From: an uncultured Clostridia bacterium
GTDB taxonomy: Bacteria; Bacillota; Clostridia; RUG12999
Reading direction: 5' to 3'
DNA: 40,382 bases
Assembly (NCBI GenBank): GCA_946555455.1
Contig: CAMNSU010000014.1
Coordinates: 1 to 40,382, forward strand
Shown here: one piece after another, positions 1 through 40,382 of the stretch
Position numbering within the stretch: the stretch's first letter is position 1
Layout: every line of letters starts with the position of its first letter
Made by a program: the position numbers and the translations under genes
The notes under the pieces: generated by a model
Databases searched by the model: none
Told to the model about the DNA's origin: nothing
The model's input: only the letters and a program-made list of their open reading frames with translations

Positions 1-18
1 AATGCAGTATCAGTCTTT

Positions 19-55
19 CCCGCGTTCGCTTTTTTGCGGCGCGGGTTCTCTTTTT
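19..55 (+). terminator. Intrinsic terminator of an upstream gene
   Basis: CCCGCG at 19-24 pairs with CGCGGG at 40-45 and is followed by TTCTCTTTTT. It probably ends a gene that lies left of the window. From 56 to 147 there is only AT-rich sequence with no gene. Confidence 0.6.
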
Positions 56-147
56 ATATGGAGCAGTGAAAGAAATGATACAGCGTAGATTTTTATAAAA
101 TTTGCAAAAAAATAAAATGGTTGAATTATAACTAAAACGATAGCTTG

Positions 148-190
148 TTCCAAAAAGATATCAATTGATTTATAATAGAATCAGTTGATA
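148..190 (+). promoter_or_regulatory. Promoter and paired operators of the XRE gene
   Basis: A TATAAT -10 at 171-176 lies 17 bases after a weak TTCCAA -35 (148-153). Two near-identical palindromic boxes flank the -10: ATCAATTGAT (160-169, perfect) and ATCAGTTGAT (180-189), with centres about 20 bp apart. Two helical turns between boxes is typical of cooperative XRE-type repressors, so autoregulation by the gene at 208 is likely (inference). Confidence 0.55.
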
Positions 191-207
191 AGAAAGGGGG
201 CGTTATC

Positions 208-534
208 GTGCAGTTGAATTATAAACTGATTGGCAAGCGTATAAGACAATGTAGAAAACAGCTTGGCTTAACACAGAAAGAGGTTGCGGAAAAAGCAGGA
301 ATATCGGAACAATATTGTTCTGAACTGGAATTAGGAAAAAAAGGCGGTACTCTTGCAGTTTATTATCAACTTGCGCAAGCATTAAATGTAAGTTTAGATA
401 GCTTGGTCATGGATAACGTCTCAAATGATAATTCAATAGCAACATCAGCACTAATAAACCGAATACAGAACTATACACCTAAAAAGTATGAAATGGTGTT
501 ATCTTATATGGATTTTTTAGATTTCATTAATTAG
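208..534 (+). CDS. XRE-family helix-turn-helix regulator
   Basis: This 108-residue protein is a single Cro/C1-type helix-turn-helix domain over roughly residues 8-66 (KRIRQCRKQLGLTQ, then VAEKAGISEQYCSELELGKK), followed by a short tail without a recognisable effector domain. Small XRE proteins of this kind bind operator DNA as dimers. The GTG start at 208 is chosen because AAGAAAGGGGG lies just before it and the conserved domain begins at once. The gene stands alone between two terminators and is visibly more AT-rich than the genes around 1-10 kb, which could mean acquisition by transfer. Palindromic boxes around its -10 suggest that it controls itself; its other targets are unknown. Confidence 0.85.
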   Translation: MQLNYKLIGKRIRQCRKQLGLTQKEVAEKAGISEQYCSELELGKKGGTLAVYYQLAQALNVSLDSLVMDNVSNDNSIATSALINRIQNYTPKKYEMVLSYMDFLDFIN

Positions 535-580
535 AGTGTATGATTATCTATTCATGAAGTAAGAATACAATTTAACAAAA

Positions 581-617
581 GCGGCTATTATGCAAATATA
601 TAATAGCCGTTTTTTGT
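581..617 (+). terminator. Terminator of the XRE gene
   Basis: CGGCTATTA (582-590) pairs with TAATAGCCG (601-609) over a 10-base loop, followed by TTTTTTGTT. From 618 to about 801 I see no gene; the region lies between convergent genes. Confidence 0.85.
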
Positions 618-801
618 TAAACTATTGATAAATAATTTTTTAGAGGGCACTAGAAGTCAGTTCAGTATGATAGCTGCGTTTTTGGGGTCTCATCAACAGC
701 AAGTAAGTATAGGCATAACTTTCATATTCCGTTCTTAACTGTTGTGTCTTTTTGCTATGATGCAGATATCGGCAGTGCAAACTGCACGATAATCCCCTTG
801 T

Positions 802-1392
802 TCAATCATTTGTTTCGCCTGTGATTCGTTGAATCCCTTTTTCAAGACTTGCAGCATCCAGCATTCCGTTGGCATAGGTAACAAGATTTCCGTTTCTATC
901 AATAAAAAAGGTAGCCGGTAAGCCTGAAATATAATAAGCGGAAACGGCCTGCTGCGTTTTGTCAAAAAATACCGGAAAAGTAAAGCCTTGCTCTGCGATA
1001 TAGTCTTTGGCAATCTGTTCAGTTTCCCTCTGACCGTCGGTGGCGTTGACCATCAGAAATTGCACGTCAGGATATTTTTGATATGCTTGGTTGAAATCAG
1101 GCATTTCCTCTTTGCAATAATAGCACCAAGTTGCCCAGAAATTGAGTACAACAGGTTTACCCAAATAATCCGACAGTTTCACGTCATTGCCGTCGGGCGT
1201 GGACACGGTGAAACCGGGAGCGGCATAATCAGACGACGCTCCGTCAGACGAGTTATCAGTTTTATCGGTTTGATTTTCAGCGAGTTTGTCGGGCGCATAG
1301 GTTTTACTCAAAGAACTATATAAAAAATAGGCGCCTGTAAAAAGCAGCACGGTACATACAATGCCGGCAATCCATAAAATATTTTTTTTCAT
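802..1392 (-). CDS. TlpA/ResA-like membrane-anchored thiol-disulfide oxidoreductase
   Basis: The protein (196 residues) has an uncleaved N-terminal membrane anchor (about residues 5-28), a polar linker (30-56) and a TlpA/ResA-type thioredoxin fold facing outside the cytoplasm. The redox motif is W-C-Y-Y-C at about residues 89-93, and the cis-proline region (SGLPATFFID) is intact. Such proteins reduce or shuffle disulfides of exported proteins, using electrons passed by CcdA. The start is set at the ATG that aligns with the starts of two other genes sharing the same leader; an ATG one codon earlier (1395) and an in-frame ATG at 1404 also exist. It lies downstream of ccdA in the same direction, with an unusual pseudoknot-like leader in the 80-base gap. 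Confidence 0.9.
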   Translation of the reverse strand: MKKNILWIAGIVCTVLLFTGAYFLYSSLSKTYAPDKLAENQTDKTDNSSDGASSDYAAPGFTVSTPDGNDVKLSDYLGKPVVLNFWATWCYYCKEEMPDFNQAYQKYPDVQFLMVNATDGQRETEQIAKDYIAEQGFTFPVFFDKTQQAVSAYYISGLPATFFIDRNGNLVTYANGMLDAASLEKGIQRITGETND

Positions 1393-1465
1393 CATAATAT
1401 CCATAGCCTTTCCGCCCACAAATTAGGAATCAAAACGTTCTTATCGTGGGCGGATAAGACGTTAA
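1390..1465 (-). promoter_or_regulatory. Pseudoknot-like leader element, copy 1 (before tlpA)
   Basis: On the minus strand AACGTCTTAT (1463-1454) pairs with ATAAG-A-ACGTT (1444-1434, one bulged A) around a 9-base loop CCGCCCACG (1453-1445). The loop is fully complementary over 8 bases to GTGGGCGG (1419-1412), immediately followed by the ribosome site GAAAGG. The sequence from TAACG to the start codon is strongly conserved with copies at 5044-5126 and 7055-7136. Here the element is intercistronic, between ccdA and tlpA. An RNA regulator that masks the ribosome site is inferred. Confidence 0.65.
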
Positions 1466-1472
1466 ATTCCTC

Positions 1473-2135
1473 CTACGAAAGAATGGCAAGGAACTTGCCC
1501 AAAAGTCCTGTCATCATCAAAATGCCAACCAAAACGAGCAGTGAACCGCTGACAATATTGATAACTTTATAGTTTCGCTTAATAAACGCAAACGTATTTT
1601 TGAGTTTGTCAATCAAAATGGCGCTTACCAAAAACGGTATGCCGAGCCCCAAAGAATATAACAATAACATCAGCACGCCGGTGAGCGCATGACCCTGCTG
1701 GGAAGCGAGCATGAGAGCAGAACCGAGAAAAACGCCTACACAGGGCGTCCAGCCGATGGAAAACACCATGCCGAAAAGCACAGCTGAAAAAAAGCCGAGA
1801 TTTTTTTTGTCCATAGACCGGTTGATGCCACCAAACAAGCGAACCTTAAAAACACCAAGAAAATGCAGACCGAAAAAAATCACAATCACTCCTGTGACAA
1901 TATTAACAGCGGTTTGATATTCCTTCAGCAATCCGCCGAGTGTTCCTGCCAGCGCGCCCATTGCGACAAACACGATTGTGAATCCTGCCTCAAATCCAAG
2001 TGCATTTTTAATGGTTTTGGCAGTGGTTCGCTCTGTATCGCCTGCAAAATAAGACACATAGATTGGCAGCATGGGCAGCAGGCATGGTGAAATAAAAGTG
2101 ATGATTCCTTCCAAAAAAGCAATAAAATATTGCAT
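1473..2135 (-). CDS. ccdA: CcdA/DsbD-like thiol-disulfide transporter
   Basis: This is a polytopic inner-membrane protein of 220 residues with about six hydrophobic segments, the usual size for CcdA. It carries the two family cysteines: C18 in ISPCLLPMLPIYVSYFAG and C132 in the SIGWTPCVGVFLGSALM segment. CcdA proteins take electrons from cytosolic thioredoxin and deliver them across the membrane to a TlpA/ResA-type partner. The partner is the next gene, tlpA, and a thioredoxin gene lies at 5865 in the same island. The ATG start follows AAGGAGG. The promoter has a TGATATAAT extended -10 and a Crp/Fnr-type box upstream (2211-2252), so co-regulation with thioredoxin and ferredoxin is likely. Confidence 0.92.
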   Translation of the reverse strand: MQYFIAFLEGIITFISPCLLPMLPIYVSYFAGDTERTTAKTIKNALGFEAGFTIVFVAMGALAGTLGGLLKEYQTAVNIVTGVIVIFFGLHFLGVFKVRLFGGINRSMDKKNLGFFSAVLFGMVFSIGWTPCVGVFLGSALMLASQQGHALTGVLMLLLYSLGLGIPFLVSAILIDKLKNTFAFIKRNYKVINIVSGSLLVLVGILMMTGLLGKFLAILS

Positions 2136-2210
2136 AGGTCAGTCCTCCTTATGCGGTTTGTCCGCGGTAATTGCGCTTTAAAAACGGATTGGCAGGGCAA
2201 TATAACGTCT

Positions 2211-2252
2211 ATTATATCAGTTTTTTTCATTGAAATCTGTCATTATGTCACA
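2211..2252 (-). promoter_or_regulatory. ccdA promoter with Crp/Fnr-type box
   Basis: The minus strand has an extended -10, TGATATAAT (TATAAT at 2216-2211). Exactly 21 bases upstream is TGTGACATAATGACA (2252-2238), a one-mismatch match to TGTGA-N5-TCACA. The box centre falls near -41 relative to the expected start, the class II activator position. The same arrangement precedes trx and the ferredoxin gene. Confidence 0.65.
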
Positions 2253-2266
2253 TTCGTGCGGCAGAA

Positions 2267-2292
2267 ATTTTGCCATGTAAAGATTTTGCCAT
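2267..2292. repeat. Tandem direct repeat ATTTTGCCAT
   Basis: ATTTTGCCAT occurs at 2267-2276 and again at 2283-2292 (16-base period), between the divergent ccdA and DUF134 promoters. It may be a binding site for a tandem-binding protein, or chance. Confidence 0.3.
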
Positions 2293-2296
2293 TTGG

Positions 2297-2343
2297 TTAT
2301 TGACATATGTCAATAACTATGCTATGATTGATATATGTCATAA
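2297..2343 (+). promoter_or_regulatory. DUF134 gene promoter with perfect 20-bp palindrome
   Basis: A near-consensus sigma-A promoter is present: TTGACA (2300-2305), 17 bases, TATGAT (2323-2328), with an extended TGC before the -10. The -35 is embedded in the perfect palindrome TTATTGACATATGTCAATAA (2297-2316). A second imperfect copy, TGATATATGTCATAA (2329-2343), covers the expected transcription start. This layout indicates repression. The likely binder is the DUF134 protein itself, or another metal or redox regulator. Confidence 0.75.
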
Positions 2344-2402
2344 AAAATTATCATATCATATTCGCCGCAACGTGTCAAGAGAAGGTAGGAGAGGACGATT
2401 AC

Positions 2403-2762
2403 ATGCCGAGACCGAGAAAATGCAGAAAAGTATGTTGCTTGCCCAAATTCAATGAATTTCAGCCTGCCGGCAGAGTGGGCGAATGCGTTGTTTTGACCGT
2501 AGATGAATACGAATCCATTCGGTTAATTGACAACGAAGGGTTTTCACAGGAAGAATGTGCAGGATATATGCAGGTTGCCCGCACAACGGTTCAACAAATC
2601 TATAATTCTGCCAGGAGTAAAATCGCCAAAGCGTTAGTAGAGGGTGTTGGTATCCGTATTGAGGGCGGAGAGTATACTCTTTGCGACGGCAAGGAAAAAG
2701 AGTGCGGGTGCGGCGGCTGCCGTAGCCATCGTGGCAAGAGATGTGCTGATTCCTGCAATTAG
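2403..2762 (+). CDS. DUF134 (UPF0251) predicted DNA-binding protein
   Basis: This 119-residue protein matches the DUF134 family: N-terminal [14 protein letters not shown], then a central helix-turn-helix resembling sigma region 4 ([33 protein letters not shown]), then a cysteine-rich tail ([13 protein letters not shown] ... RCADSC). The N-terminal CRKVCC and the C-terminal cysteine cluster suggest metal or Fe-S binding (inference). The ATG at 2403 is chosen for its ribosome site (GGTAGGAGAGG) and the conserved family start; upstream in-frame starts lie in the promoter. DUF134 genes are commonly next to NifX/NifB-like small proteins, as here. It may autoregulate through the palindrome at its promoter. 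Confidence 0.85.
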
Positions 2763-2846
2763 CGCCGTCCTGTCATCATAGAGGCGCCCGCAAGAGATTT
2801 TAGTGCGGCGGAAACGCAACAGCACGATATGGTAAAACAAGTCTAG

Positions 2847-2874
2847 TTTACTTGCCCATTAGGGCAGGTATAAG
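2847..2874 (+). promoter_or_regulatory. Candidate promoter of the NifX-like gene with operator in the spacer
   Basis: TTTACT (2847-2852), 16 bases, then TATAAG (2869-2874). The spacer is filled by the inverted repeat TGCCC-ATTA-GGGCA (2853-2866), which would place a regulator between -35 and -10. The gene could also simply be read through from the DUF134 promoter, since no terminator lies between them. Confidence 0.4.
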
Positions 2875-2885
2875 AGAATCGAATA
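2866..2885 (-). repeat. Dispersed TAGGCA-type repeat, partial copy A
   Basis: The minus-strand sequence TATTCGATTCTCTTATACCT matches 19 of 20 bases at 31212-31231. It lacks the outer inverted arm seen in the other copies. It overlaps the -10 of the candidate promoter at 2847-2874. Confidence 0.5.
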
Positions 2886-2912
2886 TTATCATATAAAAAG
2901 GAGACAGATAAC

Positions 2913-3326
2913 ATGAAAATTGCAGTAACGTATGAAAACGGACAGATATTTCAGCACTTCGGTCATACCGAACAGTTTAAACTCTACCATGTGGAAGATG
3001 GAAAAATTCTTTCCGCCGAAATCGTGGATACCAATGGCAGCGGACATGGTGCGCTTGCGGGTCTGCTTTCGGCGCTCAAAACAGATGTGTTGATTTGCGG
3101 CGGCATTGGCGGCGGCGCACAAATGGCTTTGGCGCAGAGTGGAATCCGGCTTTTTGGCGGCGTCAGCGGCGATGCTGATAAAGCAGTGGAAAGTTTTATT
3201 GCGGGAAATTTGGCATATGACCCTGAGGCAAAATGCGACCACCACGACCATCAACACGGCGAAGGACATACTTGCGGCGACCATGGCTGCGGAAGTCATA
3301 ACTGCGGAGAACATAGCTGTCATTAA
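2913..3326 (+). CDS. NifX/NifB-type iron-molybdenum cluster-binding domain protein with His/Cys tail
   Basis: Residues 1 to about 105 form a dinitrogenase iron-molybdenum cofactor domain (MKIAVTYENGQIFQHFGH ... CGGIGGGAQMALAQSGI). These small proteins bind Fe-S or Mo-Fe clusters, and many occur outside nitrogen fixation. The last 30 residues are an unusual metal-binding tail rich in His and Cys (HHDHQHGEGH, CGDHGCGSHNCGEHSCH). The ATG is preceded by AAAAAGGAG. No nitrogenase genes are present in the window, so a role in Fe-S or metal trafficking is more likely than nitrogenase assembly. The upstream DUF134 gene is a plausible regulator. Confidence 0.87.
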   Translation: MKIAVTYENGQIFQHFGHTEQFKLYHVEDGKILSAEIVDTNGSGHGALAGLLSALKTDVLICGGIGGGAQMALAQSGIRLFGGVSGDADKAVESFIAGNLAYDPEAKCDHHDHQHGEGHTCGDHGCGSHNCGEHSCH

Positions 3327-3330
3327 AGGA

Positions 3331-3371
3331 AAACCACACCCGCGCTTCCCCAAGCACAGGTGTGGTTTTTG
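3331..3371. terminator. Bidirectional terminator between convergent genes
   Basis: AAACCACACC (3331-3340) pairs with GGTGTGGTTT (3359-3368) and a T-run follows. On the opposite strand the hairpin ends in a short T/C-rich tract. It serves the NifX-like gene and probably the CoADR-rhodanese gene. Confidence 0.75.
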
Positions 3372-3375
3372 CTGA

Positions 3376-5046
3376 TTATTTGCATTCTGTGCAGATATAT
3401 TCAGGGACAGTGCATTCATGCATGACCGATTCATAAAGCCGCCATCCGCCCGCAAGATTATAGCAGTCATAACCGTTGCCCGCCAGAATACGGCAGGCGA
3501 TATAACTGCGAAGCCCGCTGTGGCAATGAACATATACAGGTTTATCTTTGGGAAGTTCGCTGAGGTGTTCTCTGAGAGAATCGAGTGGAATATTGATAAA
3601 TCCGTCTATTTTACCGCGGCGCACCTCCGTCACGGTACGGACGTCGAGCAGGGTCACGCTTCCGTCGCGCGGAAGCGTTTCCACGTCGTGCCAGAAAAAT
3701 TGCTTGATTTTTCCGGTAACGATATTTTCCGCCACAAACCCCAACATATTAACAGGGTCTTTTGCGCTGCCGAAGGGCGGTGCATAGCAAAGTTCAAGCG
3801 TGGCAAGGTCAGTGATTTTTGCGCCGAAGCGGATGGCACTTGCCAGCACATCTAAACGCTTGTCCACACCGTCAAAACCGACAATCTGTGCGCCGATGAT
3901 ATGCAGCGTTTTTTTATCCCACAAAACTTTTAAAGACATGTTTGTGCCACCGGGATAATAAGAGGCGTGAGACGCGGAATAGGTATAGGTTTTATCGTAG
4001 TCGATACCGGCTGCCGCTGCGCTTTTTTCGTTCAATCCGGTTGTCGCAACTGTCATATCAAAGAGTTTTAAAATGGCGGAACCTTGCGTTCCGGTATAGC
4101 CGGAAGAAAATCCTGCAATATTGTCTGCGGCAATACGTCCCTGTTTATTTGCAGGACCGGCAAGCGGAATAAAGGCAGGGGATTTGGTGATGAAATCTTT
4201 GACTTCCACAGCATCACCTACGGCATAGATGTGTGGGAGATTGGTGCGCATTTGCGGGTCAACAATGATGCAGCCACGGGCATTGGTTGCAATGCCGCAT
4301 TCCTGCGCCAGCGCTGTTTCGGGACGGACGCCCACAGATAGAATGATACAATCGGATTCGATTTCGCCGTTTTGCAACATGACACGATTGCCGCTGATAG
4401 CAGTGACACCGTTGTTCAGATAGAGCTCTATTCCTTTTTCTTTGATATATTGATGCACATCAGCCGCCATATCAAAATCAAGCGGCGCGATGAGATGGTC
4501 AGCGAGTTCGACAATCGCGACGTCAAGCCCTGCTTCTGTTAAGTTCTCAGCCATTTCAACGCCAATATATCCGCCGCCTACAACAACGGCTGATTTCGGT
4601 TTTGCTGTTTCAATATATTCCTGAATGTTCAGCGTGTCGGGAATGGTGCGAAGTGTGAACACGTTATTGCTGTCAATACCACTAATGTTTGGTTTGATAG
4701 GCTCGGCACCGGGAGACAAAATGAGATGGTCATACTGTTCCTGATAGGTGTCGCCTGACACTAGATTTTTCACTGTGACAGTTTGTGCGGTCGGGTCAAT
4801 TTTCACCGCTTCGTTCTGAACGCGCACATCAATATGAAATCTTGCCTTGAAGCTCTCGGGCGTTTGCAGCGTCAGGGCATTACGGTTGGTTATCGTACCG
4901 CCAATATAGTAGGGTAGACCGCAATTGGCAAAAGAGACATATTCACCGCGTTCTAAAATGATAATTTCTGCGTTTTCATCTAGTCGGCGGAGTCGGGCTG
5001 CCGCAGATGCACCACCGGCAACACCGCCTATTATAATAGTTTTCAT
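3376..5046 (-). CDS. CoA-disulfide reductase/NADH oxidase-type flavoprotein fused to rhodanese
   Basis: The protein (556 residues) starts with an FAD Rossmann motif (IIIGGVAGGASAAARLRR). It has the single active-site cysteine of the CoA-disulfide reductase/NADH oxidase family at about residue 43 (SFANCGLPYYIGG), a second nucleotide-binding motif (VVVGGGYIGVEMAENL) and a dimerisation domain. A C-terminal rhodanese domain (about residues 455-540) carries the persulfide-forming Cys in HCHSGLRSY. CoADR-RHD fusions reduce CoA-disulfide, CoA-persulfide or polysulfide with NAD(P)H. The start is moved to ATG 5046, where the family begins (MKTIIIGG); an in-frame ATG in the leader (5058) is conserved in all three leader copies. 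A few extra cysteines close the protein (HECTVPEYICTECK). Confidence 0.92.
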   Translation of the reverse strand: MKTIIIGGVAGGASAAARLRRLDENAEIIILERGEYVSFANCGLPYYIGGTITNRNALTLQTPESFKARFHIDVRVQNEAVKIDPTAQTVTVKNLVSGDTYQEQYDHLILSPGAEPIKPNISGIDSNNVFTLRTIPDTLNIQEYIETAKPKSAVVVGGGYIGVEMAENLTEAGLDVAIVELADHLIAPLDFDMAADVHQYIKEKGIELYLNNGVTAISGNRVMLQNGEIESDCIILSVGVRPETALAQECGIATNARGCIIVDPQMRTNLPHIYAVGDAVEVKDFITKSPAFIPLAGPANKQGRIAADNIAGFSSGYTGTQGSAILKLFDMTVATTGLNEKSAAAAGIDYDKTYTYSASHASYYPGGTNMSLKVLWDKKTLHIIGAQIVGFDGVDKRLDVLASAIRFGAKITDLATLELCYAPPFGSAKDPVNMLGFVAENIVTGKIKQFFWHDVETLPRDGSVTLLDVRTVTEVRRGKIDGFINIPLDSLREHLSELPKDKPVYVHCHSGLRSYIACRILAGNGYDCYNLAGGWRLYESVMHECTVPEYICTECK

Positions 5047-5126
5047 AAAAATATCCATCGCCTTTCTGCCCACAAATTAGGAATAAAAAAATCCGAACGT
5101 CCTTATTGTGGGCGGATAAGGCGTTA
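5044..5126 (-). promoter_or_regulatory. Pseudoknot-like leader element, copy 2 (before the CoADR-rhodanese gene)
   Basis: Minus-strand AACGCCTTAT (5125-5116) pairs with ATAAGG-A-CGTT (5106-5096) around the loop CCGCCCACA (5115-5107). The loop complements GTGGGC (5073-5068) just before GAAAGG. Compared with copy 1, one stem pair changes from U-A to C-G, a compensatory change. The element occupies most of the gap between this gene and the divergent Crp/Fnr gene, so the promoter of the leftward gene probably lies inside or next to the start of the regulator gene. Confidence 0.65.
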
Positions 5127-5155
5127 CCTCTTTTCTGAAAGGAGTCTCATGCAAA

Positions 5156-5827
5156 ATGGAATGGACAATGTTTGAACCGATATACCAAGAAATATTTCCG
5201 TTTTGGAAAGAAATCTCGGAAAAAGACAGGGAATATATCTGCCGGCATTCGACGGCTTTGCCCTATCCCAAAGGCGCCGGCGTTCATGACGGCAATGAGT
5301 GTTCCGGCGTGATTTTTGTCCGCTCCGGCTGCCTGAGGGTTTATATCATGTCCGAAGAAGGCAAAGATATTACGCTTTACCGCTTGCATAAAGGAGATAT
5401 GTGTATGCTTTCCGCTTCCTGTGTCTTGCAGAGCATTACCTTTGATGTGTTGATTGACGCAGAAGAGGACAGCGAATGCTATGTCATCAGCGGAGCCGCC
5501 TATGCCGCCGTGTCGGAACGCAATCCAAGTATTAGAATATTTACGCTGGAAACAGCAGTCAGCCGTTTTTCCGATGTCATGTGGGTCATGCAGCAAATTC
5601 TTTTTATGAGCATGGACAAACGGCTTGCTATTTTTTTGCTGGACGAAGCGGCGAGGACGGGAGCGGACACGATTGCACTCACGCACGAACAGATTGCCAG
5701 ATATATGGGTTCTGCCCGTGAAGTGGTGACAAGAATGCTGAAATATTTTGCAAATGAAGGGATCGTTCAAGTATCGCGCAAAGGCGTGAAGCTTTTGGAT
5801 AAAAAACGCCTGCGCAGCCTAGCCTGA
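5156..5827 (+). CDS. Crp/Fnr-family transcriptional regulator
   Basis: The protein (223 residues) has an N-terminal cyclic-nucleotide-binding-type beta barrel (about 15-125, with SGVIFVRSGCLRVYIMSEEGKD and KGDMCMLSASCVLQ), a long dimerisation helix, and a C-terminal winged helix with the recognition segment LTHEQIARYMGSAREVVTRM. It lacks the N-terminal cysteine cluster of oxygen-sensing Fnr, so the signal is not an Fnr-type 4Fe-4S cluster. Several internal cysteines could be redox sensors (inference). The ATG at 5156 follows GAAAGGAG by 11 bases. It sits amid redox genes, three of whose promoters carry TGTGAC-type boxes at the class II position, so it is their likely activator. Confidence 0.9.
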   Translation: MEWTMFEPIYQEIFPFWKEISEKDREYICRHSTALPYPKGAGVHDGNECSGVIFVRSGCLRVYIMSEEGKDITLYRLHKGDMCMLSASCVLQSITFDVLIDAEEDSECYVISGAAYAAVSERNPSIRIFTLETAVSRFSDVMWVMQQILFMSMDKRLAIFLLDEAARTGADTIALTHEQIARYMGSAREVVTRMLKYFANEGIVQVSRKGVKLLDKKRLRSLA

Positions 5828-5864
5828 CGTTTCCAATTTAAACACCGATTCGATTTTCTCCGGT

Positions 5865-6173
5865 CTATTCCTGCAGCATTGCAAGAATCTGCGGTTTTGG
5901 TTTTGCACCGACGGATTGATTGACAATTTTTCCGTCTTTCATCACCGCCAGCATGGGAATGCTGGAAATACCAAAGGCGCTTGCCAGTTCCGGTTCGCTG
6001 TCTACATTGATTTTGCCCACAAAATATTGTGGATTTTCCTCTGCAATTTCGTCTACCAAAGGCGACACCATTCTACAGGGACCGCACCAGTCGGCATAGA
6101 AATCAAGAAGCACCGGTTTATTACTGTTTTTTGCTAAATCAAAATTGTTTTTGGTAAGTTCTACTACTGTCAT
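5865..6173 (-). CDS. trxA: Thioredoxin
   Basis: A 102-residue classical cytosolic thioredoxin with the W29-C-G-P-C33 active site, D24 inside FYADWCGPC, and the cis-proline loop (GISSIPMLAVMKDGK). It reduces protein disulfides with electrons from thioredoxin reductase and would be the natural electron donor for CcdA at 1473. The ATG start is preceded by AAAGGAAG. It is transcribed toward and converges with the Crp/Fnr gene. Its own promoter (6257-6298) has a near-perfect Crp/Fnr-type palindrome, so it forms a separate unit from the ferredoxin operon upstream. Other trxA copies may exist elsewhere in the genome. Confidence 0.95.
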   Translation of the reverse strand: MTVVELTKNNFDLAKNSNKPVLLDFYADWCGPCRMVSPLVDEIAEENPQYFVGKINVDSEPELASAFGISSIPMLAVMKDGKIVNQSVGAKPKPQILAMLQE

Positions 6174-6256
6174 GGTTTATTTCTTCCTTTCTTTTTGTCA
6201 ATTACAGGGAAATCTCTTTGTTTACTACCTAAAAAGGAGGTATTGTTTCTGTCTTT

Positions 6257-6298
6257 AGTATAACCTATTAGTCTATCATTTTCTGTGACAAAGTCACA
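6257..6298 (-). promoter_or_regulatory. trxA promoter with Crp/Fnr-type palindrome
   Basis: TATACT (minus strand, 6262-6257) is preceded after exactly 21 bases by TGTGACTTTGTCACA (6298-6284), a perfect inverted repeat TGTGAC-N3-GTCACA. There is no good -35, as expected of an activator-dependent class II promoter. The box overlaps the stop codon of the upstream gene. Confidence 0.7.
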
Positions 6299-6863
6299 TT
6301 TTTTTCGCTTTGCAGATAAGCTGCGTCATCGTTCCCATGGGACAATATACACACCAGGAGCGCGGTTTGCACAAAATCATGGTAATCAATCCAAGGACGG
6401 TGGAGGTGAGCATGACACTGTAAAAACCGAAAGCAAACTGTGCCACTCCGTCTGAAAACAGCGTACCATGATAAGACCAATGCCACGGCACTTTTAATGT
6501 CCACAGCAAGGTTACGACTGTGGTCAAATTTTTTGCGCCGTCAAACACTAAATAGGTGTTCCAAAGCATTAGAAAAAACATTGCAAAAAAGAAAATTAGA
6601 AATCCATATCGGAAATAGCTTGATTTCATCCAACGCGGAATGTCTTTCTTTCGGGAAAGACCGAACTTGCCACCAAGGAGAGAAAACAACTGTCCTCTGC
6701 CGCAATATTTATTGCAGTATGCTTTGTTGCCTTTTACGATGGAGATAATCAGCGGTATAAAGAAGCAAAGCAGTCCCAGCCAGGCGAACAAAATATTGAA
6801 AAAGCCTAAAATAAGATAGGTAAGCGAGACAATCCAAAGATAATCATACCACTTTTTTTTCAT
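6294..6863 (-). CDS. Membrane Fe-S-type protein (NapH/YccM/CcoG-like)
   Basis: This 189-residue protein has about four membrane segments. Two cysteine pairs at membrane borders (CNKYCGRGQLFSLLGG and WCVYCPMGTMTQLICK) resemble the CxxxC(P) motifs of NapH, NosR C-terminal and YccM-type electron-transfer proteins. Those proteins usually carry their own 4Fe-4S ferredoxin domain; here that domain is absent and is supplied by the separate ferredoxin gene just upstream. The start (ATG 6863) overlaps the ferredoxin stop as ATGA and follows GGAGGTGC, so the two are translationally coupled. It probably passes electrons between a membrane donor and the ferredoxin (inference). Confidence 0.75.
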   Translation of the reverse strand: MKKKWYDYLWIVSLTYLILGFFNILFAWLGLLCFFIPLIISIVKGNKAYCNKYCGRGQLFSLLGGKFGLSRKKDIPRWMKSSYFRYGFLIFFFAMFFLMLWNTYLVFDGAKNLTTVVTLLWTLKVPWHWSYHGTLFSDGVAQFAFGFYSVMLTSTVLGLITMILCKPRSWCVYCPMGTMTQLICKAKKM

Positions 6864-7057
6864 TTTTCCAGCACCTCCAATGTGATAATGCTTGCAGGAC
6901 ATTCTTGGACGCATTTCCCGCAGCCAACACACAACGCGTGGTCAATCTCGGCGTTGATGCCGAAAGGAATTTTGATTGCTGCCCGCGGACAGACTTTTGC
7001 GCAGCAGCCACATGCAACGCATTCACTTTCATGGATAACAGCTTTTCGTTTTATCAT
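6860..7057 (-). CDS. 2[4Fe-4S] ferredoxin
   Basis: A 65-residue ferredoxin with two clusters: CVACGCCAKVCPRAA and CVGCGKCVQECPASI, both complete CxxCxxCxxxCP motifs. It is a small cytosolic electron carrier or cluster-binding subunit. The start at 7057 is chosen by alignment with the other two genes that share the same leader; a longer in-frame reading from ATG 7069 exists. It forms a two-gene operon with the membrane protein downstream. Transcription probably begins near 7243 from a promoter with a Crp/Fnr-type box, giving a leader of about 185 bases that contains a dispersed repeat and pseudoknot element copy 3. Confidence 0.92.
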   Translation of the reverse strand: MIKRKAVIHESECVACGCCAKVCPRAAIKIPFGINAEIDHALCVGCGKCVQECPASIITLEVLEK

Positions 7058-7136
7058 AACAATATCCATCACCTTTCTGCCCACAAATTAGAAATGAAAA
7101 ATCTAAGCGTCCTTACTGTGGGCGAATAAGACGTTA
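7055..7136 (-). promoter_or_regulatory. Pseudoknot-like leader element, copy 3 (before the ferredoxin gene)
   Basis: Minus-strand AACGTCTTAT (7135-7126) pairs with GTAAGG-A-CGCTT (7116-7105) around the loop TCGCCCACA (7125-7117). The loop complements GTGGGC (7084-7079) next to GAAAGG. Two stem pairs are G-U here where copies 1 and 2 have Watson-Crick pairs, which suits RNA better than a DNA operator. The downstream ATGGATATT segment is conserved too. Confidence 0.65.
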
Positions 7137-7182
7137 CATGAATATTTATGCCCATCTGCATTTTCATAGAAGGCGAAAAAAG

Positions 7183-7210
7183 TAGGCATATTCAACTTTT
7201 GTTTGCCTTA
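7183..7210 (+). repeat. Dispersed TAGGCA-type repeat, copy E
   Basis: TAGGCATATTCAACTTTTG followed by TTTGCCTTA. The left half matches the copy at 31206 and the right half matches the copies at 11169 and 21981 in inverted orientation. It lies in the ferredoxin leader. An inverted repeat TAACGT/ACGTTA follows at 7209-7228. Confidence 0.55.
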
Positions 7211-7249
7211 ACGTGATTTTTTACGTTATTTCCTCCTGCCTTTTCTAGC

Positions 7250-7292
7250 AGTATATCAAAAACAGAGGAAATGGTTCAGTGACTAGGTCACC
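7250..7292 (-). promoter_or_regulatory. Ferredoxin operon promoter with Crp/Fnr-type box
   Basis: The minus strand has an extended -10, TGATATACT (TATACT at 7255-7250). After 22 bases upstream comes GGTGACCTAGTCACT (7292-7278), with perfect arms GTGAC-N3-GTCAC. Position and spacing match the ccdA and trxA promoters. Confidence 0.65.
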
Positions 7293-7350
7293 AAGCATTC
7301 AAATTGAAAAAATGAAGCAAGAAAGAAGTTTGAAAGAGTTTGAACGGATA

Positions 7351-7390
7351 AAAAGCTCCCCCGTTCAATGTTAGATTGAACGGGGGAGTT
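7351..7390 (-). terminator. Terminator of pta-ackA
   Basis: A perfect 14-bp stem, CTCCCCCGTTCAAT (7356-7369) with ATTGAACGGGGGAG (7375-7388), has a 5-base loop. On the minus strand it is followed by CTTTTT. Confidence 0.92.
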
Positions 7391-7433
7391 GATAATACTA
7401 TTTACCAGTGAAACTCAGCCGGATGATTTTTTC

Positions 7434-8633
7434 TTATTGCTCTACCAGGCGTTTGGTGTCGCGGGCAATCATGAGTTCTTCGTTTGTCGGAATTACCAGC
7501 ACGCGTACCGGCGCGCCGTCTTTGGAAATGTCCGCTTCCTCGCCGCGCACTTTGTTCTTTTCAGGGTCAATGGTAATACCCATGAAGTCCAGACCTTCCA
7601 CGCTATCCGCGCGAACTTCCGCTGTGTTTTCACCGATTCCGGCGGTGAAAACCACCGCGTCTACACCGCCCATTGCCGCCGCGTAGGAACCAATGTAGCT
7701 CTTCACGCTGTAGGTGAACATATTGAGTGCCAATTGTGCGCGTTCATTGCCTTCGTGCGCAGCCGCTGTCAGGTCACGGAAATCGCTGCTGATACCGGAA
7801 ACGCCCAATACGCCGGACTCTTTGTTCAACTCTGCATCCACTTCCGAAACAGTCATGTCGTTTTTCTTCATCATGTAGGGGATAATGGCAGGGTCAATTT
7901 GTCCGCTGCGCGTGCCCATCACCAAACCGTCCAGCGGCGTGAAGCCCATGGAGGTATCAATGGAATTTCCGCCTTTGACTGCGGCAATGGAGGAACCGTT
8001 GCCCAAATGGCAGGTGACAATCTTCAAGTCCTCAATCGGACGGTTCAGCATTGCCGCTGCCCGCTGGGATACATATTTATGGGAGGTTCCGTGGAACCCA
8101 TATTTGCGGATTTTGTTTTTGGTATATTCTTCATAGGGCAGTCCATACATGTAAGCGTAGTCCGGCATGGTCTGATGGAATGCTGTGTCAAATACGCCGA
8201 CCTGCGGAATGTCTTTGCCAATGGCGTTTTCACATGCTTCAATCCCAATCAGGTTCGCCGGATTGTGCAGCGGCGCCAAGTCGAAGCAAGCGCGGATTGC
8301 CGCTTTTACTTCATCGGTAATCAGCACGGAACCGTTGAACAATTCGCCGCCGTGCACCACGCGGTGTCCTACGGCGGAAATCTCGGACAAAGACGAAATC
8401 ACGCCATGGTCTTTGTCGCACAATGCGTCCAGCACCATTTTGATAGCGTCTGTGTGGTCTTTCATGGGTTTTGCAATTTCCACTTTGTCTCCGCCTGCCG
8501 GAGCATGTTTCAAAACAGAACCGTCAATGCCGATTCTTTCGCAGTTTCCTTTGGCGGTAACAGATTCGTCCGCCATGTCAATCAATTGATATTTGAGGGA
8601 AGAACTCCCTGCATTAATTACTAAAACATTCAT
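7434..8633 (-). CDS. ackA: Acetate kinase
   Basis: The full-length protein (399 residues) has the family start [17 protein letters not shown], the RxxHGG segment ([12 protein letters not shown]), [10 protein letters not shown], the nucleotide-binding GNGSS and the C-terminal [14 protein letters not shown]. It converts acetyl phosphate plus ADP to acetate plus ATP in the cytosol, the ATP-yielding last step of acetate fermentation. It follows pta by 18 bases in one operon, with its own GGAGG site, and is closed by the strong terminator at 7351-7390. Confidence 0.98.
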
Positions 8634-8651
8634 ATTATTATGTATCCTCCC

Positions 8652-9656
8652 TTATGCTTTTTTGCTTTCAATTGCCTGCACGCAGGTAATTGCGACAACG
8701 CCGACAATGTCTTCGCTGGTGCAGCCGCGGGACAGGTCGTTGACCGGTTTTGCAATCCCTTGTGTGATAGGTCCGTAGGCTTCCGCTTTTGCCAAACGCT
8801 GCACTAATTTATAACCAATGTTTCCGCTGTTGAGGTCAGGGAACACCAAAACATTTGCCTTTCCTGCCACCGTGCTGCCCGGCGCTTTGCTCTGTCCGAC
8901 AGACGGCACGATTGCCGCGTCAAGCTGTAATTCGCCGTCCAATGCGAGGTCGGGGCGTTTTTCTTTTGCCAGCCGCGTTGCTTCTTGCATTTTGTCCACC
9001 AGATGGCTTTTTGCACTGCCATAGGTCGAATAGGACAGCATTGCAATCGTCGGGTCAGCTTCCGCCAGAGAGCGGAAGGACGCTGCGGAGGAAATGGCAA
9101 TTTCCGATACCGCATCCGCATCAGGATCCTCATTCAGACCGGAATCTGCAAAAATGAAAGTGCCGTTATGACCATATTCACAGTTGGGCACGCACATCAG
9201 GAAGAATGCGGAAACCAGTTTTGTGTTCGGCGCGGTTTTCAGAATTTGCAGTGCGGGACGCAGAACGTTGCCCGTCGCGTTGACCGCGCCTGCCACCATG
9301 CCGTCCGCCATGTTTTCTTTCACCATCATCACGCCATAGTATAGTGTGTTTTTCATGGTTTCACGCGCTTTTTCCGGCGTCATACCTTTTGCTTTACGCA
9401 TTTCGCAGAATTTGTCCGCCAACTCGTCAAAATGGCTGTCCGTTTCCGGGTCAATAATGGTTGCCGCGGAAATATCCAGACCTTTTGCTTTTTCCGCAAT
9501 CACATCTTTGTTGCCGAGCAAAATGATGTTTGCGATTCCTTCTTTCAGAATCATAGCGGCAGCTTCAATGCTGCGGATTTCTTCACCTTCTGCCAAAACA
9601 ATGGTCTGTTTATCCGCTTTGGCACGTTCTTTGGTTCTCTCTAAAAAAGTGCTCAT
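8652..9656 (-). CDS. pta: Phosphate acetyltransferase
   Basis: This 334-residue short-form phosphate acetyltransferase converts acetyl-CoA and phosphate to acetyl phosphate and CoA. Diagnostic segments include IVLAEGEEIRSIEAA, MVAGAVNATGNVLRPALQ, FADSGLNEDP and the C-terminal PVNDLSRGCTSEDIVGVVAIT. The start is set to ATG 9656 (MSTFLERTKERAK), which follows AAAGGGG; an earlier in-frame ATG would lie upstream in the leader. It is the first gene of the pta-ackA operon, with a sigma-A promoter at 9696-9724. Confidence 0.97.
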   Translation of the reverse strand: MSTFLERTKERAKADKQTIVLAEGEEIRSIEAAAMILKEGIANIILLGNKDVIAEKAKGLDISAATIIDPETDSHFDELADKFCEMRKAKGMTPEKARETMKNTLYYGVMMVKENMADGMVAGAVNATGNVLRPALQILKTAPNTKLVSAFFLMCVPNCEYGHNGTFIFADSGLNEDPDADAVSEIAISSAASFRSLAEADPTIAMLSYSTYGSAKSHLVDKMQEATRLAKEKRPDLALDGELQLDAAIVPSVGQSKAPGSTVAGKANVLVFPDLNSGNIGYKLVQRLAKAEAYGPITQGIAKPVNDLSRGCTSEDIVGVVAITCVQAIESKKA

Positions 9657-9695
9657 ATGTATAAATCCCCTTTCTGATTCGTTTTGTATGTCTCC

Positions 9696-9726
9696 ATTAT
9701 ACACCATTTATAGATTGTATACAATA
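9696..9726 (-). promoter_or_regulatory. pta-ackA promoter with palindrome at -35
   Basis: Minus-strand TTGTAT (9724-9719), 17 bases, TATAAT (9701-9696). The -35 lies within the perfect 12-bp palindrome ATTGTATACAAT (9715-9726), a shape common for GntR-type operators. No matching regulator is in the window. Confidence 0.75.
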
Positions 9727-9828
9727 TGATTTTGCGAAAAAATTTCACTTTTTTTGATTTTTTACCATGGTTTTTGCAGAAAAAGAAAGAGAAGCTTGTC
9801 TGAAAGCAAAACAAAACGGTTTCCGGCA

Positions 9829-9857
9829 TTGCAAATCCATAAAATTTGTGATACAAT
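9829..9857 (+). promoter_or_regulatory. tmcAL promoter
   Basis: TTGCAA (9829-9834), 17 bases, TACAAT (9852-9857), with TGA giving an extended -10. The start site would be about 100 bases before the gene. Confidence 0.65.
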
Positions 9858-9965
9858 AAACGCAGAAAAAAGAAGTCATAGCTGCTAAACACCACGTTTC
9901 CCGACAGAGAACGGGCGTTTTCACCGTAGACCGGCAGACGGCAGCAGCGCGGGGAGGGGAACAGG

Positions 9966-11171
9966 TTGCGGATTGCAGCAGTGATTGCGGAATATAATCC
10001 ATTTCACAAGGGACATGCCTATTTATTGGAACAGGTAAAAAAACAGGGCGGCGCAGAGGCGGTCGTCTGTATCATGAGCGGCAGTTTCACACAACGCGGA
10101 GAATTGGCGTTGCTGGACAAATGGCGGCGTGCGTCGCTTGCGCTTTGTGGCGGTGCAGATTTGGTGGTGGAACTGCCGTTTGTCTATGCCGCCGCACCGG
10201 CGGAATATTTTGCGCTGGGCGGCGTGGGGGTGGCGCAGCGGATGGGCTGTGTGGATATGCTGGCGTTTGGCAGCGAGTGCGGACAGTTGGAACTGTTGGA
10301 ACAAGCGGCGGAGGCGTTGCTAAAGTCTCCGGCGGAGAGACTGCGCGCACACATGAAGGAAGGACTCAGCTATCCTGAGGCAGCGGCGCAAATTGCAGGA
10401 AAAGCGGCGGACAGCCCCAACAATTTGCTGGGTATTACTTATCTGATGGCAATGCAGAAACTGGGGGCGGATATTCAGCCGTTCACAGTGAAACGGGCGG
10501 GCGCGGGACATCATGACGCACAGCCGCAGGCGTGCATGAGCGCGGCGGGAATCCGCAAAGCGCTTATGGAAGGCGTTTTGCAGCGGGAGCAGGCGCCGGA
10601 GCAAACCTATCAAATGCTGATGGAAGCGCAAAAACAGGGAAGCCTGTCGGATATGCGGCGGCTGGACAGAGTCGTTTTGGGGATTTTGCGGCGGGAAGGC
10701 GTTCGTCCGGACGCCGCGTATCTGTCGGAAGGTTTGGAAAATCGTATCATGCGCGCCGCGCGCAGTTGTAAAAGCACAAAGGACTTGATTCACCTTGTGA
10801 AAACCAAACGGTATCCCTATACGCGCATTGCACGTATGTTGGTGCATGTTTTGATGGGAACTACAGCGGGACAGGTGAAGGAGGCATTGTACCGCGGACC
10901 GGGCTATATCCGCGTATTGGGGTTTAATGAAACAGGAAAGACCCTGCTGCGGACAATGAAGCAAACGGCACAGGTGCCGATTATCGTGAAAAGTACAGCG
11001 CAAGGAGAATTATCGGCATATGCGCAGGAGCAATTGCGAATGGACATACGTGCGCAGAATTTTTTGGCGTTGGCGCGGGAAGCGGAGGAATATACTGTGG
11101 CGGGAGAGGACTATACGACCTCTCCGATTGTGATGCCAAGTAACACGAGGGGGATTTATTCCGGAACGTAG
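9966..11171 (+). CDS. tmcAL: tRNA(Met) cytidine acetate ligase
   Basis: The protein (401 residues) matches TmcAL (DUF795, formerly YlbM): the nucleotidyltransferase-like N-terminus MRIAAVIAEYNPFHKGH with the HxGH motif, then MSGSFTQRGELALLDKW and FGSECG. The enzyme activates acetate with ATP and acetylates cytidine 34 of elongator tRNA-Met. It starts with TTG at 9966 behind GGGGAGGGGAACAGG; the translation from that codon matches the family N-terminus exactly. It is divergent from pta-ackA, the cell's main acetate source, a sensible neighbour for an acetate-consuming enzyme. Its TAG stop lies inside a dispersed repeat (11169-11197). Confidence 0.93.
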   Translation: MRIAAVIAEYNPFHKGHAYLLEQVKKQGGAEAVVCIMSGSFTQRGELALLDKWRRASLALCGGADLVVELPFVYAAAPAEYFALGGVGVAQRMGCVDMLAFGSECGQLELLEQAAEALLKSPAERLRAHMKEGLSYPEAAAQIAGKAADSPNNLLGITYLMAMQKLGADIQPFTVKRAGAGHHDAQPQACMSAAGIRKALMEGVLQREQAPEQTYQMLMEAQKQGSLSDMRRLDRVVLGILRREGVRPDAAYLSEGLENRIMRAARSCKSTKDLIHLVKTKRYPYTRIARMLVHVLMGTTAGQVKEALYRGPGYIRVLGFNETGKTLLRTMKQTAQVPIIVKSTAQGELSAYAQEQLRMDIRAQNFLALAREAEEYTVAGEDYTTSPIVMPSNTRGIYSGT

Positions 11172-11197
11172 GCAAACAAAAGTCGAATCTCATGCCG
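11169..11197 (+). repeat. Dispersed TAGGCA-type repeat, copy D
   Basis: TAGGCAAACAAAAGTCGAAT then CTCATGCCG. It shares (A)GG(C/A)AAACAAAAGTCGA with the copy at 21981 and, inverted, the TTTTGTTTGCC arm of copy E. It begins at the tmcAL stop codon. Confidence 0.55.
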
Positions 11198-11270
11198 TCC
11201 CTCTTTTACCACGTGTGCCACAGAGGGTATGTCCGCGTGTTTTATGACCTAAATAACAGGAGGACAGACA

Positions 11271-12209
11271 ATGTTTGGAGAATTTATCGGGGCATTTGAA
11301 GCGGTTTTGGTGATGGTGCTGCTGATTTTAACAGGATTTTTCTTGACAAAATTTCAAAAAATCGACTCCAAGGTGTCGAAATTCATCTCATGGACAGTTG
11401 TGAACATCACGCTGCCCTGTTATATGCTGCATAACGTCACGACATCTTTTGAACCGGCGGAAATTTGGCATATTCCGCAGTATATTGCGCTGCCGCTGGT
11501 CAGCGTGTTGATTGGCTATGTACTGGGGTGGGGGATTGTAAAAGCGTTTCGGATTGATTCCAAATATGCAGGCAGCATGATTGTTATGACTGCGCAAAAT
11601 AACACGATTTTTATGGGACTGCCGGTGAATCTGGCGCTGTTTGGCGCGGCCAGCGTACCTTATGTACTATATTATTATATGGCGAACACGATATTGTTCT
11701 GGACACTCGGCGTATATACCATTTCCGGCGGACGAAAAGGAGACGGCAGTGGAAAATCTTTGCTGGCGCGCATTTTTTCACCGCCGCTCATGGGATTGAT
11801 TGTGGGACTGGCGTTTCTTTTGGCGAACATTTCCGTGCCAAAATTTTTGCTGGATACCTGCGAACATATCGGCGCCATGACCACGCCGCTGTCCATGATG
11901 TTCATTGGCTATGTGCTGTGCAGCAGCGGTCTGTCTAGTATCCGTGTCAATAAAAACATGGTGCTGGGACTTGTGTGCCGGTTTGCCGTGGGGCCGCTGG
12001 TGGCAGTGATATTATTCAGTCTTGCACCGTTTCCGCCGCTGATGAAAAACGTGTTTATTGTACAGGCGTTCATGCCTGTGATGACCAATCAGGCGATTAT
12101 CGCAAAAGAATATGGGGCGGACAGTGAATTCCCTGCGGTGATGGTGTCGATATCCACGATTATCAGTCTGATATTGCTGCCGCTGATTCGCGTGGCGTTG
12201 GGCGCGTGA
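11271..12209 (+). CDS. AEC-family (auxin efflux carrier-like) permease
   Basis: This 312-residue integral membrane protein has about ten hydrophobic segments and the AEC-family pattern: start FIGAFEAVLVMVLLILTGFFLTK, central QNNTIFMGLPVNLALFG, and C-terminal VIVQAF-like FIVQAFMPVMTNQAIIAKEYG. Bacterial members export or import organic acids such as malate or malonate; the substrate cannot be read from sequence. The ATG follows ACAGGAGGACAGAC. It is about 100 bases downstream of tmcAL and may be transcribed with it or separately; no terminator was seen between them. Confidence 0.85.
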   Translation: MFGEFIGAFEAVLVMVLLILTGFFLTKFQKIDSKVSKFISWTVVNITLPCYMLHNVTTSFEPAEIWHIPQYIALPLVSVLIGYVLGWGIVKAFRIDSKYAGSMIVMTAQNNTIFMGLPVNLALFGAASVPYVLYYYMANTILFWTLGVYTISGGRKGDGSGKSLLARIFSPPLMGLIVGLAFLLANISVPKFLLDTCEHIGAMTTPLSMMFIGYVLCSSGLSSIRVNKNMVLGLVCRFAVGPLVAVILFSLAPFPPLMKNVFIVQAFMPVMTNQAIIAKEYGADSEFPAVMVSISTIISLILLPLIRVALGA

Positions 12210-12244
12210 AGAATATTAAAAAGGGAATCAATAGGTGAAGAGAG

Positions 12245-12688
12245 ATGAAAATGATTGAAATAAGAGATAGAAATGCGCTGTTGATAGAACAGTTGACGGA
12301 GGTTTGGGAAGGTTCCGTGAGAGCAACACATTTATTTTTACCGGAGGAAGAGATTGCGCATATCAGAGAATATGTGCCGCAGGCATTGGAACAGATTCCC
12401 CATTTAATCATTGCAGAGAATGAAGAAATGGTTCCGACCGCGTTCATGGGAATAGCGGGACAAAAGCTGGAAATGTTGTTTGTTGCGCCGCAGGAGCGCG
12501 GACACGGTTTAGGAAAGAAATTGCTGCTCTATGGCATTGAAAAATATGCGGTGAATGAATTAGGGGTGAATGAACAAAATCCGCGGGCGAAAGGATTTTA
12601 TGAACATATGGGATTTCAGGTGTATCGCAGAACAGACAGGGATGAACAGGGAAATCCATACCCCATTTTATATATGCGGTTGCCATAA
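12245..12688 (+). CDS. GNAT-family N-acetyltransferase
   Basis: This 147-residue acetyltransferase has a GNAT fold: beta4 (LEMLFVAPQERGHGLGKKLL) with the acetyl-CoA pyrophosphate-binding motif Q-x-x-G-x-G/A (QERGHGLG), and the C-terminal NPRAKGFYEHMGFQVYRRT. The RATHLFL segment near residue 26 resembles the YjaB/PhnO-like subgroup. The acceptor substrate is unknown. It sits 35 bases after the AEC permease with a GGTGAAGAGAG site, so it is probably in the same operon. A second ATG lies two codons in. Confidence 0.85.
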   Translation: MKMIEIRDRNALLIEQLTEVWEGSVRATHLFLPEEEIAHIREYVPQALEQIPHLIIAENEEMVPTAFMGIAGQKLEMLFVAPQERGHGLGKKLLLYGIEKYAVNELGVNEQNPRAKGFYEHMGFQVYRRTDRDEQGNPYPILYMRLP

Positions 12689-12814
12689 ACATAGGGGGTG
12701 CCCCTTCTTTGTTGAAGTATTGTATGGTAATGTAAAACGGATAAATCAGAAAAAGAGTGGATGGCAGCAAAAGTTTGTCGGTTTTATTGATATGAGGAAA
12801 TTTGACATAAGCTC

Positions 12815-12866
12815 ATAAAAACCCCTTCGGCATATGTTATAAAACATATGCCGAAGGGGTTTTTAT
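12815..12866. terminator. Bidirectional terminator with 24-bp perfect stem
   Basis: Positions 12815-12838 and 12843-12866 are perfect reverse complements around an ATAA loop. The A-run and T-run flanks let it work on both strands, for the GNAT gene and the convergent membrane-protein gene. The 12689-12814 stretch before it holds only a small GGGG-TG-CCCC hairpin and no gene. Confidence 0.93.
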
Positions 12867-12878
12867 AAAGAATAATAT

Positions 12879-13346
12879 TTATTGATGTTTGGTGTTTTTG
12901 GCTCCCAGCGCTAAAAATATGGAAGGCACAAACGCAAAAACAATACCAAGCATATACGCTACTAATGCCGAATTGATACTAAAATATGTTGTAAAAAATG
13001 CGTATATCAACATAAACAAAGGAAACATTGGCATATTTGCCAGTATGAGGATTCCTGCTTCACCATGCGACAGAAAAATAATCGCCAAAATGCAAATAGG
13101 AAGTGCAATTGTTCCCCAAATGCAATGCATTTTTGTATTCGGCGGATTCAAAAATTGTTTACCTGTCCAAAAATAGATACCACAACTTATGCAGGTAACT
13201 AGTATACAGCCAATAATAACCATACACTGTTCCGCCCAAATATAAAAGTGGTTATGTATCTGATAGCCTATCTGTACGACTACCCACATCAGTATTGATA
13301 ATATTATATGTACAACAATTGAAATGATATTATTTTTTATCATCAT
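12879..13346 (-). CDS. Hypothetical five-helix membrane protein
   Basis: The protein (155 residues) has about five hydrophobic segments (IISIVVHIILSILMWVVV, CMVIIGCILVTCISCGIYFW, WGTIALPICILAIIF, ILILANMPMFPLFMLIYAFF, ALVAYMLGIVFAFVPSIFL) with short polar loops. I recognise no family or catalytic motif. The start is chosen at ATG 13346, which follows GAGG at the right distance; longer in-frame readings run into the acyl-CoA synthetase gene. It is AT-rich compared with its neighbours and stands alone before a strong terminator, so it may be an acquired cargo gene. Confidence 0.65.
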   Translation of the reverse strand: MMIKNNIISIVVHIILSILMWVVVQIGYQIHNHFYIWAEQCMVIIGCILVTCISCGIYFWTGKQFLNPPNTKMHCIWGTIALPICILAIIFLSHGEAGILILANMPMFPLFMLIYAFFTTYFSINSALVAYMLGIVFAFVPSIFLALGAKNTKHQ

Positions 13347-13464
13347 ACCATACCTCGTCAAATGCAGGCTTGCCGGCTTCTTTGGCATATACATTATGCC
13401 TTTGCTTATGAATCTGTCTATCCTTTTTCTGTTTTTACAAAATTGGTGCTGCAGATGGGGTGCT

Positions 13465-15123
13465 TTATTTTTTATGGTCTTCTTCGCGGATTTCCACGCG
13501 GCGGATTTTGCCGCTGATGGTTTTAGGCAGTTCCTCCACAAATTCCACCACGCGGGGATATTTATAAGGCGCGGTGTTTTGTTTTACATAATTCTGGATT
13601 TCTTTTTTCAGTTCTTCCGACGCGGTGTAACCTGCCGCCAAAACAATGGTCGCTTTCACGACCTGACCGCGAATGGGGTCCGGTACGCCGGTGATAGCGC
13701 ATTCCACAACAGCGGGATGTTCCATCAGAACGCTTTCCACTTCAAACGGTCCAATACGGTAGCCGGAACTTTTAATAATATCGTCTTTGCGCCCCACGTA
13801 CCAATAATAACCGTCCTCGTCTTTCCATGCAAGGTCGCCGGTGTGATAGTAGTTGTCGTGCCAAGCAGCGCGGGTGCGTTCTTCATCGCGGTAATATTCA
13901 CAGAACAATCCGATTTGTTTTTTATCCGTCCGCAGGACGATTTCACCGACAACGCCGCAGTCCACAGGGTTCATGTCGTCGTCCATAATATCCGCATGGT
14001 AGAGCGGAGAAGGTTTTCCCATGGAACCAGGTTTTGGTTCGGTGCCTGCCAGATTCAGCACAGTACAGGTGGTTTCCGTCTGTCCGAATCCTTCCATCAG
14101 TTTCAGTCCGGTCGCTTCTTTGAAACGGTCGAACACTTCCGGATTGAGCGCTTCACCTGCAATGGTTGCATGTTTCAGGGAGGACAGGTCGAATTTCGTT
14201 AAATCCTCCTGAATGAAGAAACGGTAAATGGTAGGCGGTGCACAGAACGTTGTAACCTTATATTTTTCAATAATATGCAGTAATTCTGCCGGAATAAATT
14301 TATCGTAGTCATAGACAAAAACAGCCGTTTCCGCCATCCATTGTCCATAGATTTTTCCCCAAACAGCTTTTCCCCAGCCGGTATCCGCCACGGTTAAATG
14401 GCAGCCCTCGGGGTCTACGTTTTGCCAGTGACGCGCTGTGATGATATGTCCCAGCGGATAGGTGAAATCATGCGCCACCATTTTGGGCAGACCGGAGGTG
14501 CCGGAGGTGAAATACATCAGCATCATGTCGCTGCCGCCTGCCGCATCTTCGCCGGTGGGACGCGGGAATTCATCGCTTTGCTGTGCAATGCCGTCGTCAT
14601 AGAAATCCCAGCCTTCCCGCGGCTGGCGTACCACCACGCGGGTTTGCAGCGTGGGCGAATCGGCAAGCGCGCTTTCCACGTGTTCCGTCACATCGCTTTC
14701 ACAGGTACAAACCACCATTTTAATGTCCGCCGCATTGAAGCGGTAGACATAATCTTTTTTGGTGAGCAAATTTGTGGCAGGAATGCAAACCGCGCCGATT
14801 TTGTGCAGCGCTAAAATACAGAACCACCATTCATAGTGGCGTTTGAGTACCAGCATCACTTTGTCGCCTTTTTTAATACCTTTGGATTTAAAATAATTGG
14901 CGGTTTTGTTGCTCATGCGGCGGACGTCGTCAAACGTAAAGATTTTTTCGTCGCCTTGCGCATTGCACCAAATCAAAGCTGTTTTGTCCGGTTTTTGTTG
15001 TGCAAGCGCGTCCACCACGTCAAAACCATAGTTGAAATTTTCCGGCGCATTCACTTCAAATGTATGTAAAACACCATTTTTGTCAAATGTCTCGTTTACA
15101 AAGTTTTCATAGAGTAAGCCCAT
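13465..15123 (-). CDS. AMP-forming acyl-CoA synthetase (ACSM/acetyl-CoA synthetase-like)
   Basis: The protein (552 residues) has the complete ANL-superfamily pattern: P-loop [19 protein letters not shown], the GFGQTETT motif, YHTGD, the hinge [20 protein letters not shown], and the catalytic lysine near the end in [15 protein letters not shown]. It ligates a carboxylic acid to CoA via an acyl-adenylate. The exact acid (acetate, propionate, butyrate or medium chain) cannot be told. It starts five bases after the stop of an XRE-cupin regulator gene, so the two form an operon, suggesting that the regulator senses the substrate or product. Confidence 0.92.
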
Positions 15124-15128
15124 GGGTC

Positions 15129-15716
15129 TCAGTCCTTTCTTTCCTCGAATTGCGTATTGGTGACAATTGCCAGAAACAGGCAGTCTCCGCCGCCGGTGGC
15201 AATCATACCATGACCGTGGGACGAGTCATAATAAATGGAGTCTCCCGCGTGCAACGTTTCTATTTTTTCGCCGATTTGCACCATCAGGCTGCCGGACAGG
15301 ATATAATCAAATTCCTGACCGTCGTGGCGGCTGAGTTCAATCGGTTTTTCTTCCAAAGCAGGGTCATATTTTGCAGTGACCAAAAACGGCTCCAAAATGC
15401 GCCCTTTAAATAAATATGCAAGGTTCTGATAATCAAATCCGTCGCGGCGGCGAATGGGCAGCCCCTTATCTTTGCGCACCAAATCATAGGTGCTTAGCCG
15501 CGGCGATTCACCTGTCAGCAAATCGGTGATATCAACGCCGAGTTTCTGCGCTGCTTTAAATAAAAAGGTGAAGGAAAAATCAGCTTGTCCGGTTTCGTGC
15601 GCCAGATAATCTTCCAAATCCACACCGATATGTGACGCCATTTCTTCAGGGGTGATTTCCAGAATGTCACGCAAATCCATCAGGCGTTTTCCAATCTCTT
15701 TGACTTCTTCCATCAT
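15129..15716 (-). CDS. XRE-cupin transcriptional regulator
   Basis: This 195-residue protein has an N-terminal Cro/C1 helix-turn-helix (residues about 8-65, [23 protein letters not shown]) and a C-terminal cupin barrel (about 115-185, with [22 protein letters not shown] and [17 protein letters not shown]). Cupin-XRE regulators sense small molecules or metals; the HxGxEF pattern here keeps one of the usual cupin metal histidines. It heads an operon with the acyl-CoA synthetase downstream and probably controls it. The ATG follows AAAAGGAGG; a tandem ATG makes the exact start uncertain by one codon. Confidence 0.92.
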
Positions 15717-15757
15717 AGGAATACAACCTCCTTTTATCGTTCGTTATTCTTAAAAAC

Positions 15758-15786
15758 ATTGTATCAAAAAATGGACAAATTGTAAA
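15758..15786 (-). promoter_or_regulatory. Promoter of the XRE-cupin/acyl-CoA synthetase operon
   Basis: Minus-strand TTTACA (15786-15781), 17 bases, TACAAT (15763-15758), with TGA before the -10 (extended -10). Confidence 0.8.
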
Positions 15787-16060
15787 CAGTTTTTGGAACT
15801 TTCTTTGCGGTAAGTTCGTCAAAAATATTTGATGTGCTTTCGGCAGCAAAGTTCCGCAGTATGGCTTTACGCAGTAAAACGTTAAAGAAGCTGATGCATA
15901 TGGCACAGTAAAAGTGCAAAAACATCAGCTTCATCAAATTGTTTTGCTGCTTGCCATGTGAAAAGGAGGCAACCATTCCGTCAATAGAAGATACCCTCCT
16001 TTAACAAAGGAGCACACGTCTTTGAGGGGGACATGGTTTAAACATACATTGCAGCAAGTT
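15787..16060 (+). other. Gene-free stretch with several inverted repeats
   Basis: There is no convincing gene. GAAGCTGATG (15888-15897) pairs perfectly with CATCAGCTTC (15923-15932). AAAGGAGG (15962-15969) and CTCCTTT (15996-16002) and AAAGGAG (16006-16012) can form alternative hairpins. On the plus strand GGAACTT (about 15795) is followed 16 bases later by GTCAAA, a near match to the ECF promoter seen at 17758. A small RNA is possible; the degraded remains of a mobile element are an alternative. Confidence 0.3.
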
Positions 16061-16828
16061 TCAATCTTTTTTGCTATCTCGGCGTTTTATCAATAGTTTG
16101 GAAATGTCAATTTTGGTTTTGCCCACCAAATATAAATAACCCAGAATGGAAAACACAGCCGCGCCAACAGCGTCAACAATGATATCCCACATGGTGTCTT
16201 TCAGACCAAAAGCGCAGATTTTTCGGAAAATCGGCGTGAGTAGCTGCAAATCTCCGTTTGCCTGAACAATGGTGTCGCTCATTGCTTTGATTGTTTGTTC
16301 ATCCAGCATATATTTTTGCATGTTGGTACCCACAATACGGTCGGCGGCGAATTCAAAGATTTCCCAAAGTCCGCCGATGCCAAGAGCAAAGGTAAACGTG
16401 AAAATAGCGACAAACAACGGACTTAAACTGATTTTCACTTTTTCATGTTCGTTGAGCAAACGAATGAGAGAAAAGCCTATCACACCAATAATAAATCCGG
16501 AAATAGTGTGCAGCATAATATCCCACCATGGGAATTTATAATAAAATTCGCCGATTTCACCCAGAAACAGGGCGGCAAACACAAAGCAAACCAGCGTCAC
16601 TTCGGTGATGGTGGGAAATTCAATATGCATATGCCGTTCAATCAGAATCGGCAGCACAAACAACAACAGAATCCAAACTGCCTGCATGGCGACAATATAG
16701 TTTTTCAGAAAAATAGCGGAAACAAGTTCGGCAATCACAATCAGCCGCATAATCCAAAATACAATTATCATTTTTTTGTTTTTCGTAGCTGACACGGGCT
16801 TCACTCCATTTCCGTATTTTGTTACCAT
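16061..16828 (-). CDS. DUF2238/YjdF-like membrane protein
   Basis: The protein (255 residues) has about six or seven membrane helices. The WWDIMLHTISGFIIGVIGFSL and GGLWEIFEFAAD segments and the later DTMWDIIVDAVGAAVFSILGY match the DUF2238 (YjdF-like) pattern of conserved Asp, His and Trp-Glu residues in membrane helices. The function of the family is not established. The ATG start lies five bases after GAGAGGG. That ribosome site is part of an 11-bp inverted repeat (16833-16876), so translation may be controlled by leader folding. Confidence 0.75.
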   Translation of the reverse strand: MVTKYGNGVKPVSATKNKKMIIVFWIMRLIVIAELVSAIFLKNYIVAMQAVWILLLFVLPILIERHMHIEFPTITEVTLVCFVFAALFLGEIGEFYYKFPWWDIMLHTISGFIIGVIGFSLIRLLNEHEKVKISLSPLFVAIFTFTFALGIGGLWEIFEFAADRIVGTNMQKYMLDEQTIKAMSDTIVQANGDLQLLTPIFRKICAFGLKDTMWDIIVDAVGAAVFSILGYLYLVGKTKIDISKLLIKRRDSKKD

Positions 16829-16832
16829 ACAT

Positions 16833-16876
16833 ACCCTCTCTTGTGAAAGGCGTATGTGCTCTTGTCAAGAGAGGGT
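16833..16876 (-). promoter_or_regulatory. Leader hairpin masking the ribosome site of the DUF2238-like gene
   Basis: On the minus strand ACCCTCTCTTG (16876-16866) and CAAGAGAGGGT (16843-16833) are perfect complements over 11 bases with a 22-base loop; the 3' arm is the ribosome site. A competing fold is CTCTTG with the immediately following CAAGAG. Two mutually exclusive folds are what a translational switch would need. Confidence 0.5.
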
Positions 16877-16926
16877 AGTGTCATAATCAAAAAAAGAGAC
16901 AACCTGCTTTTTTTCAGGTCAATGAT

Positions 16927-16955
16927 ATTGTATCAAAAAAGATACAGAGCGTCAA
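16927..16955 (-). promoter_or_regulatory. Promoter of the DUF2238-like gene
   Basis: Minus-strand TTGACG (16955-16950), 17 bases, TACAAT (16932-16927), extended by TGA. Between it and the gene, ACCTG and CAGGT arms (about 16902-16919) with a following T-run form a weak terminator-like hairpin. Confidence 0.75.
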
Positions 16956-17068
16956 TGCGGACAGGGAAAATGAAACAGGAATGTAATGAAATTTTAAAAG
17001 TATCCTGCCAGTTTTGCCGGAATATGGGTAGTCCGTAATATTTTTGTAATCTTTTCTGGTATTTCTGG

Positions 17069-17097
17069 TTGAAAAAAAAGTAGAAAGATGATACAAT
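17069..17097 (+). promoter_or_regulatory. Sigma-A promoter of the first ECF sigma gene
   Basis: TTGAAA (17069-17074), 17 bases, TACAAT (17092-17097), extended by TGA. Confidence 0.75.
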
Positions 17098-17161
17098 GTA
17101 TATAGATATTGCTTGATATATACGATTTTTGTGATTCTGATAGAAAGTGAGGTGATTGGAA

Positions 17162-17743
17162 ATGGGGGAAGCAGAACTAGTACGGCGTGCAAAAGACGGA
17201 GACATGGCAGCATTTGAGCAACTAATTTCCAATTACCAGATGAAAATTTACCATATTGCATACCACATGCTTTCCAATGAGCAAGATGCGGAGGATGCGG
17301 CGCAGGAGGCAATGATTAAAGCCTACCGGTATCTGGGCAGTTTCAAAGAGGAAAGCGGTTTTTATACATGGATATACCGTATCACGCACAACATTTGTCT
17401 GGACATGCTCCGCAGACGCAAGCGCAGTTTGACGCATGAGACGGATTTGGTGAAAAAAGACCAGGACGGTCAGGAAGCGGAACTGCAAATTGTGGACGCG
17501 AAACCACAACCGGAGGAACAACTCATGCGGCAGCAGGTGCAAAACGAAATGCAAAACGCCATTGCGGAGTTAAAAGAAAACTATCGCGTGGTGCTTGTTA
17601 TGCGTGATATTGAAGGCATGAGTTATGACGATATTGCAGCGGTACTGGAAATATCGGCGGGGACGGTCAAATCAAGACTGAACCGGGCGCGGGAAAATCT
17701 GCGGAAAATCGTTGTAAAGAAATATCAGCATTTATTGGAATAA
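17162..17743 (+). CDS. ECF sigma factor (SigW/RpoE type)
   Basis: A 193-residue sigma factor with region 2 (LISNYQMKIYHIAYHMLSNEQDAEDAAQEAMIKAYRYLGSF ... FYTWIYRITHNICLDMLRRRK) and region 4 (ELKENYRVVLVMRDIEGMSYDDIAAVLEISAGTVKSRLNRAREN), joined by a short linker and without other domains. It directs RNA polymerase to stress promoters. The ATG at 17162 is preferred to the TTG at 17156 because the GTGAGGTG site is seven bases before it. The gene after it encodes its membrane anti-sigma factor. Between the two lies a textbook ECF promoter, suggesting positive autoregulation of the anti-sigma gene. Confidence 0.95.
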   Translation: MGEAELVRRAKDGDMAAFEQLISNYQMKIYHIAYHMLSNEQDAEDAAQEAMIKAYRYLGSFKEESGFYTWIYRITHNICLDMLRRRKRSLTHETDLVKKDQDGQEAELQIVDAKPQPEEQLMRQQVQNEMQNAIAELKENYRVVLVMRDIEGMSYDDIAAVLEISAGTVKSRLNRARENLRKIVVKKYQHLLE

Positions 17744-17757
17744 TTGTGCGTAGGGCG

Positions 17758-17785
17758 GGAACTTTTTCACGTGTCGTGCGTCTAA
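17758..17785 (+). promoter_or_regulatory. ECF-type promoter before the anti-sigma gene
   Basis: GGAACTT (17758-17764), exactly 15 bases, GTCTAA (17780-17785). This matches the RpoE-type consensus and is likely recognised by the sigma factor just upstream, giving feedback through its anti-sigma factor. Confidence 0.75.
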
Positions 17786-17857
17786 TATATTGTAACAGCG
17801 GAACCGTATGTCCGCCGGGACGAATCCGAGTTTGACAAAGAAGCGGGGTGAGTAACG

Positions 17858-18910
17858 TTGAAATGTGAAGAATTCAAAAACTTAATCTCGTCTTATATAG
17901 AAGGTGACTGTTTGCAAGAACAGGAATTCGAGCGGCATATGGCGCAGTGCGCGGCATGTCGGCAGGAATTCGAGGAAACAAAGAAAATTGTGGCGTTATG
18001 CAGACAAATGCCGGAAATACCGTTGCCGGAAGGGTTTGCACAGCGGCTGCATGAGCGGCTGCTGCTGGAAGCAAAACCGAAAAAATCGGTGATGATTCAG
18101 TGGAAACGGTATAAACGCGGCTTTGCAGTCGGAGCGGCTGCGATTGCGGCATCGCTGGTGTTTGTGGCAACACCGTTTTTCTCTCTGTATAACGGCAGCG
18201 GAAACGTTTCAATTCCTAATATACAAGACACTCCCGAGTATGGGAATATAGCACAAGGCGGCAACGGGGCGCCGGAAAGCACGGCTGCACCGGATATGGC
18301 GGCAAATATAGAGTTGCCGCAGCAAAATGTGACACAACCGCAGCAAGGACAGCAGCCGGAATCATCGCAAACGAATGATTTGCCGGAGAACATAGCAGGA
18401 CAGGAAACGGTTCTGCCTAAGAATCATCAGATACCGGAGCAAAAAGCAGCGGTTCAGCCACCGGTGCAAACACCGGCGGCAGCAGAGGAAACGCCGCAAT
18501 CTGCACCACAAAATCCACCGATGGCAGCGAGCGGAGCAATCGCTTCACAGCCGGAAAATGTGCCGGAGCCGAAGAGCAATGCAGCGGCGACGGCGTCGAA
18601 TAGTCTCGACGCTGTGGAAGCGCATGGCGTCGGTGGCGGCGGCAGCAGTATGGTGATGGCAGCCAGAGGTAATTCGGAACCTATTGTGCAGCAGATTTCG
18701 GCCAGCGCGGAAAACCGTGCATGGTTGCAAGAAAATGCAGCAGGTTATGGCAGCCGGCAGACGGTTGACGGCATGGAAATTGTGACGTTGACTGTGGAAG
18801 AATATCGGACGCTGCTGGATAGCAATGTACAGCACGAAACAACACAGGAAGTACCGCAGGCAGCAATGGATTTGCTGAAGGCGGACGGGTATTATGTGAT
18901 TTTGAAATAG
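17858..18910 (+). CDS. Zinc-finger anti-sigma factor with long extracytoplasmic region (RsiW-like)
   Basis: The protein (350 residues) begins with a zinc-binding anti-sigma domain carrying H-x3-C-x2-C (RHMAQCAACRQEF, residues about 26-38). It continues with one membrane helix (about 88-112, GFAVGAAAIAASLVFVATPFF) and then about 170 residues of low-complexity Gln/Pro/Ala-rich sequence (for example PQQNVTQPQQGQQPESSQ). A folded C-terminal part closes it (ENRAWLQENAAGYGS ... VTLTVEEYRTLL). It should hold the sigma factor at the membrane until regulated proteolysis. TTG 17858 is the start, after GGGGTGAG. The long flexible linker may reach into the cell wall. Confidence 0.87.
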   Translation: MKCEEFKNLISSYIEGDCLQEQEFERHMAQCAACRQEFEETKKIVALCRQMPEIPLPEGFAQRLHERLLLEAKPKKSVMIQWKRYKRGFAVGAAAIAASLVFVATPFFSLYNGSGNVSIPNIQDTPEYGNIAQGGNGAPESTAAPDMAANIELPQQNVTQPQQGQQPESSQTNDLPENIAGQETVLPKNHQIPEQKAAVQPPVQTPAAAEETPQSAPQNPPMAASGAIASQPENVPEPKSNAAATASNSLDAVEAHGVGGGGSSMVMAARGNSEPIVQQISASAENRAWLQENAAGYGSRQTVDGMEIVTLTVEEYRTLLDSNVQHETTQEVPQAAMDLLKADGYYVILK

Positions 18911-18924
18911 AACAGAATGACAGG

Positions 18925-18963
18925 CAGGAGCAGGCTTGAAAGAGCCCTGTTCCTGTTTTTTTT
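18925..18963 (+). terminator. Terminator after the anti-sigma gene
   Basis: CAGGAGCAGG (18925-18934) pairs with CCTGTTCCTG (18946-18955, one G-U pair), followed by eight T residues. Confidence 0.88.
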
Positions 18964-19047
18964 ATGTATGTAGTAGGAGAATTTGTACAGAAATGAAGAG
19001 ATACGGCTATCAAACAGATAGAAAAGTTTTATAAAATAATGGGAAAA

Positions 19048-19079
19048 TGAAACTTTTTGCGGCGGCTGATGAAATATAG
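19048..19079 (+). promoter_or_regulatory. Candidate ECF-type promoter of the second sigma gene
   Basis: TGAAACTTTTTG at 19048-19059 has the TGAAAC -35 typical of Bacillota ECF sigma factors; a possible -10 (TGAAATATA) follows after about 16 bases. Autoregulation by the sigma gene downstream is plausible. The -10 is weak. Confidence 0.35.
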
Positions 19080-19130
19080 AAGTGTATAGGTTAAAAGCTT
19101 TTGATTTATATTGGTAAAGGTTGGAGACAA

Positions 19131-19682
19131 ATGATAAATGAAATCAGTTTGTTAAACAAGTTGAAACAAAAACGGCAAACAGCGCTTCAAACAGCAATAG
19201 AATTATATACGCCATATATCAGTGTTGTCCTTTTTCGTAAGGTTGGCGCATCTTTGCCGCGCGAGGATATTGAAGAAATTGTTTCTGATGTATTTATCGC
19301 ACTTTGGCAAAATGCAAACCACATAGACCCGAAAAAAGGAAGCATTAAAAATTATATAACAGGCATAGCGAAGCGGCTTGCTGCAAGGAAACTACAAAAA
19401 CAATCCGGCGGGTACATACAGTTTGACGAACTGGAGATTCAGAGTGAAGATAATGTTTCGGAGACTTGCATTGAAAATGATAAAGCAATGTTTCTCTGGA
19501 ACACTGTTATGGGACTTGGAGAGCCGGATAATGAAATTTTTGTCCGATATTATTGGTACGGCGAAAAAATCAGGGAGATAGCGGCGGTGATGGAGTTAAA
19601 CCAGTCAACCGTTAAGACCAAGCTATCCAGAGGAAAGAAAAAATTAAAGGAACGGTTATCAGATATGGAGGAACGGTTATGA
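19131..19682 (+). CDS. ECF-like sigma factor paired with a DUF4179 protein
   Basis: A 183-residue sigma factor with region 2 (AIELYTPYISVVLFRKVGAS ... EDIEEIVSDVFIALWQNA ... GSIKNYITGIAKRLAARKLQK) and region 4 (EPDNEIFVRYYWYGEKIREIAAVMELNQSTVKTKLSRGKKKLKERL). The ATG at 19131 follows GGTTGGAGACAA; upstream in-frame TTG reads have no ribosome site. Its stop overlaps the start of the next gene as ATGA. Sigma/DUF4179 pairs are common and often multicopy in Clostridia, where the DUF4179 membrane protein is thought to act as anti-sigma factor. Confidence 0.92.
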   Translation: MINEISLLNKLKQKRQTALQTAIELYTPYISVVLFRKVGASLPREDIEEIVSDVFIALWQNANHIDPKKGSIKNYITGIAKRLAARKLQKQSGGYIQFDELEIQSEDNVSETCIENDKAMFLWNTVMGLGEPDNEIFVRYYWYGEKIREIAAVMELNQSTVKTKLSRGKKKLKERLSDMEERL

Positions 19683-21151
19683 AAACAAAGAAAAACTTAG
19701 CAGAGGAATTGGGAATCAAACATTTGGAGGATACGGCTATCGGTGCGCTTCGTGTTGATACCAAAAAAATAACGGATATCGTAATGTACCGTCTCCATGC
19801 TGAACCGCAGGAAAGGAGCATTATGATGAAAAGAAAAAGGACGATTCTGCTTGCGGCAGTGATAGGTACGCTTGCGCTTACGACAGTGTTTGCTTCCGCA
19901 GCGGTCAGAGAAAAAATCGGAGAAATCATTTCTTATTTTCAAAGCGAAGAAGCGGTGGAAATTTCAAATACCGAGCAACTCGCAGCTTGGAACCATTCTG
20001 TTGGGAAAAGTGTCAGCAAGGACGGTTATACGTTGTCGTTAGACAATGTGGCGGCAGACGACAATTTTGTGCATGTGTTCTACACGCTGCAAGGGGAAAA
20101 TGCATTGTATAACAGCAGTACCGGTGAGCCGAATGTGTGGGTAATGTGTTTGCTGAACGGCACAGCTGCCGATATGGATAATCATAATACGTATGCCGGT
20201 TATCAGGCAAATGAACATACCTTAAAGTTTGCAGCAAAATATAACATTGCCGGATTGAATTTGTCTGACAATTTCCGGTTAGAGTTGATTGGCGTACCGT
20301 ATGATGAGCAGCAAAATAATATGCAGCAAATGAACCATATTTCTGCTAAAGTGTGCGCGGGAGAAACATTAACAGAGGAAGAACTGGCACAGATACTCTA
20401 TATAAACACGGAAATTGATAAATCGGCAGTGAAAATCAATACAGTAAAAAAGGAACTGAATGTGCCGTTATGGGGAACTGAAACAATGCTGACGAAATTT
20501 ATCTATTCGCCGTTTGGCAGTCAGTTGGTTACCAGTACAAAGTCTGATTCCGACCCAGAGACGACGGTAGGGCCGGAACAGTTTGCAGTGTTTGATGAAC
20601 AGGGGAGTAGCTTAGATATTTTGAACAATGATTTCGTATTAAAGAGTGGCGGCGTTTCAAACAATGCTTATGAACTGCTTCGCGTGACGCCGCAGACAAA
20701 GCAGCTTCAGCTTGTACCATATGCATTTACAGAGCATCACGAAAGCCCCGAAATTGCAAAAAATACTGTGGGAAACTTCCCGTTGGAATTGAACGTAAGT
20801 GAATATGGAAAAATTGTTGTTACCGGTATATCCTTCCGTGACGGAGAAATAGCGGTGGACTACTACAAAGATGGATTCACAGCGGCAGACCCGTCATTTA
20901 TATTCTATGACGGCAGCGGCGAACCTATGGAATTGGGAGGAAAATTGAATTGTACCCAATATGTAGATGTACACTATGATACAAATTCCTATACGGCAAG
21001 ATATGTATATGCGCCGGCGGAAAACGAAAACGCCGCAATGCCGTCGGAATTCCGTGCAGCGGCGCTGGAGCAGCAGTTGCAGCAGATTGGTGTTTTTGGA
21101 GAGAATATAAAACTGGACTTTGATAAAAAAGTAGTGGTCAATCTGGGATAA
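19679..21151 (+). CDS. DUF4179 membrane protein, probable anti-sigma factor
   Basis: The protein (490 residues) has a cytoplasmic N-terminus of about 50 residues, one membrane helix (about 52-73, TILLAAVIGTLALTTVFASAA) and a large extracellular part. A DUF4179-type domain (about 85-190, WNHSVGKSVSKDGYTLSLDNVAADDNFVHVFYTL) is followed by a beta-rich region to the end. There is no zinc-finger motif, so sigma binding must differ from the RsiW type. It is translationally coupled to the sigma gene through the ATGA overlap, with GGAGG inside the end of that gene. The extracellular signal is unknown. Confidence 0.85.
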   Translation: MKTKKNLAEELGIKHLEDTAIGALRVDTKKITDIVMYRLHAEPQERSIMMKRKRTILLAAVIGTLALTTVFASAAVREKIGEIISYFQSEEAVEISNTEQLAAWNHSVGKSVSKDGYTLSLDNVAADDNFVHVFYTLQGENALYNSSTGEPNVWVMCLLNGTAADMDNHNTYAGYQANEHTLKFAAKYNIAGLNLSDNFRLELIGVPYDEQQNNMQQMNHISAKVCAGETLTEEELAQILYINTEIDKSAVKINTVKKELNVPLWGTETMLTKFIYSPFGSQLVTSTKSDSDPETTVGPEQFAVFDEQGSSLDILNNDFVLKSGGVSNNAYELLRVTPQTKQLQLVPYAFTEHHESPEIAKNTVGNFPLELNVSEYGKIVVTGISFRDGEIAVDYYKDGFTAADPSFIFYDGSGEPMELGGKLNCTQYVDVHYDTNSYTARYVYAPAENENAAMPSEFRAAALEQQLQQIGVFGENIKLDFDKKVVVNLG

Positions 21152-21209
21152 GAAATCAATGTTTATCAAAATGAAAAACCGGTTTGCGTAGGCAGTCTGA
21201 CCCGATAAG

Positions 21210-21245
21210 AAAGCGTCTGAAGAACATTTCTTCAGACGCTTTTTA
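21210..21245. terminator. Bidirectional terminator
   Basis: AAAGCGTCTGAAGAA (21210-21224) and TTCTTCAGACGCTTT (21228-21242) are perfect complements with a three-base CAT loop, followed by T residues. It lies between the convergent DUF4179 and DUF523 genes. Confidence 0.92.
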
Positions 21246-21251
21246 TGTGTC

Positions 21252-21692
21252 TCAGTCAACAGGGATAACTTCGATGCCGTGCTGTTTCAGCAGTGCGGCG
21301 GTTACGCCGTCGCCGGAAATTTTTTTGCCGGAAAACGTACCATCATAAATCAGTCCGCAGCCGCAGGAGGGGCTGCTTTGTTTGAGATAGACGGTTTTCA
21401 CGCCGCTGTTTAATACTTTTTCCAGCGTCCGCCGTGCGCCTTCCACAAAAGCAGCGGTCACGTCCGCGCCGTCGCAGGACAGTACCTTGGCGCGACCTGC
21501 CAGTACGTCGCTGCCGTCATAGCCCGTTTCAATTTCCGAAGGCGGGTGGGGAATCCCCAAACCGCCCGCCTGTTCGGGACAGAGCAGCACGCCGCCTTCT
21601 GTTTCATATTTTTGGCGGATATCCTCCCGCAGATTGTTTTTTCCGTTATATTTACAGTTCACACCGTTTAAACATGCACTGTATCCATTCAT
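21252..21692 (-). CDS. DUF523-family protein
   Basis: This 146-residue protein matches DUF523: the start MNGYSACLNGVNCKYNGKN, then VLLCPEQAGGLGIPHPPSEI, and the C-terminal LKQSSPSCGCGLIYDG. The conserved cysteines (CLNGVNC, CPEQ, SPSCG) suggest metal or thiol chemistry; the family function is not established. ATG 21692 is chosen because it matches the family start and follows AGAAGG by seven bases. A coupled alternative start at 21713 overlaps the stop of the upstream gene as ATGA. Confidence 0.87.
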   Translation of the reverse strand: MNGYSACLNGVNCKYNGKNNLREDIRQKYETEGGVLLCPEQAGGLGIPHPPSEIETGYDGSDVLAGRAKVLSCDGADVTAAFVEGARRTLEKVLNSGVKTVYLKQSSPSCGCGLIYDGTFSGKKISGDGVTAALLKQHGIEVIPVD

Positions 21693-21709
21693 GCGAACGC
21701 CTTCTTTCG

Positions 21710-21967
21710 TCATAGCTTGTGGGACTGATAGAAGTCCTTCAAATCCGCTTTCAAGTCCGCCGGCAAATCGTGCCAGCGTATGCCGCGGATAGCGCCCTCC
21801 AGCGCACAAAGACGGTTGTAGCAGGCAGAAGGGTCGTTTGCCTGAATGCGCAGCCACGCGTCGCGGCTGCCGAGGTCGGCGAGTTCCTGCGCCGTATGAA
21901 CGCCAACGTCCTCCAGTTGCTGTGCAACGGTTTTACCGATATTGGGTAATTTTTCAAGTTCGCTCAT
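21710..21967 (-). CDS. TfoX C-terminal domain protein
   Basis: An 85-residue protein consisting only of the TfoX/Sxy C-terminal domain, a helix-hairpin-helix-like fold (LEKLPNIGKTVAQQLEDVGVHTAQELADLG ... AWLRIQANDPSACYNRLCALEGAIRGIRW). In proteobacteria Sxy acts in competence; stand-alone C-terminal proteins in Bacillota have no defined role. The ATG follows CTAAGGAGG. It lies between a GNAT gene and DUF523, all leftward, and may share their transcript. The repeat copy at 21981-22012 separates it from the GNAT gene. Confidence 0.87.
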   Translation of the reverse strand: MSELEKLPNIGKTVAQQLEDVGVHTAQELADLGSRDAWLRIQANDPSACYNRLCALEGAIRGIRWHDLPADLKADLKDFYQSHKL

Positions 21968-21980
21968 TGAAATTCCTCCT

Positions 21981-22012
21981 TAGGAAAACAAAAGTCGATT
22001 CTCTTATGCCTA
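21981..22012 (+). repeat. Dispersed TAGGCA-type repeat, copy C
   Basis: TAGGAAAACAAAAGTCGATT then CTCTTATGCCTA. It combines the AAACAAAAGTCGA arm of copy D with the TCGATTCTCTTATGCCTA arm of copy B, and sits in a 50-base intergenic gap. Confidence 0.6.
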
Positions 22013-22017
22013 CAACG

Positions 22018-22518
22018 TTATGCAATTGTCTTTTCCATGATATCGTCGTCCATGAAAAAGCCGCCGCCGATATCCGCTTTTTGCGTGCGTACTTTTTGGA
22101 AGCCCAAACGGTTATATGCGGCAATGCTGCCGCTGTTGTTTTTGTTCACCGTCAGATACATGCTGCGGCAGCCGTGTTCCCGCGCGGTTTCCTCTAAATA
22201 GGAAAGGGTGCGCGCGGCAATTTTCTGCCGGCGGAAATTTTGGTGAATATAAATTTTGCTGAGGAACATGGTATCGCCCTCCGGTTTGATGGACGCATAA
22301 CCTGCCGCCACACCGTCCACCTCCATCAAATAATAGAAATAACCTTCTTTGATTTGCTGGGAAATAGCCTGCTCGGATTGCAGGTGCTCCAGCATATATG
22401 CCACTTGTTGCGCACCGATAATGGGCGTATAGTGCTCCGTCCAGATTTCTTTTGCCAGCGCGGCAACGCGCTGCACCTGATGAACATGTTCCACCGGTAA
22501 AATATTCAGTTCTCCCAT
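22018..22518 (-). CDS. GNAT-family N-acetyltransferase
   Basis: This 166-residue acetyltransferase has the GNAT core: YYLMEVDGVAAGYASI (beta2-3), FLSKIYIHQNFRRQKIAART (beta4 with the acetyl-CoA motif RRQKIA) and LTVNKNNSGSIAAYNRLGFQKV (beta5, C-terminal motif). The Q/RxxGxG loop is degenerate in the way common for RimI/PaiA-like members. The substrate is unknown. The ATG follows AGGAGGAAAAATC. It is 32 bases downstream of topB and probably in the same transcript. Confidence 0.87.
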   Translation of the reverse strand: MGELNILPVEHVHQVQRVAALAKEIWTEHYTPIIGAQQVAYMLEHLQSEQAISQQIKEGYFYYLMEVDGVAAGYASIKPEGDTMFLSKIYIHQNFRRQKIAARTLSYLEETAREHGCRSMYLTVNKNNSGSIAAYNRLGFQKVRTQKADIGGGFFMDDDIMEKTIA

Positions 22519-22550
22519 TGATTTTTCCTCCTATGTCTAAACGGTTATCA

Positions 22551-24728
22551 TTAAGATTTCTTTTTGTCCTGCATTGCCTTTTGCAACGCCAGTTCAAAGA
22601 CGCTGACTTCCTCCTCCTGCCGCTGCTGCTTTTGCAGATATTGTTTCACAAACTGTTTGGAGGCACCGCCGCCGCTCTCGTTGTTTTTGGCATGGAATTT
22701 CTCCACTTTTTCACGGAATCCGCAGGGGCAGACATACGTTTTTTTCTCACCAGTACCGTAGATTTCCATTTTTTTGTGACAATTGGGACAGCGGACATTG
22801 GAGTGAAAACTGATGTTTTCGCGGTGCCCGCAGTCGCGGTCTTGGCACACCAACATTTTGCCGCGTTTTCCGTTCACTTCCAGCATCATTTTGCCGCACT
22901 GCGGACAGGGCGTGCGTGTCATGTTGTCGTGCACATAGGTGCTGCTGCTTGCTGCAACGGTGGACACTAGCGCTTTGGTATACTGCCGCATATCGCCGAC
23001 AAAATTTTCTTTTTTGATGGTTCCTTTGCTGATACCATTTAACTGCTGTTCCCATTTTGCCGTCAGAAGCGGCTCTTTCAAATCCTGCGGCACCAACTCC
23101 ACAAGCTGCATTCCTTTGGAGGTCGGCACAATTTCCTTGCCGCGTTTTTCCATGTAAAAGGAACCAAACAGTTTTTCGATAATGTCCGCGCGGGTCGCGG
23201 GCGTCCCCAGCCCGCCGCCGATATATTCTTTCATTTTTTGGTCAGTGATGAAGCGGGACGGGTTTTCCATGGCGGATAGCAGCGTCGCTTCTGTGTATCG
23301 CGCGGGAGGTTTGGTTTTGCCGCTTTTTAGCTGCACATTCGCACAGGTGAAGGTTTTGCCGCGCGCCAAATCCGGCAGCGTCTGTTCTTCTTCTGCTTCG
23401 GGGTCGTCCTCGTCGTCACGCACGTGATATACCTTTTTCCAGCCAAGCTGCACCACCTTGCGCCCCGACGCGCGGAAGGTTTCGCCCTCGCAGGTGAGTT
23501 CCGCTTTGGTTTGCATATATTCATAGGGCGGATAGAAGCACGTCAAAAACCGCCGTACCACCATGGTATAAATACGCAGTTCGTCTGTGCTTAGCGCAGA
23601 TAAATCCACGCGTTCTTCCGTTGGGATAATCGCGTGGTGGTCGCTGACTTTTGCGTTGTTGACGCAAGCTTTGGCAATGGTTTTGCGCCCGCGCACCAGT
23701 TCGCTGACAATGGGGCCGAAATCGCCGACGCGTACCGCATCCAGCCGGTCGCGCAGCGTTGGCACAATGTCGTCCGTCAAATAGCGTGAATCTGTCCGCG
23801 GGTAGGTCAGCGCCTTGTGCTGTTCATAGAGACGCTGCATGATGTTCAGCGTCTGTTTGGCGGAATAGCCGTATTGTTTGTTGGCGTCCCGCTGTAGTTC
23901 CGTCAAATCGTAGAGCATGGGAACCGGCGTCTTTTTGGGCGTTTCTTTGACGGAGGCAACCGTGAAGGTTTTGCCGTCTATTTTTTTGGCAATCGCCTGC
24001 GCTTTGGCAGCGTCAAAAATGGCGGTCTGTCCCTTGCTGTCCTGCCACGTGACAAATAGTTTGCCTAAATCGGCGCGGACGGTTTGATATTCTTTCGGTA
24101 CAAACTTGCGAATTTCTTTTTCGCGCTCCACAATCAGCGCCAGCGTCGGCGTCTGCACGCGTCCGGCGGATAGCTGCGCGTTGTATTTACAGGTCAGCGC
24201 ACGGGTGACGTTCAGCCCCACCAGCCAGTCCGCTTCGGCGCGCGCCTGGGCGGAGCGATAGAGATTCAAATAATCACGCCCGTCCCGCAGCGAAGCAAAG
24301 CCCTGTTTAATCGCTTTGTCTGTCTGGGAGGAAATCCAAAGACGTTTGATGGGGCCGCGAAACCCTGCTTTGTCCAAAATCCAGCGGGCGACCAATTCGC
24401 CTTCACGCCCAGCGTCTGTTGCAATGACGAGAGAGGAAACGCGGCTGTCGTGCAGCAGTTTTTTCACCACGCTATACTGCTTTGCGGTAGAGGGAATCAC
24501 TTCCAGCTGCATTTTGTCAGGCAGCATGGGCAGCGTTTCCATGCTCCAGTTTTGATATTGCTTGCCATATTTTTCCGGCGGCGCAAGTTCCACCAGATGT
24601 CCCAGCGCCCATGTAACAATGTGACTGGAACCTTCAATATATCCGTTTGCTTTTTGGCGGCAGCCCAGCACGCGGGCAAGTTCGCGCCCCACAGAGGGTT
24701 TTTCCGCCAACACCAATGTTTTTCCCAT
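22551..24728 (-). CDS. topB: DNA topoisomerase III (type IA)
   Basis: This 725-residue type IA topoisomerase has an N-terminal TOPRIM domain (KTLVLAEKPSVGRELARVLG, then IATDAGREGELVARWIL), the catalytic tyrosine in LTYPRTDSRYL, and a C-terminal region with three zinc-binding units (CPQCGKMML ... CQDRDCGHR, CPNCHKKM ... CPCGFREK). It cuts and passes single strands to decatenate DNA. ATG 24728 is chosen: it matches the family start and has GGAGAACTAGC before it, whereas the longer in-frame reading runs through a large hairpin. Zinc fingers on TopB are frequent in Bacillota and in mobile-element homologues; the surroundings here look chromosomal. Confidence 0.95.
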   Translation of the reverse strand: MGKTLVLAEKPSVGRELARVLGCRQKANGYIEGSSHIVTWALGHLVELAPPEKYGKQYQNWSMETLPMLPDKMQLEVIPSTAKQYSVVKKLLHDSRVSSLVIATDAGREGELVARWILDKAGFRGPIKRLWISSQTDKAIKQGFASLRDGRDYLNLYRSAQARAEADWLVGLNVTRALTCKYNAQLSAGRVQTPTLALIVEREKEIRKFVPKEYQTVRADLGKLFVTWQDSKGQTAIFDAAKAQAIAKKIDGKTFTVASVKETPKKTPVPMLYDLTELQRDANKQYGYSAKQTLNIMQRLYEQHKALTYPRTDSRYLTDDIVPTLRDRLDAVRVGDFGPIVSELVRGRKTIAKACVNNAKVSDHHAIIPTEERVDLSALSTDELRIYTMVVRRFLTCFYPPYEYMQTKAELTCEGETFRASGRKVVQLGWKKVYHVRDDEDDPEAEEEQTLPDLARGKTFTCANVQLKSGKTKPPARYTEATLLSAMENPSRFITDQKMKEYIGGGLGTPATRADIIEKLFGSFYMEKRGKEIVPTSKGMQLVELVPQDLKEPLLTAKWEQQLNGISKGTIKKENFVGDMRQYTKALVSTVAASSSTYVHDNMTRTPCPQCGKMMLEVNGKRGKMLVCQDRDCGHRENISFHSNVRCPNCHKKMEIYGTGEKKTYVCPCGFREKVEKFHAKNNESGGGASKQFVKQYLQKQQRQEEEVSVFELALQKAMQDKKKS

Positions 24729-24758
24729 AGCTAGTTCTCCATTTCTGATTTGATGATG

Positions 24759-24848
24759 AAAAAATGCAGAAAGCCGGACGGCATAGCAAGAGACGGAAAC
24801 CTGCAAAGCAGTCCTACCGTTTTCTATGCTATACAGGCGTTTCTGCAT
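24759..24848 (-). promoter_or_regulatory. Long nested hairpin with U-tract before topB
   Basis: On the minus strand ATGCAGAAA-C-GCC (24848-24836) pairs with GGCTTTCTGCAT (24775-24764). Inside it ATAGCA/TGCTAT, ACGG/CCGT and CTGC-TTT-GCAG nest. A run of T residues (24764-24759) follows directly. This is a terminator-like or attenuator-like element between the promoter region and topB; a miniature mobile element is the alternative. The rest of 24849-24954 shows no gene. Confidence 0.5.
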
Positions 24849-24954
24849 GTATCATTTTTGGATTTATATCTCCGTATAAGTTGGGTTTTGTAGAATTAGG
24901 CGCCATGATAGGCAACAACCGACAGCGCCGGAAAAAAGTATTCCAAAAGATATG

Positions 24955-25710
24955 CTATCCTTGCGTATTTCTTAAAAATGCAAGCATTTTCTCATTTACC
25001 ATTTTCCCTTCCTCATTTGTAAAATGAGGTCGGTGTCCGCAATTTTTAACAATAAAGATTTCTGCTTGCGGACATGTATTTTTGATTTTTTCTAATCGTT
25101 CTTTCGTAGCAAAATCATCATTTTCGCCTGCAATCAACAACATTGGCATTGTGATGCGTGCCCATTCTTCTTCCGTTATGCAGGGGTGCTCTTTCCAATC
25201 CTTCACTTCCTGCCGCAAATACTCCTGCCAATCTCCACCATGAGCCTGCGCATGAAGGTGCTTTATCTTCTCAATAAATTCATTGTCGCCTTGCTTCAAT
25301 AATGCTTCCGGTAAAAAATTTTCCGCGCCAACACTATCTATCACACCGCCGTTTCCGATTGAAATAATGGTTTTCACTCTTTCCGGATATCTTGATGCGA
25401 TATAGTATGCCACGCCACCACCGGTACTATATCCAATCAAGTGAACCTTCTCTATGTTCAGACTGTCGAGAAAATGAATCATATCTTCCGCTATCAAAGC
25501 GGAATCCCAGTTCAGGTTTTTGCATTTCGTACGTCCGTGTCCCCTGTAATCAGGGTATAAACATCTGTAGCCTGCGGCATAAAAAGGTTGTATCTGTCCA
25601 CTAAATGCCAGTATTCCACGACTGTAACCACTATGCAGGAAAAGGATTGGCTCACCACATCCAATTTCTTCATAAAAAATATCTAAGTCATTGATTCTTT
25701 GATAAGGCAT
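24955..25710 (-). CDS. Alpha/beta-fold hydrolase
   Basis: A 251-residue alpha/beta hydrolase with the oxyanion region LFLHSGYSRG, the nucleophile elbow G-Y-S-T-G (S95), the acid loop MLLIAGENDDFAT, and the catalytic histidine in NCGHRPHF. The substrate could be an ester, lactone or peptide; no specific relation is visible. ATG 25710 (MPYQRINDLDIFYEE) follows GAAAGGAG and suits the fold start. The gene is more AT-rich than its neighbours, like the next gene upstream, and the pair may have been acquired together. Confidence 0.87.
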   Translation of the reverse strand: MPYQRINDLDIFYEEIGCGEPILFLHSGYSRGILAFSGQIQPFYAAGYRCLYPDYRGHGRTKCKNLNWDSALIAEDMIHFLDSLNIEKVHLIGYSTGGGVAYYIASRYPERVKTIISIGNGGVIDSVGAENFLPEALLKQGDNEFIEKIKHLHAQAHGGDWQEYLRQEVKDWKEHPCITEEEWARITMPMLLIAGENDDFATKERLEKIKNTCPQAEIFIVKNCGHRPHFTNEEGKMVNEKMLAFLRNTQG

Positions 25711-25831
25711 AGTGTTACTCCTTTCCCACACAGTTTTGGGACAAGTTGATAGTAGCAAGTTATCAATTTTTTCAGCATATATGAATGTTTCTATCAAATT
25801 TCTGCTCTGCTATCGAACCTACAGAGTATGC

Positions 25832-26479
25832 TCATAATCTCCATTTATGACCTTCGGGATACATGATTGTTAAAGCGTCATCAAGCCAGCGTCTTTGCTG
25901 CTGGGTCATGTTAGCCATGGCATTGTCATAATCACTTTGATAGCCTTCTCTTTGCGTATCTGTGGACTTATAAAGCAAGCACATTTCCGGTGATAGATAT
26001 GGCAAACTGCCGTTATACAAAATAGCATCGGATAATGCCAGTTTAACAGCATGATTGCGCGCATACAACAAATCTGTATCATCTTTGTCATTAAACAAAA
26101 ATTCAACAAAATTCAATTTTGTCTGTCCTATGTGTTTGAAATTGATGAAATATATACCTGCTTCATCTGTTGCTGACAGGCACACCAACTCACAATCTTG
26201 TGTACAGCAAAAAATATTTCTTTTACGTTTTAATTGATTATGAATATCGGTAATATGGTGCGCTTTTCCGCCTCCGAGCATTTCATACACCTGAAACCCA
26301 AGTGATTGCATATACTGAATAATCGTGTCGCGTTCCGACCAATATGCAAGAATGTCAATATCACTATGTTTTCGCGTTTCGGCGCCGATAAACAAATCAA
26401 TTGCCCAGCCGCCGCAGAAAGCATATTCAAAACCGTGATTTTTTAACAGTTCATTCGCTTGTCGTATAAGATTGTTCAA
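25832..26479 (-). CDS. Nucleotidyltransferase-domain protein (LinA/AadA-like fold)
   Basis: This protein of about 215 residues has the minimal nucleotidyltransferase signature: F-C-G-G-W-A-I-D-L-F followed by HSDIDI, giving the two metal-binding aspartates. The remainder resembles aminoglycoside or lincosamide nucleotidyltransferase-type proteins (EAGIYFINFK, SPEMCLLYKSTDTQREGYQSDYD). Resistance activity is possible but cannot be claimed from sequence. The start is uncertain: TTG 26479 has AAGGTG at a good distance; an in-frame TTG at 26503 has no ribosome site. AT-rich codon use sets it apart from the surrounding genes. Confidence 0.75.
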   Translation of the reverse strand: MNNLIRQANELLKNHGFEYAFCGGWAIDLFIGAETRKHSDIDILAYWSERDTIIQYMQSLGFQVYEMLGGGKAHHITDIHNQLKRKRNIFCCTQDCELVCLSATDEAGIYFINFKHIGQTKLNFVEFLFNDKDDTDLLYARNHAVKLALSDAILYNGSLPYLSPEMCLLYKSTDTQREGYQSDYDNAMANMTQQQRRWLDDALTIMYPEGHKWRL

Positions 26480-26541
26480 AGTAATCACCTTACCGTCTTG
26501 CAAATTTCATGTCAACAATATGTAGCATTATTTTACATTTT

Positions 26542-27687
26542 TTATAACAGTTCGTCCGGACGCGCGCTGCGCATACCAAATTCATAGAGCAGCGCTTCCA
26601 CAATGCGGCGGGACGCCTGTCCGTCGCCATAGGGGTTGACTGCTTTGCTCATTTTTTGATACGCTGCCGCGTCGCGCAGCAGTTCGTTTGCCATTTGATA
26701 GATGGTTTCCTGTTCCACACCCGCCAGCTTGACGGTGCCTGCTTCCACTGCTTCGGGGCGTTCCGTCTCGGTGCGCAGCACCAAAACCGGTTTGCCCAGA
26801 GACGGCGCTTCCTCCTGCAATCCGCCGGAATCGGTCATCACCATATAACAGCGGCTCATCAGGTTGTGCAGCTCGTCCACGTCCAGCGGGTCAATCAAAT
26901 GAATACGGTCGTGTCCGCCCAGAATTTGAAATGCTGTATCGCGTACCGCAGGGTTCAGATGAACAGGATAGACAATTTGTGTATCGGGATTGTCCTCCAC
27001 AATGCGCCGCAGCGCGCTGCATATCTCCTCCAGCGGTTTCCCCAAATTTTCGCGGCGGTGCGCCGTTACAAGAATGATTTTGCTGCCTGCAAAATCAATG
27101 GTGTTTAGCAACTCATTGCGGAACGTATAATCCGCTTTGGCAGTATACCGAATGGCGTCGATAACCGTGTTTCCTGTCACATATACGCCGTCTGTAATAC
27201 TCTCCCGCGCAAGGTTTTCGCGGTTTTTCACGGTAGGCGAAAAATGAAAATCGGCAATCGCGCCGGTCAGTTTCCGGTTCATTTCTTCCGGGAACGGCGA
27301 ATATTTGTCATATGTACGCAGTCCCGCTTCCACATGCCCGACCTTCACTTGGTTATAGAAAGATGCCAAACTGCCCGCCAAGGTGGTGGTGGTATCACCG
27401 TGTACCAATACAACGTCCGGTTCGCATTCCGCGACTGTTTCATAAATGCCGCCCAGCGCGAGGGTCGTGATACCTGCCAGCGTTTGCCGGTCTTTCATAA
27501 TATTCAAATCGTAATCTGCTTTGATGTGAAACATATCCATCACCATGTCCAGCATTTGGCGGTGCTGGGCGGTGACGCAAACAATACTTTGGATTTCTTC
27601 ATATTTTTCCAGTTCCAGAACCAGCGGCGCCATTTTAATGGCCTCCGGACGTGTTCCGAAAACGGTCATTACTTTTAATTTATTCAT
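26542..27687 (-). CDS. wecB: UDP-N-acetylglucosamine 2-epimerase (non-hydrolysing)
   Basis: The protein (381 residues) matches WecB/MnaA: MTVFGTRPEAIKMAPLV, VCVTAQHRQMLDMVMD, VLVHGDTTTTLAG, VTAHRRENLG and the UDP-binding loop TDSGGLQEEAPSLGKPVLVLRTETERPE. It interconverts UDP-GlcNAc and UDP-ManNAc for teichoic acid, capsule or other wall polymers. The ATG at 27687 lies inside the last codons of the upstream wecA/tagO-like gene (8-base overlap) behind AAAAGGAG, so the two are coupled. This pairing supports ManNAc-GlcNAc-type polymer linkage synthesis. Confidence 0.95.
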   Translation of the reverse strand: MNKLKVMTVFGTRPEAIKMAPLVLELEKYEEIQSIVCVTAQHRQMLDMVMDMFHIKADYDLNIMKDRQTLAGITTLALGGIYETVAECEPDVVLVHGDTTTTLAGSLASFYNQVKVGHVEAGLRTYDKYSPFPEEMNRKLTGAIADFHFSPTVKNRENLARESITDGVYVTGNTVIDAIRYTAKADYTFRNELLNTIDFAGSKIILVTAHRRENLGKPLEEICSALRRIVEDNPDTQIVYPVHLNPAVRDTAFQILGGHDRIHLIDPLDVDELHNLMSRCYMVMTDSGGLQEEAPSLGKPVLVLRTETERPEAVEAGTVKLAGVEQETIYQMANELLRDAAAYQKMSKAVNPYGDGQASRRIVEALLYEFGMRSARPDELL

Positions 27688-28831
27688 GTTGTTTCTCCTT
27701 TTCTTCCGGCTGCGCGGTTTCGTCCTGTGCAGCAGCTTGTACCACATTTTCCGGATTTGTTTCTGATGGTTCGGTCACTTCTTCCTGTTTGGCATTTGGT
27801 TTGCGCGAGAAATAGAACCCCACGCCAAGGAACAATGCCACCGACAGAATTAAGAAAATTCCCTGAATCATTGTGCCGCTGGTAGACATGATAATGGCGC
27901 TCAGTCCCAGCAGAGAAGTAATCGAATATAAAATCGCAACCGTCTGTTTTTGACTGAAACCCATGTCAATCAGCCGGTGGTGCAAATGTCCGCGGTCTGC
28001 GCCCATAATGGGTTTGTGGTGAATAATGCGGCGGATAATCGCAAATGCCGTATCAAAAATGGGCAGTCCCAAAATCAAAAACGGTGCGACAAACGTAATC
28101 AGTGCATAACCTTTAAACAAACCATAAATAGACATGGTTGCTAAAATATATCCCAAAAAGGTGGAACCTGTGTCGCCCATGAAAATTTTCGCAGGATTGA
28201 CGTTGAACGGCAAAAATCCCACACAGCTTCCCACCAAAGCGGCTGCCAAAACGGCAATCAGAGAATTGCCGTTAATCACTGCAATGAACAGAATGGACAT
28301 GGAGGCAATGGAGGACACGCCCGCCGCCAAACCGTCCAGACCGTCAATCAGGTTTACTGCGTTGGTAATCGCAATAATCCAGATAACAGAGATTACCGCG
28401 CCTACAATGGGATTCAAATGCAGCATACCGGAGGGATTTATAAACTTCGGCACGGAAAAAAAGGCTATTGTCACGCCGCTGAGCACCGGAATAATTGCCG
28501 CAACAATTTGAACGGCAAGTTTCAGTTTTGCAGACAGCGGGTGAATGTCGTCAATCACGCCCAATCCGCCAAGAATCAAACAGCCAATCATAATGCCGCG
28601 GATTTCCGGCGTAAGGTCGTTTGTGAAACAGAGAATGCTGACAAAAAAACCGTAAATCATGGCAAGTCCGCCAAGACGCGGAATCGGTTTTTTATGCATA
28701 CGCCGTCCGTCTTTCGGAACATCTACCGCGCCGATTTTTTCCGCAATCATTTTCACAATCGGCACTGCAATAAAGGTCACCAAAAAAGAAACCGCCAAAG
28801 TCAGCAGAATCTTTGAATAGTCTACATTCAT
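27680..28831 (-). CDS. Undecaprenyl-phosphate GlcNAc-1-phosphate transferase (TagO/WecA type)
   Basis: This is a polytopic membrane protein (383 residues, about ten or eleven helices) of the MraY/WecA family: MHKKPIPRLGGLAMI, the Asp-rich NAVNLIDGLDGLAAGVS, FMGDTGSTFLGY and the carbohydrate-recognition loop GADRGHLHHRLID. The HLHH loop places it with TagO/WecA rather than MraY. It starts lipid-linked polymer synthesis on undecaprenyl phosphate. A charged cytoplasmic tail (about 45 residues, rich in Glu, Gln and Ala) extends beyond the usual core. It lies 18 bases after trpS and overlaps wecB. Confidence 0.93.
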   Translation of the reverse strand: MNVDYSKILLTLAVSFLVTFIAVPIVKMIAEKIGAVDVPKDGRRMHKKPIPRLGGLAMIYGFFVSILCFTNDLTPEIRGIMIGCLILGGLGVIDDIHPLSAKLKLAVQIVAAIIPVLSGVTIAFFSVPKFINPSGMLHLNPIVGAVISVIWIIAITNAVNLIDGLDGLAAGVSSIASMSILFIAVINGNSLIAVLAAALVGSCVGFLPFNVNPAKIFMGDTGSTFLGYILATMSIYGLFKGYALITFVAPFLILGLPIFDTAFAIIRRIIHHKPIMGADRGHLHHRLIDMGFSQKQTVAILYSITSLLGLSAIIMSTSGTMIQGIFLILSVALFLGVGFYFSRKPNAKQEEVTEPSETNPENVVQAAAQDETAQPEEKEKQHE

Positions 28832-28849
28832 GGTTTTTCACCTCAAATT

Positions 28850-29851
28850 TTATCCTTTCGGGATAAACCCGACTTTTTTGTATACTTTGCGCAGCGTTTT
28901 CTGGGCAACATAGGACGCGGCTTCCGCTCCTTTTGTATAGATTTGCTGCAAATAGTCGCGGTTGTTCATATAGTCGTTAAATTTGTCCTGAATCGGTTTG
29001 AGATAGCTGACAACCGCTTCGCCGACCGCCAGTTTAAAATCGCCATAGCCTTTGCCGGCGAATTCCTGTTCCGATTCCGCAATGGTTTTGCCTGTGATAA
29101 CGCTGTAAATCGTCAGCAAGTTATTGATGCCGTCCTTGCCTTCGCGGAACGCGATTTCCGCTTCACTGTCCGTCACGGCGCGTTTGAATTTGCGAATCAC
29201 CGTATCAGGGTCGTCCAGCAAGGAAATATAAGCGTTTTCGTTGGCGTCGGATTTGGACATTTTTGCTGTGGGATTTTGCAAACTTCTGATTTTCTCTCCC
29301 ACTTTGGGAATATATCCTTTTGGAATGGTGAAGGTATCGCTGAGCGCATGGTTAAACCGCTGCGCGATATCGCAGCAAATTTCGAGATGCTGCGTCTGGT
29401 CTTTACCCACCGGCACCAAATCCGCCTGATAGAGCAAAATGTCCGCCGCCATCAAAACCGGATAGGTAAACAGTCCGGCGTTGATATTATTTGCATTTTT
29501 AGCCGCTTTATCCTTAAACTGGGTCATACGGCTGAGTTCGCCCATCTGCGTGTAGCAGTTCAGCACCCAGCTTAGCTGTGTGTGCTCCGGCACGTGGGAC
29601 TGGAAAAAGATTAAACTTTTTTCCGTATCCACGCCGCAGGCGAGCAGCAGCGCCATCAGTTCCAAAGACCGTTTGCGTAAATCCGCCGGCGTTTGGCGCA
29701 CCGTGATGGTGTGCAAATCCGCCAGCATATAAAAGCATTCAAATTCATCTTGCAGTTCTACCCAATTGCGGATAGCGCCGATATAGTTGCCCAGCGTGAT
29801 AATGCCGGACGGCTGAATGCCGCTTAATATTCTTGGTTTTTTGTCCGTCAT
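28850..29851 (-). CDS. trpS: Tryptophanyl-tRNA synthetase
   Basis: A 333-residue class I synthetase with the HIGH-like PSGIITLGNYIGA, LSWVLNCYTQMGELSRMTQFKDK and the KMSKS loop in NPTAKMSKSDANENAY. It charges tRNA-Trp. ATG 29851 is chosen since AAGGAG lies 11 bases upstream; a GTG four codons earlier is too close to that site. It lies 29 bases after the aminotransferase and 18 before the tagO-like gene, all leftward, probably one transcript. No T-box-like leader is seen directly before it, consistent with an internal position. Confidence 0.97.
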   Translation of the reverse strand: MTDKKPRILSGIQPSGIITLGNYIGAIRNWVELQDEFECFYMLADLHTITVRQTPADLRKRSLELMALLLACGVDTEKSLIFFQSHVPEHTQLSWVLNCYTQMGELSRMTQFKDKAAKNANNINAGLFTYPVLMAADILLYQADLVPVGKDQTQHLEICCDIAQRFNHALSDTFTIPKGYIPKVGEKIRSLQNPTAKMSKSDANENAYISLLDDPDTVIRKFKRAVTDSEAEIAFREGKDGINNLLTIYSVITGKTIAESEQEFAGKGYGDFKLAVGEAVVSYLKPIQDKFNDYMNNRDYLQQIYTKGAEAASYVAQKTLRKVYKKVGFIPKG

Positions 29852-29880
29852 GCAGGAATCCACTCCTTATGAGAAATTGT

Positions 29881-31068
29881 TTATAGTGATTCGCGAATTA
29901 CGTCGCTCATGGTTTTCACTGCCCAGTCGATTTTATCTTCTGCCACAGCCGAGTAGTTCAGGCGCATGTAGCGCGTCGGGGCGTCAATGTCCACCATGCA
30001 GGTGTTGCCCGGCACGAATGCGACTTTGCGCTCTATGCAGCGCGTCAGCAACTCTTTGGTGTCTGTGCCTTCCGGCAGCGTGCACCACAGGAACAGTCCG
30101 CCTTCGGGGCGCGTATAGGTGCAGCCTTCGGGGAAATAGTTGTCCAGTGCGTCCAGCATAATGCCGCATTTACGACCGTAGAGTTTGCACAGACGCGCGA
30201 TATGCTCGTCCATATCATATTGTTTCATGAATTCCGCCGCCATCATTTGGTTGAAAATGGGGGTATGCACGTCGTTTGCCTGTTTGACAACAACAATGCG
30301 TTCAATGATATCGCGGTGCGCGCTGACCCAGCCGATACGCAGTCCGGGCGAGAGAATTTTGGAAAACGTCCCGCAGTAAATCACGCGTCCGTCGGGGTCT
30401 AACGATTTGATGTTCTTTTTGGGTTCGCCTGCAAAACGCAAATCGCCATAGGGGTTGTCCTCCACGATATAAACGTCATATTTCACTGCTAAATCAATCA
30501 AACGCTGCCGCTTTTCGTCGCTCATGGTAATACCGGTCGGGTTTTGGAAAGTCGGAATGGTGTAAATCAGCTTAATGTTTTCCGTCTGAAGCAACTGTTC
30601 CACCCTATCCAAATCCATACCGTCGTCCAGCACCGGCACGTCAAATAGTTTCGCACGGTAGGAACGCGCGGAATTCAGCGTACCGACAAAGGAGGGACGC
30701 TCTACGATAATACCCTCGCCGTCGTTTACCAGCGCTTTAAACGCAAGGTCAATCGCCTGCTGCGCACCGGTCGTGATGATGGTATCGTCATATTCTGCCA
30801 GTTTGTTCGCCGTACGCGTGCGTTCCACCACCATGTCCCGCAGCGGCTGATATCCTTCCGTCACGCTGTATTGCAGCGCAACTGTGCCTTGTTCGCGCAG
30901 GATTTTTGCGCTGATCTCCGCCAGTTCTTCCGTCGGGAAAGATTCCGGCGCAGGCGCGCCGCCCGACAAAGCGACAACATCGCCTTTTGCCATCAATTTA
31001 AACATTTCACGAATGGCAGAGGCTTTCAGGTCGATCACTCTATCTGCAAATTTTTGTGTTTCTTTCAT
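29881..31068 (-). CDS. PLP-dependent aminotransferase (class I/II, 2-aminoadipate/MocR-like fold)
   Basis: This 395-residue fold type I aminotransferase has PLP-binding segments: ITTGAQQAIDLAFKAL, the YTIPTFQNPTG signature, VEDNPYGDLRF, and the Schiff-base lysine in YCGTFSKILSPGLRIGW. It has no helix-turn-helix, so it is an enzyme rather than a MocR regulator. Relatives transaminate 2-aminoadipate, aromatic or branched-chain amino acids; the substrate is open. ATG 31068 is preferred, nine bases after GAGGTG. A promoter lies at 31125-31153 and trpS follows, which might hint at aromatic amino acid metabolism. Confidence 0.92.
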   Translation of the reverse strand: MKETQKFADRVIDLKASAIREMFKLMAKGDVVALSGGAPAPESFPTEELAEISAKILREQGTVALQYSVTEGYQPLRDMVVERTRTANKLAEYDDTIITTGAQQAIDLAFKALVNDGEGIIVERPSFVGTLNSARSYRAKLFDVPVLDDGMDLDRVEQLLQTENIKLIYTIPTFQNPTGITMSDEKRQRLIDLAVKYDVYIVEDNPYGDLRFAGEPKKNIKSLDPDGRVIYCGTFSKILSPGLRIGWVSAHRDIIERIVVVKQANDVHTPIFNQMMAAEFMKQYDMDEHIARLCKLYGRKCGIMLDALDNYFPEGCTYTRPEGGLFLWCTLPEGTDTKELLTRCIERKVAFVPGNTCMVDIDAPTRYMRLNYSAVAEDKIDWAVKTMSDVIRESL

Positions 31069-31124
31069 TCTTCCAGACACCTCTTTTTCGTATATCGTTT
31101 CAAGTCAATCTCGTTTTACCCTAT

Positions 31125-31153
31125 ATTTTACCAAAAAATGCGGGAAAAAGCAA
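31125..31153 (-). promoter_or_regulatory. Promoter of the aminotransferase-trpS run
   Basis: Minus-strand TTGCTT (31153-31148), 17 bases, TAAAAT (31130-31125). Confidence 0.55.
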
Positions 31154-31205
31154 TGTTTTTTTTCAGAATGCAAATTTTTCGCCTGTCCGTATCATAAGAT
31201 AGCAG

Positions 31206-31232
31206 TAGGCATATTCGATTCTCTTATGCCTA
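31206..31232 (+). repeat. Dispersed TAGGCA-type repeat, copy B (perfect terminal arms)
   Basis: TAGGCATA (31206-31213) and TATGCCTA (31225-31232) are perfect inverted arms around TTCGATTCTCT. It lies just upstream of the DUF4830 gene, between divergent units. Confidence 0.6.
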
Positions 31233-31270
31233 GGGGCGCGTGCATTGCCGCCCGCAGAGGAGGGGACAAC

Positions 31271-31738
31271 ATGACCAAAAAGAAAAAAATCATCACAGGA
31301 GCGTTGTTTGCGCTGTGTCTGCTGTGCAGCGTGATATGGAGCAGCAATTTATACAGCGTGGCGGTGAACTGCGCACATAAATATACGTTTGAAAACGTGA
31401 AAACAGAGGCGGATGCGGCGGCGTTTTTGCAGCAATTCGGCTGGGAGGTGGAAATTCCGGCAGTGGAAGCGGAAACGTTTACGCTTCCGCCGACATTTGA
31501 CAAAGTTTATAACCGCTATAACCGTATGCAGAGCAGCATTGGACTGGATCTCACGCCCTATATGGGAAAAACGGTGGAACGCCGCACCTATACCGTGAAA
31601 AACCATGCGAAATCGGGAACAGACCACGTGCGCGCCAACATTTTTTTGGTGGAAGATAAGGTCATTGCGGGCGATATTATGAGCGTGAAACTGGACGGAT
31701 TCATGCATTCGCTGGCAGGCGAGGAGTATCCGTATTGA
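31271..31738 (+). CDS. DUF4830 exported or membrane-anchored protein
   Basis: This 155-residue protein has an N-terminal signal anchor (MTKKKKIITGALFALCLLCSV, helix about residues 7-24) and an extracytoplasmic domain with FLQQFGWEVE, FDKVYNRYNRMQSSIGLDL and the PYMGKTVERRTYTV segment, matching DUF4830. The function of the family is unknown. The ATG at 31271 follows GAGGAGGGGAC; longer in-frame readings overlap the divergent aminotransferase gene and are spurious. Confidence 0.85.
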   Translation: MTKKKKIITGALFALCLLCSVIWSSNLYSVAVNCAHKYTFENVKTEADAAAFLQQFGWEVEIPAVEAETFTLPPTFDKVYNRYNRMQSSIGLDLTPYMGKTVERRTYTVKNHAKSGTDHVRANIFLVEDKVIAGDIMSVKLDGFMHSLAGEEYPY

Positions 31739-31793
31739 TATTATGGAAGAACATGCTGATTCACCGTGAAGAAATTGAGTTTTTCCAAATCTG

Positions 31794-31822
31794 TTGTTTT
31801 TTTGAAAATTATATGATATAAT
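31794..31822 (+). promoter_or_regulatory. Promoter before the rluB/rsuA-like operon
   Basis: TTGTTT (31794-31799), 17 bases, TATAAT (31817-31822) with TGA (extended -10). Transcription would start near 31829, about 160 bases before the gene. Confidence 0.8.
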
Positions 31823-31837
31823 AGTCGTAGAAGTATT

Positions 31838-31950
31838 GGGGGTAAAATTCCCCGCAGGGAAAGCCCTCCCGCCCGCAGGCGGGTGTCCCACGGGGTGCGG
31901 GGAGAATCGGAACTCCCCGCGTTTTTGGTACTTTTTGCGCCAAAAAGTAC
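31838..31950 (+). promoter_or_regulatory. Multi-hairpin leader with terminator-like structure
   Basis: Successive stems are GGGG/CCCC (about 31838-31853), CCCGCC-CGCA-GGCGGG (31868-31883), GCGGGGAG (31897-31904) with CTCCCCGC (31913-31920) followed by GTTTTT, and GTACTTTTTG (31928-31937) with CAAAAAGTAC (31941-31950). A terminator about 95 bases after the promoter and before the gene suggests attenuation or a short RNA. It may instead be a repetitive intergenic element. Confidence 0.5.
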
Positions 31951-31987
31951 GTTCATTATTATACCAAAACAATATCGGAGGAAACAT

Positions 31988-32707
31988 ATGGAACGGCTGG
32001 ATAAAATTTTAGCAGGCGGCGGACTGGGGTCGCGCAAGGAAATCAAACAACTTTTGCGCACCGGCGGCGTGCTGGTGGACGGGCAGGAAGTACGCGACCC
32101 GTCGCTGCATATCGACCCTGCCGCAGCGCAAATCACAGTATTTGGCAAGCCGTTTTACTATCAAAAATATATCTATCTGATGATGAACAAGCCGGACGGC
32201 GTGGTGTCGGCAACGGAGGACAACCGTTTCCACACGGTGGTGGATTTGCTGGACGAGGAAGCGCGGCGGTTTGCACCGTTTCCGGTGGGACGGCTGGACC
32301 GCGACACGGAAGGATTTCTGCTGCTGACCAACGACGGGCAAACGGCGCACCGTCTGCTGTCTCCGCGCAAACATGTACCCAAGACCTATCTGGCGCAGCT
32401 TGCACAGGACGCACAGCCTTCTTACATAGCGGCGTTTGAGCAAGGCGTGACGCTGGAGGACGGATACCGGACTTTGCCTGCGCAGCTTGCACTGGACGAA
32501 AACAATCCGCGGCAAATACGGCTCACCATTTATGAAGGGAAATTCCATCAGGTAAAACGCATGTTTGAAGCGGTGGGCAACCGCGTGTGCTATTTGAAGC
32601 GTATCCGGTTCGGTTCGGTGCCGCTGGACGAAAGTTTGGCGCCGGGAGAATACCGGCCGCTTTCGGCGGAGGAATGTGAAAAACTGGGAATTGAGGAAAC
32701 AATATGA
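31988..32707 (+). CDS. RsuA/RluB-family pseudouridine synthase
   Basis: The protein (239 residues) has an N-terminal S4 RNA-binding domain (ERLDKILAGGGLGSRKEIKQLL) and a pseudouridine synthase domain with the catalytic Asp in GRLDRDTEGFLLLTNDG and the motif MMNKPDGVVSA. Members modify one uridine of 16S (RsuA) or 23S rRNA (RluB/E/F); the short length and KPDG motif favour the RsuA type, but the target is not certain. The ATG follows GGAGGAAACAT. Its TGA overlaps the next start (ATGA at 32704), making it the first gene of a glycosyltransferase operon. Confidence 0.93.
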   Translation: MERLDKILAGGGLGSRKEIKQLLRTGGVLVDGQEVRDPSLHIDPAAAQITVFGKPFYYQKYIYLMMNKPDGVVSATEDNRFHTVVDLLDEEARRFAPFPVGRLDRDTEGFLLLTNDGQTAHRLLSPRKHVPKTYLAQLAQDAQPSYIAAFEQGVTLEDGYRTLPAQLALDENNPRQIRLTIYEGKFHQVKRMFEAVGNRVCYLKRIRFGSVPLDESLAPGEYRPLSAEECEKLGIEETI

Positions 32708-34017
32708 TTACGTTAATATTATGCGGCAGCGTACTGTTTTTCGGTCTGCTGCTATGCTGGAAATATCGGGACAAGCTCTTTCATGACAAGGGAAACATAA
32801 AAATATGGTTCGTGCTGGCGGCGGCGTTTGTTTTGCGCGTGGTGTTGGCGGCGTGTGTGCGCGGCTATGGCGTGGATATCGGCTGTTTCACGGCATGGGG
32901 TGACATGGCGTTTTCGCAGGGGATACCCCATATGTACGCCTATGCGGCGCAAAACAATGTTTTCCTGGACTATCCGCCGGGCTATATGTATATTTTGTAT
33001 CTGGTTGGACTGCTGCGGCACGTGTTTTCGCTTTCGGCGGACAGCAGTGTGTTTTCCGTTTTGCTGAAACTGCCTGCCACACTGTTTGAACTGGGCACGG
33101 CATATTTGATTTGGCATATCGGCTGCAAACAGGAAAAACAAACCGCCGGACTCGCGCTTGCGGCGGTATATGCCTTTCACCCGACGTTTATCACCACCGC
33201 GTCTTTGTGGGGACAGGTGGACGGCGTATTCATCTTTTTTCTGCTGCTGGCATTCTGCCTGCTCCGTGAAAAACGCCATATGGCTTCCACAGCCGCTTAT
33301 GCAGCCGCGCTGCTGGTCAAACCGCAGGCGCTGGTCTTTTTCCCGATTTACCTGTGGTATATCATAGACTTGTTTGTAAAGAAAGAAAAAGGCGCGTGGC
33401 TGCTGGTGATAAAATGCGTGGGAATTGGCGCGGCAGTGTTTATCGCGGGCGTTTTGCCGTTTTCGGCGGGACAGGAATGGAACTGGATTTGGAACCTCTA
33501 TATGGGGACGCTGTCCTCCTATCGCTATGCGACGCTCAACACCTTTAATTTGTATGCCATGTTCGGCGGCAACTTCGCTGCCTTGGAGGAACATTTGCTG
33601 GGCATTCCCTATCAGGTGTGGGGCGCGGTGCTGATGGCGGCAGTGGTGCTTGCCAGCGCCTATGCCTACCGCAAACGGGGCATTTTGACCGCGGCGGCAT
33701 TTTTGAACATCGGACTGTGCCTGTTGGGTACCAAAATGCATGAACGTTATATATTACCCAGCCTTGCGCTGCTGCTTGTAGCGTATTTGTTGGAGAATCA
33801 AGCAGGGATTCGGCACTGTTTTGGCATATTCAGCTTTACGGCGTTTTTGAATATCGGCTATGTATTGTTTTTGGCGCTGCAGCCGCAGCCGGTGTATCAC
33901 GTGCCGCAGGATGATGTGTTTATGATTACGGTTTCCGTGCTGAATCTGGCGGCGTTTGCGCTGCTGACATACTACTGTTTTGGAGGGAAAAAATTTGAAA
34001 CAGCCATCAAAAAATAG
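32704..34017 (+). CDS. GT-C type membrane glycosyltransferase
   Basis: This 437-residue protein has about ten to twelve membrane helices. A first extracytoplasmic loop carries acidic residues (GVDIGCFTAWGDMAF) and is followed by the DYPPGYMYILY motif; SLWGQVDGVFIFFLLLAF and LLVKPQALVFFPIY resemble GT39/GT87-type polyprenyl-phosphate-sugar transferases. It should transfer a sugar from a lipid carrier on the outer face of the membrane. It is coupled to the pseudouridine synthase gene by an ATGA overlap and overlaps the next glycosyltransferase gene. The acceptor and sugar are unknown. Confidence 0.82.
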   Translation: MITLILCGSVLFFGLLLCWKYRDKLFHDKGNIKIWFVLAAAFVLRVVLAACVRGYGVDIGCFTAWGDMAFSQGIPHMYAYAAQNNVFLDYPPGYMYILYLVGLLRHVFSLSADSSVFSVLLKLPATLFELGTAYLIWHIGCKQEKQTAGLALAAVYAFHPTFITTASLWGQVDGVFIFFLLLAFCLLREKRHMASTAAYAAALLVKPQALVFFPIYLWYIIDLFVKKEKGAWLLVIKCVGIGAAVFIAGVLPFSAGQEWNWIWNLYMGTLSSYRYATLNTFNLYAMFGGNFAALEEHLLGIPYQVWGAVLMAAVVLASAYAYRKRGILTAAAFLNIGLCLLGTKMHERYILPSLALLLVAYLLENQAGIRHCFGIFSFTAFLNIGYVLFLALQPQPVYHVPQDDVFMITVSVLNLAAFALLTYYCFGGKKFETAIKK

Positions 34018-35785
34018 AAATGCTACCTTTCAGATAAAAGAACCGGATATGCCGGTGCGCTGGGGCAGACTGGACGCGCTGCTGCTGGGAATCCTGCTGC
34101 TGGTATACGGTATTTTGTCCTTTGTGAATTTGGGCGACCGCACTGCGCCGCAGACGCATATCCGCCATGGAAAAAACGACCAGATTATCGTTGCTTTGGC
34201 GCAGCCGGAGGACGTGGCGAAATTGAATTTTTTCCGCGGACAGACCATCACGGACTATAATATATCTTATTCCGACGACGGGCAAGCGTGGCAGAATGTC
34301 AGCGTGCAAAAAAACACCAACGTGTTTCAGTGGGTTTCCGTGGCAGTGAACGCCCGCGCACAATATATCAAAATGATACCGCTGGAAAACAACAAAGCCT
34401 ATTTATATGAAGTGGGATTATTTGATGAAAACGACAAACCTATCAAGATTGCGTCTGTCACCGGCTGCGAAACGCCGGAGCGGCTGGCGGACGAACAAAA
34501 TCTGGTGCCGTCCATGCCGTCCTATTTGAACGGTTCCTATTTTGACGAGATTTATCATGCGCGCACAGCATATGAAAATGTGCACCGTATTGAACCGACA
34601 GAGACCTCCCACCCTCCTCTAGGGAAGTTATTCATCGCGCTGGGGACACAGATGTTTGGTATGACGCCGTTCGGCTGGCGGTTCATGGGCAACCTGTTCG
34701 GTATTTTCATGATTTTCGCCATTTACCTGCTGGCGCGGCGTATTACGAAAAAGCCGTGGTTTGCGTTTATCGCAGCCTTTTTGTTGACCTTTGATTTCAT
34801 GCATTTCACGCAGACGCGTATTGCGACGATAGACTCCTATCCTGTGGTGTTCATTCTGCTGAGTTACTATTTTATGTATTGTTTTTATGCAGGAAACTAC
34901 CAAAAAACGGGACTCAAACAGCCCCTGCTGTCATTGCTGGGCAGCGGCATTTTCTTCGGCTTGGCGTGCGCGTCTAAATGGACAGGAATCTACAGCGGCT
35001 TTGGGCTGGCGGCAATCTTTTTCTTGCACATGGCAGGACGGCTGCGGGACTATTTGCAGGCGAAAAAACAGGGCGGCGCGGCGGAAAAAGCCGTGGCGGC
35101 ATATGGCAAACAGACAGCGGTGATTCTGCTGTGCTGCGTGGGATTTTTCATTGTGATTCCCTGTGCGATTTACTTCGCGTCCTATATCCCGTTCCGCTTT
35201 ATTGAGGGACATCCCTATACCTTCCGCGAACTGTTGGATTACCAGAAAAATATGTTTTCCTACCATAATAAATTGCAGCAGTCTCACCCCTATGCGTCCA
35301 TGTGGTATACATGGCCAATCATGTATAAACCCATGTGGTACTACTATCAGGATTTGGGTGCAGGACAGATTTCCACCATTTCCTGTTTCGGCAATCCGGC
35401 GGTTTGGTGGGTCGGCTTGATTGCGTTTTTTGCGACGCTGTTCACCGCCCTGAAAAAGCGGGACGGCAAAGCGTGGTTTTTGGTGTTGGCGTTGCTGTCG
35501 CAAATCGTACCGTGGATGCCGATTCCACGCGTGTTGTTTATCTACCACTATTTTGCCAGCACGCCGTTTTTGATGATAATGACGGCGTATGCGCTGCAAA
35601 ACATTTATGCGGATATCAAAACAGACGTGGGCAAACGGCGGTTTTATGCGGGCGCAGGCGCGTATCTGGGCGTAGTGGCGCTGCTGTTTGTTTTGTTCTA
35701 CCCTGTCATTTCCGGTATGCCGGTGGCAAAAGATTATGTGGCACATGTACTGCGCTGGTTTGAGAGCTGGGTATTTTATCTGTAA
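33995..35785 (+). CDS. PMT-type (GT39) glycosyltransferase with inserted beta-sandwich-like domain
   Basis: The protein (596 residues) has a first helix (about 33-50), then a soluble region of about 110 residues (about 60-160, LAQPEDVAKLNFFRGQT ... YNISYSDDGQAWQNVSV ... QYIKMIPL) that resembles an F5/8 type C (discoidin-like) fold. The PMT catalytic acidic motif follows in SYFDEIYHARTAYE, then TSHPPLGKLFIALG and about ten helices. PMT enzymes transfer mannose or another sugar from a lipid carrier to proteins or glycans outside the cytoplasm. The TTG start at 33995 is chosen from GGAGGG seven bases upstream. It overlaps the preceding gene by 23 bases and is followed by gtrA. Confidence 0.85.
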   Translation: MKQPSKNRNATFQIKEPDMPVRWGRLDALLLGILLLVYGILSFVNLGDRTAPQTHIRHGKNDQIIVALAQPEDVAKLNFFRGQTITDYNISYSDDGQAWQNVSVQKNTNVFQWVSVAVNARAQYIKMIPLENNKAYLYEVGLFDENDKPIKIASVTGCETPERLADEQNLVPSMPSYLNGSYFDEIYHARTAYENVHRIEPTETSHPPLGKLFIALGTQMFGMTPFGWRFMGNLFGIFMIFAIYLLARRITKKPWFAFIAAFLLTFDFMHFTQTRIATIDSYPVVFILLSYYFMYCFYAGNYQKTGLKQPLLSLLGSGIFFGLACASKWTGIYSGFGLAAIFFLHMAGRLRDYLQAKKQGGAAEKAVAAYGKQTAVILLCCVGFFIVIPCAIYFASYIPFRFIEGHPYTFRELLDYQKNMFSYHNKLQQSHPYASMWYTWPIMYKPMWYYYQDLGAGQISTISCFGNPAVWWVGLIAFFATLFTALKKRDGKAWFLVLALLSQIVPWMPIPRVLFIYHYFASTPFLMIMTAYALQNIYADIKTDVGKRRFYAGAGAYLGVVALLFVLFYPVISGMPVAKDYVAHVLRWFESWVFYL

Positions 35786-35815
35786 TCTACAGAAGAAAAG
35801 TGGGGATAAAAGCAC

Positions 35816-36301
35816 ATGAAAGAAAAGACAAAAAAAGAACTTTTGAAATTGATGAAGTTCAGTCTGGTCGGCGTGCTCAATACGCTGGTGGACAACCTGA
35901 TTTTTGCAGGACTGTTGTTTTTGGGACTGAACCGTAATATCTCGAAAATCATTTCTTATTCGGCGGCAACGCTGCACAGTTATATCTGGAATAAACGCTG
36001 GACATTTCAGAATAAGGAAAAATCGCATGGACAGTTGTTCAGCAAATTTGTTGTGGTGAATCTCATTTCTCTCGGCGCGTCCCTGTTGGCATTGAACATT
36101 TTTTCGCATTTTGGAAACCAGTTGCTGGTGTCGCTGCTGGGACATTTGCACTTGGAAATTGATTTGATGAAAACCAGCGAAATTTTAGCGAATCTGTTCA
36201 TTGCAGGGCCGGTCTCCATTTTGGTGAATTTCCTGGGAAATCGGTTGTGGGTATTTCGGGAGAAAGAGCCTAAGAACGAGAAAGGAAACGAAAACGCATG
36301 A
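35816..36301 (+). CDS. GtrA-family membrane protein
   Basis: This 161-residue protein has four predicted helices and the GtrA pattern: LMKFSLVGVLNTLVDNLIFAGLL, SYSAATLHSYIWNKRWTFQ and FLGNRLWVF near the end. GtrA proteins are thought to flip or bind polyprenyl-phosphate-linked sugars used by GT-C transferases, which matches the two such enzymes directly upstream. The next gene starts within its stop (ATGA at 36298). Confidence 0.93.
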   Translation: MKEKTKKELLKLMKFSLVGVLNTLVDNLIFAGLLFLGLNRNISKIISYSAATLHSYIWNKRWTFQNKEKSHGQLFSKFVVVNLISLGASLLALNIFSHFGNQLLVSLLGHLHLEIDLMKTSEILANLFIAGPVSILVNFLGNRLWVFREKEPKNEKGNENA

Positions 36302-36957
36302 ACTATCAACATTTGTTTTTTGATTTAGACGGAACCTTGGTGGATTCGCAGGAAGGCATTCAAAACGCCATTTGCTATGCAATGGACGCGTTGGGTATCA
36401 GCAGAGATAAATTGGGAGATATCAAGAAATATATCGGCCCGCCGCTGGTGGTGTCGTTCACGAAATATTGGGACTTGGACGAAGCGGGCGGCAATGAAGC
36501 AGTGCGGCGCTACCGTGAATACTACAGCGAAAAAGGCTGGCGCGAGGTGCGTGTCTACGACGGCATGGAGCAAACGCTGAAAACGCTGCAAAAAGCGGGC
36601 GCGGGACTGTATGTTGTGACCAGCAAACCGACGGTCTATGCTGAAAAAATCTTGCAGCACTATGGGTTAGCGCCCTATTTTAAGACTATTTGCGGCGTGG
36701 ATTTTAAGCATGACCAAGAGAAAAAACAGGATTTGCTGCAATCGGTAATCGACCAATATGGTATCAAAGATTTGAGCGTCTGCGCAATGATTGGCGACAG
36801 AAGCTATGATATGGAAGCGGCAAAGAGCGTGGGAACAGCGGCAATCGGCGCGCTGTTCGGCTTCGGCTCGGCGCAGGAACTACAGGAAACGGGCGCAGAC
36901 GCGTTGGCGCAGTCGCCGCTGGATATTTTGAGAATTGGCGGAATAACGGAGGAATAA
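36298..36957 (+). CDS. HAD-superfamily phosphatase (Gph-like)
   Basis: A 219-residue HAD hydrolase with motif I FFDLDGTLVDSQEGI (nucleophile and acid aspartates), motif II VVTSKPT, and motif IV IGDRSYDMEAAK. The alpha-helical cap type (C1) and similarity to Gph/YhaX-like enzymes fit phosphoglycolate or another small sugar phosphate; the substrate is not determined. It is coupled to the GtrA gene and followed after three bases by fumarase alpha. Confidence 0.93.
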   Translation: MNYQHLFFDLDGTLVDSQEGIQNAICYAMDALGISRDKLGDIKKYIGPPLVVSFTKYWDLDEAGGNEAVRRYREYYSEKGWREVRVYDGMEQTLKTLQKAGAGLYVVTSKPTVYAEKILQHYGLAPYFKTICGVDFKHDQEKKQDLLQSVIDQYGIKDLSVCAMIGDRSYDMEAAKSVGTAAIGALFGFGSAQELQETGADALAQSPLDILRIGGITEE

Positions 36958-36960
36958 CAA

Positions 36961-37803
36961 ATGCGGGAATTAGATGTGGAAACCATTATCGGCGCAGTGC
37001 GGCAGATGTGCATTGACAGCAATTGCGTGCTGAATGACGATATACGCGGGGCAATTGCGGATGCGGCAAAAACCGAGCAATCGCCGATAGGAAAAAATGT
37101 GCTGGAATCGCTGTTGGTAAATGCGGATATTGCCAAAACAAAAGAAATGCCCATTTGTCAGGACACGGGCATGATGATTTTATTTGTGGAAGTGGGACAG
37201 GAGCTGCATATCACGGGCGGCGATTTGACGGAAGCGCTCAACGAAGGCGTACGCCGTGGCTACAGGGACGGATATTTGCGCAAATCTGTGGTGCAAGACC
37301 CCATTCGCCGCGGTAACACGGGCGACAATACGCCGGCAGTGATTCACTATGAAATCGTACCGGGTGAAAAACTCCGCATTACGGCTATGCCGAAGGGGTT
37401 TGGCAGTGAAAATATGGGCGGCGTGAAAATGCTCAAACCCTCCCAGGGCGTGGAAGGCGTGATACAGTTTGTGCTGGACACGGTAAAAGCGGCAGGTCCC
37501 AATCCTTGTCCGCCGACAGTGGTTGGCGTTGGTATCGGCGGAAGCATGGAGAAAGCCGCTATTCTATCCAAAAAAGCCTTGACGCGCAGTATTGACAGCA
37601 GCAATCCCGACCCTTACTATGCAGAGTTGGAGCGGGAGCTGCTGGAGAAAATCAATGGATTGGGCGTTGGCGCGGCAGGACTTGGCGGTGATACGACGTC
37701 GCTTGGCGTGAACATTGAAACGTTCCCGACCCACATTGCGGGTCTGCCGGTGGCGGTCACGATAAGCTGTCATGTCACGCGGCACCGGCATTGTGAGTTG
37801 TAA
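36961..37803 (+). CDS. Class I fumarate hydratase/tartrate dehydratase alpha subunit
   Basis: The protein (280 residues) corresponds to the alpha subunit of two-subunit 4Fe-4S hydratases. The three cluster cysteines are present: PICQDTGMM, GPNPCPPTVVGVGIGG and the C-terminal ISCHVTRH. It interconverts fumarate and malate, or dehydrates L-tartrate, only together with a beta subunit. No beta-subunit gene follows: the next 230 bases are non-coding and then comes hpf. Either the partner is elsewhere or this operon has lost it. The ATG follows GGAGGAATAACAA. It is an odd companion for glycosyltransferase genes. Confidence 0.95.
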   Translation: MRELDVETIIGAVRQMCIDSNCVLNDDIRGAIADAAKTEQSPIGKNVLESLLVNADIAKTKEMPICQDTGMMILFVEVGQELHITGGDLTEALNEGVRRGYRDGYLRKSVVQDPIRRGNTGDNTPAVIHYEIVPGEKLRITAMPKGFGSENMGGVKMLKPSQGVEGVIQFVLDTVKAAGPNPCPPTVVGVGIGGSMEKAAILSKKALTRSIDSSNPDPYYAELERELLEKINGLGVGAAGLGGDTTSLGVNIETFPTHIAGLPVAVTISCHVTRHRHCEL

Positions 37804-37840
37804 TTCGGACGCTTGATTTCACAAACGGCGTGCAAAATCC

Positions 37841-38016
37841 TGCCGGTGGGAGATTTCCTGTCAGGGCGGCTTTTCCCATCTGCCTGAGGGCGGACAGATG
37901 GGAAAGGTCATCCCAAACGGCAAAAAATGGTTTTTGTCGGGTATGGGAAACCCCATTTATGCAGATACTATAGAATAAGTATCTGTAATATTACAGATGT
38001 CCGGCACGAACCGGAC
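37841..38016 (+). ncRNA. Structured leader before hpf (raiA-motif-like candidate)
   Basis: TGCCG-gt-GGGA (37841-37851) closes with TCCC-aaa-CGGCA (37911-37922). Inside is TTTTCCCATCTG (37871-37882) with CAGATGGGAAAG (37895-37906). ATGGG-AAAC-CCCAT (37943-37956), CAGATACT/AGTATCTG (37962-37985) competing with the palindrome ATCTGTAATATTACAGAT (37981-37998), and GTCCGG/CCGGAC (37999-38016) follow. A raiA RNA motif is known upstream of raiA/hpf genes in Clostridia; identity with it is inferred from position and structure density, not proven. Confidence 0.45.
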
Positions 38017-38034
38017 AGACGAGGAGGTTTTTGT

Positions 38035-38565
38035 ATGAACATCAAATTTGTAGGCAGAAAAGTGGAAGTCAAAGACTCAATGAAGGAACGGACGGAGCAA
38101 AAACTCACGAAAATCTCAAACAAATTCTTTGGCGGAGAAGGCGACGTCAATGTCGTGTTTTCTGTCAAGAAAGACCGCCATATCACAGAAATCACGATAT
38201 ATCATCAAGGTATGATTTTCCGTGCCGAGCAGTCGGCAGATAATATGTTTGCGGCAATTGACGAGGTGTGCGAACTGCTGGAACGTCAAATCCGCAAACA
38301 GAAAACCAAGCTGCAAAAACGGCTGCATATAGCGGATATGGATTTTTCGGCGGAAGACGGCAGCGAGGACGTGGCGGAGGAAAGTGAATTTAACATTGTC
38401 CGCAGCAAACGAATCGGTATCAAACCGATGAGTGTGGAGGAAGCAATTTTGCAGATGAATTTGCTGGGACATATGTTTTTTGTGTTTATCCATGCGGATA
38501 CCGAGCAGCCGGCGGTGGTGTACCGGCGCAAAGACGGTAATTATGGGTTAATTGAAACAGAGTAA
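38035..38565 (+). CDS. hpf: Long-form ribosome hibernation promoting factor
   Basis: This 176-residue protein has an N-terminal S30AE/RaiA domain (MNIKFVGRKVEVKDSMKERTEQKL ... VFSVKKDRHITEITIYHQG) and the C-terminal dimerisation domain of long HPF (VRSKRIGIKPMSVEEAILQMNLLGHMFFVFIHADTEQPAVVYRRKDGNYGLIE). Long HPF joins two 70S ribosomes into inactive 100S dimers in stationary phase. ATG 38035 follows GAGGAGG; upstream in-frame readings run through the structured leader and are not coding. The gene is monocistronic, ending at the terminator at 38598-38632. Confidence 0.95.
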   Translation: MNIKFVGRKVEVKDSMKERTEQKLTKISNKFFGGEGDVNVVFSVKKDRHITEITIYHQGMIFRAEQSADNMFAAIDEVCELLERQIRKQKTKLQKRLHIADMDFSAEDGSEDVAEESEFNIVRSKRIGIKPMSVEEAILQMNLLGHMFFVFIHADTEQPAVVYRRKDGNYGLIETE

Positions 38566-38597
38566 GTGATACGCTAAATGGCATGTGAATAGAATCG

Positions 38598-38632
38598 GCC
38601 CGACAGTCGCTTGGCTGTCGGGCTGGTTTTCC
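38598..38632 (+). terminator. Terminator of hpf
   Basis: GCCCGACAG (38598-38606) pairs with CTGTCGGGC (38615-38623), followed by TGGTTTT. Confidence 0.8.
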
Positions 38633-38691
38633 ATGGGAGCAGATTTTTATACCTACAGATATCATGATAAAGAAAGGTTGGTGACAAAGCG

Positions 38692-40008
38692 GTGAAAAAT
38701 GCATTGGTGCTGGGCGGCGGCGGGTCGCGCGGCGCGTATCAGATTGGCGTGTGGCAGGGGCTTTTGGAAATGGAGATTCCCATTGATATTGTCACAGGAA
38801 CGTCGGTCGGCGCGATTAACGGCTGCATGGTGGCGCAAAACAAATTTGACGCCGCGCTGTCGCTCTGGAAAGAGATTGAAACAAACAAAGTGTTTGATTT
38901 AAACGTGGACGATACGCTGCCGCAAAAGAGAAAAATGGTGCAGACGGCGCAGCGGTTTTTGGTCGATTACTTTCGGCGCGGCGGCAGCGATAACCAGCCG
39001 CTGCGGCGTTTGCTGTGGCAGCATATAGACGAATCTGCGGTGCGAAGGTCGTCTGTGGAATATGGTCTGGTGACGGTGAATTTAGGGCAGCGCCGCCCTG
39101 TGGAATATTTTAAAGAACAGATTCCGGCGGGAGAACTGATTGACTATGTGCTTGCCAGCAGCGCGGTATATCCGGCAGTCAAACCGCAGAAAATTGAGGG
39201 GGAAGCGCATATTGACGGCGGATACTATGACAATTTGCCGGTTCAAATGGCGCTGGATCGCGGTGCGGACTGTGTCATTGCTGTGGAACTGGAAGCCCCC
39301 GGCGTGGTGCATAAGGAGCCGCTGAAACAGGCGGAACACCTTCGGCACATTCATTGTTACTGGAATTTGGGACCCATGCTGGTGTTTGACAAACACACCG
39401 CCGCGCACAATATCCGTCTGGGGTATCTGGATTGTATGCGCAGCTACGGTGCGTTTGACGGCTGTGCTTTTGCGTTTATGAAAGGCGCGGCAAAGCAGCA
39501 AATGCAGGAGCAGCCGACATTTCAGCAGGAATTAGACCGTTTGCTGCAATTATATGATGCATCCGCGCCGGTGGATAAATTGGTGCTGGAAAACCTGCGG
39601 CGGCACTTGGAGAAAAAATACCGCCGTCCGGCGCAGGACGAAGAATCTTTTCTGCTGGGGGCAATGGAAACGGCGGGAGAGTTGTTTGGGCTTTCCAATG
39701 AAACGATTTATTCCGCACAGCAGTTCCGGCGGCGCATTGCGGAAAAAATCGAAACGCTGTCGCTGCCGCCCGCAGTGTTTGCGGCAAAAGCGGAACAAAA
39801 TGTTGTCAAAACATTGAAAAACAGCGCAACTTTCTTTCAAAAAGAAGTCCGCGCCATGTATTTGGCAAAGTTGATTTTGGAAACACTGCAAACGCATAAA
39901 AACGCAGCATTTTTGCCACTAACTTCCGTCATGATGGACGAATTTTTGGCGGCGTATTATATCGTCAGCGCAGGACTGTATAACGGCAGCGCACCTGTGG
40001 CGGTCTGA
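38692..40008 (+). CDS. Patatin-like phospholipase
   Basis: The protein (438 residues) has a patatin domain (about 1-200): oxyanion-hole loop LGGGGSRGAYQIG, nucleophile Ser38 in GTSVG, and the dyad Asp in HIDGGYYDNLP. It is expected to hydrolyse acyl esters of membrane lipids. The C-terminal half (about 230-438) is helical and not recognisable by family. GTG 38692 is the start; AAAGGTTGG upstream is a rather distant ribosome site, so the start is moderately sure, but the family N-terminus MKNALVLGGGG fits. No signal peptide is seen. Confidence 0.9.
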   Translation: MKNALVLGGGGSRGAYQIGVWQGLLEMEIPIDIVTGTSVGAINGCMVAQNKFDAALSLWKEIETNKVFDLNVDDTLPQKRKMVQTAQRFLVDYFRRGGSDNQPLRRLLWQHIDESAVRRSSVEYGLVTVNLGQRRPVEYFKEQIPAGELIDYVLASSAVYPAVKPQKIEGEAHIDGGYYDNLPVQMALDRGADCVIAVELEAPGVVHKEPLKQAEHLRHIHCYWNLGPMLVFDKHTAAHNIRLGYLDCMRSYGAFDGCAFAFMKGAAKQQMQEQPTFQQELDRLLQLYDASAPVDKLVLENLRRHLEKKYRRPAQDEESFLLGAMETAGELFGLSNETIYSAQQFRRRIAEKIETLSLPPAVFAAKAEQNVVKTLKNSATFFQKEVRAMYLAKLILETLQTHKNAAFLPLTSVMMDEFLAAYYIVSAGLYNGSAPVAV

Positions 40009-40018
40009 AGAAAAAAAG

Positions 40019-40048
40019 AACGGCAGTCCAAGATGAACTGCCGTTTTC
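40019..40048. terminator. Bidirectional terminator
   Basis: AACGGCAGT (40019-40027) pairs with ACTGCCGTT (40037-40045). T-rich tails follow on both strands, between the convergent patatin and ybaK genes. Confidence 0.85.
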
Positions 40049-40077
40049 TTTATCTGGAAAATATGTGTATTTGAACG

Positions 40078-40382
40078 CTATTGCGTAATATCCGCCGTAG
40101 TGGCATGAATCAAGTCCAGCAACGCCTGCGGCGCCATTTCAATTTGAAATCCGATTTTGCCGCCGCTGAAAATAATGGTGTCGCATGTCAGCGCGGAAGC
40201 GTCCAAAACAGTGGGGAATTGCTTTTTCATGCCAATGGGAGAACAGCCGCCGCGGATATATCCCGTTACCTGATTGATGGATTTGACAGGAATCATCTCC
40301 ACGGATTTTTCGCCTACTGCCCGCGCCGCGGCTTTGAGTGCAAGTTCTTTGGCAACCGGAATGACAAACACATAATAGTTGC
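40078..40382 (-). CDS. ybaK: YbaK/EbsC-type Cys-tRNA(Pro) deacylase (5' end cut by the window)
   Basis: The reading frame is open to the window edge and lacks its N-terminal third. The visible roughly 100 residues contain the family core [34 protein letters not shown], then [22 protein letters not shown] and the C-terminal [22 protein letters not shown]. YbaK clears Cys mis-charged onto tRNA-Pro. The internal ATG at 40371 is not the true start, because similarity continues upstream of it to the edge. Confidence 0.92.

Follow-up and report, generated by a model that had tools for sequence, protein, structure and literature searches.

Three related leaders in one Clostridia contig

The window, by which we mean the whole 40,382-nucleotide stretch analysed, from an uncultured Clostridia bacterium, carries tlpA, a CoADR-rhodanese gene and a ferredoxin gene on its minus strand, each preceded by a related leader (Table 1). 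The motifs that the preliminary description had listed as common to the three leaders (TAACGYCTTAT, YCGCCCAC, AAGRACG, CTAATTT, GTGGGCRGAAAGG and ATGGATATT) all lie where it had placed them, with a mean column identity of 84%, and the stem position reading U-A, C-G and U-G and the bulged A can be seen by eye in the three copies. GTGGGCRGAAAGG and ATGGATATT are the first two direct-repeat families of the window (D1 and D2). Exact GTGGGCRGAAAGG occurs in the window at the three leader sites only, and with up to two mismatches it matches seven times against 1.89 expected, a count reached in 1 of 100 shuffles. A covariance model of the three leaders recovered a fourth copy in the same genome (E 1.1e-20), and on this basis the resemblance is far beyond chance.

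While the motifs stand at their sites, the leaders are larger than first drawn, with an outer helix (P2) and optional 5' hairpins (P1 and P0); the ferredoxin copy reaches approximately position 7237, beyond its initial extent. No Rfam family matches the leaders: Rfam 15 at the curated threshold gave no match in the window or in 20 element-bearing loci, and permissive scans returned nothing credible at element positions. The element family is previously unmatched.

Table 1. Features of the three element copies in the window. SD1, ribosome site upstream of the element; SD2, element-borne ribosome site.
Feature	Position	Strand	Remark
tlpA SD1 (AGGAGG)	1469..1474	-	upstream of element; overlaps stop codon of DsbD/CcdA-type gene; G002 arranged alike
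tlpA P3 5' arm	1454..1463	-	
tlpA pseudoknot 5' strand GCCCAC	1446..1451	-	
tlpA P3 3' arm	1435..1444	-	
tlpA pseudoknot 3' strand GTGGGC	1414..1419	-	
tlpA SD2 (GAAAGG)	1407..1412	-	element-borne
tlpA P2 3' arm ATGGATATT	1396..1404	-	no matching P2 5' arm: short form
tlpA start codon	1393..1395	-	or next ATG, 1390-1392
CoADR-rhodanese SD1 (AAAAGAGG)	5127..5134	-	upstream of element
CoADR P3 5' arm	5116..5125	-	
CoADR pseudoknot 5' strand	5108..5113	-	
CoADR P3 3' arm	5097..5106	-	
CoADR pseudoknot 3' strand	5068..5073	-	
CoADR SD2 (GAAAGG)	5061..5066	-	
CoADR P2 3' arm	5050..5058	-	short form
CoADR-rhodanese start codon	5044..5046	-	
ferredoxin SD1 (AGGAGG)	7232..7237	-	upstream of element; weakened in G002
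ferredoxin P0 hairpin AATAACGTA...CACGTTA	7209..7230	-	
ferredoxin P1 hairpin TATGCC...GGGCATA	7147..7190	-	by eye
ferredoxin P2 5' arm	7138..7146	-	covariation
ferredoxin P3 5' arm	7126..7135	-	
ferredoxin pseudoknot 5' strand	7118..7123	-	
ferredoxin P3 3' arm	7107..7116	-	
ferredoxin pseudoknot 3' strand	7079..7084	-	
ferredoxin SD2 (GAAAGG)	7072..7077	-	
ferredoxin P2 3' arm	7061..7069	-	covariation
ferredoxin start codon	7055..7057	-	

The leaders share a covarying pseudoknotted fold

Covariation upholds both parts of the model originally proposed, the hairpin P3 and the pseudoknot between its loop and GTGGGC; that model had overlooked the outer helix P2, which also covaries. In an alignment of 48 model-aligned rows (A4; 42 sense rows and 6 antisense echoes), all 11 P3 pairs change on both sides. 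The same holds for 3 of the 6 pseudoknot pairs, with 97.9% of pseudoknot cells pairing, in an alignment fitted to P2 and P3 but not to the pseudoknot; 39 of its 42 sense rows stem from searches with model R2 and three (L025, L040 and L047) from model R1, in which the pseudoknot pairs had been entered as a nested helix, and the pseudoknot changes of L032 and L042, which lack an R2 match, were judged by eye. Taken jointly, P3, the pseudoknot and P2 show two-sided changes in 23 of 26 pairs, with a covariation score of 0.348 compared with 0.149 for shuffled and at most 0.069 for slid alignments. The arms of P2 pair with their own partners at 7/7 positions in 65 of 116 copies, whereas swapped arms do so in a mean of 17.6 and a maximum of 29.

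The element is non-coding, spans approximately 75-190 nt and is near-palindromic as a whole, with antisense echoes in model searches. Long copies carry the two additional 5' hairpins P0 and P1; short copies start at P3 and probably arose by loss of the stretch between two TTAACG repeats, one in P0 and the other in P3. The outer pairs of P0 match copy by copy in the genome HAN068 (25/35, against 10.4 when arms are swapped). A conserved leader peptide starting at the P0 GUG is judged unlikely, as the P0 loop varies in length and some copies have no start codon there (by eye).

In P3, the anti-SD strand GCCUU has two possible partners: pairing with the P3 3' arm leaves SD2 free, whereas pairing with SD2 itself masks it. 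The masking helix, P4, is part of the minimum-energy fold in all four copies examined, and RNAalifold and RNAfold prefer it. We reject a nested SD-masking hairpin as the sole structure, since P3 covaries at all 11 pairs and P4 shows one-sided changes only, with no two-sided change.

Copies lie between an upstream ribosome site and the start codon

SD2 (GAAAGG) adjoins the pseudoknot in 62 of 64 HAN068 copies and in 28 of 29 class-search matches. The start codon follows it at 11-18 nt in 115 of 116 pattern matches, and at exactly 14 nt in 75; at random positions, an ORF start (of at least 40 codons) fell within an 8-25 nt window at 500 of 2320. A start codon also follows in 28/29 class-search matches, found with a model that contains no start codon, and in 61/64 HAN068 copies, one of which (C62:1791) is a doubtful TTG at an odd distance.

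A second SD-like site, SD1, lies upstream of P0 in 31/43 HAN068 copies and 54/72 pattern matches, compared with 2/43 and 6/72, respectively, in a window 30 nt further up. Because the element lies between SD1 and the start codon, the ribosome-binding site is split. Copies at ruvA, at an S33-type hydrolase gene and at HAN068 rdgB have no SD1 visible by eye, and SD2 seems to suffice there. Ten copies are common to the genomes G000 and G002 at the same gene, and SD1 is visible in both genomes at five of them (by eye).

P2 is placed between SD2 and the start codon, and for this reason the full fold would be expected to hinder SD2 use, yet cmk and murG are among the genes that bear copies. In short copies, approximately 20 unpaired nt lead from the pseudoknot to the start codon.

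Copies are numerous, patchy and absent from orthologous sites

The source genome holds about 13 clear copies, and their further targets include mnmE, ruvA, rhaA and genes for a solute-binding protein, an SDR, an AraC-type regulator, an S33-type hydrolase and a FeoB-associated product. The idea that the leaders mark functionally linked genes answering a thiol or metal signal did not survive this comparison: because same-genome copies also stand on mnmE, ruvA, rhaA and others, there is no thiol regulon, and a thiol/persulfide riboswitch is rejected as a general reading. Targets in HAN068 include cmk, murG, purC, ilvD, queC, argR and recN; across copies, the targets are unrelated genes that no single metabolite links.

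A wider pattern scan found 116 copies in 48 assemblies. The isolates that bear the element include Ructibacterium gallinarum. HAN068 (G391) alone gave 119 model rows, or 82 places after removal of 37 antisense echoes, whereas the 20 sampled genomes taken as its relatives (G395-G414) have 0-3 rows apiece. The HAN068 census drew on 65 of the 82 places (63 rows at E 4.7e-10 or better plus two that scored less well), with DNA at hand for 64 of them, leaving aside 17 weaker places and the 37 echoes. For 57 of 88 copies the nearest neighbour belongs to the same genome (shuffled mean 11.9, maximum 25), but outside HAN068 this is so for only 21 of 52; one identical pair (L051/L066) is perhaps a single locus assembled twice. 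The ten copies common to G000 and G002 imply that movement there is old.

The comparable orthologous sites in G395 are empty. Forty genes were queried, of which 17 had a row in the approximately 0.8 Mb of the roughly 2.5 Mb G395 genome covered; removing L082 and L150 (below 30% identity), L055 (36%), and L071 and L246 (aligned only from residue 31 onward) left 12, all of which lack the element within 200 nt and show an SD-like tetramer ahead of the start. The empty sites read SD-spacer-start, and the SD of the corresponding HAN068 gene usually lies upstream of the element. Similarly, mnmE carries a copy in the source genome and none in the same-genus G001, the two proteins being 90% identical. 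The family is thus multi-copy and patchy among relatives, with occupied and empty orthologous sites, as is typical of mobile repeats. No target-site duplication was found in these comparisons, in which the element boundaries are not base-exact, as the spacers of G395 and G391 do not match.

Candidate machinery does not track with the element. Y1 transposase matches were found in HAN068 (five) and in 6 of the 13 other genomes searched, G392 among them; the copy-bearing draft genomes G000, G001, G002 and G393 gave none, although past presence is possible. A Y1 transposase beside element ends is rejected, the searched motifs being absent around four of the HAN068 matches (L338, L345, L347 and L349). 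Reverse transcriptase genes likewise do not follow the copies: the HAN068 draft, the genome with most copies, has no RVT_1 match, and a reverse-transcription model is rejected. Phage carriage is rejected as well, since only one viral stretch contains the strict pattern.

A probable dispersing element that would bring its own ribosome site

From these sequence comparisons, we consider it probable that the leaders are copies of a small, pseudoknotted, dispersing element of gut Clostridia, lodged between SD1 and the start codon and bringing SD2. We read it as dispersing because HAN068 has 82 places against 0-3 rows per relative and because orthologous sites are element-free. What is observed directly comprises the covarying structure, the position, orientation and spacing, the copy-number burst and the empty orthologous sites. 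The element, in sense orientation between the gene's own SD1 and its start codon, would split the ribosome-binding site and replace SD1 with SD2, mostly 14 nt before the start; copies would arise through movement, SD2 would be the working ribosome site, and the fold may tune its use. A bolder form of this proposal, which we hold only tentatively, is an RNA control cassette that spreads by itself and selects sites of translation start: it would recognise the gap between SD and start codon, whether in DNA or in mRNA bound by the ribosome, lodge there and supply each gene with a new ribosome site that can fold. In that case a single RNA fold could, over a brief evolutionary span, have been imposed on dozens of unrelated genes in one bacterium.

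Among the alternatives, a DNA-level element of the IS200/IS605 or REP type, folding for transposition only as single-stranded DNA and approaching start codons through target choice, appears unlikely. The hairpins, the near-palindromic whole, the copy burst with element-free sites and the Y1 matches in HAN068 and elsewhere are consistent with it. However, nearly all examined copies are in sense orientation before a start codon, with an SD at fixed spacing, four copy-bearing genomes lack a Y1 match, and none of the searched element motifs surrounds the four HAN068 matches.

Improbable to a further degree is a split ribosome site in which the folded element is looped out and SD1 still serves the start codon, the fold keeping the insertion harmless. 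SD1 upstream of most copies with detectable P0, the folding of every segment into hairpins and the copy-specific matching of P0 outer pairs are as such a model would predict, and T4 genes 25 and 38 offer a precedent (PMC3014915). Against it, SD1 is not strictly kept between G000 and G002 and is missing at HAN068 rdgB, short copies leave some 20 nt unpaired before the start codon, and the model has no need of a near-invariant SD2.

Least probable is an ordinary large riboswitch or protein-binding leader family, recruited slowly, in which SD2 answers to a ligand or protein that stabilises the pseudoknot. The strong covariation of P2, P3 and the pseudoknot near the ribosome site, the adjoining GAAAGG, the possible SD2-masking alternative in four folds and the ten copies kept in two genomes of the genus all fit such a family; the lack of a shared target function, the concentration of copies in HAN068 relative to its 20 relatives and the high within-genome similarity of copies are unlike a regulon.

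Comparison with known systems

Promoters and terminators are known to reach genes by way of transposable elements. MITEs, REP/RAYT, Rickettsia palindromic elements and pneumococcal BOX/RUP are short, non-coding interspersed repeats with hairpins, as is the present element; it differs in the absence of a detected target duplication, in its SD-start location and in a pseudoknot kept by compensatory changes. The preQ1 riboswitch classes are SD-engaging pseudoknots and similarly place a pseudoknot beside the ribosome site, whereas the present element lacks an Rfam match, has many unrelated targets and an additional helix P2, and disperses. To our knowledge, no known family lodges specifically in the SD-start gap bringing a ribosome site in a covarying pseudoknot, and none was found in the literature searched.

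The Breaker laboratory's account of the mobile/repeat sequence candidate MRSC-65-2 (PMC11109978) describes a structured motif that occurs dozens of times in a genome and is interpreted as selfish, in diverse phyla, with a UYCCGG repeat and in some cases near a transposase gene, and it counts inconsistent orientation among the signs of mobility. Structure and copy number are alike here, but the present element has a fixed orientation and start-codon distance and occurs in one class in our samples. In T4 genes 25 and 38, structured RNA likewise separates the SD from the start codon (PMC3014915), though as a native phage-gene hairpin rather than a pseudoknotted repeat that stands on dozens of genes and has an SD of its own. 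The byp elements of Magnusiomyces mitochondria (81 instances), like the T4 gene 60 gap, are gene inserts tolerated through an RNA-level solution (PMC5009743); they interrupt coding sequence, and ribosomes bypass them during elongation, whereas the present element precedes the start codon.

If correct, our reading would offer a route for unrelated genes to gain common translational control at once and a natural test of the tolerable separation between SD and start codon, and it would raise the question of what machinery picks out translation starts for insertion. It would also call for care in annotating start codons and leaders in many gut Clostridia.

Structure of the element

The core of the repeated leader is an H-type pseudoknot, in which the GCCCAC loop of a hairpin (P3) pairs with GUGGGC directly upstream of GAAAGG, the Shine-Dalgarno sequence carried by the element itself (SD2). 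All motifs named in the preliminary description are present in the three window leaders, which align over about 100 columns, and two pieces of these leaders head the list of direct repeats in the window. The hairpin and the loop-GTGGGC pseudoknot proposed there were borne out by covariation on 48 aligned rows; the proposal had missed an outer helix, P2, which pairs upstream AAUAUCCAU with AUGGAUAUU, the latter lying between GAAAGG and the start codon. The rows (42 sense, 39 of these found by R2, and six antisense echoes, that is, reverse-strand matches of the near-palindromic element) were aligned by R2, a covariance model from 38 sequences that contains the P2 and P3 pairs only, without the start codon or the pseudoknot pairs. 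Both-sided changes occur at 23 of 26 pairs and the covariation score is 0.348 (shuffled, 0.149; slid, 0.042-0.069), although the counts for P2 and P3 lean upward because the alignment was fitted to these helices. The pseudoknot, which R2 does not contain, pairs in 97.9% of its cells in this alignment. Variants of it seen by eye include GCCCGC/GCGGGC, GCCUAC/GUAGGC, GCCAC/GUGGC, GGCUCAC/GUGAGCC and GCUCAC/GUGAGC.

P2 was also examined free of any alignment, using a strict pattern (GCCCAC - gap - TGTGGGCAGAAAGGYTATGG) that leaves the stem and outer arms free. Among 116 pattern matches, a copy's own arms paired at 7/7 positions in 65, compared with a mean of 17.6 and a maximum of 29 when arms were swapped (1000 shuffles). 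Within HAN068, a copy-rich assembly, P2 is complementary in 48 of 49 rows vs 21.9 when swapped, the rows having come from a model containing P2. Long copies carry two further 5' hairpins, described by eye: P1, whose stem has an AU bulge in the 3' strand, and P0, AACGUG-loop-CACGUU. None of the models includes P0; in HAN068, 25 of 35 copies have complementary outer P0 triplets, compared with 10.4 on swapping and at most 17 in 2000 shuffles. In several HAN068 copies (among them L239, L245, L247, L274 and L296) the P0 loop is enlarged by a GC-rich insert of roughly 80 nt, seen in six by eye and in 4/64 by a strict string; the insert may represent a nested second repeat. Compared with the window copy, the tlpA leader of G002 (L311), a genome from the same genus, contains additional sequence between P3 and the 3' strand of the pseudoknot.

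Rfam, named in the preliminary description as a check, gave no match for the window at curated thresholds and none in 20 other element-bearing loci; when 1300-7250 was scanned permissively, the element copies again drew nothing.

Distribution and position before start codons

R1, a covariance model built from the three window leaders, returned 16 rows in the window's genome, of which 13 have E values no higher than 8.8e-6; R2 returned 13 sense rows with E values up to 9.4e-6, and one of these, on contig C1, is decayed. The strict pattern occurs in 113 stretches of the genome collection, with 116 matches across 48 assemblies, including Ructibacterium gallinarum, many titled Clostridia, Ruminococcus, Eubacterium or Oscillospiraceae, and a few titled just 'bacterium' or Bacillota. 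Within the window's class, taken from these titles to be Clostridia, R2 matches at least 42 of the 391 genomes searched (E 0.001); in a phylum sample it matches at least one of 398 (E 0.0001), namely the window's own, both counts being lower bounds because the filters were strict.

In 115 of the 116 pattern matches, an ORF that has at least 40 codons or is cut by the contig end begins 11-18 nt past GAAAGG, and in 75 the distance is exactly 14 nt. The sole exception lies in L128, where two elements stand in tandem, the second inserted at the 3' end of the first; it is the first that lacks a gene start. Among 29 loci matched by R2 in the class search, 28 have a start (at 14 nt in 16); in the 29th, L187, GAAGGG replaces GAAAGG, and a start was seen. 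In HAN068, a start lies behind 61 of 64 copies, one of the 61 being doubtful; of the three others, judged by eye, one is weak and two sit beside an apparent Shine-Dalgarno sequence and start of an opposite-strand gene.

The window targets encode an AhpC-TSA/Redoxin protein (tlpA), a Pyr_redox_2 + Rhodanese protein (CoADR-rhodanese) and a 4Fe-4S ferredoxin. Elsewhere in the same genome the element precedes mnmE, ruvA, rhaA and genes for an extracellular solute-binding protein, a FeoB-associated Cys-rich protein, a short-chain dehydrogenase, an S33-type hydrolase and an AraC-type regulator, together with two genes whose products had no match in a Pfam search. HAN068 targets comprise argR, recN, purC, ilvD, murG, queC, cmk, a glutamate-cysteine ligase relative, an aconitase family member and a translational GTPase relative, several of these assignments being fragments below the curated cut-off, and also apt, rdgB and a Clp ATPase. 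The targets in these two genomes have no pathway in common, and they do not support the earlier view of functionally linked genes.

A split ribosome site and empty orthologous sites

Many copies have a second Shine-Dalgarno-like sequence, read as the gene's own (SD1), on their upstream side. An SD-like tetramer precedes the final triplet of the P0 5' arm by 4-15 nt in 31/43 long HAN068 copies, with 2/43 in a control window 30 nt further up; for pattern matches, the counts upstream of P0 are 54/72 and 6/72. These counts are confined to copies with a detectable P0-like hairpin (43 of 64 in HAN068, 72 of 110 pattern elements). In short copies, the window's tlpA and CoADR leaders among them, the Shine-Dalgarno sequence immediately precedes P3.

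For 12 HAN068 targets, a sampled relative, G395, has an orthologue with a comparable N terminus, 11 of them being 64-93% identical and the twelfth 51%. In all 12 orthologues, the element is absent within 200 nt and an SD-like tetramer stands before the start. The glutamate-cysteine ligase (gshA) relative reads GAGGTGATTGGAC-TTG in G395, whereas HAN068 has GAGGTGATTAAC-GTG...element...TTG, and the Clp ATPase gene, cmk, ilvD and apt present the same contrast. By eye, 10 or 11 of the 12 HAN068 genes have an SD-like site upstream of the element; rdgB lacks one. The mnmE gene bears the element in the window's genome and lacks it in G001, of the same genus.

Ten copies at the same gene are common to the window's genome and G002. 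By eye, SD1 is seen in both genomes at five (tlpA, CoADR, solute-binding protein, FeoB-associated and L013), in the window's genome but not G002 at the ferredoxin copy, and not clearly at four, including ruvA and the hydrolase. SD1 is therefore not strictly kept, and we infer that SD2 must work at least at those copies where SD1 is not clearly seen.

Probable dispersal within lineages

R2 yields 119 rows in HAN068. Once 37 antisense echoes are set aside, 82 places remain in about 2.5 Mb, and 20 genomes sampled as relatives yield 0-3 rows each, with at least one row in 11. The nearest neighbour of a copy lies in the same genome for 57 of 88 copies (shuffled mean 11.9, maximum 25), and for 21 of 52 when HAN068 is left out. 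This pattern fits repeated spread inside lineages. As for candidate vehicles, seven of the 14 genomes searched have Y1 transposase matches, HAN068 among them; the window's genome, G001, G002 and G393 have none. Reverse transcriptase domains number one or two in each of the window's genome, G001 and G002, and none was found in HAN068. Among viral sequences, the strict pattern was met in only one stretch.

Proposed mechanism

We propose a model in which the element would lodge between a Shine-Dalgarno sequence and its start codon, initiation would be taken over by SD2, and the fold may be kept since it matters for SD2 use, mobility, or both. Pseudoknot-free folding places SD2 in a long hairpin (GCCUU:AAGGC plus GCCCAC:GUGGGC) in all four copies tested. 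GCCUU is also part of the P3 5' strand, and the P3 3' strand, AAGGRC, resembles SD2. Since both states use the same GCCUU, P3 and the SD2-masking helix (P4) are mutually exclusive, an anatomy that might be that of a switch with two exclusive folds; changes in P4 are one-sided only, and the switch is accordingly put forward as a hypothesis.

No description of such an element was recognised in the literature, where an unnamed motif is possible in supplements and most subscription journals, which lay outside the search. The part of PMC8040213 consulted holds nothing alike, and that of PMC3014915 deals with split initiation regions; parts of PMC11109978, PMC8632094 and PMC5009743 were also consulted.

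Coordinates of features in the window and of individual element copies elsewhere
Location	Feature	Remarks
Window 802-7084	Redox gene cluster	tlpA, DsbD/CcdA-type membrane protein, DUF134 and FeMo-Co-type proteins, CoADR-rhodanese, Crp-type regulator, thioredoxin, Fer4_5 membrane protein, ferredoxin; element on three of its genes
Window 4859-5027, opposite strand	Permissive Rfam match to V_AS7 inside CoADR gene	78.8 bits, threshold 90; probably shared protein-coding sequence
Window 7181-7208	28-nt piece of ferredoxin leader (P0-P1 region)	Repeated at 31204-31231
Window 31204-31231	Repeat of that piece, 79% identity	Perhaps a remnant
Window 12815-12866	Perfect 24-bp inverted repeat, 4-nt loop	Probably a terminator
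Window's genome, C1:87803-87898 (L015)	Decayed copy	Pseudoknot arm broken; no convincing gene behind
HAN068, C3:5415	Weak copy	No start behind

Follow-up and report, generated by a model that had tools for sequence, protein, structure and literature searches.

The DUF134 gene of this locus is preceded by a perfect palindrome that lies on its promoter, which raises the question of whether the palindrome is an operator and, if so, of which regulator. An earlier note made from the letters alone had described the palindrome as 20 bp long; its core, TTATTGACATATGTCAATAA, was confirmed at positions 2297-2316 of the window (the whole 40,382-bp stretch of DNA that was analyzed) and has one extra pair on each side, to give GTTATTGACATATGTCAATAAC at 2296-2317, perfect over 22 bp (operator copy 1). 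This is the sole perfect palindrome of at least 20 bp in the window. Based on first-order Markov sequences, 0.07 such palindromes are expected per window, and for the intergenic region of 267 nt the probability of such a palindrome is 0.001; a chance origin of the 22-bp palindrome was ruled out by these expectations. Separately, a second perfect palindrome, of 18 bp (ATCTGTAATATTACAGAT), was detected at 37981-37998.

Two promoters were predicted around the palindrome. As had been claimed, copy 1 contains the -35 element of a near-consensus promoter, with the DUF134 promoter (2300-2328, plus strand) composed of TTGACA at 2300-2305, a 17-bp spacer, and TATGAT at 2323-2328 with an extended TG, for a match to 11 of 12 consensus positions. 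An equally good promoter on the minus strand (2378-2350), which the earlier note had overlooked, faces ccdA-tlpA and is likewise built of TTGACA (2378-2373), a 17-bp spacer, and TATGAT (2355-2350) with an extended TG (11/12). These two divergent promoters are the joint-best promoter-like sites within positions 1-7200, and both are identical in the sister species L018. Within copy 1, the TTGACA hexamer occurs twice in inverted orientation, with 2 bp in between. The degenerate second copy that had been placed over the start site was also recovered: operator copy 2 (2325-2344), with the core TTGATATATGTCAT at 2328-2341 carrying 2 mismatches, is positioned 28 bp from copy 1 and spans the predicted +1 of DUF134 (about 2335), and the predicted ccdA start (about 2343) adjoins it. 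In L018, copy 2 is nearer to the consensus (TTGACATATGTCAT). The arrangement looked for in an autoregulatory repressor, a conserved palindrome over the promoter elements of its own gene, was found here.

The genes on both sides of this region are consistent with a redox cluster. The DUF134-NifX-like pair reported previously was borne out by HMM scores: (i) the DUF134 (UPF0251/COG1342) protein of 119 aa (2403-2762, plus strand), which scored 80.3 bits against PF02001 over residues 3-92 (cut-off 27) and is proposed, from sequence, to be the operator binder; and (ii) the NifX/NifB-like (Nitro_FeMo-Co) protein (2913-3326, plus strand; PF02579, 65.9 bits), whose gene is proposed to be the co-regulated partner of DUF134. 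The latter is NifX-like at the level of PF02579 only, as it scored 19 bits against NifX proper (TIGR02663, equivalog cut-off 112), and it resembles the C-terminal part of MrpORP with a score below the cut-off of that model. On the minus strand, a CcdA/DsbD-like membrane protein (1473-2135; PF02683) is encoded divergently and has the operator region in common with DUF134, with a TlpA-like thioredoxin-fold protein (802-1419; PF00578/PF08534) downstream; in locus L150 a CcdA gene is likewise divergent at an exact site. A CoA-disulfide-reductase/rhodanese-type oxidoreductase (3376-5073, minus strand; PF07992, PF02852, and PF00581) is without an operator of its own in the window; a homologue in L359 has a remote site, and others are divergent from DUF134. 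The cluster also includes thioredoxin and ferredoxin-type proteins (both named from sequence) and a Crp/Fnr-family regulator (5156-5827, plus strand; PF13545 and PF00027), which is a rival binder and, in other genomes, a candidate target.

Conservation of the operator was examined in 80 related DUF134 loci, where a site was defined as TTGRCATATGYCAA with at most 2 mismatches and no more than 300 bp upstream of DUF134. The earlier note had proposed comparing the regions upstream of other DUF134 genes and took an absence of the palindrome there as evidence against its idea; a site was present in 73 of the 80 loci, compared with 22 of 1,647 control windows from the same loci (1.3%). As far as sequence comparison goes, this demonstrates that the operator is conserved. 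NifX was found in 62 of the 73 site-bearing loci, and most of these loci have two copies of the operator at a spacing of 22, 28, 33-34, or 36-41 bp. The conserved core is GRCATATGYC, with the inner CATATG the most conserved part.

The possibility that the palindrome is merely a strong promoter, with the -35 element falling within it by accident, draws on the finding that the left arm of the operator doubles as the -35 in 70 of the 85 ART-like representatives having a site. As the -35 lies within copy 1, RNA polymerase could be the reason that the outer TTG of this copy is kept, and the TTG is in part under this constraint. However, at least two sites are present in 58 of the 85 representatives, and the same symmetric consensus (wwAWTGRCATATGYCAwWAAc) was obtained from the 58 gene-proximal copies of these regions, which lie outside the -35. 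In addition, promoters need no perfect symmetry, and in the SRG recognition-helix class the -35 and -10 boxes are separate from the operator, TGTGCATATGCACA, which lies downstream of them. We consider the promoter-only explanation barely credible. Since the second copies are promoter independent, their consensus indicates that both the symmetric core and the A/T positions flanking it belong to the operator, and that the 22-bp palindrome of the window is close to an ideal site.

The same or a related core was found at DUF134 genes of Enterobacteria, spirochaetes, Negativicutes, and Bacteroidota. The core is present in two copies at the DUF134 genes of Selenomonas and of E. coli plasmids (28-29 bp apart in the latter), and was also detected in Peptoclostridium and on Klebsiella plasmids; Treponema has TTGACAAATGTCAG plus a second copy, while Parabacteroides and Phocaeicola have the related cores TGAGCATTTGCTCA and TGAACATTTGTTCA, respectively. 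Some DUF134 subfamilies use TGTGCATATGCACA or TGARCATTTGYTCA as the operator. The suggestion that the palindrome provides a testable operator for the DUF134 family thus holds for most Clostridia DUF134 genes and for DUF134 genes of several phyla, but mostly not for the subfamily with an SRQTFQ helix (e.g., L235, L121, and L202), as 32 of 35 SRQ genes have no site directly upstream. Similarly, no site was found within 350 bp upstream of 28 of 118 ART genes, in some cases since DUF134 is not the first gene of its operon. Roughly 40% of the Clostridia genomes sampled contain DUF134, which also occurs in archaeal control genomes; none was detected in phages at an E-value of 1e-5. DUF134 relatives were observed on 186 plasmid records, mostly of Klebsiella, Citrobacter, and Escherichia. 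Three Enterobacteriaceae plasmid loci (L158, L165, and L380) have DUF134-NifX pairs with the operator in two copies, and genes for Dps, ArsR/SmtB, and an FAD-dependent oxidoreductase adjoin the pair in two of the three.

De novo counting of palindromes was performed on the upstream regions of 219 distinct DUF134 genes split by recognition-helix class. The commonest exact 12-bp palindrome was TGACATATGTCA for genes with an ARTT helix (25 of 118) and GTGCATATGCAC for those with an SRGT helix (7 of 10); TTGACATATGTCAA is the ART-side counterpart of the SRG-class operator TGTGCATATGCACA. When the operators were scored as TTGRCAT versus TGTGCAT, the ratio was 96:2 for ART/GRT-like helices and 0:10 for SRG helices (p = 1.7e-12), with shuffled upstream regions scoring in 1% of cases. 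After thinning to <65% identity, which partly controls for sequence independence, the ratios were 18:0 and 0:4 (p = 1.4e-4); at <55% identity, six proteins remained (p = 0.07). Comparison of DUF134 paralogues within genomes was consistent with this pattern, with too few cases having two kinds of operator. These counts demonstrate covariation between helix and operator at the sequence level. A broader proposal can be framed on this basis, to which we give slightly less than an even chance: that DUF134 is a widespread family of transcription factors with a sigma-region-4-like fold, in which the residues at the start of the recognition helix set the half-site (ART for TTGRCAT, SRG for TGTGCAT, and probably SRP for TGARCAT). 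The operator of the family would be built around the -35 hexamer, and a cofactor bound by the cysteines would serve in the control of an Fe-S/thiol-redox regulon that extends across phyla.

The association of the operator with DUF134 was further examined in 391 Clostridia genomes using the extended motif TGRCATATGYCAWWAA. The motif was found in 58 of 148 genomes with DUF134 and in 22 of 243 without it (p = 2.6e-12), while a reversed-pattern control did not differ between the two groups (8 of 148 and 14 of 243, respectively). Of 115 extended-motif sites, 53 had a listed DUF134 gene no more than 1.3 kb away. The genome comparison thus demonstrates an association of motif with gene, and it bears on the nearby Crp/Fnr-family regulator (5156-5827) as the protein for which the palindrome could be the site. 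The TTGAC-N4-GTCAA pattern agrees in length and in its outer letters with an FNR-type box, whose half-site length is well established; the Crp/Fnr gene is within the same cluster; and sites precede Crp genes in L129, L362, and L374. Yet when genomes were stratified by the neighboring Crp subfamily, the motif did not follow the Crp gene (with versus without the subfamily, 16/40 versus 42/108 in genomes with DUF134 and 2/25 versus 20/218 in genomes without it; p = 1.0 in both strata), whereas the effect of DUF134 on motif presence held in both Crp strata. Moreover, no such Crp gene was located within 4 kb in 30 of 40 operator loci having full 4-kb flanks, the strongest conservation is that of the inner CATATG, for which an FNR-type site has no need, and the operator tracks the DUF134 helix. 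A Crp/Fnr site is, on this evidence, highly improbable, and the other refuting case of the earlier note, binding by an unrelated regulator only, found no support in these comparisons. One near-perfect site was observed at a Crp/Fnr gene (L362, G253:C55) in a genome without a detected DUF134, in which the matching open frame has one internal TGA; either DUF134 was missed in this genome, or Crp can use the site.

The earlier description of DUF134 as a DNA-binding domain with a cysteine cluster was supported by modeling and alignment, in keeping with a family (PF02001, to which the HMM score assigns the window gene) that combines a helix-turn-helix (HTH) with a Cys-rich tail and is usually encoded beside a NifX/NifB-like gene. 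The AlphaFold2 model (pLDDT 82), generated from an alignment without three rows from plasmid records, has helices at residues 33-44, 49-56, and 60-80. Its fold matches, to sigma region 4 and to DNA-binding domains of the DeoR type, have Z scores of about 7, middling values that support the type of HTH only. The HTH fold is like that of sigma-70 region 4 (SigR region 4; SigE region 4 on -35 DNA) and the PhyR sigma-like domain, and all DUF134 proteins scanned resemble sigma region 4 at least weakly. Unlike a sigma-70 factor, the window protein has no region 2 match and its region 4 matches are sub-threshold; in addition, the operator is symmetric and the tail is Cys rich. Promoter constraint accounts for part of the likeness of TTGACA to a sigma -35 element, a likeness that the SRG subfamily does not show. 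By profile, the closest solved chain is DeoR (SorC family) of Bacillus subtilis (PDB 7bhy/8r7y; E = 3e-5), with the match covering the HTH only. DeoR binds a palindromic operator, as is proposed for DUF134; however, the 119-aa DUF134 protein has a short tail with cysteines in place of the large effector-binding domain, which places it outside the SorC/DeoR family. Cysteines were conserved in 87-93% of DUF134 proteins (Cys52 in 199, Cys94 in 191, Cys103 in 189, and Cys106 in 202 of 218). The SRG class is without Cys52 and mostly lacks Cys11 and Cys94, such that the sensing chemistry may differ between subfamilies. IscR, RirA, Fur, and DtxR are Fe-S or metal autorepressors of iron/Fe-S and redox targets, with cysteine ligands in some; DUF134 would be their functional analogue with an unrelated fold.

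Taken together, we find it very probable that the palindrome is an autoregulatory operator of DUF134 and that a limited group of Fe-S, iron, and thiol-redox genes is under the control of the family. Direct binding of the operator by DUF134 is strongly suggested by the sequence comparisons, and the symmetry of the operator suggests that the protein dimerizes. A DUF134 dimer with a sigma-region-4/DeoR-like HTH would bind palindromes of the TTATTGRCATATGYCAATAA type and occupy both copy 1, at the -35, and copy 2, at the start site. RNA polymerase would thereby be kept off the DUF134 promoter and the divergent ccdA-tlpA promoter, giving negative autoregulation and a common divergent control region. 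The signal may be sensed through the conserved cysteines, which is a guess; a change in their state (loading with Fe-S or a metal, or oxidation of the thiols) would most likely release or tighten binding. Alternatively, DUF134 could act by activation or as a dual regulator, for instance by moving polymerase between the divergent promoters according to cofactor state. A sigma-region-4-like fold could touch RNA polymerase, the two copies have variable spacing (22, 28, and 33-41 bp), and copy 2 is flanked by the two divergent promoters. Overlap with the -35 and +1 is, however, the classical position of a repressor, and from this position we regard repression by DUF134 as the likely outcome and activation or dual regulation as unlikely.

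Remote sites provide candidates for the genes that DUF134 may control as a repressor beyond its own locus. Reliance was placed only on paired sites and on sites of the extended motif, as many single remote sites and exact 14-mer sites in the class look like chance. In other genomes, remote sites precede genes for NifX, DUF5320, Mrp/NBP35, FeoA-FeoB, CoA-disulfide reductase, and C_GCAxxG_C_C proteins, the set that the family would control elsewhere, and also genes for CobW, Crp, peroxiredoxin, and CcdA; the FeoAB site and one Crp site are in genomes without a detected DUF134. This gene set fits iron-sulfur or thiol-redox control. In the genome of the window, no exact site was found elsewhere, suggesting that its regulon may be just this locus. 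Matches with at most 2 mismatches, apart from the two local copies, numbered 27 compared with 15 in a reversed control, and a large regulon in this genome was unsupported, as the seven such sites examined had no coherent neighbors. Genes for DUF5320 proteins (Gly rich, MPxxDGTGPxGxGPMTGRG) were often observed with the operator, whether DUF134 adjoins them or not (L138, L142, L143, L348, L354, and L365).

A search of the open-access literature in PubMed Central found no description of an operator, target, or regulon of DUF134. The present results provide DUF134 with a proposed operator, a code that links helix to operator, and candidate targets, and the defined operator and its natural specificity variants make it a testable regulator. 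The candidate targets (NifX-like, Mrp, FeoAB, CoA-disulfide reductase, DUF5320, and C_GCAxxG_C_C), which include several unassigned genes, would have a common regulatory context in the iron-sulfur and redox physiology of anaerobes.

Two further elements were observed in the cluster. A leader element of about 60 nt (TAACGYCTTATYCGCCCACaaTAAGGACG...TTTGTGGGCRGAAAGGygATGGATATT) occurs three times on the minus strand (1414-1470, 5068-5125, and 7079-7133), directly before the tlpA, CoA-disulfide-reductase-rhodanese, and ferredoxin genes and, within the genome, in this cluster only. It forms a strong hairpin (-15 to -27 kcal/mol) beside the ribosome site, with a possible alternative helix, and had no match to an Rfam family; in the sister species the stems are kept and the loop is different. 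The element is a candidate translational regulator. A sub-threshold Rfam match to Vibrio RNA AS7 at 4859-5027 (plus strand) falls within the CoA-disulfide-reductase coding region and probably reflects conserved coding sequence.
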